From assembly GCF_963675165.1 (NCBI RefSeq), contig NC_087380.1, positions 5,154,071-5,218,070 on the forward strand: DNA of 64,000 nucleotides. Reading direction: 5' to 3'. A model generated the notes under the pieces. The model was not told where the DNA came from, made no database searches, and was given only the letters and a program-made list of their open reading frames with translations. A program made the translations under genes and the position numbers. This DNA comes from Halichondria panicea. Its lineage: Eukaryota; Porifera; Demospongiae; Suberitida; Halichondriidae. This document shows positions 1 through 64,000 of this stretch, piece by piece. Numbering within the stretch: position 1 is the stretch's first letter; each line of letters opens with the position of its first letter.

Positions 1-518
1 CATGCAGTACAGAACCTTCTTCTTATATACAAAGCTAAGTAACTTCTAGATGTTACCACTAAGTAACAGTTCCAATTCTAGCTAGACTGTTCTAGATCAT
101 TACAGATACATTACAGCTACTTCTAGATAGTTTCAGTGGATACTACAGCATGCCAATCAGTGAGAGATATCGGACTTGTGTACAGCTGTGGATTTTGGGG
201 ATAAACTTAGAAAGAGGACATTTTAGCGAGTTAGGATTATACGATACATATAGGAACAAGACAGTCCCAACGATAGCCTGAGAGCCTTGAAGTCTTCATC
301 TCTTCTGCAGCAGTCTTTCCACACCAGGGAGTTCTAGGCACGAGGGTCGCTGAGGATGGAATAGAACCTCTCATAACCAGTCAGAGTGTCAGTTATCTTG
401 ATCAGTACCTCTGTGGGGAGACTGAGCAGGTCTTCATTTTGAGGTTCCATGATTAGTGATTCACGGGATGCCAATTTTGTAAAAATTAATTGTTCTGGTT
501 TTTTGGGGGGGGACCAAT
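1..518. other. No gene recognised
   Basis: AT-rich sequence without a convincing exon. The short reading frames show no family resemblance and no flanking splice signals. It holds scattered ctaga-type simple motifs only. Confidence 0.4.
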
Positions 519-1190
519 TTTCGTACAGAAAGAAGTTGAGATCACGTGCAAACAGACAAGAGTCTGTGCTGTTTTTCTGTCTAGTCAGCAGTTTTAAAAT
601 AGCTACGGCATGGCATAGAAGACAGAAATCCGTATAAATCCGGAAAAAACTGTATACTTGGAGGCTCTGATTACTGCTTGCAAACTTCCAGTTCGATCAT
701 GTGGCTAGGCTGTCGTAGATCTCTGCGTGGGCAGTCCAACATCTCTAACTCAGCATGCCCACGCTCATTTTCACCCTTCTACCCTCACGCGACTTCCCAA
801 TACATGCAGGCTCTCCTTTTATCTAACTCTACCTCTATTTCTTTCTTTATTCCTCCAATTAATACCGTATTTTTACAATTATTATTTTATCTCGTTAAAC
901 GATCAGTTTTAAAGTGTAGTAGGTGGGAAATAATATTGTTTTGGAACACCTATATCAGTTACCTCACTTAAGTCAATTTTTTTACACTCCGTTCATTTCT
1001 CACATGTCTCATATGGTCACTATAAAGAATATAAACTGCTGACTAGACATAAAAACAGCACAGACTCTTGTTTGTTCGCACTTGATCTCAACTTCCTTCC
1101 GTACGAAAATTGTAGCCCCTACACATGCAGGGGCTCTCCTTTTTCTGTTGTTTATCACAATCGTTCAATAAGATTAAATTTATACGTAGT
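519..1190. repeat. Fold-back repeat with a degenerate MITE inside
   Basis: Arms of about 83 bp at 520-602 and 1031-1113 are near-perfect reverse complements; both carry the gacaagagtctgtgctg/cagcacagactcttg pair. Between and after them, about 760-870 and 1130-1190 resemble the element at 56764-57465 in inverted orientation (shared ggctctcctttt and tctttctttattcctccaat stretches). The structure looks like an old element of that family with a second inverted repeat around it. No intact ORF is associated with it. Confidence 0.55.
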
Positions 1191-1731
1191 ATTTAGGGTA
1201 TTGTGCATGCAACACGGCAATATTATCATGGCTACTAAAGCAGATTCAAAAATTAAGCCAGTATATAGCATGCAGTTACAGTCCACCCTTATCAATGTAA
1301 GGCAAGGACATGCGATATTGCTGGAGGACGTTAAATATGGCTATAAGGTATACGCACACGCATGAAAAGCCTCTCACAGAGACTTCAGCGGCGGGGTTGC
1401 AACCCCACCAAACACTCATTCAGCACCATGCACCTCCGTTTTACTGCAGGGTGCACGTGAAGCCGAGTGTTTGCAACTGCAGAGCACTGCATGTGCTAAT
1501 GTTTTTTACCTACAATTATAATAAGCAGTGAAATACGAAACACAAAGGATAGAAGATACCAGCACCTATAACGACCATGCCCAGCTGACTTCATTCTTAC
1601 AGAGAGGAATAAAGAGGATGTCTGCCATGATTTTGTAAAACGTCCTCCATGAATTTACAAAGCTATTCAATGCTAATAATTAACAAAGAGATGGGCGTGA
1701 CGCTGTCACAGTATACATGTACATGTAGTAG

Positions 1732-1965
1732 TATACTACTACAGTGCAACAACCAAAGAGAGTAGATTTTTGTTATTTTTCACATTTTTCACATTTTGTG
1801 GCATATCTTCTGAAGTAAAAGTGATATGATTTATTTGAGTGCAGGTACTGAAAGTTCAACTATTGGCGCTTCCATTGGACCACCACCTGTTACATCATAT
1901 GACATCATCACTATGAAATGGCTGTCTGAAGATGTGTACCTCCAAAAATATGTTAGGAATAGAAG
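1732..1965. repeat. Dispersed repeat, inverted copy near 52.74-52.93 kb
   Basis: From acagtgcaacaaccaaagag through aactattggcgcttccat to the catatgacatcatca block, this stretch matches the reverse complement of 52740-52930 with small indels. The match stops before the helicase exon at 2079. It could be the edge of an older transposon or a separate short repeat; its own ends are not defined here. Confidence 0.6.
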
Positions 1966-2078
1966 TATAGCTTATTTGTTTGAGTTAAGATCTGAAATTT
2001 GTTGTGTATGTACCTGAGTATATTATTATACAGTATGTCTAGCTCCAGCTCCATGTGTACTGGCATTATAACTGAAGT

Positions 2079-3709
2079 GTTTAGAGAGAGAGTTAGGGTA
2101 TGAAAACCCAACAAAGATGCAGATGGATGTTGTTATGAGTTTTGTGAGCGGGAAGGATGTATTCGTCGTGCAACCAACAGGTTCCGGAAAGTCTTTATGC
2201 TACATTTGTCTCCCTTTAGTGTTCAAGAAACTAGCATCTGACTGCAGTCACCCGATTGTTGTAGTTGTAAGCCCACTAATTTCCTTGATGAAAGATCAAG
2301 TTGAAAAGTATTCAAGACTAGGCATTAAGTGTGCTTCAGTCGTCAGAGGAGACGAACGTATTGAGAAGAATGCTGCGCAAGGCCTTTTTGATATACTCTT
2401 TGCAAGCCCTGAAGCATTGTTAACAACTAAAACATGGAGAGGCATTTTATCGTCCGAGCTTTACAGAAAAAATGTTGTTGCCCTGGTTGTTGACGAAGCA
2501 CACTGCATCCACATGTGGTGAGTTTAGACTATCAGTATACTGTGGACCCTATATAAATAACGACTCTTATGTGCCAACAAATGAAAGTATTTATAGGCAA
2601 TAATAATTATGTCCAGAAGTTATACATCATATATATGTACAAGTTGTAGGGGATCAGATTTTCGAACTGAATATGGAAATTTGTCAGAGCTCAGGTCCAT
2701 TCTCTCCAAAATGAATATGATGGCATTAACTGCCACCGTTAACGAAACAACTCGATATGCCATTATGGACAGTCTTTGTATGGAGAAGAAGGATACCGTT
2801 GTTATTGAGAAACCCCCAGATAAGATGAACATTACGTACAGAGTGTGTAAAAAGCCTGACTGTGTTGAAATTATGCTTGCCCCACTCATAGATGAAATTG
2901 TTAAATTAGGAAAAAATACTCCCAAGACGATTATATTCTGTAAAAGTTACAAAGATTTGGTGGAAATATACACTGAACTTGTGACTGAGCTACACAATAA
3001 GAATTCTTTACACATCGAGTATGGCAACAGATCAGTCTCTGTTTGTGCTATGTATTCAGCTTCTTTATACAGAAGATACTGTAAAAAATTCCATCTTACA
3101 GGAATTCGTACACCCTAATGGACTTATTCGAATTGTTATTGCTACAATAGCGTTTGGCATGGGCCCTAATATTCGGAAGGTTATTCACTGGGGTCCAGCA
3201 ATAAGTGTTGAGGCCTATTTGCAGGAGACTAGCTGGCAGAGCGTCAAAAGATGGCATGGAAGCCACTGCATTATTGTATGTGAAGCCAGCTGACTTTTCA
3301 AGAAATGTAAATATCAGCGATTCCATGAAGCTGTACTGTGGAAATGTTGGACTGTGCATGCAGGAGGAAGCTTCTAATGAGAGAATTTGTTAAAAACTAT
3401 ACGAACAATTGCACACCTGCTCACAAGTGCTGTGATAATATTATTTGTAGCATCGATTGCTTATGTGCTGAATGTTGTGGATCTAATTTGGACTGTGTTG
3501 ATGCAGATTTGATGTTTGAGAGTGATGAGGAGAGTGATGTAGATTTGAGGTTGAACATCGTTGATGTACATTCGATTACTGATGTGGAGAGCGTGGTTAT
3601 CACAATAGAACAAAGAAAAGAGATCGAGCACTTGATTATAAAGTATAGATCTGAACTATGTGAAATTGAACATCAGCCTGCACCACTATACTGTTTGGTC
3701 TGGAAATAA
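2079..3709 (+). pseudogene. RecQ-like (SF2) DNA helicase, frameshifted
   Basis: Product would be a 3'-5' ATP-dependent DNA helicase of the RecQ type. Seen: motif I QPTGSGKSLCY, motif Ia VVSPLISLMKDQ, motif II VVDEAHCIHMW, then a 132-bp intron (2518-2649, gtgagt..tag) whose splicing restores the W-G-x-DFR motif; motif III ALTAT; helicase C-lobe with AFGMG and IHWGPA; a QET-GRASKDG block matching the usual QESGRAGRDG; then a Cys-rich RecQ zinc-binding region (CRRKLL..CCDN). Single-base frame changes are needed near 3060, near 3230 and near 3345, so the copy is dead. The exon starts by about 2079 (CLERELGYENPTKMQ); the upstream start was not found. It converges on the DUF6589 gene at 4147, which suggests both came from one mobile element. 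Helicase assignment is firm; element membership is inference. Confidence 0.85.
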
Positions 3710-3803
3710 TGTCTGGCATAACGAACAACGAACAAATCTATTGAGACTATCTCTGAAAAATGTAACTCTATTAAAACTTATGAACAGTTACTAGAATTAG
3801 GTA

Positions 3804-4072
3804 CCGTATAGCGGGTATATTTCGAGGGTATAAATGTTCGCGGTTTTCGCGGATTGAGCCTGTACCGCGAAAATTTATACCCACGAAAATTTATGAATAG
3901 TAGGCGTGTTCAGTATTATGGATTCGAGGCTAACGGTGTGGAGGTAAGCTGCATGTTGATGTGCGCATGCACCAAAAGGCTGGAACTCAGACCACGAAAA
4001 TAAAATCCGCGAAATCCTTTGTAATGGTCCATCCGCGAAAATTTATACCCTCGAAATATACCCGCTATACGG
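3804..4072. mobile_element. 269-bp MITE, TA target, CCGTATAGCGGG ends
   Basis: Inverted ends begin CCGTATAGCGGGTATATTTC and the element is bounded by TA on both sides (3802-3803, 4073-4074). A second copy of exactly the same length lies inverted at 39358-39626. It has no coding capacity. It sits between the two convergent genes of the RecQ/DUF6589 pair. Confidence 0.9.
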
Positions 4073-5508
4073 TATTACATCAAAGGTTCAAGGTGAATAC
4101 ATACTTACTATTTTAAAGAATGTATTGAACAGAAATTAATTGAAAATTAATATTTATGTCCAAATATCCTAGCTACAGCTACTTTCTTCTGTAGGGCTAC
4201 CTTTTTCTTATGTAATAAGTTCATCAATTTTTGTGTATCAATACAATCAGCAATGTTCGGCTTAATTCCAGTAAATGAGGCGTGTTGTCGTCCAGGAATG
4301 TAGTCAAATACTTTGGTTTCTTTACATAGTGCGTGTACAATTGTAGCTTTATCAGTATCTAAGTTTGGGATAGTATGTGTGCCTATTGGGTTTAACACAG
4401 AATTGTCGTTATCAAACTGCCTTGTAATTGATGCAATTCCACCGACACTTTTCCCACATTGAATTATGGACTTTTCCGCAAAATTTTCCCCTAGATTGGC
4501 AACATAGTCTTTGACGGTCCGATTTAAATGTTCCATATGGAGATCTAGAGGAATATTGTGACCACTGCCACCATTAAAGTTGAGAACACGACCCCACGTT
4601 AGTTGTGAAGCGACACGAGGTGAGGCGATGGCATTAACAAGTGAAAGGGTGTAGAACGCCTCATGTTGATAATTCTGATGTTTTGCGTAAGTGAAGTACA
4701 TCAAAAACACTTTCCAACAACGTAAAATCCTTATACCATCGCCTTCCCTGATTGCATCCTTAAATTCAAGTAATAGTAGTCCATCGGCAAGGACCATAGA
4801 AGCATAGTCATGTATCCCATCCACTGCAGCCTTTTTAACTGCTTGACTAGCAGTCATTGGAGTCCAGTACTGTTTAAGAGTTTGAGGAAGCTGTCGTTGA
4901 TGTGAAGGGATCACAGAAGATAAATACGAATGATCACTATGTATCATGTGGATTTTGTGCTAATTCTAAGTCTTCTCTCTGGTTAGGTGTGTAAGAAGAC
5001 TGTGATGGTGAAAGTGGCCCACAATAGCTGTGTTCTGAAGATATTCTGGTTGAATGGGCATGAACGTCACGATCGGCTACAAAAGCGTGTGGTACAACAA
5101 ATTTTTTGACCATTTTGCTGATCTCAGCTTCAAATAATTCTTTTCTTTGTTGCAATGGAAACTTGTCGATATTCTTTGGGAATCCATTGCATGTCGCTCA
5201 TATCAGACATTCCAAAGTGATTAAGAGCAGCTGTTATCACATAACATTCTATCACTATAACCAAAAAGTCTTCGATTTCATTAACATTGTTCCTAACATC
5301 CTTTCCTTTAGCCTCACTCACGTTCTTTCGGTTTATGAGATTGCGCAGTTGATTGAGTGTTCCACCTTCTCTACTTGATCCTTGCTTATATAAGCGCTGC
5401 CACATAATCTATGAAGACAAAAGAGCACACAACTGTCACACATAATTATGCATACATCAGCAATTGGGTAAGTACATCGTGTATAAGAGTTACATATATA
5501 TCCAACTA

Positions 5509-6020
5509 CAGTGGACTCTCGCTCTCTGAAGTACCGGGGTTGCTGTTTACTGCACAAAACTCGCCCTGATATGCGGCCACTCGCTATTCCGTATACTGGC
5601 CAGTACTGGCTGGGTTTTCAATGTAATTTTATACGATTAATACGGCCGGATATGACGTTTTTGGTGTGGCTTGGCAGATAAAAGATTACACTTCGCATAA
5701 TGATTTATTATCCTCGAGACAGAACCGTGAAATTAAAGTCTATTTGTGTTGAGTTCGACCCCGGAAGTTATGTGGTCAATTATGGCTTCATTTATGCTTT
5801 ATGTGGTGGACAAGTATGCCTGGGACTTCTACATGGAAAATGCTAACTTTTAGCTGGTTGGAGCTTACCAGCTCTACAGCATATAGATAGAAGCGCTTTT
5901 TAACAAGGAATCCAATGGTATATGAAACTTTGAATTTCAGTAAAGTATGACACAAGTTATGACAACTTTATGAAGGTCAAACTCAACACAAATAGACTTT
6001 AGTCATTAGATTCAAGGTAA
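5509..6020. mobile_element. Tigger/pogo-like MITE, degenerate right end
   Basis: Starts TA-CAGTGGACTCTCG and contains the attatcctcgagacagaacc and tcattagattcaaggtaag blocks, which in the other copy (57651-57930) are contiguous in reverse complement. The right terminus is not recognisable, so the end given is approximate. It interrupts the DUF6589 gene between its exons. A second MITE is nested inside (5734-6001). Confidence 0.65.
5734..6001. mobile_element. 268-bp MITE, TAAAGTCTATTTG ends, nested
   Basis: Inverted ends TAAAGTCTATTTGTGTTGAG and its complement. Comparing the flank with the uninterrupted Tigger-like copy at 57.65 kb shows that removing this element and one TA restores the ancestral sequence, so the target duplication is TA. 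Another, heavily nested copy is at 33002-34495. Confidence 0.85.
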
Positions 6021-7824
6021 GCTGTAACTTATTTGTGCACAATAATAATTGGTATATGCATGCTTACCGATAAGTAGTTAACCTTAGCATGCCAATCACA
6101 GGCAAAGGGTTGAAGTCCTCTTAGTGATGCCTTTGAAGTTTCGGAGTTGACTCTAATTGATAAAACTTGCCGTGCCAGTCAGCAGGTCTCCTGCAAACGG
6201 TACTTGAGAGTCTTTTGCAACATATTCGTGGAGTTCCTCCATAATCGAAATCATTTCTTCTGTTTTATTTTCATTTTTTGGCCAAGAGGAACCTGTAAAG
6301 TAAATACTCACAATAATCGTTGGTACGTGAATGCTGCTGAAACTAACGATTTTAGATGGTTTTGCATGAGGGATGTGCTTCACAATGGTGTCTTTAAATA
6401 TTCCGAAGTAGGGGATATCCCTGACAATGATTCTAGTGCAATGTACAGCATAATTTTCACAGAGGACTTGACAATCAAAGGCATGAGGTAGGTATGCAGT
6501 TGCAGGTAACGACATTAGATCTCCAATAGGTTCCAGATGGCTACACTCAACCCTATCTAAAACTGCAAAAGAGTGGAAAAAGTGGAGGGATTTACGCTGA
6601 TGTTTGGATGTCATAAATCGAGGATTAATTGTTTTGTCCAGATTGTCTCCAGAATTATAATGATGAATGTGGGCTTGTTGGGGATAACGTGTGTATTTAC
6701 AGGACTGGAGGAGCCTGTACAGCATAAATTATTAATTATCAGGGTATAATTACTACACTTACCAGATGTACAACTGCTACTTGAGAAAGTAAAAGCAGAT
6801 GAAGATTCAGTTTTTTCCTGAGAGCTATTTTCTTGGGTAGTAATGCTACTTGAATCATCATCACCCCGTTGTGGTACAGTGCTACTTGGATGAATGACCT
6901 CTTCCAATTTTTGCTTCCATTGTAATACTTGTTCATCATGATCAATTCTCAACTCCTTCACCAATTCAATAGAGCGACAATGGCTAAAAACATATCCCCA
7001 GTTGGTTTAGCCTTGTAAAGGTCTACAGAGGTAAGAATTCAAATTTGACACACATACGTATTCACTCACCAGCAGTGACCTGCGTACATAATCATTGAAA
7101 TAACAGCCTGGAGAGAACACATGCAGGTCTTTGTTTCTTGCTTTCAATAAAATTGATCCGGCAGTAGCCACCATTTTCATAGCACTTGACTTCCCACTTG
7201 GAGGGACCTTGACAGGTAAGGTGCTTTCTTTTTAAACAACTTCACCAGTAGTCTCATCCTGAAAGATTTTAGTGACTTCATGGACTTCAATCTAAACATG
7301 GCTCGAGCGGATGTTCTTTTGCTAATAACTTTACATTCTTGATTAATTCTTTTGTACCCATAAGAACAGGTTTCCTAAAAGAACGGGAACGTAATACAGT
7401 ACGTGCTGTGTAGGGACTGCTCTTGAATCTTGTTGATTCAACTATTTTCTTAAAACGACCTGGTACGGAAAAACGTCTTGGTTTAAGACAGCCCTGATGT
7501 GCAACGGCAACCTGGATTGTTGCAAGAACATAATAATCATACGCACCCAGCCTGGCTACATATATCTTACCTGAACCTTTGGGCTGCTAGAAGTTGCTGC
7601 AAATAGACTGTGCCTTGCTTGTACTACTATTTCTGTGGTTTTGCCACGACTTGAGCCTAAAGTTGAGGACCGATTGCAGAGGACGTATCTAGTAGGAACT
7701 GCCAAGCTATTACTGATTGATCTAGTAAAACTCTTTGAAATGTGAGCTGCCTTGAAGCCTCTCTCCACTTGTTTAAAACAAGCTATACAAAAGAAGTCCT
7801 TTGCATTGGAAAGGCGATAATAAC

Positions 7825-7937
7825 GAGGTATTACACTTTCCAGAATGTGGCAATGGACTCTGATAAATGGACCAACGGTAGATTACGTCATAGAGGCTTG
7901 AGAGCTTGCATGGTGGGTGGGGCTCACACAACAAGCT
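7825..7937 (+). repeat. Left TIR of the KDZ element
   Basis: About 90% identical in reverse complement to 18513-18625. It contains TGGACCAACG, the same motif that recurs in the subterminal arrays, then gattacgtcat and a gggtggggctcacac block. Confidence 0.88.
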
Positions 7938-8234
7938 GATACCACACACAGCTAGCTAGAGATATATAGACTAGTTATATCATAGATAATAGAGCACAGA
8001 AATATGGTTATATAAAGTACCCCCTGCAGCATGTACTATGTCTTGAAGCAAAAGGATATGGAAGGCTGCATGCACATTTTAATTTTTAATGCATGTCTGG
8101 TTCTACCGGGTTGCCCTACAGTTTGCCAGTTTCTTTATCCGTTTCATTGCAAACTTCTGTTCACAGGATCTACAGCAAACAGTGTTGCATGTTACACTTG
8201 CTTGATTGCATTTGCTCCAGGCATCATTAAAACC

Positions 8235-9260
8235 TGCTGGTTGGTCCATTAAGGGGCCTATTAAAATTAGGTGCATGGACCAACTGCCTGGACGACTGGT
8301 AAAAGAATTCACCCAGCTTGCATAAAGTGTTCTAGGTGGGCAGCTCATTTCAAAGCTTGCAGGGGTTCGTTGGCATCAGGAAAACCTGCTTGTTGGTCCA
8401 TAGGAGGCTGTTTCTGGAAACTAGGTGGACCAACGACCTGGACGGCAAGTAAGAAAATAGTCACGCAGCTTGAATAATGTGTTCCAGGCTGGTGTCACAG
8501 CTCATTTTTCAAAGTTTAGTGTCTCCATTGGCATCAATTAAAAGAAAACTTGCTTGTTGGTCCATAAGGTTTCCTTTTTCTGGAAATTAGGTGGACCAAC
8601 GGCCTGGACGACAAGTAAGAAAATAGTTCACGCAGCTTGAATGCATTATTTAATGTGTTCCATGTTGGTATCAGATTGGTGTCAGCTTGTTTCAAAGCTT
8701 AGTATCTCCGTTGGCATCAAAACCTGCTTGTTGGTCCATAAGGTTTCCTATTTCTGGAAACTAGGTGGACCAACGACCTGAACGACAAGTGAGAAAATAG
8801 TTCACGCAGCTTGAATGCATAATTTAATGTGTTTGAGCTCATTTCAAAGCTTGGTGTCTCCTTTGGCATCATTAAACTGGAAAACCTGCTCGTTGGTCCA
8901 TAAGGTTACCTGTTTATGGAAACTGGATGGACCAACGTCCTTGGACGACAAGCAAGAAATAGTTCACGCAGCTTGATTTCATGTATACTCATTTCAATGT
9001 TTGGTGGCTCCTTTATAGCATTGAAAACCTGCTTGTTGATCTATTAAAGTTTCCAGTTTCTAAAAATTGGGTAGACCAACAGACAACAGGGGTAAGAAAA
9101 GAGTTTTTATGCAGCTTGCATTTATTGTGTTGGTTTCAACTTTCCAAGTTTGGTGGCTACATTGGCATCAATTAAACGAGATAACTGCATGGGGCCCCAT
9201 CGTATAAGTATATCATAAAAATTATTCCTGGAAATTCGATGGACCAATCCATGCAGGTAA
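8235..9260 (+). repeat. Left subterminal array, six units of about 160 bp
   Basis: Each unit carries an inverted pair GTTGGTCCA and TGGACCAAC about 30 bp apart, then a block like agaaaatagttcacgcagctt, then a tcatttcaaagcttggtgtc block. Pairs start near 8241, 8393, 8554, 8731, 8893 and, degenerate, 9035. The same array is inverted near the right end. Such arrays usually bind transposase; that role is inferred here. Confidence 0.85.
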
Positions 9261-9510
9261 GAAAATAATTATGTTTCTCCAGTTGTTGACTACTATTACA
9301 TACAGTGCATGCTGCCTCAGTGTGGGACCTGACATCCTGTGGTTAGACATCATTCAACAGCTCCATCTTTTGAATATGTGTGTGTGGGTGTTGTTGCATA
9401 AACTTTGCTATTTGATGTGGTTGATTTAAACCTGGCTGCGGTGCTGATTATGACATCTAATGAACTCTGATCTTTCTGTTAATTCTATAGATCTAGACTT
9501 AGGCTGTATA

Positions 9511-12500
9511 ATGACTGATTCTAATGAAGAGCAGGCTGCCACAGGCAATGAACAAGATGACTTTGAATTCTCGGTGAGCAACAGTGATACTGAGCCTCAG
9601 TCTAGATCTATATATATAAAAAAATAGTGATACCATGCACAAGTGAATTATGCACCGATCCATGTCAGTCCCCACTGCCCTCCCCCTGTAGGACATAGTG
9701 GGGTTTTGGTAACCCTGAGGTGCGTGATATAGGGTGAGAATTTGAGTTCCTTAGTATACAAACTTACAACAGCAATATCCATGGAGAAAAGTGTATAGCA
9801 CATGCACGCGTGTATAGTCAAATCCCGAGGTTATGAAGTGGGGGTATATGGGAGGGAAAGAGGCGATTTGATTTCACCCAGGCTCCCAGGATATTGATCA
9901 TGCAAATCCACACTAAACCCCGACATACGTACACGGGGCGTACTGGGGCTGAAATTGATACTTCTCCTATCTATATAATTATATTGCTATTTTTGGGTGA
10001 ACAATAAAATTAATATAATTATCCCGGACCTCTATAACATCCATCAATCATATCGTCATCATTATAGAAGGCCTATGATCCTGAATCGGTTTTCTTAATC
10101 TAGCAACATTGACCATGACGATATTTGCCGTGCATGGGTATATTATATATACCCATGTATATCTATATATATATATATATAATTATTGTATCCAATGACA
10201 TGTATATGAGTAATCAGTATAATTGGTTGGGTATCACTGCATGGGTGATTCCTATTCATTCATGCAACATCTGCAACACTGATGTAGTGAGTCGCTATAA
10301 TAATGTATAGCTATATCATTGTGCATGTGCTATGTACAAATGCACTCGTGGCAATAAAACACGTCATCAATTATAGAAGGCCTATATGATCCAGTTATAA
10401 GCCACTCATGGAAACAGATTCGAGAGGCTAACGAAGATAAATATTCATTTTGCTCAAACAAGTTAAAGAAGAAGAGGAAACACTACCCTATAGTAAGAGA
10501 ATTAAAGCATAATTAGTATAAATCTATATGGGTATGAATGCGGGGTATTCGATATTGATGTACAAGCCTGATTGCTATTGCGAAATGCATGCGCATGCTC
10601 TTTCTTTGCGTTTATTTCGATTGCGAATTATGCATTCGCAGTTTGCAATAGAAAGAACTATCCTCCAATATACGGTACCATCCACAACCTATCGCTAAGT
10701 GATCACGAAGAAGTAAATTAATCCCAAGTGTGTATTATATCGTTCAATTTGTAGGTCAGATCAAGAAAATGCACCGAGTTGTTCAGGGAAAGGGAATCGT
10801 GTCAACTCAATTCAGGAGTGACCAAGAGGGCCATAATGAGCCTTTTGATGATATGACACTAAGTCAAGCCGGATACAAAGTACAGGTAATCGTACAAACT
10901 CAAACATTAAATCTCTACAATCATGCCATTGCAGGATAATGTTTCAAAGTCAGAAACAAAGCCGTCTGGAATTCCAGTGCCATTGCTGTCTGCATATCTC
11001 ATCAGTGTACATGAACAGCGTGCTCTCAACTCATTGGACAACTCTCTCCGGTCGTTTGTTATACAGGGAATCAATAGAATCGATTCCTCTTTGAATGTAA
11101 GTATATTATCTTTTTCGTGCGTATAATTGCATGCATATAATATAATTATAGAGAGATGAAGTATAATTATATTCATGTAGGTTGGTCTGTTGATCTATTA
11201 ACTTCACTGAGCATGGAGTTTCTTTTCGTCTCACGCTGTGGGTTGCACTTCAGTGATGGTATACAGTGGGTATACTGGTGCAGTTGTGATAGTGCACGTG
11301 GCCACTTACTAAATAGCTGCTCCACTTCGGTTGATTCCACATATGATGCATTCACAAGCATTGTTGGCTCTGAATGTATCCACATCGAACCAACTAGACT
11401 GATTATCCAAGAGACTGACAATATTCACAACATTACATCAGCTCAAGAATTATCAGGTACATGTCTTCTAAAAGTGCATGCACAGCTAATATTTATGAAT
11501 TATCCTCATACCCATTCAGATCATTCGTATACTTTGAATATCGAACCTCACAAGGAGGACACCTCCTACAGTATAAATGTTGGCACAGAGGTAAGTTGGA
11601 CACTATTGTGCATGCATGTACGTCTCCAATCACAACTATATAATTATAATGATTTACAGGTTGTATGCTCTATTGGGCAGGCGGTATGTACAAGAGCTGA
11701 TATAGTGGCCATGGTGTTGTACAAGTTCGTATTGATGATAAACAATTAAGGGGTCTGTACTGTTGTACATGCAAGTACAATAAACAGCACAGTTCACATG
11801 TGGACATTGTCGAGAAAGCATTGAATAGCTCGGATGAGGATAAACATGACTGCCTCAATAAAATTGCAAAAGATCTGTCTAGTGTGCAGCAGAATAGACA
11901 AGTGCATGTGCATCAGTATCGGTCCCTTAATTTCATCAAGCAGTATATATACCGTTCAATTTATCAAGTGAATTGTCTCAACAACTGGCATGTACTGTAG
12001 CTGATCGCTTCAACATTGTAAACAACACTTCTATTTTGGGCTCAGTTGACACATATTGTAAAGTGTGCAGTACGCTTACACGAGATGAAGAAGACAAGCA
12101 GGAATCTGTACGGAGCAAAATTATACTGCTCAATACAGTTATCAATGCGAATGGTAGGTGGCTTTAGAAGTATAAATCCATAACAATTATTATATTGACC
12201 AAACAGTGCATGTTAGGTATTGCTCAGGATGTAAGAAACGTAAAGAATTTGATGGCCAACTAGTAGGATTAGTGACTATGGGCAAGTTCCTGGTATCCTA
12301 TGAAGTTATGCGAGGTTTTATGCATCAATTCCTTTTGGGAAGGTAATTAATGTTGCATGTGTGTGCACTTTGACTATTAACGATACATTTCCTCTTCAGA
12401 ACAACTATATATACCCAGTATTGTGTGTTGGTTAAAAACCATGAAGATGCAGGATTCGGCAATCAGTTTAATAAGTATATGTTTACATACAATCACTATC

Positions 12501-14472
12501 GGTTGTCGTGGTATGCCTTTCTTGACCTGTTAGACATTGATTATCAAGTAGGATTTCAGTGCACTGCGTGTGGAGATTGTCCACCCATTGTTGTCATGGA
12601 TGCTACTTGTTTAGCATTCATGCAGAAAAGACCTTATGCCCTGGAAGTCCCAACTCAACGGTTCTGGAGTTCATAAAACCTCATCCCCTATCAGCTGTAC
12701 TGGAAGATAAGTGCAAATTTTCCCATGTCATCAACCACTGTATATAATGATTATATATATAATGATAGTCCTCCCTGAGCTAAGACAAAATAAATACCTT
12801 GCCAAGCATGCATGCACAGATTTATTCAAAACTTGAATCCATTTGTAGAAGGTGCCTCTCATCATAGTAATCATATATACAGTGTGGCGAAAGCTGTTTT
12901 ACTTATTCAGCAATTATTGTTGTGATAAGTTTAGGATCATGCGGACAGCTGAAAAGTTACTGTATTTATTTTCTTTCAACACTAGTTTCCATGATGGGAT
13001 ATACATCAACAACAAGACAACACGCACGCAGCTGAAGATGTTTACTACAAAGAAGTGTATAAGCCAGCATGAATTCACTTCTCTTCTAGAATTACTACAT
13101 TTGCACGCACCAAGTTTGGTCAAACTTATCACCACAATAGCTAAAGAAGTCAACGAGGCTGATACAGCTGTCTCCTGTTGCAAGCACTGGATTAATTTAC
13201 TGCAAGCTCTCAGTTCAGCATCACCTGTGTGTGCTTTGGTACCACCTACAGAAGAAGTGCACAAAATGCTAAAGGAAATGGAGTCTTCTGGCTCCTTGAA
13301 GTCAAATGCAAAAAAGATGGCCTTTCTACAAAAGGAAGCTCCAGTACTGTTCACTTTAATTGAATGTCTTCCTTCTTACCCCACTGAAGCATTGCAGCCT
13401 ATACTAAAAAGGCTTGTGGAATTATCATTAGCCCCATTTACGCAAGACTTCACAGAGTCTAGTACTGGTGACCACACTGACATTAATGATGATGATATGA
13501 TATCGTACTTTCCAAAGCTTCCTTCACTAAGAAAACGAAAGATTTATAAGGCTGACAGTTTTAAATCCTCTGTATGTACAAAAAAAAGCTCAATTAAGAC
13601 ATCCATCACTGCTACCGGGGTATTTACTCTGTATTGTCAGCATGGTAATGCTGCATGCATGATAATTATAATTATTACGCCTCATACCGTATTACTAGAA
13701 TATTTTGCAGGTGAAAAACCTTTGCGAATGAGCCAAATCAGCAGAAAATTTGACCCTTTGCGATCTAACTATTGTGTTCTGGCAAGTATTTACTAGTAAT
13801 AATTTAGGTTTTGCGGATTTTATTGATCAACCCTCGCAAAATTCGCAAATGTTTGATGCTCGCAAAACATTCTAGTAATAATTATGGTACATTAATTTGC
13901 ATCAATATTGTATAGGAATTTGCTATGGATTCCAACTGATGGAAGTTCAGGAATTCCCCAACATTCCTTTTACTATCTTATATGAACGATTCTCATCAGG
14001 TATAAATGCTATATATATCGGGATGATTATTTTTAAACTCTTCCGGCATGCAATTGCATAATATAATTATATGCCCTTGTATCTGCAGCACCTGAAGTCA
14101 TCATATACAACAATAGTTGCAACCTGCACCAATACTGCTTGAATAGAGAGCCCCCCTTTTTCAGGCACAGTCGGTTTCTAGGTCTAGTAGATCGTTTCCA
14201 TTGGCCAAATCATTCAGGTATAATTATAATAATTGTATGTTAAGTATAATTATATGATTTTAATTACCATGCACTTATATATCATACAGGATGCAGTGTT
14301 GCTTACAAAATGAGCACCTATAGACAATAATGATGCCTTGAACAGCCAGATGGTAGAGCAAAGCAATTCATGCTTGAAGAGAATCAAATCGTCACTGTCG
14401 TATATGAATAAAAGAAATTTCCTCACACATTGTGGATTTTATTTATGGTATCACAATCAGAAAAAACTATAA
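9511..14472 (+). pseudogene. KDZ-like transposase gene, about 13 exons
   Basis: Exons read by eye: 9511-9573 (starts MTDSNEEQAA), 10418-10492, 10755-10885, 10935-11096, 11181-11456, 11520-11590, 11660-12153, 12207-12342, 12400-about 12712, about 12890-13644, 13916-13999, 14089-14217, 14290-14472. Seen in order: a CxC..CxH cluster (YWCSC..ECIHIE), a GLYCCTCKYNKQHSSHV segment, a CxxC with PPIVVMDATCLAF (first acidic residue), CQHGICYGFQLM formed across a phase-1 intron, VIIYNNSCNLHQYC, DRFHWPNHSGC and NSQMVEQSNS with LSYMN. This order matches KDZ (Kyakuja-Dileera-Zisupton) transposases and HMGXB3-like animal genes. The second catalytic position, normally YD, reads YN. Frame breaks occur near 11700, 11948 (a tatata run), 12660 and 14318, so this copy is inactive. 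N-terminal exons are less certain than those from 11181. Confidence 0.8.
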
Positions 14473-16160
14473 GTATAATGTACTCACATGCATGATGGTC
14501 TTGTCATGCACTTTTTGTTTTTACAACCATGAATTTAAAATTGTGGCGTCACTTGTTCTGACTTATCATGCATGCGTTACAATAAGGGGTGACTGAAGAA
14601 ATTACACAGTGTATCTGTTAAGAAGACAGCAAAATCGAAGCCTTAACCGCTATTTTTACTTAACATTAATTGTATAGCTTGTAGTATAGCTCAGAATGTT
14701 TATTTTTTATTGTATATAATTATGTGCAATAATAATTATAGTTACTAGTTTCCCTCATATAGTTTCTCATCTGTTATTCCCCCATGCATATAATATGATT
14801 GTTTTGTGGCATCATCATCAGTCTATTGCATAGTAGACAATGTCGGTATAGTTTATATACCAGCATGCATTGAAGCATGCTCATATACACATTATACAAG
14901 TACATAGCAATCAACGTTTGTGAATGCATGAACACAATCATGAGTGCGTGTCAGTGTGGTGTACTCACCTGCAGATCTGTATTAGCAACCCTTTTACTCC
15001 TTCTGACGCCGTGAGATGTCTTTTGGCTGCAGTATATAGGTACACATGAGGGAGTAGCCAAAATCATTTTTTTTACCTTTGTTGAGTGGAGTAGCATGAT
15101 AACAGGATCAATCCACGTAATTCAGCAGTGTTTACAGACTTTTGCAGGTGCTTTGATGCAGGTAGTCCAGAAAACTGATCAATTGTGTTAGTGTAAATAC
15201 TCACGAATGCTTTTACATATACCATCACGTACCTTGACCATTGTCATAATAATTATTATGTATCACATGAATGCCACATTCAACTCCATCCTGAGCGGCC
15301 ACCTAATACAATAAACATTCGTGAAATAAAATCCATCACGAAACAAGGAGTGCGTGGAGTATCCAAGAAGACAAAAAAAATTGCATTTGGGGCAACTAAG
15401 CAAGTCAATGATTTAACTTTTATGATTACCCCATACATGTGCACTCTATAAATTATATACCTTCACACACTGTATATCCATCTTTGCAGGTGATCGAATG
15501 CACATGCTTAAGAATTGATTAATGTCTTGTGCATGCATGTTGCCTGCTCAGTACGTAAAAGGTGAGAGAATTGGCGACTGGGAGTCAAGAACATAGACAC
15601 TACAGAAAAGGAAAATTGTACTCACATTAGTAATAACCTTTTTGACAGACCAACAAAACATGTAATCCTATCACACAATATAATGCATCCATGAGGAGCT
15701 CACATGCATGTATGGGCACTGGTCGAATTAGACTCCAGAAACTCAATCACATGCATAATAACGTACGTTTTCTTTGGGAGATTGACAGCAACAAGAATCC
15801 AGTGCCAGCCTCTATAATAATTATGATGTATACGTGGGAACAATGAAATTCTCATAAACACAATATGAAAGTGAATTCAGTGTGACAACTTATACCTTAC
15901 TCTACACGGAAACAGAATCCTTAAATGTCATTGTAGATTTCAGCATACAGAGTCGCAGTGAGGCTTTCATTCAGTCTGATGTATAATAGAGTCTGTAGAT
16001 GCAGCTGTATGATGAGTTTTTACGACAGTAGTCTGACAAATTGTGTAAACAAAATAATAATTATAGACTTGAATTAGTCGATATCATTGTGATCATCACA
16101 GCTGTAAAAGTGTACATACCAGACTGTCGTGTGTTACTTATTACCTTACCTGTCGTATAG
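14473..16160. other. KDZ element 3' non-coding region
   Basis: No exon recognised. AT-rich, with many catgca and ataattata runs. It separates the transposase 3' end from the right subterminal array. Confidence 0.55.
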
Positions 16161-16164
16161 GCTG

Positions 16165-17545
16165 TTGTCTATCCAATTTCCGGCTGGATATGATATTCTG
16201 ATAGACCATGCAGGGAACAGGTTTTTGAGTCCAACAAAGCCACCATGCATGCAGCATTTGAAATGAGCTGATACCCACCTATAAAAGAATGAATGCAAGC
16301 TAAGCTGCATGAACTATTTTCTTACCTGTCAGTGTCGTCCAGGCCGTTGGTCCACCCAGTTTCCAAAATAGAAAAGGTTATGGGCCAACGTCCAGGTTTA
16401 TTAGTATAACTGCATGATGCCAACGGAGAGCCACCAAGCTCTGACAACCAACTATGCAGGAACACATTAAAAGAATGCTCAAGCTGCGTGAACTATTTTC
16501 TTACTTGTCGTCCAGGCCGTTGGTCCACCTAGTTTCCTTAATTGATGCAAACAAGAGACACTAAGCTTTGAAATGAGCTGACACCAACCTGGAACACATT
16601 GCATTCAAGCTGCGTGAACTATTTCTTACTTGTCGTCCAGGCCGTTGGTCCACCTAGTTTCCAGAAGCAGGAAATCTTATGGACCAACGAGCAGGTTTTC
16701 TAGTTTAAAGATGCCAACGGAGACACCATGCAAGCTTTGAAGCTCACACCAACCTGGAACACATTAAAAGAAAGTGCGTGAACTATTTTCTTACTTGTCG
16801 TTCAGGCCATTAATTGTCCACCCAGTTTCCAGAAACATGAAACCTTATATGGACCAACGAGCAGGTTTTCCAGTTTAATGATGCCAACGGAGACACCATG
16901 CAAGCTTGCTCACACCAAACTGGAGAACACATTAAAAAGAATAAATTCTAAGTGTGCGAACTATTCGTCCAGGCCGTTGGTCTATCCAGTTTCCAGAAAC
17001 AGGAAACCTCATAGACCAACAAGCAGGATTTCCAGTTTATAATGATGCAACGGAGACACCAAGCTTTGAAATGAGCTCATAATCACACCAAACTGGAGAA
17101 CACATTAAAAGAATACATTCAAAGTGCGCGAACTATTTTTTTACTTGTCGTCCAGGCCGTTGGTCTATCCAGTTTCCAGAAACAGGAAACCTCATAGACC
17201 AACAAGCAGGATTTCCAGTTTATAATGATGCCAACGGAGACACCAAGCTTTGAAATGAGCTCATAATCAAACTGGGGAACTTGTCGTCCAGGCCGTTAGT
17301 TTCCAGAAACGGCCTCCTGTATGGACTAACGAGCAGGTTTTCCTGATGCCAACGAAGACATCAAGCTTTTAAATGAGCTCGGATACGGCTATAAAAAAGA
17401 ATGCATGCAAAGTACAATGTAAGTAAACTATTTTCTTGCTTGTTATCCAGCCCGTTGGTCCACCCACTGAAATAGGAACTTTAATGGACCAACGAATGCA
17501 TTTTCAGGTTTACCTGATACCAACGGAGCCATACCGAGAATGTTT
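16165..17545 (-). repeat. Right subterminal array, about eight units
   Basis: Reverse-complement counterpart of 8235-9260. GTTGGTCCA-type motifs lie near 16340, 16517, 16642, 16976, 17158 and 17455, and partner TGGACCAACG-type motifs near 16681, 16851, 17010, 17193, 17320 and 17482. Units are 130-180 bp; several are partly deleted. Neighbouring units near 16.97 and 17.15 kb are almost identical, which suggests recent unequal exchange. Confidence 0.85.
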
Positions 17546-17745
17546 AAACACTTGTACTTTGTGTAGGGAGTGAAAGGACGACACCAAGGAGACCTGGACC
17601 AGCTGTTCCATACCTTTCTTAAATTGTTGCTTCAATTATAGATATATAGTAGAGGAATCGACAGACATGTTTCGAGAGACTACTCCCTTACTTCTTCTAC
17701 TATCTATGCTTCAATCAACAGTAGATCTAGTCTACATGCTGCAGT

Positions 17746-18452
17746 CAGGGGCGGATCCAGGGGTGATTTTGAGGGGCTGAAGCCCCCCCCCTTTTGAAAA
17801 AACTACCGCTAGTCTGAGGTTACAACAATTTTGCCACCAACCTTGTTACTTATGCATCTGCATGCATGTAGACTCACTGACTTAATTAAGAGATGCTAGA
17901 CAATAGCCAAGTCTAGCTACTAAGAGTATAAAGGATGTAGGCTAGCTAGCTGGACATGCATACTATACTAGCTAGTTAGCTAGAACTAATAAAGTGCATA
18001 AGGTCAACTATTGCTGTTGCTGAGTCAGCTCCTTGTGCAATGTTTTGTAGCCTCGATCATATCCCAGGCCTCTTTTCCTAGGCCTTGTGAAGGAGGCTAT
18101 TGTGCATGCTGTTGAGCTGCAACATATGGAGCAGATCTCAGACTTTTTCAGCTAGTTGCAAGGAAGCAGCCTTATCTCCTCTCACTCTCAGTGCAGTCTG
18201 GGTAGGCATTGTGGTTCTTTCATGTACCAAGAGTGCATGAATGTAGATGTAACATCTACAGTATACATCCTTTTGTTGATTAGAACGAGTTTTTTGTATT
18301 AACTTTTTCATATTCAGTATTCACTTATTAATATGACAGTTCAAAGGTAAAAGTGTGTAAAAAGCAAAAAATTTCTCCCATACCCACCCTCGTACGGGGC
18401 TTCACCCCTTTCTACTAGCCCCCCCCTTTTATTTTTCCTGGATCCGCCCCTG
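17746..18452. mobile_element. hAT-like non-autonomous element, nested
   Basis: Ends are CAGGGGCGGATCCAGG and its exact complement, a form common among hAT termini. Both flanks carry GCAGT, possibly the remnant of an 8-bp duplication. No transposase is present. Near its middle (18050-18101) a 52-bp stretch carries both end types of the MULE-like TAGCCTC family. Confidence 0.75.
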
Positions 18453-18512
18453 GCAGTGGATACTTGAGCGTCTAGCACTGTACTGTGTTGTACGTGTGCA
18501 TACTGCATGGGG

Positions 18513-18625
18513 CTTGTGTGTGTGAGCCCCACCCACCCTGCAGGCTCTCAGCCTCCTCATGACGTAATCTACCGTTGGTCCATTCATCAGAGTCCATTGC
18601 CACAATCTGGAAAGTGTAATAACTC
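18513..18625 (-). repeat. Right TIR of the KDZ element
   Basis: Inverted partner of 7825-7937, followed directly by the TAATAAC duplication at 18626-18632. Confidence 0.88.
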
Positions 18626-18632
18626 TAATAAC

Positions 18633-19544
18633 AGGAAGGTTTCCATATGCTGACTCAACGAATATTGTTGCTGACTCAGCACTCTATATGCAATTTTAAA
18701 TCAGCTAGCTAGCTAGACATGTACGTAGTTCTAGTGAGGCAGAGCTCATGTCAATGATTCTTCCAGAGACTAGACTCATGCATATACACTACTGTGGACT
18801 AGACTCATCTACTTGTAAGAAGGTAAAAGGTATATAAAAAGGAGGAACCTCAGTCTGATTATTACACTTTATCAATACCTGCTTCTATACAACTACAGGT
18901 AGTACTGTACTGTATGTAGGTGGCTGTTGATTATGTCAAGAATTGCCAGCATGAACTCGTGAGCATCTTCTTGGTTTATACCTGTTTGGAGCGTGGCATG
19001 ACTATAGCCGAATGTCTTTTTCTATCGCTATATAGGGCTGGACAGAAGGGTTATGGCTGCCAGTGATGCATCTCAATAAAAAAGTAAGCAGCTTTTTTTT
19101 ATTCTAATAACAATTATCACTTTTCAGCTGAGAGTTTCCAGAGGAAGAAACGTGGGATACATGCAGCCTCACTATACATGATAACTTTTCACTTCACTTC
19201 ACTTCCCTGAACATAATTTCTGTTACAAGTTTACATCGAATGTGCATTAATAGTCTCTGTACCATGACTTTGGTATATGTGGTATATAATCAATGAAACT
19301 TGGAAGCAAAGCATGTGTTTCAAATGTTTATGCATGCCTCCTCCAACATGCAAGATGATCAACACTGAAACCATAATTATGAACCACTAACTCAGCCATG
19401 ATGTATTTAATAGGATTGGCTTACATACAATAGCACTAGGGGCACTCCAGAGGGCCAGGGAGCACTCTTGTGCTCCTGATAGCACAAGAAAATATATAGA
19501 GGGCGATCATAAAAAAAATTCTTAATAATTCAATAAATTTATAT
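18633..19544. other. Flank of the KDZ insertion, no gene resolved
   Basis: The first about 25 bp continue the DUF6589 5' exon on the minus strand (tgttattatcgcc joins across the insertion). Beyond an in-frame stop near 18660 no further exon was recognised. There is a TATA-like tatataaaaa near 18833 on the plus strand. The outer end of the RecQ/DUF6589 element must lie in or beyond this stretch but was not found. Confidence 0.4.
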
Positions 19545-19598
19545 TAGTACAACCAGTAGGTTAGTACAACCAGTAGGTTAGTACAACCAGTAGGTTGT
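19545..19598 (+). repeat. Short tandem repeat, 18-bp unit, three copies
   Basis: Three consecutive copies of gtacaaccagtaggtta directly before the first unit of the large tandem array. One copy also occurs at the start of array unit 3, near 22370. Confidence 0.9.
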
Positions 19599-20421
19599 AC
19601 ATAGGATTGACAGTGCAGTTGTGTGTGTTTTCAATTATTGCACAAATTTTGACTCGTGTTTAGACTGCTCTATTTCTGCAGGGAAGGGCCACAGCAAGAA
19701 ACTGAGTTGACAGATAGCTTAGTTAGCCTTTTATCTGTCTAAATGTGTGAAATTATAGTCAATGAATATTCTCATGCATTACTATTGATATTTGAAAAAT
19801 TCCACTATTTTCATATTTCACCGCGTTTCGTCTGACTGACTAAGTAAGTAAGTAAGTTAGTAAGTAAGTAAGTAAGTAAGTAACTTTCTTGGAAAGCATT
19901 TCCTCCTTGTACAGACATGTTCAGAAGATTCTAGATACAGCCTCTAGTCGACTAGAACCCGGACCATGGGCGTTTTTCTCAGAATTTCCTCCGCTTCCAA
20001 GAGGCAGATGACCTCTCAGGCTCCACTTTTCTTACCTACGCAATTCCGCCATCTTTAAATGACTGCCACAGCAACGCACATGGCAACTTATGAGATGGGC
20101 GTGGCTGGTTAACCGGCTGTGACATCGATCGGTACACAAACAGTCCCTAGTCCTTTTCTCCATTCTCAACTCAGGTATGCTACTGGCTAGATCTACCATA
20201 GGCCTCCAATGCTTTTGCACTTTGAAGTATACACTCCAGTATTTAACATGCATAGATAAATGAACACTGTAATAAGAATTATGTGTTCATATATTCCAGT
20301 CTGGATGGCCATGTCTTCTCTTCTCTTCTTGAACTTCTCTTGCTTCTTGACATTCCTCTTAGGCATTTCACATTTCATTATTGAAGAGTATAAAAATACT
20401 GCTGTACTGAAAAAGAAAGGG

Positions 20422-20914
20422 AATCAAAACTAAAAAACATTTGCAATGTGAACGTTGCTAGGATTGCCAGGAAAAGAAAAGCGCGAAAAAGCGAAGAAAC
20501 AAGAAATTCGGCGAGTGCATAACTCCAATCCGTTACAATGCCATGAACATGTACAGCCGAGTGGCCTACTGTTGATAATGATTTTAGAATCAAAATACAA
20601 GTTGGGTAAAAATGAACGGCGAATAACTGAATTCACAATCATCCACCCACACATCCAACACTTGCATGTTTGCTCAACACTGTAAGGGAAAACATCTTGC
20701 AAAAAATTCACTATAATTATATGATAAAAATTACTGAAGGATTGGCCAGGAAAAGCACAAAACGAACAAAAAATTGAAACAGTACATGTGAATGAAGTTG
20801 TAACGGATTGGAGTTATGCACTCGCCGAATTTCTTGTTTCTTCGCTTTTTCGCGCTTTTCTTTTCCTGGCAATCCTAGCAACGTTCACATTGCAAATGTT
20901 TTTTAGTTTTGATT
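20422..20914. mobile_element. Long-TIR MITE, copy 1
   Basis: About 493 bp with inverted ends of about 113 bp starting AATCAAAACTAAAAAACATT, containing aagcgcgaaaaagcgaag and ending near aactccaatccgttacaa. It forms the end of tandem unit 1. Confidence 0.9.
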
Positions 20915-21877
20915 GTACATAGGATTGACAGTGCAGTTGTGTGTGTTTTCAATTATTGCACAAATTTTGACTCGTGTTTAGACTGCTCTATTTCTGCAGG
21001 GAAGGGCCACAGCAAGAAACTGAGTTGACAGATAGCTTAGTTAGCCTTTTATCTGTCTAAATGTGTGAAATTATAGTCAATGAATATTCTCATGCATTAC
21101 TATTGATATTTGAGAAATTGCACTATTTTCATATTTCACAGCGTTTTGTCTGACTGACTGAGTAAGTAAGTTAGTAAGTAAGTAAGTAACATTCTTGGAA
21201 AGCATTTCCTCCTTGTACAGACATGTTCAGAAGATTCTAGATACAGCCTCTAGTCCACTAGAACCCGGACCATGGGCATTTTTCTCAGAATTGCGTTCGC
21301 TTCCAAGAGGCAGATGACCTCTCAGGCTCCAATTTTCTTACCTACTCAATTCCTCCATCTTTAAATGACTGCCACAGCAACGCACATGGCAACTTATGAG
21401 GTGGGCGTGGCTGTGACATCGATAAGCACAAAACCTTCTTTCTTCAGCTCAGCTCTCCATTCTCTCACTTCAGGTATGCTATTTATGCTAGACACATGCA
21501 CTGACTGGATCTACCATAGGCCTCCATGCTTTTGCACTTGGAAGTACATCTACAGTATAAACATGGCTGCCATCATAGATAAATGACTGAATAAAAATAC
21601 TGAATAATGTTTATTCCAGTCCTGTCTTCTCTTCTTGAACTTCTCTTGCTTCTTGATGTTCCTCTTAGGTATATCACTTTGAAAAGAAGGCCGGTGAAGG
21701 AGCCTCAATTCCCTGAGTGAAGTGTGGCCTGGGATCGAGACTATTGAGGAGTATAATAATACTTCTGTCCAACGACCACTTATATATTTAATATCTTCAA
21801 CAAGATTACGATGACAAATTAATCAACGTCACATTTATCTTATCATTAATGTACTACTGTAATGAAAAAAGAAAGGG

Positions 21878-22369
21878 AATCAAAACTAAAAAACATTTGC
21901 AATGTGAACGTTGCTAGGATTGCCAGGAAAAGAAAAGCGCGAAAAAGCGAAGAAACAAGAAATTCGGCGAGTGCATAACTCCAATCCGTTACAACGTCAT
22001 GAACATGTACAGCCGAGTGGCCCACTGTTGATAATGATTTTAGAATCAATATACAGGTTGGGTAAAAATGAACCGAGAACTAAGAATTCACAATAATCCA
22101 CCTACACATCCAACACTTGCATGTTTGCTCAACACTGTAAGGGAAAACATCACAAACACATTATATAGCTTGCTTATAACAATAAAAATTACTGAAGGAT
22201 TGGCCAGGAAAAGCACAAAAAAATATTGCTTGAAACAGTACATGTGAATGAAGTTGTAACGGATTGGAGTTATGCACTCGCCGAATTTCTTATTTCTTCG
22301 CTTTTTCGCGCTTTCTTTTCCTGGCAATCCTAGCAACGTTCACATTGCAAATGTTTTTTAGTTTTGATT
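21878..22369. mobile_element. Long-TIR MITE, copy 2
   Basis: Same ends as copy 1, with a slightly diverged centre. It is followed by a gtacaaccagtaggtt unit before tandem unit 3 begins. Confidence 0.9.
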
Positions 22370-22625
22370 AGTACAACCAGTAGGTTGTACATAGGATTGA
22401 CAGTGCAGAGTGTGTGTTTTCAATTATTGCACAAAATTTGACTCGTGTTTAGACTGCTCTATTTCTGCAGGGAAGGGCCACAGCAAGAAACTGAGTTGAC
22501 AGATAGCTTAGTTAGCCTTTTATCTGTCTAAATGTGTGAAATTATAGTCAATGAATATTCTCATGCATTACTATTGATATTTGAAAAATTGCACTATTTT
22601 CATATTTCACCGTGTTTCGTCTGAC

Positions 22626-23391
22626 CAGAGATACAAAAGAAAGGGGATTGGAAACGAAATTTTTACGAAATTTTTGCGTGAAGCATTCCGTGTTATAGGG
22701 CGTGGCTAAAACTACAAAGGATTATATTTATAGTCAGCATGCTCATTACCAGTCTTGACTGCTCTACAATGTGCTGTACATAGAAACAGTGAAATTGATC
22801 ATTTTTAATGTTGATTTTTCTAAAAAGTAAAGAGAATTTAGCTCTAAAAAGTCGACTAAGCCATGCAGCCACTATTACTAGACAAATAAATGCTATGCAA
22901 GAAGAAATAGCCTTTACTATGAAGTCGTAGGAGGGACAGGCCCGTGGCATGTCTAAAAGTATACTAAAGCAGTTTGAAGGACTATACTGCAAACGTTTAT
23001 GAACAGTACAGCTTATTTATAGCATGAAGCCATTCTATGTAGCACTTAGATACATAATAACCAAGTCAAGCAATGTCCTTTGCTGTTTTGACTTCACAGG
23101 AGGGACAGAGAAAAGTTGACATAGAGTAATTCAAGCTAAACTCAAAAAAATTGGAAACAGAGTAAAGACAACGGACTTAGAGCTTGTCAGTGGTATAAGC
23201 TTACTTCTCTCAAGTATCTCCCAGGCCCTGAGTGATCTCTAGTGGATAGGAGAGCTAGAAACCAGGGACACAAAACTTTTCCATGTAATTATTTGCGAGC
23301 GCAATAATTACACGGAGTGCTTCACCGGATGTCAGTCCTTTTACATAGGGCGTGGGCGGTCGTTTCCAATCCCCTTTCTTTTGTATCTCTG
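22626..23391 (-). mobile_element. 766-bp TIR element, 7-bp duplication, copy A
   Basis: Ends CAGAGATACAAAAGAAAGGG and complement; flanked by the perfect duplication GTCTGAC (22619-22625, 23392-23398). The uninterrupted site is visible in tandem units 1 and 2. It carries a 99-codon reading frame on the minus strand (22693-22992), kept in copy B. No transposase signature was seen. Confidence 0.93.
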
Positions 23392-23972
23392 GTCTGACTG
23401 ACTAAGTAAGTAAGTAAGTAAGTTAGTAAGTAACTTTCTTGGAAAGCATTTCCTCCTTGTACAGACATGTTCAGAAGATTCTAGATACAGCCTCTAGTCG
23501 ACTAGAACCCGGACCATGGGCATTTTTCTCAGAATTGCGTCCGCTTCCAAGAGGCAGATGACCTCTCAGGCTCCACTTTTCTTACCTACGCAATTCCGCC
23601 ATCTTTAAATGACTCCCACAGCAACGCACACGGCAACTTATGAGATGGGCGTGGCTGGTTAACCTGCATTGTGACATCGATTGGTACACAAACAGTCCCT
23701 AGTCCTTTTCTCCAACTTCTCTCCATTCTCAACTCTCAGATATGCTACTGGCTAGATCTACCATAGGCCTCCAATGCTTTTGCACTTTGAAGTATACACT
23801 CTAGTATTTAACATGCATAGATAAATGAATGTGTTCATAATTATATTCCAGTCTGCATGGCCTGTCTTCTCTTCTCTTCTTGAACTTCTCTTGCTTCTTG
23901 ACATTTCTCTTAGGCATTTCACATTTCATTATTGAAGAGTATAAAAATACTGCTGTACTGAAAAAGAAAGGG

Positions 23973-24476
23973 AATCAAACTAAAAAAACATTTGCAATGT
24001 GAACGTTGCTAGGATTGCCAGGAAAAGAAAAGCGCGAAAAAGCGAAGAAACAAGAAATTCGGCGAGTGCATAACTCCAATCCGTTACAACGCCATGAACA
24101 TGTACAGCCGAGTGGCCTACTGTTGATAATGATTTTAGAATCAAAATACAAGTTGGGTAAAAATGAACCGCGAATAACTGAATTCACAATCATCCACCCA
24201 CACATCCAACACTTGCATGTTTGCTCAACACTGTAAGGGGAAAACATCACAAACATTATATAGCTTGCAAAAAATTCACTATAATTTAAAAATTACTGAA
24301 GGATTGGCCAGGAAAAGCACAAAACGAACAAAAAATTGAAACAGTACATGTGAATGAAGTTGTAACGGATTGGAGTTATGCACTCGCCGAATTTCTTGTT
24401 TCTTCGCTTTTTCGCGCTTTTCTTTTCCTGGCAATCCTAGCAACGTTCACATTGCAAATGTTTTTTTAGTTTGATT
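23973..24476. mobile_element. Long-TIR MITE, copy 3
   Basis: Same family as the copy at 20422-20914. Its end reads aatcaaactaaaaaaac, a small shift shared with copy 4, so units 3 and 4 are closest relatives. Confidence 0.9.
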
Positions 24477-24700
24477 GTACATAGGATTGACAGTGCAGTT
24501 GTGTGTGTTTTCAATTATTGCACAAATTTTGACTCGTGTTTAGACTGCTCTATTTCTGCAGGGAAGGGCCACAGCAAGAAACTGAGTTGACAGATAGCTT
24601 AGTTAGCCTTTTATCTGTCTAAATGTGTGAAATTATAGTCAATGAATATTCTCATGCATTACTAATTGATATTTGAAAAATTGCACTATTTTCATATTTC

Positions 24701-25465
24701 CAGAGATACAAAAGAAAGGGGATTGGAAACGACCGCCCACGCCCTATGTAAAAGGACTGACATCCGGTGAAGCACTCCGTGTAATTATTGCGCTCGCAAA
24801 TAATTACATGGAGGACTGCGCTACGGTTTTGTATCCCTGGTTTCTAGCTCTCCTATCCACTAGAGATCACTCAGGGCCTGGGAGATACTTGAGAGAAGTA
24901 AGCTTATACCACTGACAAGCTCTAAGTCCGTTGTCTTTACTCTGTTTCCAATTTTTTTGAGTTTAGCTTGAATTACTCTATGTCAACTTTTCTCTGTCCC
25001 TCCTATGAAGTCAAAACAGCAAAGGACATTGCTTGACTTGGTTATTATGTATCTAAGTGCTACATAGAATGGCTTCATGCTATAAATAAGCTGTACTGTT
25101 CATAAACGTTTGCAGTATAGTCCTTCAAACTGCTTTAGTATACTTTTAGACACACCACGGGCCTGTCCCTCCTACGACTTCATAGTAAAGGCTATTTCTT
25201 CTTGCATAGCATTTATTTGTCTAGTAATAGTGGCTGCGTGGCTTAGTCGACTTTTTAGAGCTAAATTCTCTTTACTTTTTAGAAAAATCAATATTAAAAA
25301 TGATCAATTTCACTGTTTCTATGTACAGCACATTGTAGAGCAGTCAAGACAGGTAATGAGCATGCTGACTATAAATATAATCCTTTGTAGTTTTAGCCAC
25401 GCCCTATAACGTGGAATGCTTCACGCAAAAATTTCGTTTCCAATCCCCTTTCTTTTGTATCTCTG
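24701..25465 (+). mobile_element. 766-bp TIR element, 7-bp duplication, copy B
   Basis: Opposite orientation to copy A and nearly identical to it. Flanked by the perfect duplication ATATTTC (24694-24700, 25466-25472). In unit coordinates this target is only about 17 bp from the target of copy A. Confidence 0.93.
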
Positions 25466-26062
25466 ATATTTCACTGAGTTTTGTCTGACTGACTAAGTAA
25501 GTTAGTAAGTAAGTAACATTCTTGGAAAGCATTTCCTCCTTGTACAGACATGTTCAGAAGATTCTAGATGCAGCCTCTAGTCGACTAGAATCCGGACCAT
25601 GGGCGTTTTTCTCAGAATTGCGTCCGCTTCCAAGAGGCAGATGACCTCTCAGGCTCCACTTCTCTTACCTACGCAATTCCGCCATCTTTAATTGACTGCC
25701 ACAGCAACGCACATGGCAACTTAGGAGATGGGCGTGGCTGGTTAACCGGCTGTGACATCGATCGGTACATGTATACACAAACAGTCCCTAGTCCTTTTCT
25801 CCAACTTCTCTCCATTCTCAACTCAGGTATGCTACTGGCTAGATCTACCATAGGCCTCCATGCTTTTGCACTTTGAAGTATACACTCTAGTATTTAACAT
25901 GCATAGATAAATGAACACTGTAATAAGAATTATTGGTTCAGTCTGCATGGCCTGTCTTCTCTTCTCTTCTTGAACTTCTCTTGCTTCTTGACATTCCTCT
26001 TAGGCATTTCACATTTCATTATTGAAGAGTATAAAAATACTGCTGTACTGAAAAAGAAAGGG

Positions 26063-26563
26063 AATCAAACTAAAAAAACATTTGCAATGTGAACGTTGCT
26101 AGGATTGCCAGGAAAAGAAAAGCGCGAAAAAGCGAAGAAACAAGAAATTCGGCGAGTGCATAACTCCAATCCGTTACAACGCCATGAACATGTACAGTCG
26201 AGTGGCCTACTGTTGATAATGATTTTAGAATCAAAATACAAGTTGGGTAAAAATGAACCCCGAATAACTAAATTCACAATCATCCACCCACACATCCAAC
26301 ACTTGCATGTTTGCTCAACACTGTAAGGGAAAACATCACAAACATTATATAGCTTGCAAAAAATTCACTATAATTATATGATAAAAATTTACTGAAGGAT
26401 TGGCCAGGAAAAGCACAAAACGAAAAAAAAAATGAAACAGTACATGTGAATGAAGTTGTAACGGATTGGAGTTATGCACTCGCCGAATTTCTTGTTTCTT
26501 CGCGCTTTTCTTTTCCTGGCAATCCTAGCAACGTTCACATTGCAAATGTTTTTTTAGTTTGAT
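26063..26563. mobile_element. Long-TIR MITE, copy 4
   Basis: Fourth copy, ending the tandem array. Its right end is cut slightly short (gatgtacag instead of gattgtaca). Confidence 0.88.
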
Positions 26564-27190
26564 GTACAGTATAGTTGAGAGTCCTCTGTGCTCAGTGCTC
26601 AAATCAGGATGGATCTACACATGCAAGAAGGAGAGAAGCTATAGCAACTACTCAGAGTCACTAGAAAGATCTAGACTGAGCTTAAACCAGGCATGTTTTG
26701 TTTCAAGGTTCTCAACAATGGCATGGATTCAGTTCTCAGAGAAAAAGATGCAAATCAAATCTTATTTGCAGTACTGCCACTTGAATATGGAATGCTGGTT
26801 TCAGGTATAGATTTAGTACTATTAGGAGACATCCTTGAAGCTAATTATCTACAACTCAGCTCTTGCTTCTGTACAACTACCCATGGAACTTCTCTCTCTT
26901 TGTGATCTTCTGGGATAGTCTTAGGGCATAAATAAGCCATTATTGTCAGTTGCATTTAGCTAGAAACTGTAGCAAGTTGGGCAACAAGAGGCTGCTTTGC
27001 ATAACTATCTTTCCTTCTTTTTGCCTCCAGTTGACCGCAGCGGTTAACACGCCGAGAAATCTTCGGCGTGTCGACACAACTTGTACATAGGAAGTTCACC
27101 AGACCCATGTTATCGACCTAGCGTTCAAATAGAAAACATCCGGGGCTGGCTGTGCGAGACTACCTGAAACCATATCGATGCTGAACCAAG
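26564..27190. other. No gene recognised; two overlapping short ORFs
   Basis: Two overlapping plus-strand frames (26559-26810, 26693-26905) share no motif I recognise. A gtatag after ctggtttcag at 26803 could be a donor site. A small hairpin cacgccga/tcggcgtg is at 27049-27070. Confidence 0.3.
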
Positions 27191-27194
27191 AAAA

Positions 27195-27610
27195 GGTTCT
27201 CTGAATGCCAGACTCTCTCCCCCGGGAGGAGTCTGGCAAACAGAGTCACTTTTCTTGGTTTTCAGACAGTCAAAAGTGGGCGTAGCGGAAATGGGCGTGG
27301 TGACGATGCTAAAACTGGCTGGCTATTATCTCTTATCTCTACTCCTATACAGATTTAGTGAGATTTGAAAGATTCTCTGTACTTGAAATAACATTTTTAG
27401 TTGATGTATACAGGAATTTAAGATAGCCATTGCCTACTGGCATAGTTTTAAAAATGACAAAGGTCAAGTACTATCAACCTCCTCTGTGAAGTGGAATCAT
27501 GTGACAGTTTAATTGCATTCTTGCGAATCTGATTGGAGATGTCAAATTTTGACATATGAACCAAGAAAAAGTGACTCTAAATGCCAGATCCTCTCCCTGG
27601 CACATGTCAG
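27195..27610. repeat. Inverted repeat with inner hairpin
   Basis: The stretch 27228-27280 is the complement of 27545-27600 (ccaagaaaaagtgactct arms, with matching tgccaga). In addition 27190-27275 folds on itself through aaccaagaaaag/cttttcttggtt and ccagactc/gagtctgg. Probably a fold-back transposon; no target duplication was identified. Confidence 0.55.
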
Positions 27611-27699
27611 ATCACGTGCAAGGGAGTGGTCTGGGGCCAGACACTACGAAGCTCCTAGATCCTCATGCCTTGCCTAGCCTCAAGACATCAAATCTCACA

Positions 27700-27905
27700 A
27701 GAAAGAGAAAGGTTGCAATCCACCTGTAGGAAGAAAGAGATTTATTACATTGTTCTTGTTATTTTCCAATTGTTCGAAGTTATTGTCAAAAACAGACAGA
27801 AAAACTTGAATATTAATTAAATAGAGTGCAGTTCTTGAATAATAGGGAAGGAAAGTGAGAATGAATAATAGGTAAAATTGATTGAATAATTAGCTCAGGC
27901 CTAAC
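27700..27905 (-). repeat. Dispersed repeat, inverted copy at 36875-37092
   Basis: The aaggttgcaatccacctgta block, the acagacaga block, the gggaaggaaagtgagaat block and ttagctcaggcct match 36875-37092 in reverse complement. Ends and class unknown. Confidence 0.7.
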
Positions 27906-28229
27906 TATCACCCATGCAATAGACTCACGAGCCGTCACTTTTGCACGAGTGTATAGAGACTTGTGTTCCATAGTCAGCATATCACTTTATAAGTGCATGC
28001 ATGGTTGTGGTTTTAGAGACGTCATGCAGCATACATACTGAACGTGATGTTAGACTACCACAACTTGGTTAAAGTACGCGAGCTCCGTCCAACTACACTA
28101 AACTAGACCCACTGAAGTGCAAACCCTCGGCGTCAATTTGAGGTCTACCGCCTTTGTTAAAGCTGTGTGTACATCTGGGCCAACGTGCATGCAGGTTAGA
28201 GTTTTGCTCGCTTTCCTTCGACCACGAAG

Positions 28230-28335
28230 CTTTAACATCAAAATCTGCCAAATTTAAAACTACTACCTTGGTGTGTTGAGGCTATGTTATAAATTACAGT
28301 ACGTGCCATCGCATCCAGGTGAGTATATATATAGA
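28230..28335 (-). repeat. Degenerate copy of the 38.3-kb array module
   Basis: gaagctttaacatcaaaatc and gtgttgaggc match the complement of the module repeated at 38408-41000. Isolated and diverged. Confidence 0.45.
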
Positions 28336-28357
28336 CTCACAGACAGACAGACTATAA

Positions 28358-28626
28358 GGTCACTCCGAGTGACACTCTGGTTTCTGGTCCTGAAGTTTTT
28401 CTAATTGCATGCGGGCGAGCGGCTTTTCTCATTATGTCATTATCAATTTCACCTTATGAATCTCATTATTTTGCAAATGAATATCATTATCACACTATTT
28501 TGTACCACATGGACCATTCTGCGCATGCATAGTAGAAATAGAAATCCAATATAATGAGATAGAAATCCAAGAATAAAATCTAATGCGGGCGGTGGACCAG
28601 AAACCAGAGTATCACTTGGAGTGGCC
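28358..28626. mobile_element. Harbinger-like MITE with TAA duplication
   Basis: Inverted ends GGTCACTCCGAGTGACACTC and complement of about 33 bp, flanked by TAA (28355-28357, 28627-28629). A second copy at 39097-39643 has TTA flanks. A 3-bp TWA duplication is typical of PIF/Harbinger. Confidence 0.85.
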
Positions 28627-28639
28627 TAATATACTATCC

Positions 28640-29231
28640 CGTGGCGCACCTCGGGTTAATAATCCTCCTAGTGCTACGCCAGTACGTATACTATAGCTAA
28701 ACTATATATGGGTGCATGCACGGTAAGCATCACATGCATGCATTCAAACATAATAATATCAATATCTTGTGGTAACCGCATGCGGTCTAGTCACTTGAGT
28801 GGTTGTACACATTCTTCACATGCAGAGTTCGATTATAAAGTCCTATACTTTTGCTGTGTAAGTATGATGGCTCGTGGTAGACACCAGGCTGTATTTATTT
28901 CCCTTTAGAGATAAATCGGCCTGGGATTGAGGTGAAGTACACTGCAGCAGCCAATGAGACCTATAAACTCTTGCAGATACGCCTCTTTTCTGTGCATGCA
29001 TGCAACCCGAGATCCTGACAGAATAGTTCATAATAATTATAATTCTTTCATAATGATACCATGTAATTCAAGTTGTTCATTGTCATTCAAATACATACCA
29101 ACATTTATTTTGTAAACATTATACTAATGAATGACCTCTTCTAAAATATGTACTGCTTACAAGATCTATTACTGTAATAATTTTATACAAAGCAAACTAA
29201 TTATGTTTATACTGTCCTTATAATCGATTAT
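28640..29231. other. No gene recognised
   Basis: Contains a cacctcgggttaa motif (28648) also seen near 47.48 and 55.56 kb, and catgca runs. It lies just downstream of the SH2 gene's stop codon. Confidence 0.4.
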
Positions 29232-29750
29232 CTATATTATTGTGCATGATGATGATTGCTCTTCTGCTTCTCTGGCTTTTCTTTCTCTGGCTTTAATTTC
29301 TCTTTCTCTGGCTTTAATTTCTCTTTCTCTTTCTCTGGCTTTAATTTCTCTTTCTCTGGCTTTAATTTCCTTGTTTTTTTTTTTGTAGTTGTCCTGAGTG
29401 ATGCATTCCCCAATATTTGGGAAAGCTGGGTCAATCCTGTTCGTTTTGTAATACTCAAGCATTTTCTCTAAACTATCGAATGGGTTGCCTTCTTCAATTT
29501 TGACTTTCTCACTAGAAAGCTCTATCTTGTAATGCCTAAACTTTTTGGTTTCTAAGTCTTTATCGTTCCAGCACACAGACAGTACGTAACATTTCCAAAA
29601 ACCACTGTGGCGTGTGAGATAGCAGAGATCGCCAAAAACCATGAGCCTTTTTATTGCCTCGTCCCCACTGATTTCGTTGTGATAACTTTTGTTTTCAGTG
29701 ATCGTTTTTTCGGGCCCCACGGCTACAGCCAGTTGTTGAGAGAACTGCAT
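29232..29750 (-). CDS. SH2 domain, ER/K helix and CaaX-like C-terminus
   Basis: Reads as 172 residues. Residues about 22-118 form an SH2 domain: SYHNEISGDEAIKRL (first helix), LCYLTRHS with the FLVR-type arginine, CYVLSVCW, FRHYKIE with the betaD histidine, FDSLEKMLEYY and IGECIT. Residues about 122-162 are repeats of KARERE/EIKARE, predicting a long charged single helix. The last four residues are CTII, which fits a CaaX prenylation box. Likely role: a phosphotyrosine-binding adaptor tethered to a membrane; this is inference from the parts. No kinase domain is visible here. The ATG at 29750 lies inside a tgcatgcag acceptor-like site, so this may be the last exon of a longer gene that begins upstream, with coding starting at 29744. 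The frame is intact, unlike nearly every other coding region in the window. Confidence 0.78.
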   Translation of the reverse strand: MQFSQQLAVAVGPEKTITENKSYHNEISGDEAIKRLMVFGDLCYLTRHSGFWKCYVLSVCWNDKDLETKKFRHYKIELSSEKVKIEEGNPFDSLEKMLEYYKTNRIDPAFPNIGECITQDNYKKKNKEIKAREREIKAREREREIKAREREIKARERKAREAEEQSSSCTII

Positions 29751-29828
29751 GCAAGATTGAAAAAATTATGAACCTATACGTGGTACCAAAATCGACATTT
29801 GTTACAGCTGGACACCTGCTGTATATAT

Positions 29829-29992
29829 AGCAGGTATATATTTCGAGGGTATAAACTTTCGCGGAATAGCAGCCTTTCTGCAGCATGCATGATGCGATAT
29901 TAAATTCGTGGGTATAAATGTTCGCAGTACGTGCTTGATCAGCAAAAACCGGGAACATTTTATGCCCTCGAAATATACGCGGTATATAAGTG
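29829..29992. mobile_element. Short relative of the CCGTATAGC MITE family
   Basis: Carries tatatttcgagggtataaac and its inverted partner ccctcgaaatatacgcggta, but with weaker ends and only about 160 bp. Lies directly upstream of the SH2 exon. Confidence 0.65.
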
Positions 29993-30589
29993 CTAAAAAA
30001 GCGAAACAAGAAAGCGGGACATAATTATAGGCCAATTTACAGATCACGATATTCATGACATACAATCTTACAAGTATTATTTTTCTGAACCGTGTTTACA
30101 TCTGATTGCATGATTGCATGAATGTAATCATCTAAGCTGTTCATGACGTTGTGACGGATTAAGGTTACGGTATAGTGATTGCTCATAAATATTCATGGAT
30201 TGCTTTTTGGATGAAAGAAGTCTACAGTATATATTTGTATGAATTATCAATCCGACATGATTCAAGATGATATCAAAACCGCTAGTGTAACTCTATTTTA
30301 GTCGTCATTTTATGTGAGCAATAAGTACATGGAGCTCAGGTGTGTAGATGTAGACAAATACCTTCCAGAGGGAGACACAAAGAGATACAGCTTGTAAAAC
30401 TTCATACGGAAGAGCTAAAGCTAGAACTAGACGGAAGTACCTACAAACTCGCTCGATTTCTCTACAAACCGACATCTATATAACTACAGTTGGACATGCG
30501 TCATTAGTAGACGTCTATATAGCTACAACTACAGAGGAAGTTGGACACGCGTCATTAGTAGCCGTCAATCACATGAATACGCTTAAAGT
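29993..30589. other. No gene recognised; one short direct repeat
   Basis: gttggacatgcgtcattagt (30491) recurs with one change at 30541, followed in both cases by a near-identical gtc. No exon found. Confidence 0.4.
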
Positions 30590-31260
30590 TTATCCTTTTT
30601 GATCCAGCTGAGTCAGCATTTTATCCATTCTGACTCGTTTATCTCTCTTGTATTATATCTCCTGTTGGTTTATGAGTCGTAGTAGTTTAACACTATGATT
30701 GCTATACTTGCTATGTAAAGACAGAAGTTAAAAAACAAAGGCAAGTGCAGCAAAAACTCGAAGTTTCTAAATTTCTGGCTCATTGCTTCTAGTATGACTA
30801 TATGCTACCAAGGGTGTATGTATACAGAGAAGAGGGCATGCAACTCGCCCTATTCTCAAAATCATCTGACTTCGTATTGAGCTATTTTCACCTTAACAAT
30901 GCTCCCAGCACTTGGTTGTCCTGGACCTGGCTGGACTAGGACTAGTCATGACACTTCTCTAAAATAATACTGCACTGTTAATGTTAGCTAGCTAGCTAGC
31001 AAAGGCAGCTCTGATGTACACGCCCATAATTATAACTCCGTAAATAACACCGCCCACTTGTTCACGTCCGTATACTGGATTCTATTTTTAGCCTCTGATA
31101 CAAAGTCGGATGAGTACGTACGGTACATAGTGAGTTGCATGCCCTCTTCTCTGTATACGCCCTTGATGCTACTCAGTTTCTAGCTTTCACTAGGTATTTT
31201 TTAGCATAATTTACTACTAGTATGGAGCACTAAAATCGTTTGCTTTTCTTTTGGCTTGGT
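30590..31260 (+). repeat. Degenerate inverted copy of 62.98-63.24 kb
   Basis: ctgagtcagcattttatcc, tatctctcttgtattatatc and tttctggctcattgcttcta match the complement of the 3' part of the gene at 63172-63570 and its downstream flank. The match continues after the inserted element (aaaatcgtttgct). No ORF survives here. Confidence 0.7.
30809..31165. mobile_element. 357-bp CAAGGG-ended element, 7-bp duplication
   Basis: Ends CAAGGG..CCCTTG inside longer inverted arms (tacagagaagagggcatgca). Flanked by ATGCTAC (30802-30808, 31166-31172). A larger copy is at 61225-62381 with its own 7-bp duplication. Confidence 0.9.
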
Positions 31261-31271
31261 TGGATATAATA

Positions 31272-32733
31272 CAGTCTGCCCTAAGACCCCAAATGTTGTA
31301 AGACAGGAAGTGCTACAAGTTGCCTCATGAATATATTAATGAGAAACGTTTTTCTTTGTTTTTGATATAAGTAAAGGTTTTTAGAGCTATCTAAGTTGAA
31401 ATATGTAATAAGAAGACAGTTTAACATACGATAAACACTTTAAAATATGAATTTGGGTCAAACTGGCATTAAGTTGTGTAAAATGATTGCGGAAAGTTCG
31501 AGTTTTTGAGCAAGCTGTTCACCATCAACGTAGCAAGCTAAAAATTGGTTGATCAAATAAAAAGGATCTAAATAACAACATATTCAAGGTAAATGCCATA
31601 CAAATGAATGGTGTTTGCAAAGCAGTTACACAAACTTTGACATAAATACACAACTTGGCAATAGCATAAAACACTTCCCTTCTAGCTTGCTGCAAAGCAT
31701 GCGCATGCATCAGATGTACTAGTTGATACTTTAGGCAGTCACTGGTTCCTTTCACATCTGGAGATATGCAGCCATAAGTTACACCAACCACAGAGACTAT
31801 TCAGAATGAGCTATCTTTGAATTTTTGCGCAAGCTGTTCATACTATCTCAATCCAGTCCAAACTTGCTGAGTCAATACATTCCATATTGAACTAATTTGT
31901 CTCCTAGTAACAAGTTCTAGTTCAGTAAATGGTCTGTGTTATGAGCTTTGGAAAGTCAGAAAAAATCACCCTTCACTACAATCTGGCAGAGTTGAAGGGT
32001 GTCATCATTATGAATCTCATTATAATTATAATTATGAATTTCATTAAAACAATGTTTTTGTGATGTCATCATTAAAATACTTGTGGTATGTATTTCCTGT
32101 CTTGTCTTGCAAATACTGAAAAGTTGGGGGTCTTATAGCCTCCTTCACCGGCCTTTGAAAGAAGGCCTGCTATCGACTGCTTGCGCATGCGCCAAATTAT
32201 TGGATTTTTCCCCCCGTAAATATTCCTATAGTACTGGATACATCAGAGAAAATATCCTAAAAGTCATACACAGAGCTATATAGCTAGCTAGCTAGAGACA
32301 GAGCTGTGTAGGTTTGTTGTACTGCTATTTTCTTCTGATAGAATCAGTAGCAGTAGTATATATAGTAGACTTTCACCAAAGTTAGTGTTAAATGGGCGTG
32401 GCCTGTCCATATAGGCTCTTATCAGCCGTCACCCCTTTCAGACGATCGTCATCCACACTGTTGCAGGCTGTGAGTCTTTTGTTAACATAGCAGGCTAAGG
32501 GTAGCTATCAGAGAATGCTATCCGATGGGCTAGAAACCTTCAATCGAACTTTCTATCTACTTCCTTCAATCCACTTCCTTTCGTTGTGATGTCATAGTTT
32601 TACTGAGCATAAAAACGATGTTATCCAAAGCCCCCAGATACCGGGGGGGATATTAGCGCATGCGCAAGCAGTCGATACCAGGCTAGTGGGAAGTGCGGCC
32701 TGGAATCGAGGCTAGGGGTCTTAGGGCAGACTG
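31272..32733. mobile_element. TIR element with CAGTCTGCCCTAAGACC ends
   Basis: Inverted ends CAGTCTGCCCTAAGACCCC (31272-31290 and 32715-32733), flanked by ata on both sides. About 880 bp without the nested MULE-like element. No transposase recognised. The CAGTC ends with TA-like flanks resemble pogo/Tigger derivatives. Confidence 0.7.
32136..32714. mobile_element. MULE-like element 1, 9-bp duplication
   Basis: One end TAGCCTCCTTCACCGGCC, the other the complement of TAGCCTCGATTCCAGGCC. Flanked by the perfect duplication GGGGTCTTA (32127-32135, 32715-32723), inside the end of the element at 31272-32733. Closely related to 61620-62186. Both subterminal regions carry tgcttgcgcatgcgc. Confidence 0.92.
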
Positions 32734-32867
32734 ATAGCTACTGTTCTCGGCAATTTTCCGTATAATCGTTTCATTCTTACAAATAATAGAATTGATCTTC
32801 ATACACATATATACAGCAGACTTCTTTTGTCCTGCAAGGAGAGAAAAAGTTTGCACTGCATTCCTAC

Positions 32868-32972
32868 GTTTCGGTAAGCCACGCCTACGTTAAAATTTCG
32901 TGGAGGTAAGCTTGCCCACAAAAATAACGAATATTTTACCCCACGAAAATTACCCGCTATACGGGTATACAA
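32868..32972. mobile_element. Fragment related to the CCGTATAGC MITE family
   Basis: aaaatttcgtggaggtaagc and the end cacgaaaattacccgctata are visible; the left terminus is missing. Confidence 0.5.
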
Positions 32973-33027
32973 AAAACCAGCTCTGAGCGATTATCACTAA
33001 CTAAAGTCTTTTGCGTTGAGTTCGGCC

Positions 33028-33800
33028 AAGCCTCGGTCCCATCCCCTCTCACTAGAGGGCCTGGTAATCATTGTTGTTTGCGAGTGGGTGGATTCAATAG
33101 TAAATTTGTTAGTAAAACTCTTTGTAATTTATCAATTAACCTATTGTACTAAGGGGTCTATGGTCACTCAGGTGGTTGATTAAACTATTAGTGTCAAAAG
33201 AGAGAAATCGATATCACAACTCTAGGCTCATACAGGAGCACTGATCTTACTGAGATGGCATCAAACAAGCGTCTGGAAGCAAGTAGACTTGCCAGAGCCG
33301 GTCGGTACTGACAGAAAAACGTCCACCACTCCTCATGTGGTTGATTAAACTATTAGTGTCAAGAGAGAGAAATCGCTATCACAACTCTAGGCTCATACAG
33401 GAGCACTGATCTTACTGAGATGGCATCAAACAAGCGTCTGGAAGCAAATAGACTTGCCAGAGCCAGTCGGTACTGACAGAAAAACGTCCACCACTCTACC
33501 ACAGTACAAAAGAACACAAAACCTGACTTTTCAACACTGGAGAGAGCTTGAGCAAGAGCAGAAGAGAAGTAGAAGCCATCACAACAAAACTAGTCACTAG
33601 TCTAGGCCATAAATGTTGTGAGTATCTGTGTTATGGTATTAAAACTGCTATGATTTGTGCAATGACATCATTGTAAAATATACAGACTAATAATTTACTA
33701 GATATCTCGATCCCCAAGATTCTTGGGGCAATTGACGCATGCGCAGACAGTGTATACCAGGCCGTCTTTCTCAATTGAGAGCGGCCTAGAATCGAGGCTA
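33028..33800. mobile_element. MULE-like element 2, 9-bp duplication
   Basis: Ends AAGCCTCGGTCCC and complement of TAGCCTCGATTCTAGGCC; flanked by AGTTYGGCC (33019-33027, 33801-33809; one C/T difference). The internal region holds a direct repeat of about 165 bp. Confidence 0.9.
33170..33495 (+). repeat. Direct repeat, two copies of about 165 bp
   Basis: tggttgattaaactattagt begins each copy (33173, 33340) and ggtactgacagaaaaacgtc ends each. The copies are about 98% identical, so the duplication is recent. Confidence 0.9.
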
Positions 33801-33914
33801 AGTTTGGCCCCGAAAGTTATGTGGTCAATTATGGCTTCATTTATGCTTCTTGTGGTTGACAAAGTATGCCAGGGACTTATACTAACTTTTAGCTGGTTGA
33901 AGCTTATCCGCTCT

Positions 33915-34380
33915 TAGCCTCGTTCCCAGGCCGATCCGTCTCCAATTGAATGCTAGGTCGACTCTTAGCCTGGTATTGATTGTATCTTGGAATTCGCTCA
34001 AACGAGCGAATTCCTAGATTTCGATGGAGCAATAGCTTATGACCTGTCTTGCACGAAGCAAGAGGTCTCTTGAAGGAACAGGCCCAGGCCCTCAAGCTCC
34101 TGTCTGAGGGAAGGGATGTGTTTGTGTGGTTCCCAACAGGGTATGGCAAGTCTCTCTGGTACCATTTTTGATGGACTACAAGCTTGGTAGAACCAGCGCT
34201 CCCCTTGTCCATCGAAATCCAGAACTGAAGTCTCCATAGTCGAGTCACAGGTAGCTAGCTAGCTAAACACCTTGATGTGGTCGCTTAGGAATTCACTCGT
34301 TTGAGCGAATTCCAACCATGCCCAGATACAATCAATACCAGGCCTAGGAGTCGACCTAGCGTGGCCTGGGAACGAGGCTA
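33915..34380. mobile_element. MULE-like element 3 with a captured helicase piece
   Basis: Inverted arms of about 95 bp beginning TAGCCTCGTTCCCAGGCC; an inner palindrome gaattcgctc..gagcgaattc is present in each arm. Flanked by the perfect 9-bp duplication ATCCGCTCT (33906-33914, 34381-34389). About 270 bp between the arms encode part of a RecQ-like helicase. Confidence 0.92.
34070..34232 (+). pseudogene. RecQ-like helicase fragment inside a MULE-like element
   Basis: Reads EQAQALKLLSEGRDVFVW then FPTGYGKSLWYHF and a stop; a shifted frame continues MDYKLGRTSAPLVHR. GRDVFV-PTG-GKSL is the helicase motif I region of RecQ-like proteins, comparable to GKDVFVVQPTGSGKSLCY in the pseudogene at 2079-3709 but from a different paralogue. 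No other helicase motif is present. It looks like transduplicated host or transposon sequence. Confidence 0.75.
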
Positions 34381-34495
34381 ATCCGCTCTACAATATAGAT
34401 AGAAGCACTTTTTAACAAGGAATCCAATGGTATATGAAACTTTGTGAATTTCAGTAAGTCATTATGAAGGTCAACCTCAACACAAATAGACTTTA

Positions 34496-35565
34496 GCAGT
34501 CATTTTAAACTTCCAAAAATACTTCTAGCTCTGCACGTGTTCTTGCTTTTATAGGATACTTCTTACCATATCGGAGGGCTAACTCTCATAAAATGTGCTG
34601 AAAGGGCCAAGGAAAACGGCCTCTGTGAGCACCCTTTTTTTAAAAAAATAAATATCTCTTTATGTGGCTATGCATCACCTATTAAAAGTGTCTATTTGAG
34701 CCATGAAATGACTACTGCGTTTCAGCTGGACTTCCAGCTCATTCTAGCCGCTCAAGATCACTAAATCTAGCTCATGAATTTACCTTACCCTTAACTAAAC
34801 GGTATGCAAATCAAAATTAACCCTTTCATTTATTGTGCAAGAAGCTGGTAAAAGGACACAAATGATCCTACTAATTATGTACAGTGTTGAATTTGTGAGT
34901 CAGTAATAAATAACAGCCAGGCAACTTTTTTAAAGAGCAGTGTTGCAAGAACATAGAGAGGCCTGTGCATGCCCGTGGTAGCCAGTGGCTGAGTGTGACA
35001 GACTGGACTTTGACTAAAACTACCTGGAACTATCTGTTAATATTACTCTCTATTTAAACGAATAACTACGTGCTAGATATAAGAGAGAACAACAAGTGTT
35101 TTTTGTCTATTTAAGTCAACCTGTGACACTGTCCATAGCTAATAGTATACCTGAGAACAAAGAGCTGAAAAAACAAGCTTTGCACTAGCACCGCTGCTGC
35201 ACTAGATTTACAGCATTGACATGTGTGCATGTGAGACAGTCACTTAAACACGGCGGAATTGTCTACTATAGTAGGCAAGAGAAGTCGAGCCTGAGACATC
35301 TGCCTCACAAAGCGAAGAAAATCATTCTAATCCTGGTTATAGTTACTTCATGGAAACCAGGTGCAAAGAGAAACTGTTTCTCGAGAAAATACTCACTTCA
35401 CTTACATAGTCAGTTATATAGTCAGACAAATTGCAGTGAAGTTGTGGTATTAGTTCAAATGACACTATTTCTGCATGTGAGCTAAGGCTATATATACAGC
35501 TGGTTTGCACTATAATTATAGTTAGAGCTATAATATTATGACTGATAGATAATTATTGTGACCAC
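34496..35565. other. No gene recognised
   Basis: An 89-codon frame at 35216-35485 has no recognisable motif and no supporting splice sites. AT-rich sequence otherwise. Confidence 0.4.
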
Positions 35566-35937
35566 CGTGGTATATGGCTCATGCATGTAATCCGGAGAGT
35601 TCACAGACTTGACCTTCAGAGTTGACCTTCGCTAGTGGAGCATACACTTAACCTTCGCTATAGTATAGAGAGTTCATCTTCGCTAGTAGGGAGGTTTCGC
35701 TATAGCAGAGAGTTCACCTTCGCTAGTGCAAGATTTAGTAAAAGCTCACCTTTTAGCTAGAGATCTTTACCTAGGTACGTAGCGGGATGCTGACCATATA
35801 CTTTACCGTTGCTATACACAGATGCTATTATTATAGTGCCATGCATGGCCTTGCACACAGCCTATATAGTGTTGTGCCTGCTGTCCGAAGGCCGGCCATG
35901 GCTCTATAATAAAAGCATGTGTGCATTAAACGTAAAA

Positions 35938-36112
35938 TACCGTATAGCGTGACATTTTCGAGGCACTTATATTTCGTGGAATGGCCTCTAAAAACATTTC
36001 GTTGCACAATGTTCGTGGAATGACTGCTTACCGAAAGCATTATAGCTAATTAAATTTTCGTGTAAGATTGCTAACCCACGAAATCCGCAAAAATGTTGTG
36101 TTATACGGCCTA
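35938..36112. mobile_element. Diverged CCGTATAGC-type MITE
   Basis: Begins taccgtatagcgtgacattt and ends ttgtgttatacggcc; shares the tttcgtggaat character of the family but is only about 175 bp. Confidence 0.6.
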
Positions 36113-36127
36113 ATGTAAGCATCCCGC

Positions 36128-36234
36128 TACATTATAGTTATTGACTGGTTGACTAGTAATTATGGCTTATAACCAACCAATGCCGAGGGCGCAGCCCGAG
36201 GCTGAGGAACCATAATTACTAGGCAACCAGTCAA
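36128..36234. mobile_element. 107-bp MITE with 27-bp ends
   Basis: Arms ttgactggttgactagtaat and the complementary attactaggcaaccagtcaa flank a GC-rich centre (gagggcgcagcccgaggc). No second copy of this exact type was seen. Confidence 0.7.
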
Positions 36235-36239
36235 CAACT

Positions 36240-36874
36240 GATTTATTTACTGCAAAAACAGCAAAATAGTCATTTGAACATCAATGGAGACAGTCAAACT
36301 TGCTCTCACAGCCACTTGTGCCTCAGAATATGCAGTTAGAACAGTTACAGCTGTCAAGTATGAGAGCTAGCTAGCTAGGTACTTCTCCAAACAGCTAGGT
36401 TCTACTGGAAGCTAGCTATAAACTTTGACCAGACCCGCCCACCACCAATATTCAGCAGCTGCCGTTTTCAATTTGTATTGCACAAGTCTACCAACACTGC
36501 TCGCGCTCTATCTGAGCCACAGCTTGACTAGAAACACAGAGCAAGGATTGAACTGCAGTGTTTCAAGTATCATGAACATGTAATAAGTAGCTTAGACTGC
36601 TAGCTAGCTCAGGTCAATATGACAATAGCACAAAACATAGTCTACAAACCTTTTTGCGTGCTGTATTGCTATTTTACTGTGTACAAATTGTCAAGATGAT
36701 TCAAAAGTTGAATAGTGCTTGTAGGAAGTAAAAATATGAGCCATATTCCATACTTCCCTGGGGGAAGTAAAATAATGGCTCATATTCACTGGAAATCACC
36801 TAGGATACGGACTGAATCAGTAAATAAATGTACATATATAAGGTCTAATAGATAAAGGTCTCTATAACTAGAAT
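36240..36874. other. No gene recognised
   Basis: Interior of the fold-back element. It has a short near-direct repeat (gccatattcc/ctcatattcac) near 36740-36790 and tagctagc runs only. Confidence 0.4.
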
Positions 36875-37092
36875 GTAGGCCTGAGCTAATTATTCGATCA
36901 ATTTTGCCTATTATTCAAATCTTTTATTCTCACTTTCCTTCCCTAGCTATTATTCAAGAAACTCTCACCTGTCTGTTTTGACAAAAATTCCTAACAATTA
37001 GAAAATAAACAATAATAGCATAAACAGTATAAATTTGTCTTCTATATAGACCTACAGGTGGATTGCAACCTTTCTCTTTCTTATGAGAGCTT
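36875..37092 (+). repeat. Dispersed repeat, inverted copy at 27700-27905
   Basis: Matches that copy in reverse complement from aggcctgagctaatta to aacctttctctttctt. Confidence 0.7.
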
Positions 37093-37406
37093 TAAAGACT
37101 TTAAATAACGCTTTTTAGATGATCTCGTGATCTCGCTGTTATATTTCTAACATTCTGCGCATGCGCAATAGCAATAAATTTTGCCTATTATTCAAAATGC
37201 TGCCTTATTATTAGAAAAATTATTCAAGTATAATTAGCGCAGGGCTACTAGAAGGGGAGCATTTACTAGAGAAAATGAACTCTCTACTATAGCGAGGGTG
37301 AACTCTCACGAGCGAAGGTGAACTTCCCAAGATGAACTCTCTACTAGCAAAGGTCAACTCCGTGAACTCTCTGGGCCACCATACTTACAATATAAGTGTG
37401 TACCTA

Positions 37407-37915
37407 CAGTAGCGGTTAATATAATATAAAGTCCCCGTTCTGTTTACGTAGTATCTGTGGTATGTTTATATAACGTTTCCGTTTTGACACCATATTAAAA
37501 GCGTTGCAATTTACTGTATCATTGCTATTTACCATTGCATTGTTACACGTACGTTTTGCAGAAAAGTTTTACAAAGAGACAATTAATGCTAGTCATTTCG
37601 AGTATCATAGACTTGTTACTTAGCTGTTGCTATTGGCTATCTAAAACAAAGACATAAAACAAACCATTCACAGGTTTCTTCAACTTTCTCATCAAACAAT
37701 ACGTTTGCAGTGAATCCTATCTCTGTTCTAAGGTTAGAAAACGCTAGCTATAATATTTTGAGTGTGCAATGCCTGAGTAAATTTTAACTAGAAAAGAAAC
37801 GCTATACGCACTGTAGCGTACCTTGAGCATACTTTTAGTGTTTATTTTGCGCCATATCAGCGTATTACGGACGTACTACGTAAACAAAACGAGAACTTTA
37901 TATTCATTGCTACTG
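37407..37915. mobile_element. 509-bp TA-target MITE, CAGTAGC ends, copy 1
   Basis: Ends CAGTAGC..GCTACTG flanked by TA; each arm continues into a gttctgtttacgtagta-type block. A relative is at 54139-54681. The centre has no ORF of note. Confidence 0.85.
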
Positions 37916-38309
37916 TACATGCATGTCGTAGCACATGTCATCGTAGCGTCATACATGCACGTATAATTATATAATAGACGTACAATTTTTGGTCGTTGGG
38001 CAGGATTTACAGTTTGCTCAACCTCTTTTTTGTCACCCGTCTCTTCGTCATTATCTGCATGTATATTGAAAATGTTGTGTGCATGCATTGTGTATCAATA
38101 AAATTATACCTGATTGGATCAGTGGGTCTTGCTCAGCTGTTCCAAGTGAATCTACTCTGTTTTCTAGTAGTGGATGTGATTTAAACATAAAATGGGATAA
38201 TAACATAGTTTGTTTGACAGGTGTGTTTTGTCATTTATATACCTTCACTCCCTCCTGTATGCATCTCATTGGGCTGATAGGGTCCTATGCATGGATATCA
38301 ATATAATTA
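37916..38309. other. No gene recognised
   Basis: Two overlapping plus-strand ORFs of 62-75 codons have no recognised motif. The stretch ends just before a ccgaggcgcgcgtgggcgg block that starts the next repeat region. Confidence 0.4.
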
Positions 38310-39096
38310 ACCGAGGCGCGCGTGGGCGGACACGGGTATAGTAGTCCGTTGGTTTGTTTGTTACCCAAGGCGCGGCCACAGGTATAGTAGTCCGTTGGTC
38401 TGTTTGTTTGTCACAGGTATATCTACTCACCTGGGTACCACAGCTCTGCGTTTACAGCCTTCACAGAACAATATCTTGATTTAAATAGTGGTAGATTATG
38501 ATGTTAAAGCTTCTTTGTTGAGCAAAAGCTAAGAAGGTTGAACTTGCACGTTGGCAGCTATAGTAGCTAGCTACACGTGGCCTTGATTACGTGATTAAGA
38601 AGCTAAAATTGTGACTGGTTATTGGCTGACTCTGGATCCTATACTCCAGCTTGGCAGGAGCCATACCTCTCTAAGTCTAAGACTCCAGGCTTCTTTGCTG
38701 TGATCTCAGTCCACAGTGCATGTCTAATGTGACATGTACCACTCAATGTTTCAGTATGCCTCCAGTCCGGTTTAGTTTTATTGCTCTTGAGTTGCTGTCA
38801 TACATGCTACATGCACTGCATTATCGCTCTTCTGGTTTCTTTATTATCATGTCACCAGCCGAGGGTTTGCACTTGTAGTGCTCTAGTTAACCCGAGGCGC
38901 GTGGGCGGCCTCGGGTCGTTTGGTTTGTTTGTGACAGGTGAATCTCCTTACCTGGATGCCACAGTACTGCGTTTACAGCATGGATAGCCTTCATACAATA
39001 AGTTATTAATTTTAATAGTGGCAGAATTTCATGTTAAACCTTCGTTGTCAAATAAAAACGAGCAAAAGCTAAGAAGCTTGTGACAGGGTCTGCTTA

Positions 39097-39643
39097 GGCC
39101 ACTCCAAGTGATACTCTGGTTTCTGGTCCACCGCCCGCATCAGATTTTATTCTTGGATTTCTATCTCATTATTGGATTTTCTATCTCATTATTTCTACTA
39201 CGCATGCGCAGAATGGTCCATGTGGTACAAAATAGTGTGATAATGAGATTCATTTGCAAAATAATGAGATTCATAAGGTGAAATTGATAATGACACAATG
39301 AGAAAAGCCGCCCACACGCATGCAATTAGAAAAACTTCAGGACCAGAAACCAGAGTACCGTATAGCGGGTATATTTTGAGGGTATAAATTTTCGCGGATG
39401 GACCATTACAAAGGATTTTGCGGATTTTATTTTCGTGGTCTGAGTTCCAGCCTTTTGGCGCATGCGCACATCAACATGCAGCTTACCTCCACACCGTTAG
39501 CCTCGAATCCAAAATACTGAACACGCCTACTACTCATAAATTTTCGTGGGTATAAATTTTCGCGGTACAGGCTCAATCCGCGAAAACCGCAAACATTTAT
39601 ACCCTCGAAATATACCCGCTATACGGTATCACTTGGAGCGGCC
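39097..39643. mobile_element. Harbinger-like MITE with a nested MITE
   Basis: Ends GGCCACTCCAAGTGATACTC and complement, flanked by TTA (39094-39096, 39644-39646). Inverted relative to 28358-28626. Holds the 269-bp element below. Confidence 0.9.
39358..39626. mobile_element. 269-bp MITE, TA target, nested copy
   Basis: Same length and ends as 3804-4072, inverted. Flanked by TA (39356-39357, 39627-39628). The uninterrupted site aaccagagtatcacttgg is present in the related MITE at 28.6 kb, which proves the TA duplication. Confidence 0.95.
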
Positions 39644-41069
39644 TTACCTGGATGCTCTAGCACTGCATGGGTAACCTCCACACAACAATTCAGTACTTCT
39701 AATAGTGGCAGCTTTCGGTGTTAAAGCTTCGTTGTCTAATAAAAGCGAGCAAAATGTAGCTTGAACAGAACTTGCACATGCGTTACTTATAACTGAAGTG
39801 ATCCTGTACCAGGTCCAGAAACAATGGAACAGGGTCACTAAAGTAGAAAGCTGTATATACCAGGAACAATGGAACAGGGTCACTAAAATAGAAAGCTTGC
39901 TTTAGCTGACTGGGATCCTACTCCATGCAGGACCTGGAGCCATACTTCTCTGAGACTCCAGGCTTCTTTGCTGTGATCCTAATCCACAGTGCATATATCT
40001 ATAGTACCACTACCTGTTCTCAAATGTTTCAGCATGCCTCCAGTCTGGTTTAGTTTTATTGCTCCTGAGTTGCTGTGCAAGTCATGCATGATGATGATAA
40101 CAACATCACTATATGCACTGCATTATATCAATCTTCTGGTTTCTTTATAATCATGTCACCAGCCGAGGGTTTGCACTTTAGTGCTCTAGTTTGTTTGTGA
40201 CAGGTGAATCTACTCACCTGGATGCCACAGCACTGCGTTTACAGCACGGATAGCCTTCATACAACAAGTTATTAGTTTTAATACTGGCAGAATTTGATGT
40301 TAAACCTTCATTGTCAAATAAAAACGAGCAAAAGCTAAGAAGCTTGTGACTGGGTCTGCTTACCTGGATGCTCTAGCACTGCGTTTACAGCATGGGTAGC
40401 CTCCACACAACAAGTTAGTACTTCTAATAGTGGCAGCTTTCGGTGTTAAAGCTTCGTTGTCTAATAAAAGCGAGCAAAATGTAGCTTGAACAGAACTTGC
40501 ACATGCGTTACTTATAACTGAAGTGATCCTGTACCAGGAACAATGGAACAGGGTCATTAAGTAGAAAGCTTGAATTATAGCTCCTGCTTTTGCGAATCCT
40601 ACTCCATAATTATATGCAGGACCTGGAGCCATACTTCTCTGAGACTCCAGGCTTCTTTGCTGTGATCCTAATCCACAGTGCATATATCTATAGTATACCA
40701 CTACCTGTTCTCAAATGTTTCAGCATGCCTCCATTCTTTATTGCTCCTGAGTTTCTGTGTGCAAGTCATACATGATAACAACATCACTATATGTTATATC
40801 ACTCTTCTGGTTTTTTTATAATCATGTCACCAGCCGAGGGTTTGCACTTTAGTGCTCTACTTTGTTTGTGTATTCTGAATCTACTCACCTGGATATCATC
40901 CGCGTTTACAGCATGGATAGCCTTCACAATTTGTTTTAATAGTGGCAGATTTTGATGTTAAAGCTTCGTTGTCGAATAAAAGCTTGAACTTGCACGTTGA
41001 GCTAGCTACACTGCACTGTACCAGAGGCTGGAGGGAGGACACGATTAACCTTTAGCTCTAATTAGCTAA

Positions 41070-41930
41070 TTATCGTGACCTTTTAATGACATTCTTTGAA
41101 CGATTCATCTTTTCTTTCTTTATAACCTCTACATATTGGGACACACAGAAAGTACTGTAGCATGAGTGACAGGCAATTCTTGCAGTAGTCTCATGGATCA
41201 GCCCCCTCCTGAGAAGGGGTCTGAGCACTCTTGATGTAGTTTTGTTGCACACGCTGGAATTCCAGCGGCTCAATCAGATTGACTTATTCTAGTCAGGTGA
41301 TATTATAGGAGGCAATAAAGAACTGCACGTTGCTCAACGCATTTGGATAATCATTAACGCATGCATTACGCATGGTAAACGCTTCATACATAGACGCTGC
41401 TACGAAGCATAAGCAAGCCAAGCAGGGGTCCTTGGGCACAGAGTTAGCACCACAGGCAAAAGACATACATGAAGCACCTTCTTCAGAGAGAGAGAATGCC
41501 TGCGCTTGACGCTTTGTACAATTAACAAATACGTGGGGGCGTAAGGTCAGGAATTGATTACATTCCATTGGTCTGGCACATTCCACTGTGAAATGACCTC
41601 AAGACAAGAGTGCTCAGACCCCTTCTCAGGAGGGGGCTGATCCATGAGACTATTCTTGCAGGTACAGAGCAAACTACAAAAATAAAGGGGTGCTAGAAGC
41701 TGAGACTAACAGTCTCATTGATGTTCTTCATGTTGGAGACACTCTGAACTAAACAATTCCATGTTGCAGCTTTATCACAGAGACAGGAGTGCCTAGCCGG
41801 GCCTGGGGTGCTTCTCACAGGGATCTTGGAGACAGGAGTGCCTGGGGTGCTCCTCATAGGGATCCTGGAGACAGGATCAAGAGTGCTTCTCACAGAGACA
41901 AGATCAGAGTGCCTGGGATGCTTCTCACAG
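41070..41930 (-). pseudogene. Unidentified coding remnants in the TIR element
   Basis: Three minus-strand frames: 41070-41273 with CHSCYSTFC near the middle; 41293-41586 with a Cys-rich FACGANSVPKDPCLACLCF stretch; and 41693-41893 with repeats of PVSKIPVRSTPG and C-terminal CLCDKAATWNC. A matching RTPIRSTSSTSISK piece at 43320-43378 lies beyond the LINE, so the LINE probably split one gene. I do not recognise the family. The cysteine spacing hints at zinc binding. Confidence 0.35.
41178..41660. repeat. Inner inverted repeat, about 50-bp arms
   Basis: The arm around gatcagccccctcctgagaa (41178-41238) is perfectly complementary over about 47 bp to 41600-41650. It flanks the Cys-rich ORF at 41293-41586. 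Confidence 0.9.
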
Positions 41931-41932
41931 GG
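41780..41932 (-). repeat. Coding minisatellite, about 39-bp unit
   Basis: gcttctcacagggatcctgg-type units repeat about four times; in the minus frame they give PVSKIPVRSTPG repeats. Confidence 0.75.
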
Positions 41933-41934
41933 AT

Positions 41935-43310
41935 CTTATTATTATTATTATTATGTGAACTTTACAGCTATGCACAAAAGAAATTAAGTGAAAAGATTGA
42001 GTGAGAAGGAAATAGCTGACAGACTTACTCCAACATTGGAGCAGCTGATGCATGTATATTATATAATCTATAGAGTGATAAGAATAGTTAACAGAGGAGC
42101 CTATAGATGACATTTAGAGCATGGGCAAACCATATGAAAGGAACATAAGTTATTTGTGTCAAAGTTTTCTAGAAAATCTGACACTAAAAAGTCCAAAGTC
42201 TTTTTCTTGATTGTTCCTAGAGATGAATCTAGATTTATTAAATTCGACGGCAATTTATTCCATACTTTTGCAATTCTAATGAAGTAGAAGTGTCTTGAAT
42301 AGTTATTTCTAGCAAATTTAATTTGAAGGGAATGGCCTGAGCAGCCTGCCCTGGTTTTGGATGAAGTGAAAGATACTAGTTCTCTTATATCGTCCGACTG
42401 CTGCTGCATACATTTCACAATAAACATGATATCTTGCAGTTCAAACCATCTCATGAGGGGCAATAACTTTAATTTGCAGAGTCTTGCTTTGTAGTCTGCA
42501 TGATACATAATCATTAAGGATATATTTTGTGGCTCTGCGTTGCACTTTTTCTAGTGACTTGATATCCTTTATTAATTTAGGTCTCCACAACTGCGAGCAA
42601 TATGTTAAGTGAGTTCTGACAAGAGACAGATATAATTGTTTCTTTAAATTAGTTGAATAGTTTGTTTGAATGATTCTTCTAATAAGATTGAGTGACATGT
42701 AAGCCTTTCCACATATTTTACTATGCTGTTGAGACCATGAGAGATCTTGCGTAACTGTTATCCCTAAATCACGATAAGAATTATGGTGTTATCCTGCATG
42801 AACAGAGTAATGACTAGTTTCTTCAGTTTGCTTCAACGATAGTCTAATAGTTTTGCATTTGGACACATTGAGTCCGATATTCCACTTTTCACACCATAAA
42901 CTCAAAGCATTCAAATCATCTTGCATAAGAATTTCGTCCCTTGTATCTCTAAAGGATTTGAACAGTTTCGTATCATCAGCGAACAAGAAACACTTAGAAT
43001 TCTGGATACAGTCAGGTAAGTCATTGATGTATACTAGGAATAGTATAGGACCTAAGATACTGCCTTGTGGTACTCCAGACTTTACAGGTAACATAGTTGA
43101 GCTTTTATTTTCCATTGTTACATAATGAACTCTCTGTGACAAATATTCCTTGAACCAAAGCCATAATGGGCCTGTTATTCCTAATTTCCAAAGCTTGAAA
43201 AGTAACTCATTATGACCAACGGAGTCAAAGCTTTTTTAAAATCTAAATAAACAGCATCAACAGCACAGCTATTTTCAATTTCTTTTTGGATAAAAGCATA
43301 GGAACACTTA
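41935..43310 (-). pseudogene. LINE reverse transcriptase, 5'-truncated
   Basis: Minus-strand pieces in order: AVDAVYLDFKKA (RT motif A region), SGVPQGSILGPILFLVYIND, CFLFADDTKLF with the catalytic FADD, SLWCEKWNIGLNVSKC, then YCSQLWRPKLI and a C-terminal KVWNKLPSNLINLDSSLG tail, stopping at 42101. The 3' end is followed by an (AAT)n-type tail at about 41935-41953. Frame changes occur near 43237, 42790 and 42450. The RT is of the CR1/Jockey/Rex type by motif style; exact clade unsure. Endonuclease is missing. Confidence 0.88.
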
Positions 43311-43549
43311 GAGATAGAAGTACTTGAGGTGCTTCTTATAGGGGTCCTATTACCTTCAGATCCTGACAACTTGGCCATAGGGGTATCTCCAGTAGGAGAA
43401 AAGGCTTACTTTGCTCTAGCTCTGGTGTCCACTATGTAGAGGTTATAAAGAAAGAAAAGATGAATCGTTCAAAGAATATCATTAAAAGGTCGCGATAATT
43501 AGCTAATTAGAGCTAAGGTTAATCGTGTCCTCCCTCCTCTGGCACTGTA

Positions 43550-43935
43550 CTGTGGCCTTTATTACTTGCAGATGAAGTGATCCCGTACCAGGAACAATGG
43601 AAAAGGGTCACTACAATAGAAAGCTAAAATTGTGACTGGATGTTGTCTCAACATGTTAGCTGACTCTGGGATTCTACTCCAGGAGCCATACTTCTCTGAG
43701 ACTCCGGGCTTCTTTGCTGTGATCCTAGTCCACATATCATGCAGTGCATATATCTATATGTACCACTAAAACTCTGTTCTCAAATGTTTCAGCATGTCTC
43801 TCTCTCTGTAGTCTGGTTTAGTTCTGAGTTGCTGTGCTAGACAGCTCAGTCACTACCTAATTCTTCTGGTTTTTTTGTAATCATGTCACCAGCCGAGGGT
43901 TTGCACTTTAGTGCTCTAGTTAAGTAATTATAATA
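43550..43935 (+). repeat. Array module 2 continued
   Basis: gtgatcccgtaccaggaaca through ccagccgagggtttgcact match module 2 of the 38.3-41 kb array, displaced by the 2.5-kb insertion. Confidence 0.8.
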
Positions 43936-44383
43936 CAGAAAGAACCGTGCATGATAATGTTGGTCTATCAATTGGCCTTGGATCATTAATGAGTACCATA
44001 TAATTATGCTTACCACGTCTACTAAATGTTTCATTTTGCTATTAGTACTTAACATGTATGATGGAATGTGCTGACATTGCAACTAGTTTCCAATGACTCA
44101 CTGGGGAACGGAAATGTTGCTGCCACGCCCATTTTTACAATAAACTGTGCATGAAAACGATCACTTCAGTTGCAACTGCATTTTGTGCTTGGTCTATTTA
44201 TGCAAGACTGCACGCAAAATTGACGTTTTAGGTATTGAATGATGCACGAGTGATTGTTAGCAAGCACTCAGGAGAGGAGCTACAGCCCACAGAAAACAAG
44301 CAGTTATGACGTTTAGTGAAGATCACTTCAGCTGCAAATACGTAGATCTACCTCGAATAAAGGTTGCATGTAGAGCTAGCCAA
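43936..44383. other. No gene recognised
   Basis: AT-rich spacer between the array and the pogo-like element. No repeat partner noticed. Confidence 0.4.
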
Positions 44384-44531
44384 TACCGTACGGGTAGAAA
44401 ATTTCGTGTTTTTCGTGGGTGGCTGCAGAACACGAAAATTAAAACCCATGGAAGGTTTCGTATGCGCATGCGCACACGCACAGAAGCCGCGGCTTAATTA
44501 ATATCAACGTACATGTATCAATGCAACGTAC

Positions 44532-45840
44532 GTGAAGAACATGTCTCTGTTCAATTATTTTCATGCTGTTGCAGATAATCCTTTTGGTCTGTCTACAGAT
44601 CTACCAGCCAAAACTCTTGTTAAAGTAAGCAAGCAAGTGAAAGCAGCCCAAGAGAAAAGAAAACGTGGACCATACACAAGAAATTCTGAGGAAGACAAAC
44701 TAGTGATTGGAAGACATGCCAGTGAAAATGGGATTGCTGCAGCTGTCAGATTTTTTAACAAACTTAAGGAAAGTAGTGTTCAGGATTGGAAAAATCTATA
44801 TGAAAAGCAGCTTAAGAAGCTGATCGAACAAGCTCGACCAGAAAAAATGGTTGTCGAGTCATTAGCAACTAAGAAACGTGGTAGGCCACCTCTTCTAGGC
44901 AGCACTCTGGACAAGAAGCTGCAAGACATTATTGTAAGTCTACGTAGACGTGGTACACCCATTGGCACAAGTGTTATTATTGGAATTGGAAGAGGACTGC
45001 TCTTAAAACACAGCAGATCATCGATGAATGAATTTGGTGGCGATATTACACTTGGTAAAGAGTGTATTCTTCGAAGAATGGGTTTCAGTAAGAGGCGTGC
45101 AAATTCAAAATTCAAAATGCTAGTCAGCGATTTTGAAACGGTGAAAGACGACTTTTGCAATGATGTGAAGTGTGTAGTAAAAATGGAAGACATCCCAGTT
45201 ATCAATTGGGATCAAACTGCAATGAAAATTGTTCCGTCATCTTCATGGACCATGGAAAAGCGGGGAATAAAAAGAGTCGAAATTGTTGCTATCGATGATA
45301 AAAGGCAAATCACCGCTGTGCTTGGATGCTCTTTATCTGGAAGGTTTCTACCACTACAGCTGATGTACCAAGGCACCACAACCCGGTGTCTTCCGAAGAT
45401 TTCTTTTCCTGAAAATTGGCACATAACTTGCACAGCCAATCAATCACTGGTCTAATGGTGATACGATGATTGATTATATAACAAAGGTTATAGTTCCTTA
45501 TGTGACTGAAACACGTTCTAAATTGAACCTTGCGTCTGATCATCCTGCCCTGGTATTGTTTGATGTATTCAAGGGGCATTTGGTTGACAATGTTCGTAGA
45601 TTGTTAGAAGAAAATTGCATTTTGTATGTGGTCGTTCCAGCTAACTGTACTGACAGGCTTCAACCACTTGATTTAAGCGTTAATCAGCCTGCTATAAGGA
45701 CTTTCTGAGGAAGAAGTTTCAGGAGTGGTATGGTGATATCGTTTGCAAGCAACTAGAGTGGAACTGAGGAACCTGTTGATTTAAGGTTAAGTGTGATGAA
45801 ACCCTTGACAGCACAGTGGGCAATTGATATCTCATAAATC
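44532..45840 (+). pseudogene. Pogo/Tigger-like DDE_1 transposase, frameshifted
   Basis: The N-terminal 110 residues are basic, with a helix-turn-helix-like ENGIAAAVRFFNKL segment; then an AT-hook-like KKRGRPPLLG and a second binding region (GTPIGTSVIIGIGRG..GKECILRRMGFSKRRA). Catalytic core: VINWDQTAMK (first Asp), LVLFDVFKGH (second Asp) and VVPANCTDRLQPLDLSVN (third Asp). The first break is a 4-bp tandem duplication aatcaatc at 45438-45445 that ends the frame at 45455; without it the normal NHWSNGDTM would follow. A second shift near 45695 hides KDFLRKKFQEWYGD, and a stop lies in the C-terminal tail near 45837. Role: cut-and-paste transposition at TA. Confidence 0.88.
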
Positions 45841-45883
45841 ATCATCAATGGATTTGGAATTGTAAATGCTTTAAAATAGTTTT

Positions 45884-46936
45884 AGGATGTTTTTATGTTT
45901 ATTATCATGTTCTGCGATGGAATGGTATCAACAATTTTACAGCATAGGAAATAAATTGATAATAATTTATTTTGGCTAATGCATGATACAAGATGAGTAC
46001 GTAAACTACTTTGATCAAATGAAACACAGGTGGGACTAGTACCATTAGCAAGATGCGTAGCAAAAGCTATGGCAAAAAGACCACAGTCCTTGACTCCTTT
46101 CTGTTTGTGAACAACAGTGTTCTTGAAACAAAGACTATTGTTTTTGAAAATATTGCTCAGATATCTTCAGAAACTTTATCGAGTGAAGAGAATATTGAAT
46201 CAAAAATGTTAATTTCACCTTTAGCACATCCTAACGTGCTGACAGTAATCCAGTGATTACCACGGCAGTGGAGAAATTGAAGATAGTTGCATATCCAATT
46301 ATCGTACACAGTACGTCCAACTGTTAAAGTCGATTCAAGGCCGGTAAGTGAAGGGAACTGTATCTTTAACAAATTCTGTGCTGTGTTAATATAATCGTCA
46401 TTTAATAGATCATTTCCAAGGATCTTCTGTTCTTCTGTTTGTCTTCCATATACAAAGTAATATTTTCGAGGTTTGCCCAAACATCACTGCATATATAGGG
46501 CTGGCCGTTTTGCAGGCATATCCACATCAATATTACCTGTTGCATCCTTCTTACTACTCTCAATAGTTACCTGTACCTCAGCAATGAGGGCTTTTACCTT
46601 ATTAATATTTTGACGCTGTCCAAAAAAAGTGAGCATACAGGGTATTTCGAGGCCCCCTTGGGGAAGATCTGTAGAATATCTTCTGCTTCCAGTAATTCTA
46701 CAAGTTATTGTTGAGCCACTTTTTCTTAGAAATAGAGAACAAAGAGCAGATAAACGTCTCGGTACATGCCCTACAACAACAGCAGTTCCACCAGTGCTAT
46801 TTCTCACAACTGCCACTGCGAAGGGATCATGGCTATTGCTGCTTTCTCTCTTGCACTCCAAAACTTCCCCTACTAACGCATTCCATGTACCATGGTAGCC
46901 TCCTCTTGTCATCGATGCTATGGAGAATGTATCCAT
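45884..46936 (-). pseudogene. HIRAN domain plus C48 (Ulp1-like) cysteine protease
   Basis: Residues 1-150 (46936-46484) form a HIRAN domain: GEVLECKRESSNSHDPFAVA, VGHVPRRLS, ITGSRRYS and LPQGGLEIPC. One in-frame TGA at 46484-46486 separates this from a continuing frame with LLNDDYINTAQ, NHWITVSTLG (catalytic His), INIFDSI (catalytic Asp) and, after a frame change near 46155, HKQKGVKDCGLFAIAFA (Gln and catalytic Cys). HIRAN domains bind DNA ends; C48 peptidases remove SUMO or related tags. Here they are an accessory gene of the transposon, convergent with its transposase. Only the stop and one shift break it. Confidence 0.82.
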
Positions 46937-47102
46937 GATATAGATATACTCGAACTCGACTCCGACTGCTGTCTACTGCATGTATCTCACGCGAGATAAG
47001 TGCCACACCCTCTTAATTTAACTTCCACGAAATTTACTACCCGTAAAATTTTCCAAATAAGACAAAATATTGAATTGTACGAAATTTTCTACCCATACGG
47101 TA

Positions 47103-48899
47103 TGCAAGTTTAAGCTTCTTAGCTTTTAGGCTCGCTTTTAACATCGAAATCTGCCACTATTAAAACTAATAACTTGTTGTGTGGAGGCTGTAAACGCAGT
47201 GCATATAATTATGGCATAATTATAGGTGAGTAGACTGTGCAGAGAACCATGCGCCTTCTATAGAGGCTCTTGGTCTGCTAACCAGTATATGCGCCTATAA
47301 TTAGTTGATGTGCGCTTATTATACAAACGTTTTACGCTTGTACTACGATTATCCATCTAAATTGGGTAATTTGAAGCGCATGCACACTATCACCATTGAC
47401 ATAGCAACTATAATAGAGAAAGTCAGGCCGGGAATGAGGCTAGATAAATGCAAGCACTGACAGACTACTATAACCTCCCACGCACCTTGGGTTAATACTC
47501 AATTTCTACACAGGCAAATAATATTGCATGCATTCAATGCATGATATCTAATTACTGTTATTACGAGTGTTGCAAGTGTGCGCTTGCTAATGCCTCTCGC
47601 CATGTTATGCTTTCGCTCAAAAAGTATTAGTGTTATAGTAGTTTCTTTTATATTAAAGTTAGCTTATCTATATAAAGTCACTGAGAAGAAAAGACTTATT
47701 TACATACATCTACTGTTGTTATTTATTGGCTTACCAGGACCTCAAGAAAGAAGAAAATTGATTCTTCCAAGATCTGTAGTTCAGTGTATATAATATCTAA
47801 GAAGAAAAGACCTGTGTACATGCATATTGTTATCTATATTGTTATATGGTAGTGTTTTGTGGCTTACTAGGCCCTCAAGACAAAGATGATTCTGCCAGGA
47901 GGATCTGGATCTGGATCTTTGATATTATTTTCTCACACATGGGGAATGAGCGCGCATGCGCATTACATCCACAGAAATAATTAAAGGGTGTGTCCAAAGA
48001 GATCAATTTCACAAATGGCTACTGCTAGCTAGCTGTTTTAATAGATATTTTCTGAGTATTGTAGCTAACAAAAAGCTAGCGCTTTAGTTTGTGCGGACAG
48101 ATGATGCTATGAAAGATTCTGAAGAGACTGCAACAGCCTTCAATGTGAGTCAAACTAGCCATAACAAAGCTTTAGTTTGCTAATCCACGAATCAAAATCC
48201 AAGAGAACGTGGCTAGAAGCCTACAGTATAGAAGCTGTTAGCTTTTGTCGCATTGCAACCGTTGAGCAGTTACAGCTGGAACACGCACACACACACACAC
48301 ACACACAGTCAGCTTTACCGTATCCCTCATGCGGCTATGCCTCGAGGCATAATAACCATGCATGTAGCCAACTTGAGCTATAACGATTTAATAGTGAACT
48401 TTCACAGTGACTAATCACCTTGTCTTAGTGGAATGTCTCCATGCTGTAACTGATCTCCAAATTGTGGGCTAGTCACTGATGCTGTGAAGTTAGAGTCCTC
48501 CTGCCTGCGGTGATGAGCTTGTTTGTCGTAAAATTGATCTACATGGCATGTGATTGTGGCATGTGATTGTCTAGTAACATGCACACATAAACTGAAGTAA
48601 ATGTAAAGAAAACATATAACTTTTGTGTATATACGTACGTACATGATCCTTATATACGTTATAACATGGGGACGAGGGATGTATGGTTACTGTATAATTA
48701 TTGCACTGAAGCCCGAGGGCTGAGTGCAATGTGTACCATGCATCCCGTAGTATTATACATCCCGAGGGCATAGGTAACACACAATAATAAAACTCAACAA
48801 AATGCCCTAACATAGCTCACTCTTTTCTATAGACAGTCATTGTGCCAGTATATCTGCAGCGTATAACAATGGCATGGACCAACGAATGGCTTGACACAA
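47103..48899 (+). repeat. Duplicated segment, copy I
   Basis: 47103-47240 is the complement of array module 1. 47350-47560 (ttgggtaatttgaagcgcat) and 48345-48895 (caccttgtcttagtgg, catgatccttata, gcccgagggctgag, caacgaatggcttgacac) recur at 53400-54130 and 55080-55960. Copy I has about 785 extra bp (47560-48345, with a CA microsatellite at 48282-48306) that the 55.4-kb copy lacks. No coding sequence recognised; the 71-codon ORF at 47578 is unsupported. Confidence 0.8.
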
Positions 48900-48903
48900 A
48901 AAT

Positions 48904-49038
48904 TGTATGTGTTCGTAAGCCTTATAGGTAATGGCCTTCAATGTTACTTATACAGTATTTCGATTATTCATAGTTTCGATTTGTTTTTTAACGTTAAGAA
49001 CTATCTCATGGTAAAAATGGCTGTACAGTAGTAGCTAC
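48904..49038 (+). repeat. 5' LTR of the BEL/Pao element
   Basis: Starts TGTATGTGTTCGTAAGCC and ends gtagctac. About 92% identical to the 3' LTR apart from two short indels, so the insertion is not very recent. Confidence 0.85.
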
Positions 49039-49077
49039 TTAATCTATTAGCATCCAAGAGAGAAATCACATAAACAT

Positions 49078-49096
49078 TGGTCCTTCGAACCGGATA
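49078..49096 (+). other. Primer binding site
   Basis: TGGTCCTTCGAACCGGATA begins with TGG as expected for pairing with a tRNA 3' CCA end. It lies 39 nt past the LTR end, more than usual, so the LTR limit or the local sequence may be altered. Confidence 0.6.
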
Positions 49097-49247
49097 CCCT
49101 ATTGAACTAATTTGCAACCTGTTTCTCAACTTGGAGAATTTATCGTCGCCTGTTAATAACGTTCTCTGGAAGTTGCCATATGGTGAAGCTATACGTTCGT
49201 CAATCATACTTGTATACTCATTGTATACTCATCGGAATTCCTAAACT

Positions 49248-50470
49248 ATGGCTGATCGAGGCTTTCACAAGAAGAGAAGAGCTGTAACACGTGGATCTAT
49301 AACGAAATTAGGTTCTAAGATCACTGAAGTGGATTCTAACGGTGAACATCCCGATAGTATACGTGTTGCACAGACTTTGGCTACCAAACTTAAGGTTCTC
49401 GATGCCGAGTTCAAGATTCACATGCTAGCAATCATTGACCTCACTGACAGAGAAGAAGCCTCAGCCCTGGAACAAGATGCCTTAGACGATCATGACGACA
49501 TCATTAGTGAACTAACTATTTGCATTCAACGACTCATCTCAACCTTGATGCCTTCACCAGCTCGTGATTTACAGAAATCATCAAATAGACGCCTGGCACG
49601 CATGCAAGAGAAGCTAGATGCTGTTGAAAAAACCATATGCCGTATGGATATCGATGATCCCGATGCCGAATGCATACTCGAGCAATATACCGAACAAATT
49701 TTGGATTTGAAGATCGAATTAAAAGACGTTCGAAACTCCCTACATCTAGTAGACTTGGACACTGAAGATCCTATCCTACATTCCCAATATGAAGTACAAT
49801 TTTCCGATGCTCACTGGCCATTAAGAAACAACAACGCTCCATCGCCGACGCTAATGTGGCCAGTATAGAACCCAAAGCACATGGAGCCAAACTCCCGAAA
49901 TTGGATGTGCCTACAGTATTTTTGGGATCAATTCCGTGTGGCCGTCCATGACCGAATGATGGTCTATCTAGAGAATGCCCTCAAGGACAATGCTGCTAAG
50001 CAAACCATCGATGGACTAACGGAGGAAGCGGTACAATGCTTACAAGCACGCTTTGACAGACCACGCCTAATCCATCAAACTCATGTTCGTCGAATAGTGG
50101 ATACACCCAACTTGAAGGATGGAAATGGTAAGGAATTACAAAATCTCCACGACTCCAGCACCTACGAGCTTTGAGAGCAATGGGGCATGAACCCTCTAAA
50201 CAATTTATTACCTCACTCCTGGAATTAAAACTCGATGCCGTTACAATGTTTGAGTGGCAACGTCACAGCCAAGATAACACTGATGTCCCTGATTGTAAGG
50301 AATTACTGGAATTCATTGACCTGCGTGCTCAAGCAGCAGAAGCCTCTAATGTAGACAGGAAGCTTAAAAGCAGTCACGCCATTCCCACATTCACGGCAAG
50401 CACCTGCACTAATGAAGAAAATTGCAAGGCATGCAAGAAGGAAAAACACCTAATCTCATGAAGAGAAGAT
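49248..50470 (+). pseudogene. BEL/Pao gag (DUF1759 type), broken
   Basis: Starts MADRGFHKKRRAVTRGS. The first 206 codons are open with coiled-coil character; the frame then slips near 49835, after which KLPKLDVPT, FRVAVHDR, KQTIDGL, CLQARFDRPRLIHQTHVRRI (DUF1759) and MGHEPSKQFITSLLELKLD follow in different frames. Small internal deletions around 49945 and 50020 have removed residues between conserved blocks. Gag would form the retroelement particle. It is clearly defective. Confidence 0.85.
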
Positions 50471-51540
50471 TGCATTGCTGAAATCAAATAATACGTTCTG
50501 GACACTATGTGAAAGACTGCAAATCGTTACATCGTTGTAAGCAATGTCAAAGACGTCATCACTCTCTATTGCACATTGACGGTAAAGACGTCGAGACACC
50601 TGTTAATCACGCAGCTGTTCTAATTCAATCTGACTTGTTACTGATGACTTGCCAAGTTTTGGTCGAATCCCCACAAGGAAAAACAAGGAAAAACAAGCTC
50701 TTTTGGACTCTGGATCATGCGTATCAGAGAGCAATTTGTGGAATAGCTGGTCTTTCATCGAGCAGCCACAATCAGTCAATTGCCAACTTCAAGGTTACAC
50801 CCGTTCACTCTCCCTCAAGGAAATTCAACGTGAATGCGATAGTCGTACCTCGAGTTACGTGTGATCTACCTGAAATATCACTCAGTCGCAAATGGGAGCA
50901 CCTTGATGGCCTCCAACTGGCAGACCCTGAGTTTGGCAAGCCCGGAAACATAGAAGTCCTACTTGGAGTGGAAATCTTTGTAGACGTTATACGTCAAGGC
51001 CGGCGAAAGGACTCACGAGACAGAGTTTGGATGGGTATTAGCCGGTAACATCGGTTCTGTAAGCTCAAATGCCATTGTATCACACCATACAACCGTCTTA
51101 ACGGGAGATGACCTTCTACGTCAATTCTGGGAGATTGAAGAAAAAGCTGTAGCAAATAGCAATCTTACGCCAGAAGAACGATCAGTGATGAAGCATTTTC
51201 ATACCTACCACACTAAAGACTCTGAAGGAAGATTCATGGTGCCTCTTCCTAAACGACCCAATGCCAAAGAGCTGGGAGAGTCGAGATCTCAAGCTGTAAA
51301 AAGATTTATCTCCTTTGAGAAGTCAATGCACACCAAAGGTCAATTCAGTGAAGTTGAAGGCGTCATGGACGAGTACTTTGCAAGCAAACATGCCGAACGT
51401 GTACCACAAATAGACTTGGAAAAACCTCCCAGTCAAGCGTTCTATCTACCCATACACGTGGTCCGTAAGTACAACAACAAAGTTACGTGCTGTCTATCGT
51501 CATCCGATGATACTATACCTCTAACCATCCCCTGGTAAAA
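50471..51540 (+). pseudogene. BEL/Pao zinc knuckle, protease and start of pol
   Basis: A zinc knuckle piece VKDCKSLHRCKQCQRRHHSL (50500-50570) is followed by a retropepsin with ALLDSGSCVSE (50693-50725, second frame) and the flanking LKVTPVHSPS-like and VVPRVTCDLP blocks, then LADPEFGKPGNIEVLLGVEI. A linker region (51185-51480: RFMVPLPKRPNAKELGESRS, FYLPIHVVRK) leads to the very start of RT (TTTKLRAVY). There the sequence jumps straight to the integrase zinc region at about 51515. The whole RT-RNase H core is deleted. Confidence 0.85.
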
Positions 51541-52431
51541 CTCCTCATACGCTCAGATCACAACCGACTACTTTATGGTGGTCATCTACTAATATCTGGA
51601 TCTCTTTCTTGTCGATACCACATTGTTGGTGGGCACAAGACGATCCGATCAATCACACGTAGCTGCATTATCTGTAGGAGAAGATCAGCCAAACCACGTC
51701 CCCAGATGATGGGACAACTCCCCAAAAAACGTGTAACCCCTGATGCTGTTTTCAACAATGTGGGTCTTGACTATGTCGGACCAGTTTACTTGAAACGAGG
51801 TTCCATTCGCAAACCGGTCATTCTAAAGGCATACATCTGTATATTTGTGTTGTAAAGGCCGTGCACATCGAAGCAGTGTCAGATCTGACTTCAGTTTATC
51901 ACTCAACGTGGTAAACCTGCATTGTTATGGAGTGACCACGGTTCGTCGGAGCAAAACGCATTCTCAAGGAATTGTATGAATTCATGCAACGAAAAAACAC
52001 CAACGATATCATATCGAACTACTGCAGTGCCCAAGAAATTACATGGGATTTCATTCCCGAGCATGCCCCACATTTTGGAGGGCTATGGAAACCCGCGGTG
52101 AAGAGCCTCAAAACCCATCTTCATCGAATTGTCAGAAACTCTAAGTTAAACTTTGAAGAGCTTACAACTGTTTTCTCTCAAATAGAGGCCTGCATGAACA
52201 GTTCAGGAAGTACTCTAAATGGCGTCTGTCAAGAATCTACAAGTTGGAGATATTGTCGTGTTGAGAGAAGAGAGAAGACAACGTTATGCCTTCCCAATGG
52301 CCTATGGCTCGAATCATTGAAACCCATGAAGGTCTAGTTAGGGTTGTGAAGCTACGAACCACGAACGGCATTTACACGAGACCAGTGACTAAAACGGCCT
52401 TGCTCCTACCTTGCGAAACGTGTACTAACTG
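51515..52431 (+). pseudogene. BEL/Pao integrase, catalytic Glu replaced
   Basis: Begins with an H2C2 zinc-binding region (LIRSDHNRLLYGGHLL, HKTIRSITRSCIICRR), then NNVGLDYVGPVYLKRG (first Asp) and LLWSDHG (second Asp). The third acidic position, normally GGLWE, reads PHFGGLWK. Next come the conserved FEEL..QIEACMNSSGS and a C-terminal RTTNGIYTRPVTKTALLLP, ending at the stop at 52429-52431. Frame changes and stops near 51853, 52230 and 52320. Dead by sequence. Confidence 0.85.
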
Positions 52432-52473
52432 ATTGGATGGATGTTTAAACTGTTGTTACTTAATTTGTATGTC

Positions 52474-52612
52474 TTGGCCGGCGGCATGTATGTGTTTGTA
52501 AGCCTTATAGGTAATGGCCTTAAATGTTACTTATACAGTATTTCGATTGTTCATAGTTTCGATTTGAACGTTAAGAACTATCTCATGGTGAAAATGGCTG
52601 CACAGTAGCTAC
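52474..52612 (+). repeat. Polypurine-like tract and 3' LTR
   Basis: ttggccggcggca (52474-52486) lies directly before the 3' LTR (52487-52612, TGTATGTGTTTGTAAGCC). A tract of this form is common before BEL/Pao 3' LTRs. Confidence 0.75.
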
Positions 52613-53399
52613 AAATGTTAGGACCAGTTCCAACACACTACTCCAGGCTATCTATGATCTTAGTAGCTATCTTTTAGAGCCCGTAAGTCCAGCTCAATTT
52701 CAAACTATTCAACAGCATAATAATGCCTAACATATTTTCAATGTACACATATTCTAGCAGCTATTTTGGAATGATGATGTCATATGATGTAACAGGTGGT
52801 GGTCCAATGGAAGCGCCAATAGTTGAACTTTCAGTACCTGCATTCAAATTGATCTAATCACATTTAGTTTAGAAAATATTCAAAAACGTAAAAAATCAAA
52901 AGTTCTACTCTCTTTGGTTGTTGCACTGTATACTCTCGTGGCCACCCACGCGCGCACCTCAGGTAAAAATGACTTTAAAACTAGCAAGTAAATGTGAGCA
53001 GATTTTGCTGCGCAAAAGTCTTTGTAAATCCAAGAAAACGTGCCTAGAAGCCTATATATTTACTCCGAGGCGCGCGTGGGCAGTAACGGGTATAATAGTC
53101 TGTTGGTTTGTGTGAGTCTGCTTACCTGGATGTCATCACACTGCGTTTACAGCCTTCACACAACAAGTTATTAGTTTTAATAGTGGCAGGTTTTGGTGTT
53201 AACGCTTCGTTGTCGAATAAAAGCGATAAGAAGCTTAAACTTGTACGTTGGCAGCTAGCTAACTACATGCGGTCTTTATTCGAGGTACCCTACGTATTTA
53301 CAGCTGATTGCATGGGTATAGTGCGTCTGCGCTTATTCATAGTCCAGAATTAGGGGAATCCGGGTTCCCTGCCCTCGGTTAAAAGGACTTACTATGACT
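52613..53399. repeat. Repeat mosaic after the BEL element
   Basis: 52617-52640 continues the interrupted host repeat (ggaccagttccaacacacta). 52740-52930 is the inverted partner of 1732-1965. 53050-53345 starts ccgaggcgcgcgtgggcag and then follows array module 1 (gcgtttacagccttcacaca). No coding sequence recognised. Confidence 0.65.
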
Positions 53400-54136
53400 A
53401 TGATATCTAATTACTGCGTGAAGTATTATATTATCACCTTGTCCTAGTGGAAGGTTTCCAAGCTGTGACTGATCTCCAAGTGGTGGGCTAGTCATTGGTG
53501 CTGTGAAGCTAGAGTCCTCCTGCCTGTAGCAATGATCTTTTTCCTCGTAAAATTGATCTACATGGCATGTGATTGTCTAGTAAGATGATTTAAATTCACA
53601 CATAAACTGAAGTAAATGAGCATATACGTACGTACATGATCCTTATACTGTGTTTTGCAAGTTGCTTGTCATTGTGCACCAGTAAATGGGCGTTGTCTGT
53701 AGTACTACTGAGTCTGTAGTAAAGTGAATGTGTCTATTCAGCAAACAAAATTTAATTTACTAACTTAGTTAGCTAAGCTGTTAGTGTATATGCACATGCA
53801 GTACTCTGTTGACTTGCTATACCTCTGTTGATTTGAGCCAGTATGGGAGTGGTTTTAGTTATAGAAGTGCACTAAAAGAGCAGGTAGAGATTAGAGGACA
53901 TAAAGAAAGTTATGAGTCAGCACATTCCTGATTAAATCTAGTAACCACAGTAGTACTATAGACAACGCCCATTTACTGTACACAATGACAAGCAACTTGC
54001 AAAACACGCATCCCTCGTGCCCATGTTATAACATGGGATGTATGGTTACTGTATAATTATTGCACCGAAGCCCGAGGGCTGAGTGCAATATGTGCCATGC
54101 ATCTCGTAGTATATATCTCTCGAGGGCATAGCAACA
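53400..54136 (+). repeat. Duplicated segment, copy II
   Basis: Matches 48395-48780 in copy I from caccttgtcctagtgg to the gcccgagggctgagtgcaat hairpin, interrupted by the MITE at 53649-54008. Flanks diverge. Confidence 0.8.
53649..54008. mobile_element. 360-bp MITE with about 60-bp TIRs
   Basis: Ends TGTGTTTTGCAAGTTGCTTG and complement extending through aatgggcgttgtctgtagta. Its absence from copies I and III of the segment shows it is an insertion. No clear target duplication. Confidence 0.85.
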
Positions 54137-54138
54137 TA

Positions 54139-54681
54139 CAGTAGCGATAAAGTACCTGTTCTGTTTACGTAGTACGTCCATAGTACGTTTCCGTTATAAC
54201 ACCATATTAAAAGCGTTGTAATTTACCACAGCACGTTGCAAGTACTTTTGCAGAAAAGGATTAGAAAACAAACAAAGAGACAATCCTAGTCATCTCGAGT
54301 ATCGTAGCTTAGACTAGTTACTTAGCTATGCTATGGCTATCTAGCTCTAAATCTACAACAAAGACATAAAACGCACCATTCACAGGTTCTTCAACTTTCT
54401 CATCAAAAAGGATAGAGTCCTAGCTATCTCTGTTCTACTTTCAGAAAACACTAGCTAGCTAGCTAACAGCTAATTGCTGCAAAAGTTCACAATAGCTAGC
54501 TGCCTGCAGAGCTGCATGGGTATGGGTGCAGGAAAAGTTAAACAACAGTTGAATTAGAAAAAACACACACAACGGTATGTAGCGTATCTTGAGGGTACTT
54601 TTAGCGTTTATTTTACAACGTACCAGCGTATTACGGACGTACTACGTAAACAGAACTGGTACTTTATATTGGCTGCTACTG
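54139..54681. mobile_element. 543-bp TA-target MITE, CAGTAGC ends, copy 2
   Basis: Flanked by TA; ends match 37407-37915 with shared gttctgtttacgtagtac, aaaagcgttg and gcgtattacggacgtactac blocks. Confidence 0.85.
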
Positions 54682-54683
54682 TA

Positions 54684-55430
54684 GTAAACGTGTTTCTGGT
54701 CAGAAACTTATCAAAATAGCATGAGGGCAGGAGGTTCTCATTTCTCATTATCGATGACGTCATAAATTACACATTTTCTGTTGCTAAAAATCATTTGTTT
54801 TGAACTGTGGATGGACTTCCAAGGAAGAAGAGTTTCTTGGATAGTGTTGCAGTATACTCATATAGTTAATCAAGCTAGCTAGCTATGCCGGAATTAATAT
54901 TTTTGAGATATACAAAATCAGCAGATTGCTAATTGCTTTCTTTCTGGGTGGAGTTTGCTGATGACGTCACTAAATAATGGCTGACATCAGCAGTAATGGT
55001 CATTTTTTAAGCGGGCACTAAATGAGTACGCGTGAGTTGACCAGAAACACGTTTGCAACTAACATAGGCCTATACTGTCTTAGTAACAAGAATGCCTTAA
55101 CATACATGTAGCTCACTCTTTATTACAGCCATTGTGCCGTATAACATTAGCATGGACGAACGAATGGCTTGATACAAAAATGTTTGGACCAGTTCTAATG
55201 CACTACTGCAAAACAGCCCCACCCCACTGCTGCAAAAAACAGTTTCACTCCACCATTGCTGCTCCCCACCTCGCCAAAGAATTAAGCTCCTCTCTACACT
55301 GCTGCAAACAGTTCGATTCCCCAGCAAAAAGAGCCGCTTCTAGCTGCTTAGTGACGCCATCAATGGTGAAGCAGAATTGAAGGACTTATCTAAGCCACGC
55401 ATCATCATGAGGTAGTCTTAGGAACACAGA
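54684..55430. other. No gene recognised; empty BEL site
   Basis: gtttctggtcagaaact and agttgaccagaaacacgttt (54690 and 55036) form an inverted pair that may bound another fold-back element. 55085-55210 matches 48790-48903 plus 52617-52640, so it is the allele of that repeat without the BEL insertion. Confidence 0.55.
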
Positions 55431-55960
55431 TTACCCATCTACATTGGGTAATTTGAAGCGCATGCACACTATCACCATTGACATAGCAACTATAATAGGG
55501 CCGGGAATGAGGCTAGATAAATGCAAGCACTGACAGACTACTGTAACCTCCCACGCACCTCGGGTTAATACTCAATTTCTATACAGGCAAATAATATCGC
55601 ATGCATTCAATGCATGATATCTAATTACTGTTATTATAACCATGCATGTAGCCAAATTGAGCTATAACGATTTAATAGTGAACTTTCACAGTGACTAATC
55701 ACCTTGTCTTAGTTGAAAGTCTCCATGCTGTAACTGATCTCCAAATTGTGGTGCTGTGAAGTTAGAGTCCTCCTGCCTGCAGCAATGAGCTTGTTTGCCG
55801 TAAAATTGATCTACATGGAATGTGATTGTCTAGTAACATGATTTAAATTCACACATAAACTAAAGTAAATGTAAAGACATAATTTTTGTGTATACGTACA
55901 TATACATGATCCTTAGTAATAACGTATGTTATAGTTATAACATGGGCACGAGGCCAGAGG
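55431..55960 (+). repeat. Duplicated segment, copy III
   Basis: Matches 47350-47560 joined to 48345-48640, lacking the about 785-bp stretch present in copy I. Confidence 0.85.
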
Positions 55961-55964
55961 AGGT

Positions 55965-56325
55965 ACAACAGGCGCGGTACAGCTCAGGCAATTAGCCTTT
56001 GATTTTTGATTTTTGATTTTATAATAATTCAGCATATATATAGCATAGGATATACACAATTAGCTAGTAGCTAGATGTAAAGTGCATCCTAAAGAATGTG
56101 TACAGAAATATTTAAACACACTGACAGTAACAATATCTTCTATATTGTGCGTACTAACAAGTTTATTCCATAAAGTTACAGCATGTGGGAAGAATGAGTA
56201 TTGGTACTTTGATGTTCGAAATCTAATTGAACAATAATTATCCGCCCACGTCGTATGTTCTTGCTGAGAGTTAATCAAAGGCTAATTACTTGAGCTGCAC
56301 CGCGCTTGTCAGACCTCGTGGCAGA
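55965..56325. mobile_element. Fold-back element containing a LINE 3' end
   Basis: Arms gcgcggtacagctcaggcaa/ttagcctttgat (55973-56004) and atcaaaggctaattacttga/gctgcaccgcgc (56273-56304) enclose the LINE fragment. A gccagaggaggta word lies just outside on the left and a related one (gcagaggaggtat) on the right. Confidence 0.65.
56060..56278 (-). pseudogene. LINE C-terminal fragment
   Basis: Reads RFRTSKYQYSFFPHAVTLWN then KLV..NIEDIVTVSVFK, the usual C-terminal motif after LINE reverse transcriptases. The 3' side carries a (TTTTTGA)3-like tail at 55996-56020, as expected for a minus-strand LINE. Only the last about 70 codons remain. Confidence 0.7.
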
Positions 56326-56763
56326 GGAGGTATGACACGGTCACATGACCAGCCAAGCTTATGCTGATGTGAAATAGCTTTTCAACCAATTTCAACCACC
56401 ACTTAGTTTTAGTGTAAGTATTCTGTGCCTGCATTCAGGATAGGATCACTGACAACATCTGAGCCTTAGTTCTTACAACACAGGGTTCTGCCCAGGAATT
56501 TTGAGAGGTGGTTAAAAATGATGGGGGCTTGACCTTTGAGATTGTGAGATCTTCAACTTCACTATTACCATATTGAAGAAATGAAGATATATCCTTCTCA
56601 GAAGGTGAACATGCCACTCTTGCGGGATTAAATATGTCAAACGCTGCTATAACAGACTTATCGTCAAATCTAGTTTCTATCTTGACAAAGCAATTAATAT
56701 AAGGTCTTCGGATTGAGTTTTCGAAATATTCCTTTCCTTGATTTCCACGCTCAGTTAGCTGAA

Positions 56764-57465
56764 TATTAGCCTCCTTCGCAGCCTCTCCTTTTTCTGTTCT
56801 TTGTCATAGTTCAATAAGATAAAATACGGGACTAATTGGAGGAACAAAGAAAGAAAGAAGGAAGAGACAAAGAAAAAGGAGAGCCTGCCTTGCTAAGTCG
56901 CGTGACGGTAGACGAGTGGTAAACGAGTGAAAATGAACGTGGGCAATCACTAGCTGGATGGAGCCTGACAGCTACAGCATGCCTACGCATTGCAAACTCT
57001 AACATAAAAGCTGTTAGCATCGTAGATAGTAAGCTAGAATCAAGCGTGGAGACATCGTAGACGAGGGCTTACCTAGTAAAGACTAAATACTAAAGATCTA
57101 GATCTATATCTAAATTTAGCTCAGTTTTTTTTCCTGAGTTCAGAACAGACCCACTTGACTAATAGATATATACTCTAGTTTTTCATATACTCCTCTACTA
57201 ACTAAAGGTCTCACGAAGGCTGACTCTACTGTGTTTATAACAGATTATGTTCCTGGTAAATGCGCTCTAAGTACTGTGTGGGAGGACAGTTATTGAGGTT
57301 TTCTCTCACCCACGCTCGTTAAAATTTGTCTACATCAGTAGGGGATCACGCGACTTAGCAAGGCAGGCTCTCCTTTTTCTTTGTCGCTTCCTTCTTTCTT
57401 TCTTTGTTCCTCCAATTTTCTCTTCTGTGACAAAGAACAGAAAAAGGAGAGGCTGCGAAGGAGGC
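56764..57465. mobile_element. 702-bp MITE, GCCTCCTTCGCAGCC ends
   Basis: Perfect inverted arms of about 38 bp (gcctccttcgcagcctctcc..), with inner repeats tttctttgtcgcttccttct. Flanked by TAGCTGAA (56756-56763, 57466-57473), within the coding sequence for DVQLTERG of the gene above. Related to the degenerate copy at 760-1190. Confidence 0.92.
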
Positions 57466-57650
57466 TAGCTGAACATCTGCAGCTGTAAGTTCATCTAAAG
57501 TCTTTCTTAGCTCACCAAGATTGGTGCCACCAAATGCTATAAGCTGCTGTAAAGAGGTAATTGTGGAGGCATTCCAGGAATTATACGATTTGAAAACACC
57601 TTGACAAATGTGTTACGTAAGGTAGAGCATCACATAACAGCAACATAGTA

Positions 57651-57930
57651 CAGTAGACTCTCGTTAATCCGGTCACCCTTGGGACCATGCAGCTTGGCCG
57701 GAATAGCGAGGTGGCTGCAGCTCAGGAAATAGCCGCGGCTTAAAAACAACCTTACCTCGAATCTAATGACTACTTTTGCGGTTCTTGTCTCGAGGATAAT
57801 GTAGGATAATGAATCATTCTGTTCTCTATTTAAGTTTTATTTGCATATAGCTAGCATTCCGTGCCAAGCCAAATGGCCGGTATATCGAGGTGGCCGTACT
57901 TCAGAGAGCCGGAATAGCGAAAGTCTACTG
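57651..57930. mobile_element. 280-bp Tigger/pogo-like MITE, TA target
   Basis: Ends CAGTAGACTCTCGTTAATCC and a partner with ccggaatagcgaaagtctactg, flanked by TA. Inserted in the coding exon between RFVCTM and LLLCDALPYV. Serves as the intact reference for the copy at 5509. Confidence 0.9.
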
Positions 57931-59327
57931 TACATACGAACCTAAACTCAGTAACCAATTTGCTTAGGCCTAAAGCTCTAGCATCGCTTCTCTCTTCACT
58001 TTCTCGCTGTAAACTTAAAACTACCGATACGAAACAAGTTTTTAATCTATTCACACTTCGTTCTGTGCTCAACCATCTGGTGCTGCATGGTGCTAAAAGC
58101 CGGCCTTTCTCTTTTACAAGGTTCTGTACAGCTTGTAGACCAGACATTCTCACAGGACTATTATCAAAAAAATCATATAGTTGTCGAAGTATACTGCTAA
58201 ACTTTTTAATGTAAGGGACTTTATCTCCTGCTTGGGATGAAGCAAGGTTAAGTCTATGTGCAGCACAGTGTACACCAATTGCAGTAGGCGCTATCTGCTT
58301 TAGACACGTAACAACTCCATTGTGGCATCCAATCATGGTAGTAGCACATCTGTTCCTATTCCCCGCATTTTTGTTGGGTCCAACTCGGTCTCAGCAATAA
58401 AAGCAATAAATTCTTTTACTCTTTTGGTTATAGTACTGGCATTTACAGTAATACAGATATCTTGCTCAGAATCAGTTGCAGCACCTACTTCAGGCTCAGA
58501 TAACAAGATTTCAAATTACCAGTAGTCTTGTCTATAAACCGGCCATGTAAAGCTAGCTGTTCAGTTACAGTACAGTCAGTTGTCCCATCAAACATGAGGG
58601 CAAAATGGTTTGATTCCTTCATCTGGTTAATAAGGTTAGTTTCTAGTACTTCCGATAAAATGTTAACCATTTCCTGAATTGTTTTGTCACTTGTATATGT
58701 AGCATTCTTTGCAACACGGATATCAGACTTTACAGCGAGGCCTAATGACTCCAAAAGATCCAACAATGGCTCATAGTTTGTTGTGTGTGGAATCCTTTGC
58801 TTTGTTAGAAAATACAAACACTGGAATGCTTGATGAATTCCTTTTTTAGGTACAGGTGGATTTAGGGAACTAACAATGCTCTGCGACTGCGATAGGGTAA
58901 GTTCTAACTGTATATAGACTCTTTATGCGCTGCACTAAGTTCATGTGTAGTTATACTCTGCAATCTTATTCTTGTACACGGTGTCTTGTTCCAAATGTCG
59001 TGTCCAAATGAATGCTTATCATATTTCCGACACAATTTACACGACATCCCCTACCCGTCTACATAATTATTGTAACCAATGATGTCTACCTTTCAGCCAT
59101 CTTCTTAAGAAAGTTTTTGCTTGTTTAGAGGTTATAGAAGAAGTTGTACTTGCGTCAGTGCTAACAGACTCAGAAGAATTAACTGTTGATTGCTCCTCTT
59201 CTTCACTTTCATCATTTACATTACTTTCATCACTTTCATCACTTGCTGGACCCTCTCCTGTTTTAAAACGGTTGGTAGGTGGTCCTTCTCCCTCTTTGAC
59301 AGCAGAGAAGTACTTGAACAACGCCAT

Positions 59328-60441
59328 TTAACTTATAATCACACTGCACAGCTAGCTAGCTATGTGCATGCATGCTATTATTACTATTTTCAGGTCAGTT
59401 GTCCGGAGAACTCTTCTGCGAATGTGCAAGAAACTTGACCACAGTGTAAATTAAGATAGCTCGCTATAATTTATTAGGCAAGGTCTATAGCTAGCTAGCT
59501 AGTCATATATAGACTGTGACAGTGTCATGGTCTCATGGAGACAGTTATTCCTTCTTAGTGCTTCTGGACCAATGATCAATAATCAATGTAAGTGCCTCCA
59601 ACCCCTCCAACCACACTGTTATGCCTACTATCGTTGGTGCTAAGAAACTTAATTGATGAACTTCGACTGTCCTGCCTGGTTATGCTGGTAGTCTGATTAC
59701 TCCTATGTCTGCTACAAGTTTAGCAGGCAGGAAAGATATACTGCAATTCTATGTATCTTGAATTAAATCAACCATTTAATAGGCAGCACTAATTTTATGT
59801 TCTTTTCTTTCAATGTCTATAATATACATGGGGAGCCCCCTGAGACTATTATGCCTGCAAAAATAAATCGAAAGGACATCTAGATCTAGTCTACTGCGCA
59901 TGCTCAACCGTCCAAACACATGCCTCTGGACAACTGACCTGAAAAGAGTAATAATAAGTTAATTAACTGTTCTGGTCATGCGCAGTAAAGCAAGCTCTAT
60001 ATAACGCACATCAAGACAGTAAAATCTGGTAAGCAAAGACTAGCAGCTAGACTGGACTAGCCAGTGCTTGTAGAATGTAAAGCAGTGGTCGGAAAGGCTG
60101 AGTGGTGGTCGAAAAATATCTAGTGATGGTCGCAGTTTACCTAAACGACCACTGTAGGCAGAACCCTGCAACATATCTAATCTCCTTGTAAAACTCCAGC
60201 TACTAGCCAGCAACAAATTCACTGAGTTTTATGCTCTAAACTTGTCTTTTTATGGCGCTTACTTGCTTCTGTACTAAAAAATAAACGTAATCCAACTAGA
60301 AAAACATTGCTAGGATTGGCCGGGGGAAACGGAAAACACCAAAAAGCGTGGGAACAAAAAATCAGACGAGAGCATAACTCAATCCGTCATAAACATAATT
60401 AGTTGATATATTATAGCATAACAATTGGAATTATAAAACTA
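59328..60441. other. No gene recognised
   Basis: Upstream side of the ZNF862-like gene. Holds an inverted actgcgcatg/catgcgcagt pair (59890 and 59975) and a diverged fragment of the long-TIR MITE family near 60305 (cattgctaggattggccg). A 60-codon minus frame at 60040-60222 has no recognised motif. Confidence 0.4.
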
Positions 60442-61209
60442 CCGTAGAAACTGGATTATTAGCGCATGCATTTTCTTAGGGTCAATAGCAGAGCTCTATA
60501 CACTTATATTCGAGAATGCGCCTATAATGCAGCAGGGTGTCATACAGGGGGAAGGGGGGATACCCCCCTAGTTCCAATTTCCCCCCTTTCAATTATGACT
60601 GAGTGTCCATAGCTGGGTATTGAAATAACAGTTGACTTTTTTTAGCAACATTTTTTGGTTACTTTTCTCATTTCCCCCCTCTACTTCAAAATCCTGTATG
60701 ACACCCTGTGCAGTCATTCTGAGCCCCACCCAGCAACCGGATGTCTCTGTGATGAGAGCTGACTCGCAAGCTGGCTAGAAGTGAGCAAGCAAGGCAAGCA
60801 GGCAACCCTAACTGGATCTATATCATACTATTATGTTACAATTCATTTTACAGTTCACTTACATCATTTAAATTCATATTATAAAAACATTCATATTGAC
60901 CAGGAACTTGGAATAAAAGGACCTCATCCATATGTCTCACATTTTCTCAGCATGATCAGACAAGGTAACAGCATGCCCAAAGAGTCCTTACAGATGGATA
61001 TCACCAGCTATATAGCTATCATGCACTGTACAAGCTAACTAGCTCATAGATACTAGATAAACAAATAATCAATTCTAAAATTTCACTAATAATCTTCGCA
61101 TAATTGGAAAAGCGCTTCAATTCGAGTATAAAAAGCCTGCAGTTGAGCATGCGCTTAAAATGAAGATACGCTTATAGTCGAGTAAGCGCTAATAATCCAG
61201 TTTCTACGG
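60442..61209. mobile_element. 768-bp TA-flanked element, CCGTAGAAACTGG ends
   Basis: Inverted ends CCGTAGAAACTGGATTATTA and complement, flanked by TA. Interior without a recognised gene; an 85-codon frame (60781-61038) is unsupported. Contains a smaller element (60533-60708). Confidence 0.85.
60533..60708. mobile_element. 176-bp nested MITE, CAGGGTGTCATACAGG ends
   Basis: Ends CAGGGTGTCATACAGG and exact complement; inner runs of C and G (ccccccta, ttccccccttt). Both flanks carry tgcag, a possible 5-bp duplication. Confidence 0.8.
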
Positions 61210-61224
61210 TATACTAGATAGGAC

Positions 61225-62381
61225 CAAGGGCGTATACAGAGAAAAGGGCATGCAACTCACTATGTACCGTACGTGCTCATCCGACTTCGTATCAGAGACC
61301 GGATACACTAAAAATAGAATCCAGTATACGGACGTGAACAAGTGGGCGGTGTTATTTAATTATGGGCGTGTACATCAGAGCTGCCTTTGCTAGCTAGCAA
61401 CAGTGCAGTATTATTTTAGAAAAGTGTCATGACCAGTCCTAGTATAGCCATGCAGGTCCAAGACAACCCCTTCGAGCGGGAAGTTAAGTGCTGGGCGTAT
61501 TGTTAAGAAGTACCAGAGACTCAAGGTTAGGTTTCATTTTCTTGGCGTTGCAACTGTTGGATGGTTTGCCTTTGCCTTTGACACTGCTAGTACGAGCCAT
61601 ACTGTTGCTGAGAACTACTTAGCCTCGATCCTAGGCCGCACTTCCCACTTCACTTAGGGAAATGGGCCTGGTATCGACTGCTTGCGCATGCGCTAATATC
61701 CCCCTGGTATCTGGGGGCTTTGGATAACATCGTATATGCTCAGTAAAACTATGACATCACAACGAAAGGAAATGGATTGAAGGAAGTAGATAGAAAGTTC
61801 GATTAAAGGTTTCTAGCCCATTGGATAGCATTCTCTGATAGCTACCCTTAGCCTATTATGTTAACAAAAGACTCGGATGACAATCGTCTGAACGGAGTGA
61901 CGGCTGACAAGAGCCTATATTATAGACAGGCCACGCCCATTTAACACTAACTTTGGTGAATGTCTACTATACTACTGCTACTGCAGAAGAAAATAGCAGT
62001 ACAACAAACCTACACAGCTCTGTCTCTAGCTAGCTAGCTAGCTATATATAGCTCTGTGTATGACTTTTAGGATATTTTCTCTGATGTATCCAGTATTATA
62101 CGGGAAAAAATATCCAATAATTTAGCGCATGCGCAAGCAGTTGATAGCAGGCCTTCTTTTCCTATGAAGGCCGGTGAAGGAGGCTAAGAACTACTATGCT
62201 GTAATCGAGCTAGCTAGCTAGCTACATACCTGCAGATATAAAAAAAAGACCTTGATTTACCTTGTGCGGTCAAAGATTACGCGTGGGAGTTTTTGGGAAG
62301 TTCTAAAAATAGCTCAATACGAAGTCGGATGATTCTGAGAATAGGGTGAGTTGCATACCCTCTTCTCTGTATATGCCCTTG
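61225..62381. mobile_element. CAAGGG-ended element, 7-bp duplication, with nested insert
   Basis: Ends CAAGGG..CCCTTG; flanked by ATAGGAC (61218-61224, 62382-62388). Homologous to 30809-31165. About 590 bp without the MULE-like insert. Confidence 0.9.
61620..62186. mobile_element. MULE-like element 4, 9-bp duplication
   Basis: Ends TAGCCTCGATCCTAGGCC and complement of TAGCCTCCTTCACCGGCC; flanked by the perfect duplication AGAACTACT (61611-61619, 62187-62195). About 90% identical to 32136-32714 in reverse orientation. Confidence 0.93.
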
Positions 62382-62388
62382 ATAGGAC

Positions 62389-63171
62389 TCGAGATCGATG
62401 TATATATAGACTGTGTTCCAGATCTATACCAGCTTCCATCCACCACATCATATAATCCAATCCATGTATGTCACTACGCATGGATGAACTGTGTATACTT
62501 GTGCTCAACCGCAATTAGGGAACATCAATTCATTACAAATCATTATGCCCGCACATTCCATAATGCATGCATGTAATGTATGAAGGGATCGGTCGATCAC
62601 CTCACCAGTAAAAATTGCTAGGATTGGCCGGGAAAAACTACCAGCCAAGTACATGTGAATGAAAATTTCACTGATTGATGCATAACCACAATTACATCGT
62701 TTGAAGCCAAATTTGGAGTGTAGACTGAGTCATCATTCAGTTGGATGTGGATAACCCCACCGCTTTACATGAGGGTTGACCACACCCAGCTAATGCCGTA
62801 CTTGCTAGAAAGGTTTTATGACGAAATAATATATCATGATCACCATGCATGCAATGTTTACTGCTGGCCTTCATTCAGGCTTATACGTACTATTATTGTA
62901 TAGCAGAGGAGGTTGCTCACATTCAACAGAGGAATGTGCGTGCACGGAGAAAAAACAAAAGATAAACGGAAACCTACAGAGAAAGCACGAAAAGTAGCTA
63001 TCCTAGCTAAAGCCAGCAAACGATTGTAGCACTCTATACTAGTAGCAGATGATGCTAATAATACCTAAAAAGTGAGTAGCAATGAGCCAGAAACTAACAA
63101 ACTTCCAGCACTTTCCTTGATTCTTTGACTCCTGTCTTAATGTAGCAGGTTACACTATTATGATTCATAAA
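62389..63171. other. No gene recognised
   Basis: A fragment like the long-TIR MITE (aaattgctaggattggccgg) lies near 62617. 62960-63171 is the source-side partner of the degenerate copy at 30.6-31.25 kb and probably is the 3' untranslated region of the next gene. Confidence 0.4.
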
Positions 63172-63570
63172 CTAACCGGAGATGTAATACAAGAGAGATA
63201 ACACACAAATGCTCAGGAATGCAAGAACGAGACAAAAGTGCTGACTCAGCGGGTTGAAGGTTGGAGGCGAATTCGAGGCCAAACACGGTTTGCACAGCAC
63301 TTTTCGCCATGGTTTAAATCGTGACCAACCTCCAGCCAATTTGCGGTAACTGTACTCATGTAGCTCACCTTGGTCTGGTGTGTATCCATGTCCATATTCA
63401 GATGGGATAGATCTAGACCTGATTGGTGCCTGGCCTGGCGTATGGTTGTTGTACATGTATTGATGACCTGCATGGCATGTGTAAAATAATGATTTAGTAA
63501 ACTGATCGGTATACACGATTAGAGTCTATATTATGTAAAAAGACATACATAATTTACCTCCTGTTGCCAT
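63172..63570 (-). CDS. Small protein with C-terminal membrane segment
   Basis: The start ATG at 63568-63570 gives MATG, then a gtaaat donor at 63557 and a tgcag acceptor at 63468 join to GHQYMYNNHTPGQAPIRSRS..EYGHGYTPDQ (exon 63369-63467). A gtgagc donor follows, but the frame also stays open through it: ..LHEYSYRKLAGGWSRF, CKPCLASN and finally FCLVLAFLSICVLSLLYYIS, a hydrophobic segment of about 20 residues ending at the stop. If unspliced there, it is a tail-anchored protein of about 118 residues; if spliced, only the first two exons are defined here. I do not recognise the family. A decayed partial copy exists at 30.6 kb. The clean splice sites and matching phase support the first two exons. 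Confidence 0.45.
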
Positions 63571-63634
63571 CTTCTGTACTGTATACAACTTAGCCTACTA
63601 GCTATGATACAACTGCTTACTTTTTACTTCTGGA

Positions 63635-63770
63635 CAGTATCACGTGCACAGTATCACGTGCACCTAGGCTAATATTATTTGCCAGAGGAGGTACAGCGGT
63701 TTTCAGAGTTCTTGCATTTGTAATGTCTAGAGCGGAAGTACCTGTCACGTGAACCGTTACGTAACAAGAT
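63635..63770 (-). promoter_or_regulatory. E-box cluster upstream of the small gene
   Basis: CACGTG occurs three times (63641-63646, 63655-63660, 63746-63751), twice within a direct cacagtatcacgtg repeat, and an ETS-like gcggaagta at 63732-63740 lies beside the third. A palindrome gttacgtaac is at 63756-63765. Position 70-200 bp upstream of the ATG fits a promoter. Function is inferred from motifs only. Confidence 0.35.
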
Positions 63771-64000
63771 TGAAGTTCTAGCCTCATTCTAAACCGATTT
63801 TTTTCCAATACATGATTTGGGAGAAAATCAACCTTGGAAATAGCCTTTGCAAGCCTTTGGCATCACGGCTGAAGCTATCCTTGAGATTGTAAGCACTTCC
63901 AATAGTTTTGTAAGCTACTATTAGTAACATAGGACTGGATGTCTGGAGCTAAGAGAGATTCTACTGTCTATATGACTCATCAGCTTGCAGCAACACAAAA
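63771..64000. other. No gene recognised at window end
   Basis: AT-rich with no clear exon; possibly the upstream region of a divergent neighbour outside the window. Confidence 0.3.

Follow-up and report, generated by a model that had tools for sequence, protein, structure and literature searches.

The stretch from 7825 to 18625 of the window, by which we mean the whole 64,000 nucleotides of Halichondria panicea DNA analysed, is one copy of a family of KDZ-type DNA transposons. It is very probably a cut-and-paste KDZ element, one member of a young family of few copies, that works through its arrays in the manner proposed here. In this proposal the enzyme would be a DDE-type transposase that has a Cys-rich region resembling CxC4 and binds at both the terminal repeats and the subterminal arrays. 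Its sites in the arrays would be TGGACCAACG-like 10-mers set in inverted pairs, mostly at a spacing of 37 bp. The transposase would bring both ends together and cut at GAG[GT]TATTACAC, and insertion would occur with a 7-bp stagger.

The first-pass annotation had described a single transposon unit with inverted ends, a TAATAAC duplication and inverted arrays, which is borne out by the sequence (Table 1) and by copies elsewhere in the genome. Its description of the unit as complete is right in outline, but the transposase gene is broken and 707 bp of the 10.8 kb are a nested insertion that C39, C9, C17 and C10a (loci are labelled in this way throughout) do not have. Wnt genes (10 matches) agree with the metazoan host that had been supposed.

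Table 1. Features of the element and its flanks, in window coordinates.
Feature	Position	Strand	Remarks
Target duplication, left	7818-7824		TAATAAC; exact flank of element
Left terminal inverted repeat	7825-7937	+	about 113 bp; begins GAG
TGGACCAACG site, left end	7868-7877	+	10-mer search
Left subterminal array	8227-9179	+	units with inverted 10-mer pairs; extent per repeat list
Gene, first part	9511-11456	+	tentative; exons set by eye at GT/AG (9511-9573, 10418-10492, 10755-10885, 10935-11096, 11181-11456); no convincing domain
Cys-rich region	11660-12708	+	matches CxC4; holds the first of the presumed catalytic Asp residues; splice sites by eye (exons about 11660-12153, 12207-12342, 12400-12708, preceded by 11520-11590)
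Long exon	12849-13644	+	no domain recognised; start tentative
KDZ core	13711-14472	+	second presumed Asp (Asn in window copy) and Glu; splice sites by eye (exons about 13711-13781, 13916-13999, 14089-14217, 14290-14472)
Inverted stretch, 202 bp	14607-14808		opposite orientation to ten other copies compared
Right subterminal array	16148-17512	-	inverted relative to left array
Nested insertion	17746-18452		short inverted ends; GCAGT on both sides
Right terminal inverted repeat	18513-18625	-	about 113 bp
TGGACCAACG site, right end	18573-18582	-	10-mer search
Target duplication, right	18626-18632		TAATAAC; exact flank of element

Boundaries and mobility of the family

The outer 67 bp of the two ends are 96% complementary, and alignment of bases 1-112 gives 91% identity between the right end and the left. 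Searching the genome with the end repeats, as had been recommended, returned 30 end matches that group into 14 loci, and the other copies confirm the boundaries. Twelve loci are two-ended; six of these (C4, C12, C8b, C39, C17 and C13) carry a perfect 7-bp duplication, one (C1b) has a single mismatch and five have none. Loci with one end, named beforehand as evidence against the element, did turn up twice (C1a and C8d) against the 12 two-ended loci, and we read both as truncated copies. The first 20 bases of the element occur at 27 places in the genome with at most two mismatches (backward control, 2); one of the 27, on C15, was taken as chance.

Empty sites had also been suggested as a check. 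When the flanks of six loci other than C13 were joined, an uninterrupted site was present elsewhere in the genome for three of the six but not for the other three. For C39, repeats match the joined flanks for 8 bases beyond the junction and resume 47 bases further, which was scored as no uninterrupted site. Substitution differences among eight internal 5-kb regions range from 0.06 to 1.97%. We take the family to be young, low-copy and recently mobile by cut and paste. A protein search of the genome for a diverged relative gave 53 matches at E 0.01, all of which lie, by their coordinates, within loci of the family itself.

The proposal that removal of the element rejoins a DUF6589 reading frame failed. 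The joined flanks yield an ORF of at most 96 codons that extends 7 codons past the junction and has no Pfam match at E 0.1. The DUF6589 match sits instead at 4150-4959 on the minus strand, and the right flank (18626-19512) is part of a different element with inverted ends, roughly 1 kb long.

Subterminal arrays

Each end has a single copy of the 10-mer TGGACCAACG, which recurs in the arrays in inverted pairs. The element holds 14 exact sites and 23 at no more than one mismatch, and the remaining 53 kb of the window have 1 and 5, respectively; the number expected at no more than one mismatch is 0.33. Six array units, two of them identical to each other, form hairpins when folded (z -4.4 to -7.4). 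Judging from sequence, we consider the TGGACCAACG pairs to be candidate transposase-binding sites.

It is possible, though we think it unlikely, that the transposase does not read the arrays. They would then have arisen by repeat amplification or serve a host protein, and the 10-mer would have reached them from the end repeat. A tandem array is also called for one stretch on the right, which would suit such an origin, and binding of the motif by the transposase is something that we infer. Against it stand the presence of the motif in both ends and the arrangement of neighbouring sites, which hold one orientation and mostly one spacing. Among neighbouring sites within 80 bp in seven copies, 87/87 run minus-then-plus and 56/87 are spaced 37 bp, although these copies are near-identical and the 87 are therefore site pairs rather than 87 independent cases. 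We prefer binding by the transposase as the role of the pairs.

Broken genes and probable mobilisation in trans

A multi-exon transposase had been reported for the element, and a gene is indeed readable on the plus strand (about 9511-14472), but its frame is broken in the window copy. The same is true of every copy read: all 11 have a frame lesion in 11521-14470, and no intact transposase was found. The transposase that moved the broken copies was therefore probably supplied in trans, from a source elsewhere. Lesions are common to independent insertions: a one-base frameshift is present in six copies, five of which have their own perfect target duplication.

Alternatively, each copy could have been intact at insertion and have acquired its lesions later, with sharing due to gene conversion or recurrent slippage and no transposase acting in trans. 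Short, repeat-like indels are numerous, a number of the shared lesions fall within short AT repeats, where the same change could arise more than once, and C9 does not have the one-base shift of its close relative C39, as this history would allow. We nevertheless regard it as improbable: C10b and C1b have eight lesions in common at unrelated sites, C39 and C9 have three, and amino-acid changes, stops included, are equally abundant among shared (26/32) and private (43/57) substitutions. Mobilisation in trans accordingly remains the preferred account.

The silent-change test (20 observed, 24.9 expected) saw no purifying selection on the coding region; this fits mobilisation in trans, and the gene model itself gains no support from it. 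The reading used includes a TGA, at 11698, that no substitution alters in any of the eight copies aligned.

Kinship of the transposase

The assignment of the element as KDZ-like, with both ends readable, stood after the exons were joined and set against an in-genome KDZ ORF, but not for single exons, whose best profile matches reached E 0.11 (KDZ) and 0.13 (CxC4). Comparison of joined exons with both profiles, another suggested check, gave a match above cut-off for one of them. CxC4 (PF18717) was reached by two of three joined variants (27.7 and 28.9 bits; cut-off 26.9); no CxC4 match was seen in the third variant, which had X at the junctions, or in two reversed controls. A CxC4 profile search of the genome found no match, and is uninformative because nothing was found in 14 control genomes either. 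KDZ (PF18758) was borderline in one of eight joined variants (26.2 bits, E 7.8e-6; cut-off 26.6) and not reported in the other seven; a 42-residue fragment gave E 0.023, and hhalign E 6.6e-4 but 27% probability.

The coding region is collinear with the in-genome KDZ ORF (32.6 bits) by BLASTP (2e-6), with a Smith-Waterman score of 76 that 2000 shuffles approach to at most 53. YD..C, VD.FH..H and N...EQ align with this ORF; the first Asp (VVMDA) was set by eye. The Asp, Asp and Glu of the core are presumed to be the catalytic residues of a KDZ transposase, and Asn at the second position is present in the window copy only. Domain searches of the first half of the gene gave a single sub-threshold match (E 0.0056), which we put down to chance, and the first half of C8c yielded none; a search for a solved relative found none, its one match having E 0.24.

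We place the element with KDZ because of the CxC4 score above cut-off, the borderline KDZ match and the collinear ORF taken together. Membership of another DDE superfamily, with KDZ likeness by chance or deep common descent, is very unlikely: it could appeal to the single borderline variant and to arrays that recall CACTA elements as PMC2613891 presents them, but the CxC4 match and the collinear ORF oppose it, and the ends and duplication differ from those of CACTA.

Relation to known elements

Zisupton, a KDZ group of fish and other animals, fungi and algae, is alike in its many-exon KDZ transposase and terminal inverted repeats. Its duplications are given as 8 bp in the account of PMC12730594, as opposed to exactly 7 bp here at six of 12 two-ended loci, and the KDZ profile barely reaches our family. 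The view that KDZ is best described in fungi, offered as a reason for interest in the element, is a weak one, Zisupton having been first characterised in fish, with related matches in lancelets, sea stars, mussels and nematodes, according to the portion of PMC9297572 that treats it. Kyakuja, of mushrooms, has 7-bp duplications as here in the description of PMC12730594, but its ends are CA..TG without inverted repeats, whereas the window element has GAG ends and inverted repeats of about 113 bp. Dileera, of rust fungi, shares the KDZ transposase and differs in its 8-bp duplications, as listed in PMC12730594. Going by the descriptions in Kojima 2025, none of these three KDZ groups combines long inverted ends with 7-bp duplications.

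In the brown alga Ectocarpus, the giant KDZ elements portrayed in PMC12477816 also exceed 10 kb, carry nested insertions and often have a broken transposase gene, with trans mobilisation inferred. Their host is an alga, and the main text of PMC12477816 does not contain the word "subterminal". The subterminal direct and inverted motifs of the CACTA/EnSpm element Tgmt* of soybean form stem-loops, like the arrays here, and are held to bind an element-encoded protein, by the report in PMC2613891. We reject CACTA/EnSpm membership, as CACTA ends and a 3-bp duplication are absent; the two are alike in working at most.

A more speculative proposal, which we hold only tentatively, is that the family represents a fourth KDZ lineage, of animals, that combines long inverted ends and a 7-bp stagger with palindromic subterminal arrays read by its CxC4-containing transposase, persists through broken copies moved in trans, and is missed by exon-wise KDZ searches.

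Features known separately from KDZ groups, long inverted ends and 7-bp duplications, are here combined in one element. The element also illustrates how families of this kind escape annotation: among the 53 KDZ-profile matches listed for the genome none lies inside this family. TGGACCAACG offers a testable candidate DNA-binding motif for a KDZ transposase.

Structure and copies of the element

The window copy of this KDZ-type DNA transposon has the outline that the first-pass annotation read from the sequence. Inverted repeats about 113 bp long form its termini, an exact TAATAAC stands on both sides as a perfect 7-bp duplication, and the left and right subterminal regions each hold an array, the two arrays being inverted copies of each other. 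The 10.8-kb unit is indeed one element with both ends, but its length includes a nested insertion (see table), which is absent from copies C39, C9, C17 and C10a (named here by contig) and is also skipped in the matches of C8a, C13 and C1a. By end-match coordinates, C17, C39, C9, C10a and the first C8a copy are 10.3–10.6 kb long. A 202-bp stretch is inverted relative to C10a, C10b, C13, C17, C39, C9, both C8a copies, C1a and C8b; none of the copies compared shares this inversion with the window copy.

Features of the window (forward-strand positions)
Feature	Position	Strand	Remarks
DUF6589 match	4150-4959	-	E 4.9e-25
Weak P2X7-domain match	6614-7006	-	below cut-off, E 0.0037
KDZ-type element	7825-18625		flanked by TAATAAC
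Inverted 202-bp stretch	14607-14808		window copy vs other copies
Nested insertion	17746-18452		flanked by GCAGT
Sequence of ~1-kb inverted-end element	18626-19512		90% identity; target of the window insertion
Repeated ~1-kb units with inverted stretches	~19500-22500		by eye
776-bp element	24701-25465		32-bp inverted ends

The window is C4:5154071-5218070 of a genome of 131 Mb and 39 contigs; 10 matches to Wnt genes mark it as that of an animal, perhaps a sponge. Searching this genome with the left end did recover other copies: 30 matches, which we grouped into 14 loci. Both ends are present at 12 of these, C1a and C8d being one-ended. The coding stretch has a full-length match in 10 copies and lies in two pieces in C12, with shorter remains elsewhere. 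Perfect 7-bp duplications, each of different sequence, flank the window copy (C4), C12, C8b, C39, C17 and C13, the last with its right part inverted after insertion. The duplication of C1b has one mismatch; among the two-ended loci checked, C9, C10a, C10b, C8a and C8c have no 7-bp duplication.

At C8:6064138-6082987 stands a tandem pair of copies 0.06% apart, the second beginning at element base 1674 directly behind the right end of the first; it looks like the product of an aberrant transposition. At C8:1769103-1778872, family ends lie 9.8 kb apart around an interior mostly unlike the element, with one array turned round, and the right end and flank are found again at C8:2513666.

Insertions of at least three unlike elements interrupt four of the roughly 27 terminal repeats (C12 right, C10b right, C1b both); both ends of C1b are struck at the same base by elements alike only at their ends. 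A hot spot or targeting may lie behind this pattern. The 776-bp element, also present at C1:7420652-7421427 (40 matches scored, 97–100% identical), has copies in a C1b terminal repeat, inside C1b and inside C12.

Target sites

We searched with the joined flanks of six loci together (C4, C12, C8b, C39, C17 and C1b). Uninterrupted near-identical sites exist on their own contigs for C12 (98%) and C17 (96%, one of the seven duplication bases absent there). For the window site, an uninterrupted match on C1 crosses the junction, its left side only 16–17 bases, which shows that the KDZ-type element sits near the end of another, ~1-kb inverted-end element. Contrary to the first-pass annotation, cutting out the KDZ-type element would therefore restore no DUF6589 frame: the best ORF over the joined flanks has 96 codons, 7 on the far side, and no Pfam match, and the DUF6589 match lies where the table places it.

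Kinship with KDZ transposases

Single exons gave best E-values of 0.11 (KDZ) and 0.13 (CxC4) in profile searches. The annotated kinship holds for CxC4 once exons are joined, the middle part scoring 27.7 and 28.9 bits in two variants (cut-off 26.9); a third joined variant, with X at the junctions, did not reach CxC4. The KDZ profile was matched by the joined last exons in one of eight variants, at 26.2 bits against a cut-off of 26.6. We therefore compared the last exons with an uninterrupted ORF at L060, a locus that belongs to a different KDZ family in the same genome (KDZ profile, 32.6 bits). The two are collinear across YD..C, VD.FH..H and N...EQ, with a BLASTP E of 2e-6 (reversed control, 0.12) and an alignment score attained by none of 2000 shuffles; hhalign, with profiles from nearly single sequences, gave E 6.6e-4 and 27% probability. 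The KDZ profile matches 53 other places in the genome, by coordinates none within the window element's family; one lies in an uninterrupted 208-residue ORF (C10:3936823-3937311).

As described by Kojima 2025 (PMC12730594), Zisupton and Dileera make 8-bp duplications, whereas this family makes 7-bp ones; Kyakuja also duplicates 7 bp, yet its CA..TG ends lack inverted repeats, in contrast to the long inverted ends here. We call the family a variant of KDZ, set apart from these three by their descriptions.

Subterminal arrays

The 10-mer TGGACCAACG, present once in each terminal repeat, occurs exactly 14 times in the element versus once in the other 53 kb of the window. Allowing one mismatch, the counts are 23 versus 5, with 0.33 expected in the element from 60 first-order Markov sequences. 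Across seven copies (up to two mismatches, neighbouring sites within 80 bp), all 87 neighbouring pairs run minus-then-plus and 56 are spaced by 37 bp, the copies being near-identical and the cases not independent; the nine pairs 3 bp apart consist of weak matches that overlap. Six array units (two identical) fold as hairpins, z -4.4 to -7.4. Some units are altered on both arms (GGTCTA..TAGACC), with a half-altered form in C10b, a hint that symmetry may be maintained. In CACTA elements, stem-loop arrays are regarded as binding sites for a protein that the element itself encodes (PMC2613891); the hairpin-forming arrays here may likewise be protein-bound.

Broken copies and probable mobilisation in trans

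Within 11521-14470, none of 11 copies from 10 loci (C8a contributing two) is free of frame lesions when read against the majority. C12 has a single one, within an AT repeat, its coding stretch also being split by insertion; the window copy shows four, with Asn in place of its presumed second catalytic Asp. In the last exon, six of the 11 copies carry the same one-base shift, which is absent from C9, C10b and C1b; the C8a copies are missing the stretch. Five of these six have their own perfect duplication and so inserted separately. Eight lesions are common to C10b and C1b, which occupy unrelated sites, and three to C39 and C9. Substitutions over 648 codons comprise 64 that alter an amino acid, 5 that give stops and 20 silent ones; in the absence of selection, 24.9 silent changes would be expected. 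A protein search of the genome did not find a source of intact transposase. From the shared lesions, the separate insertions and the silent-change count, we infer that some copies were probably already broken before they spread, and that broken copies would have been moved by transposase made elsewhere. The giant KDZ elements of Ectocarpus are given an equivalent reading by their authors (PMC12477816).
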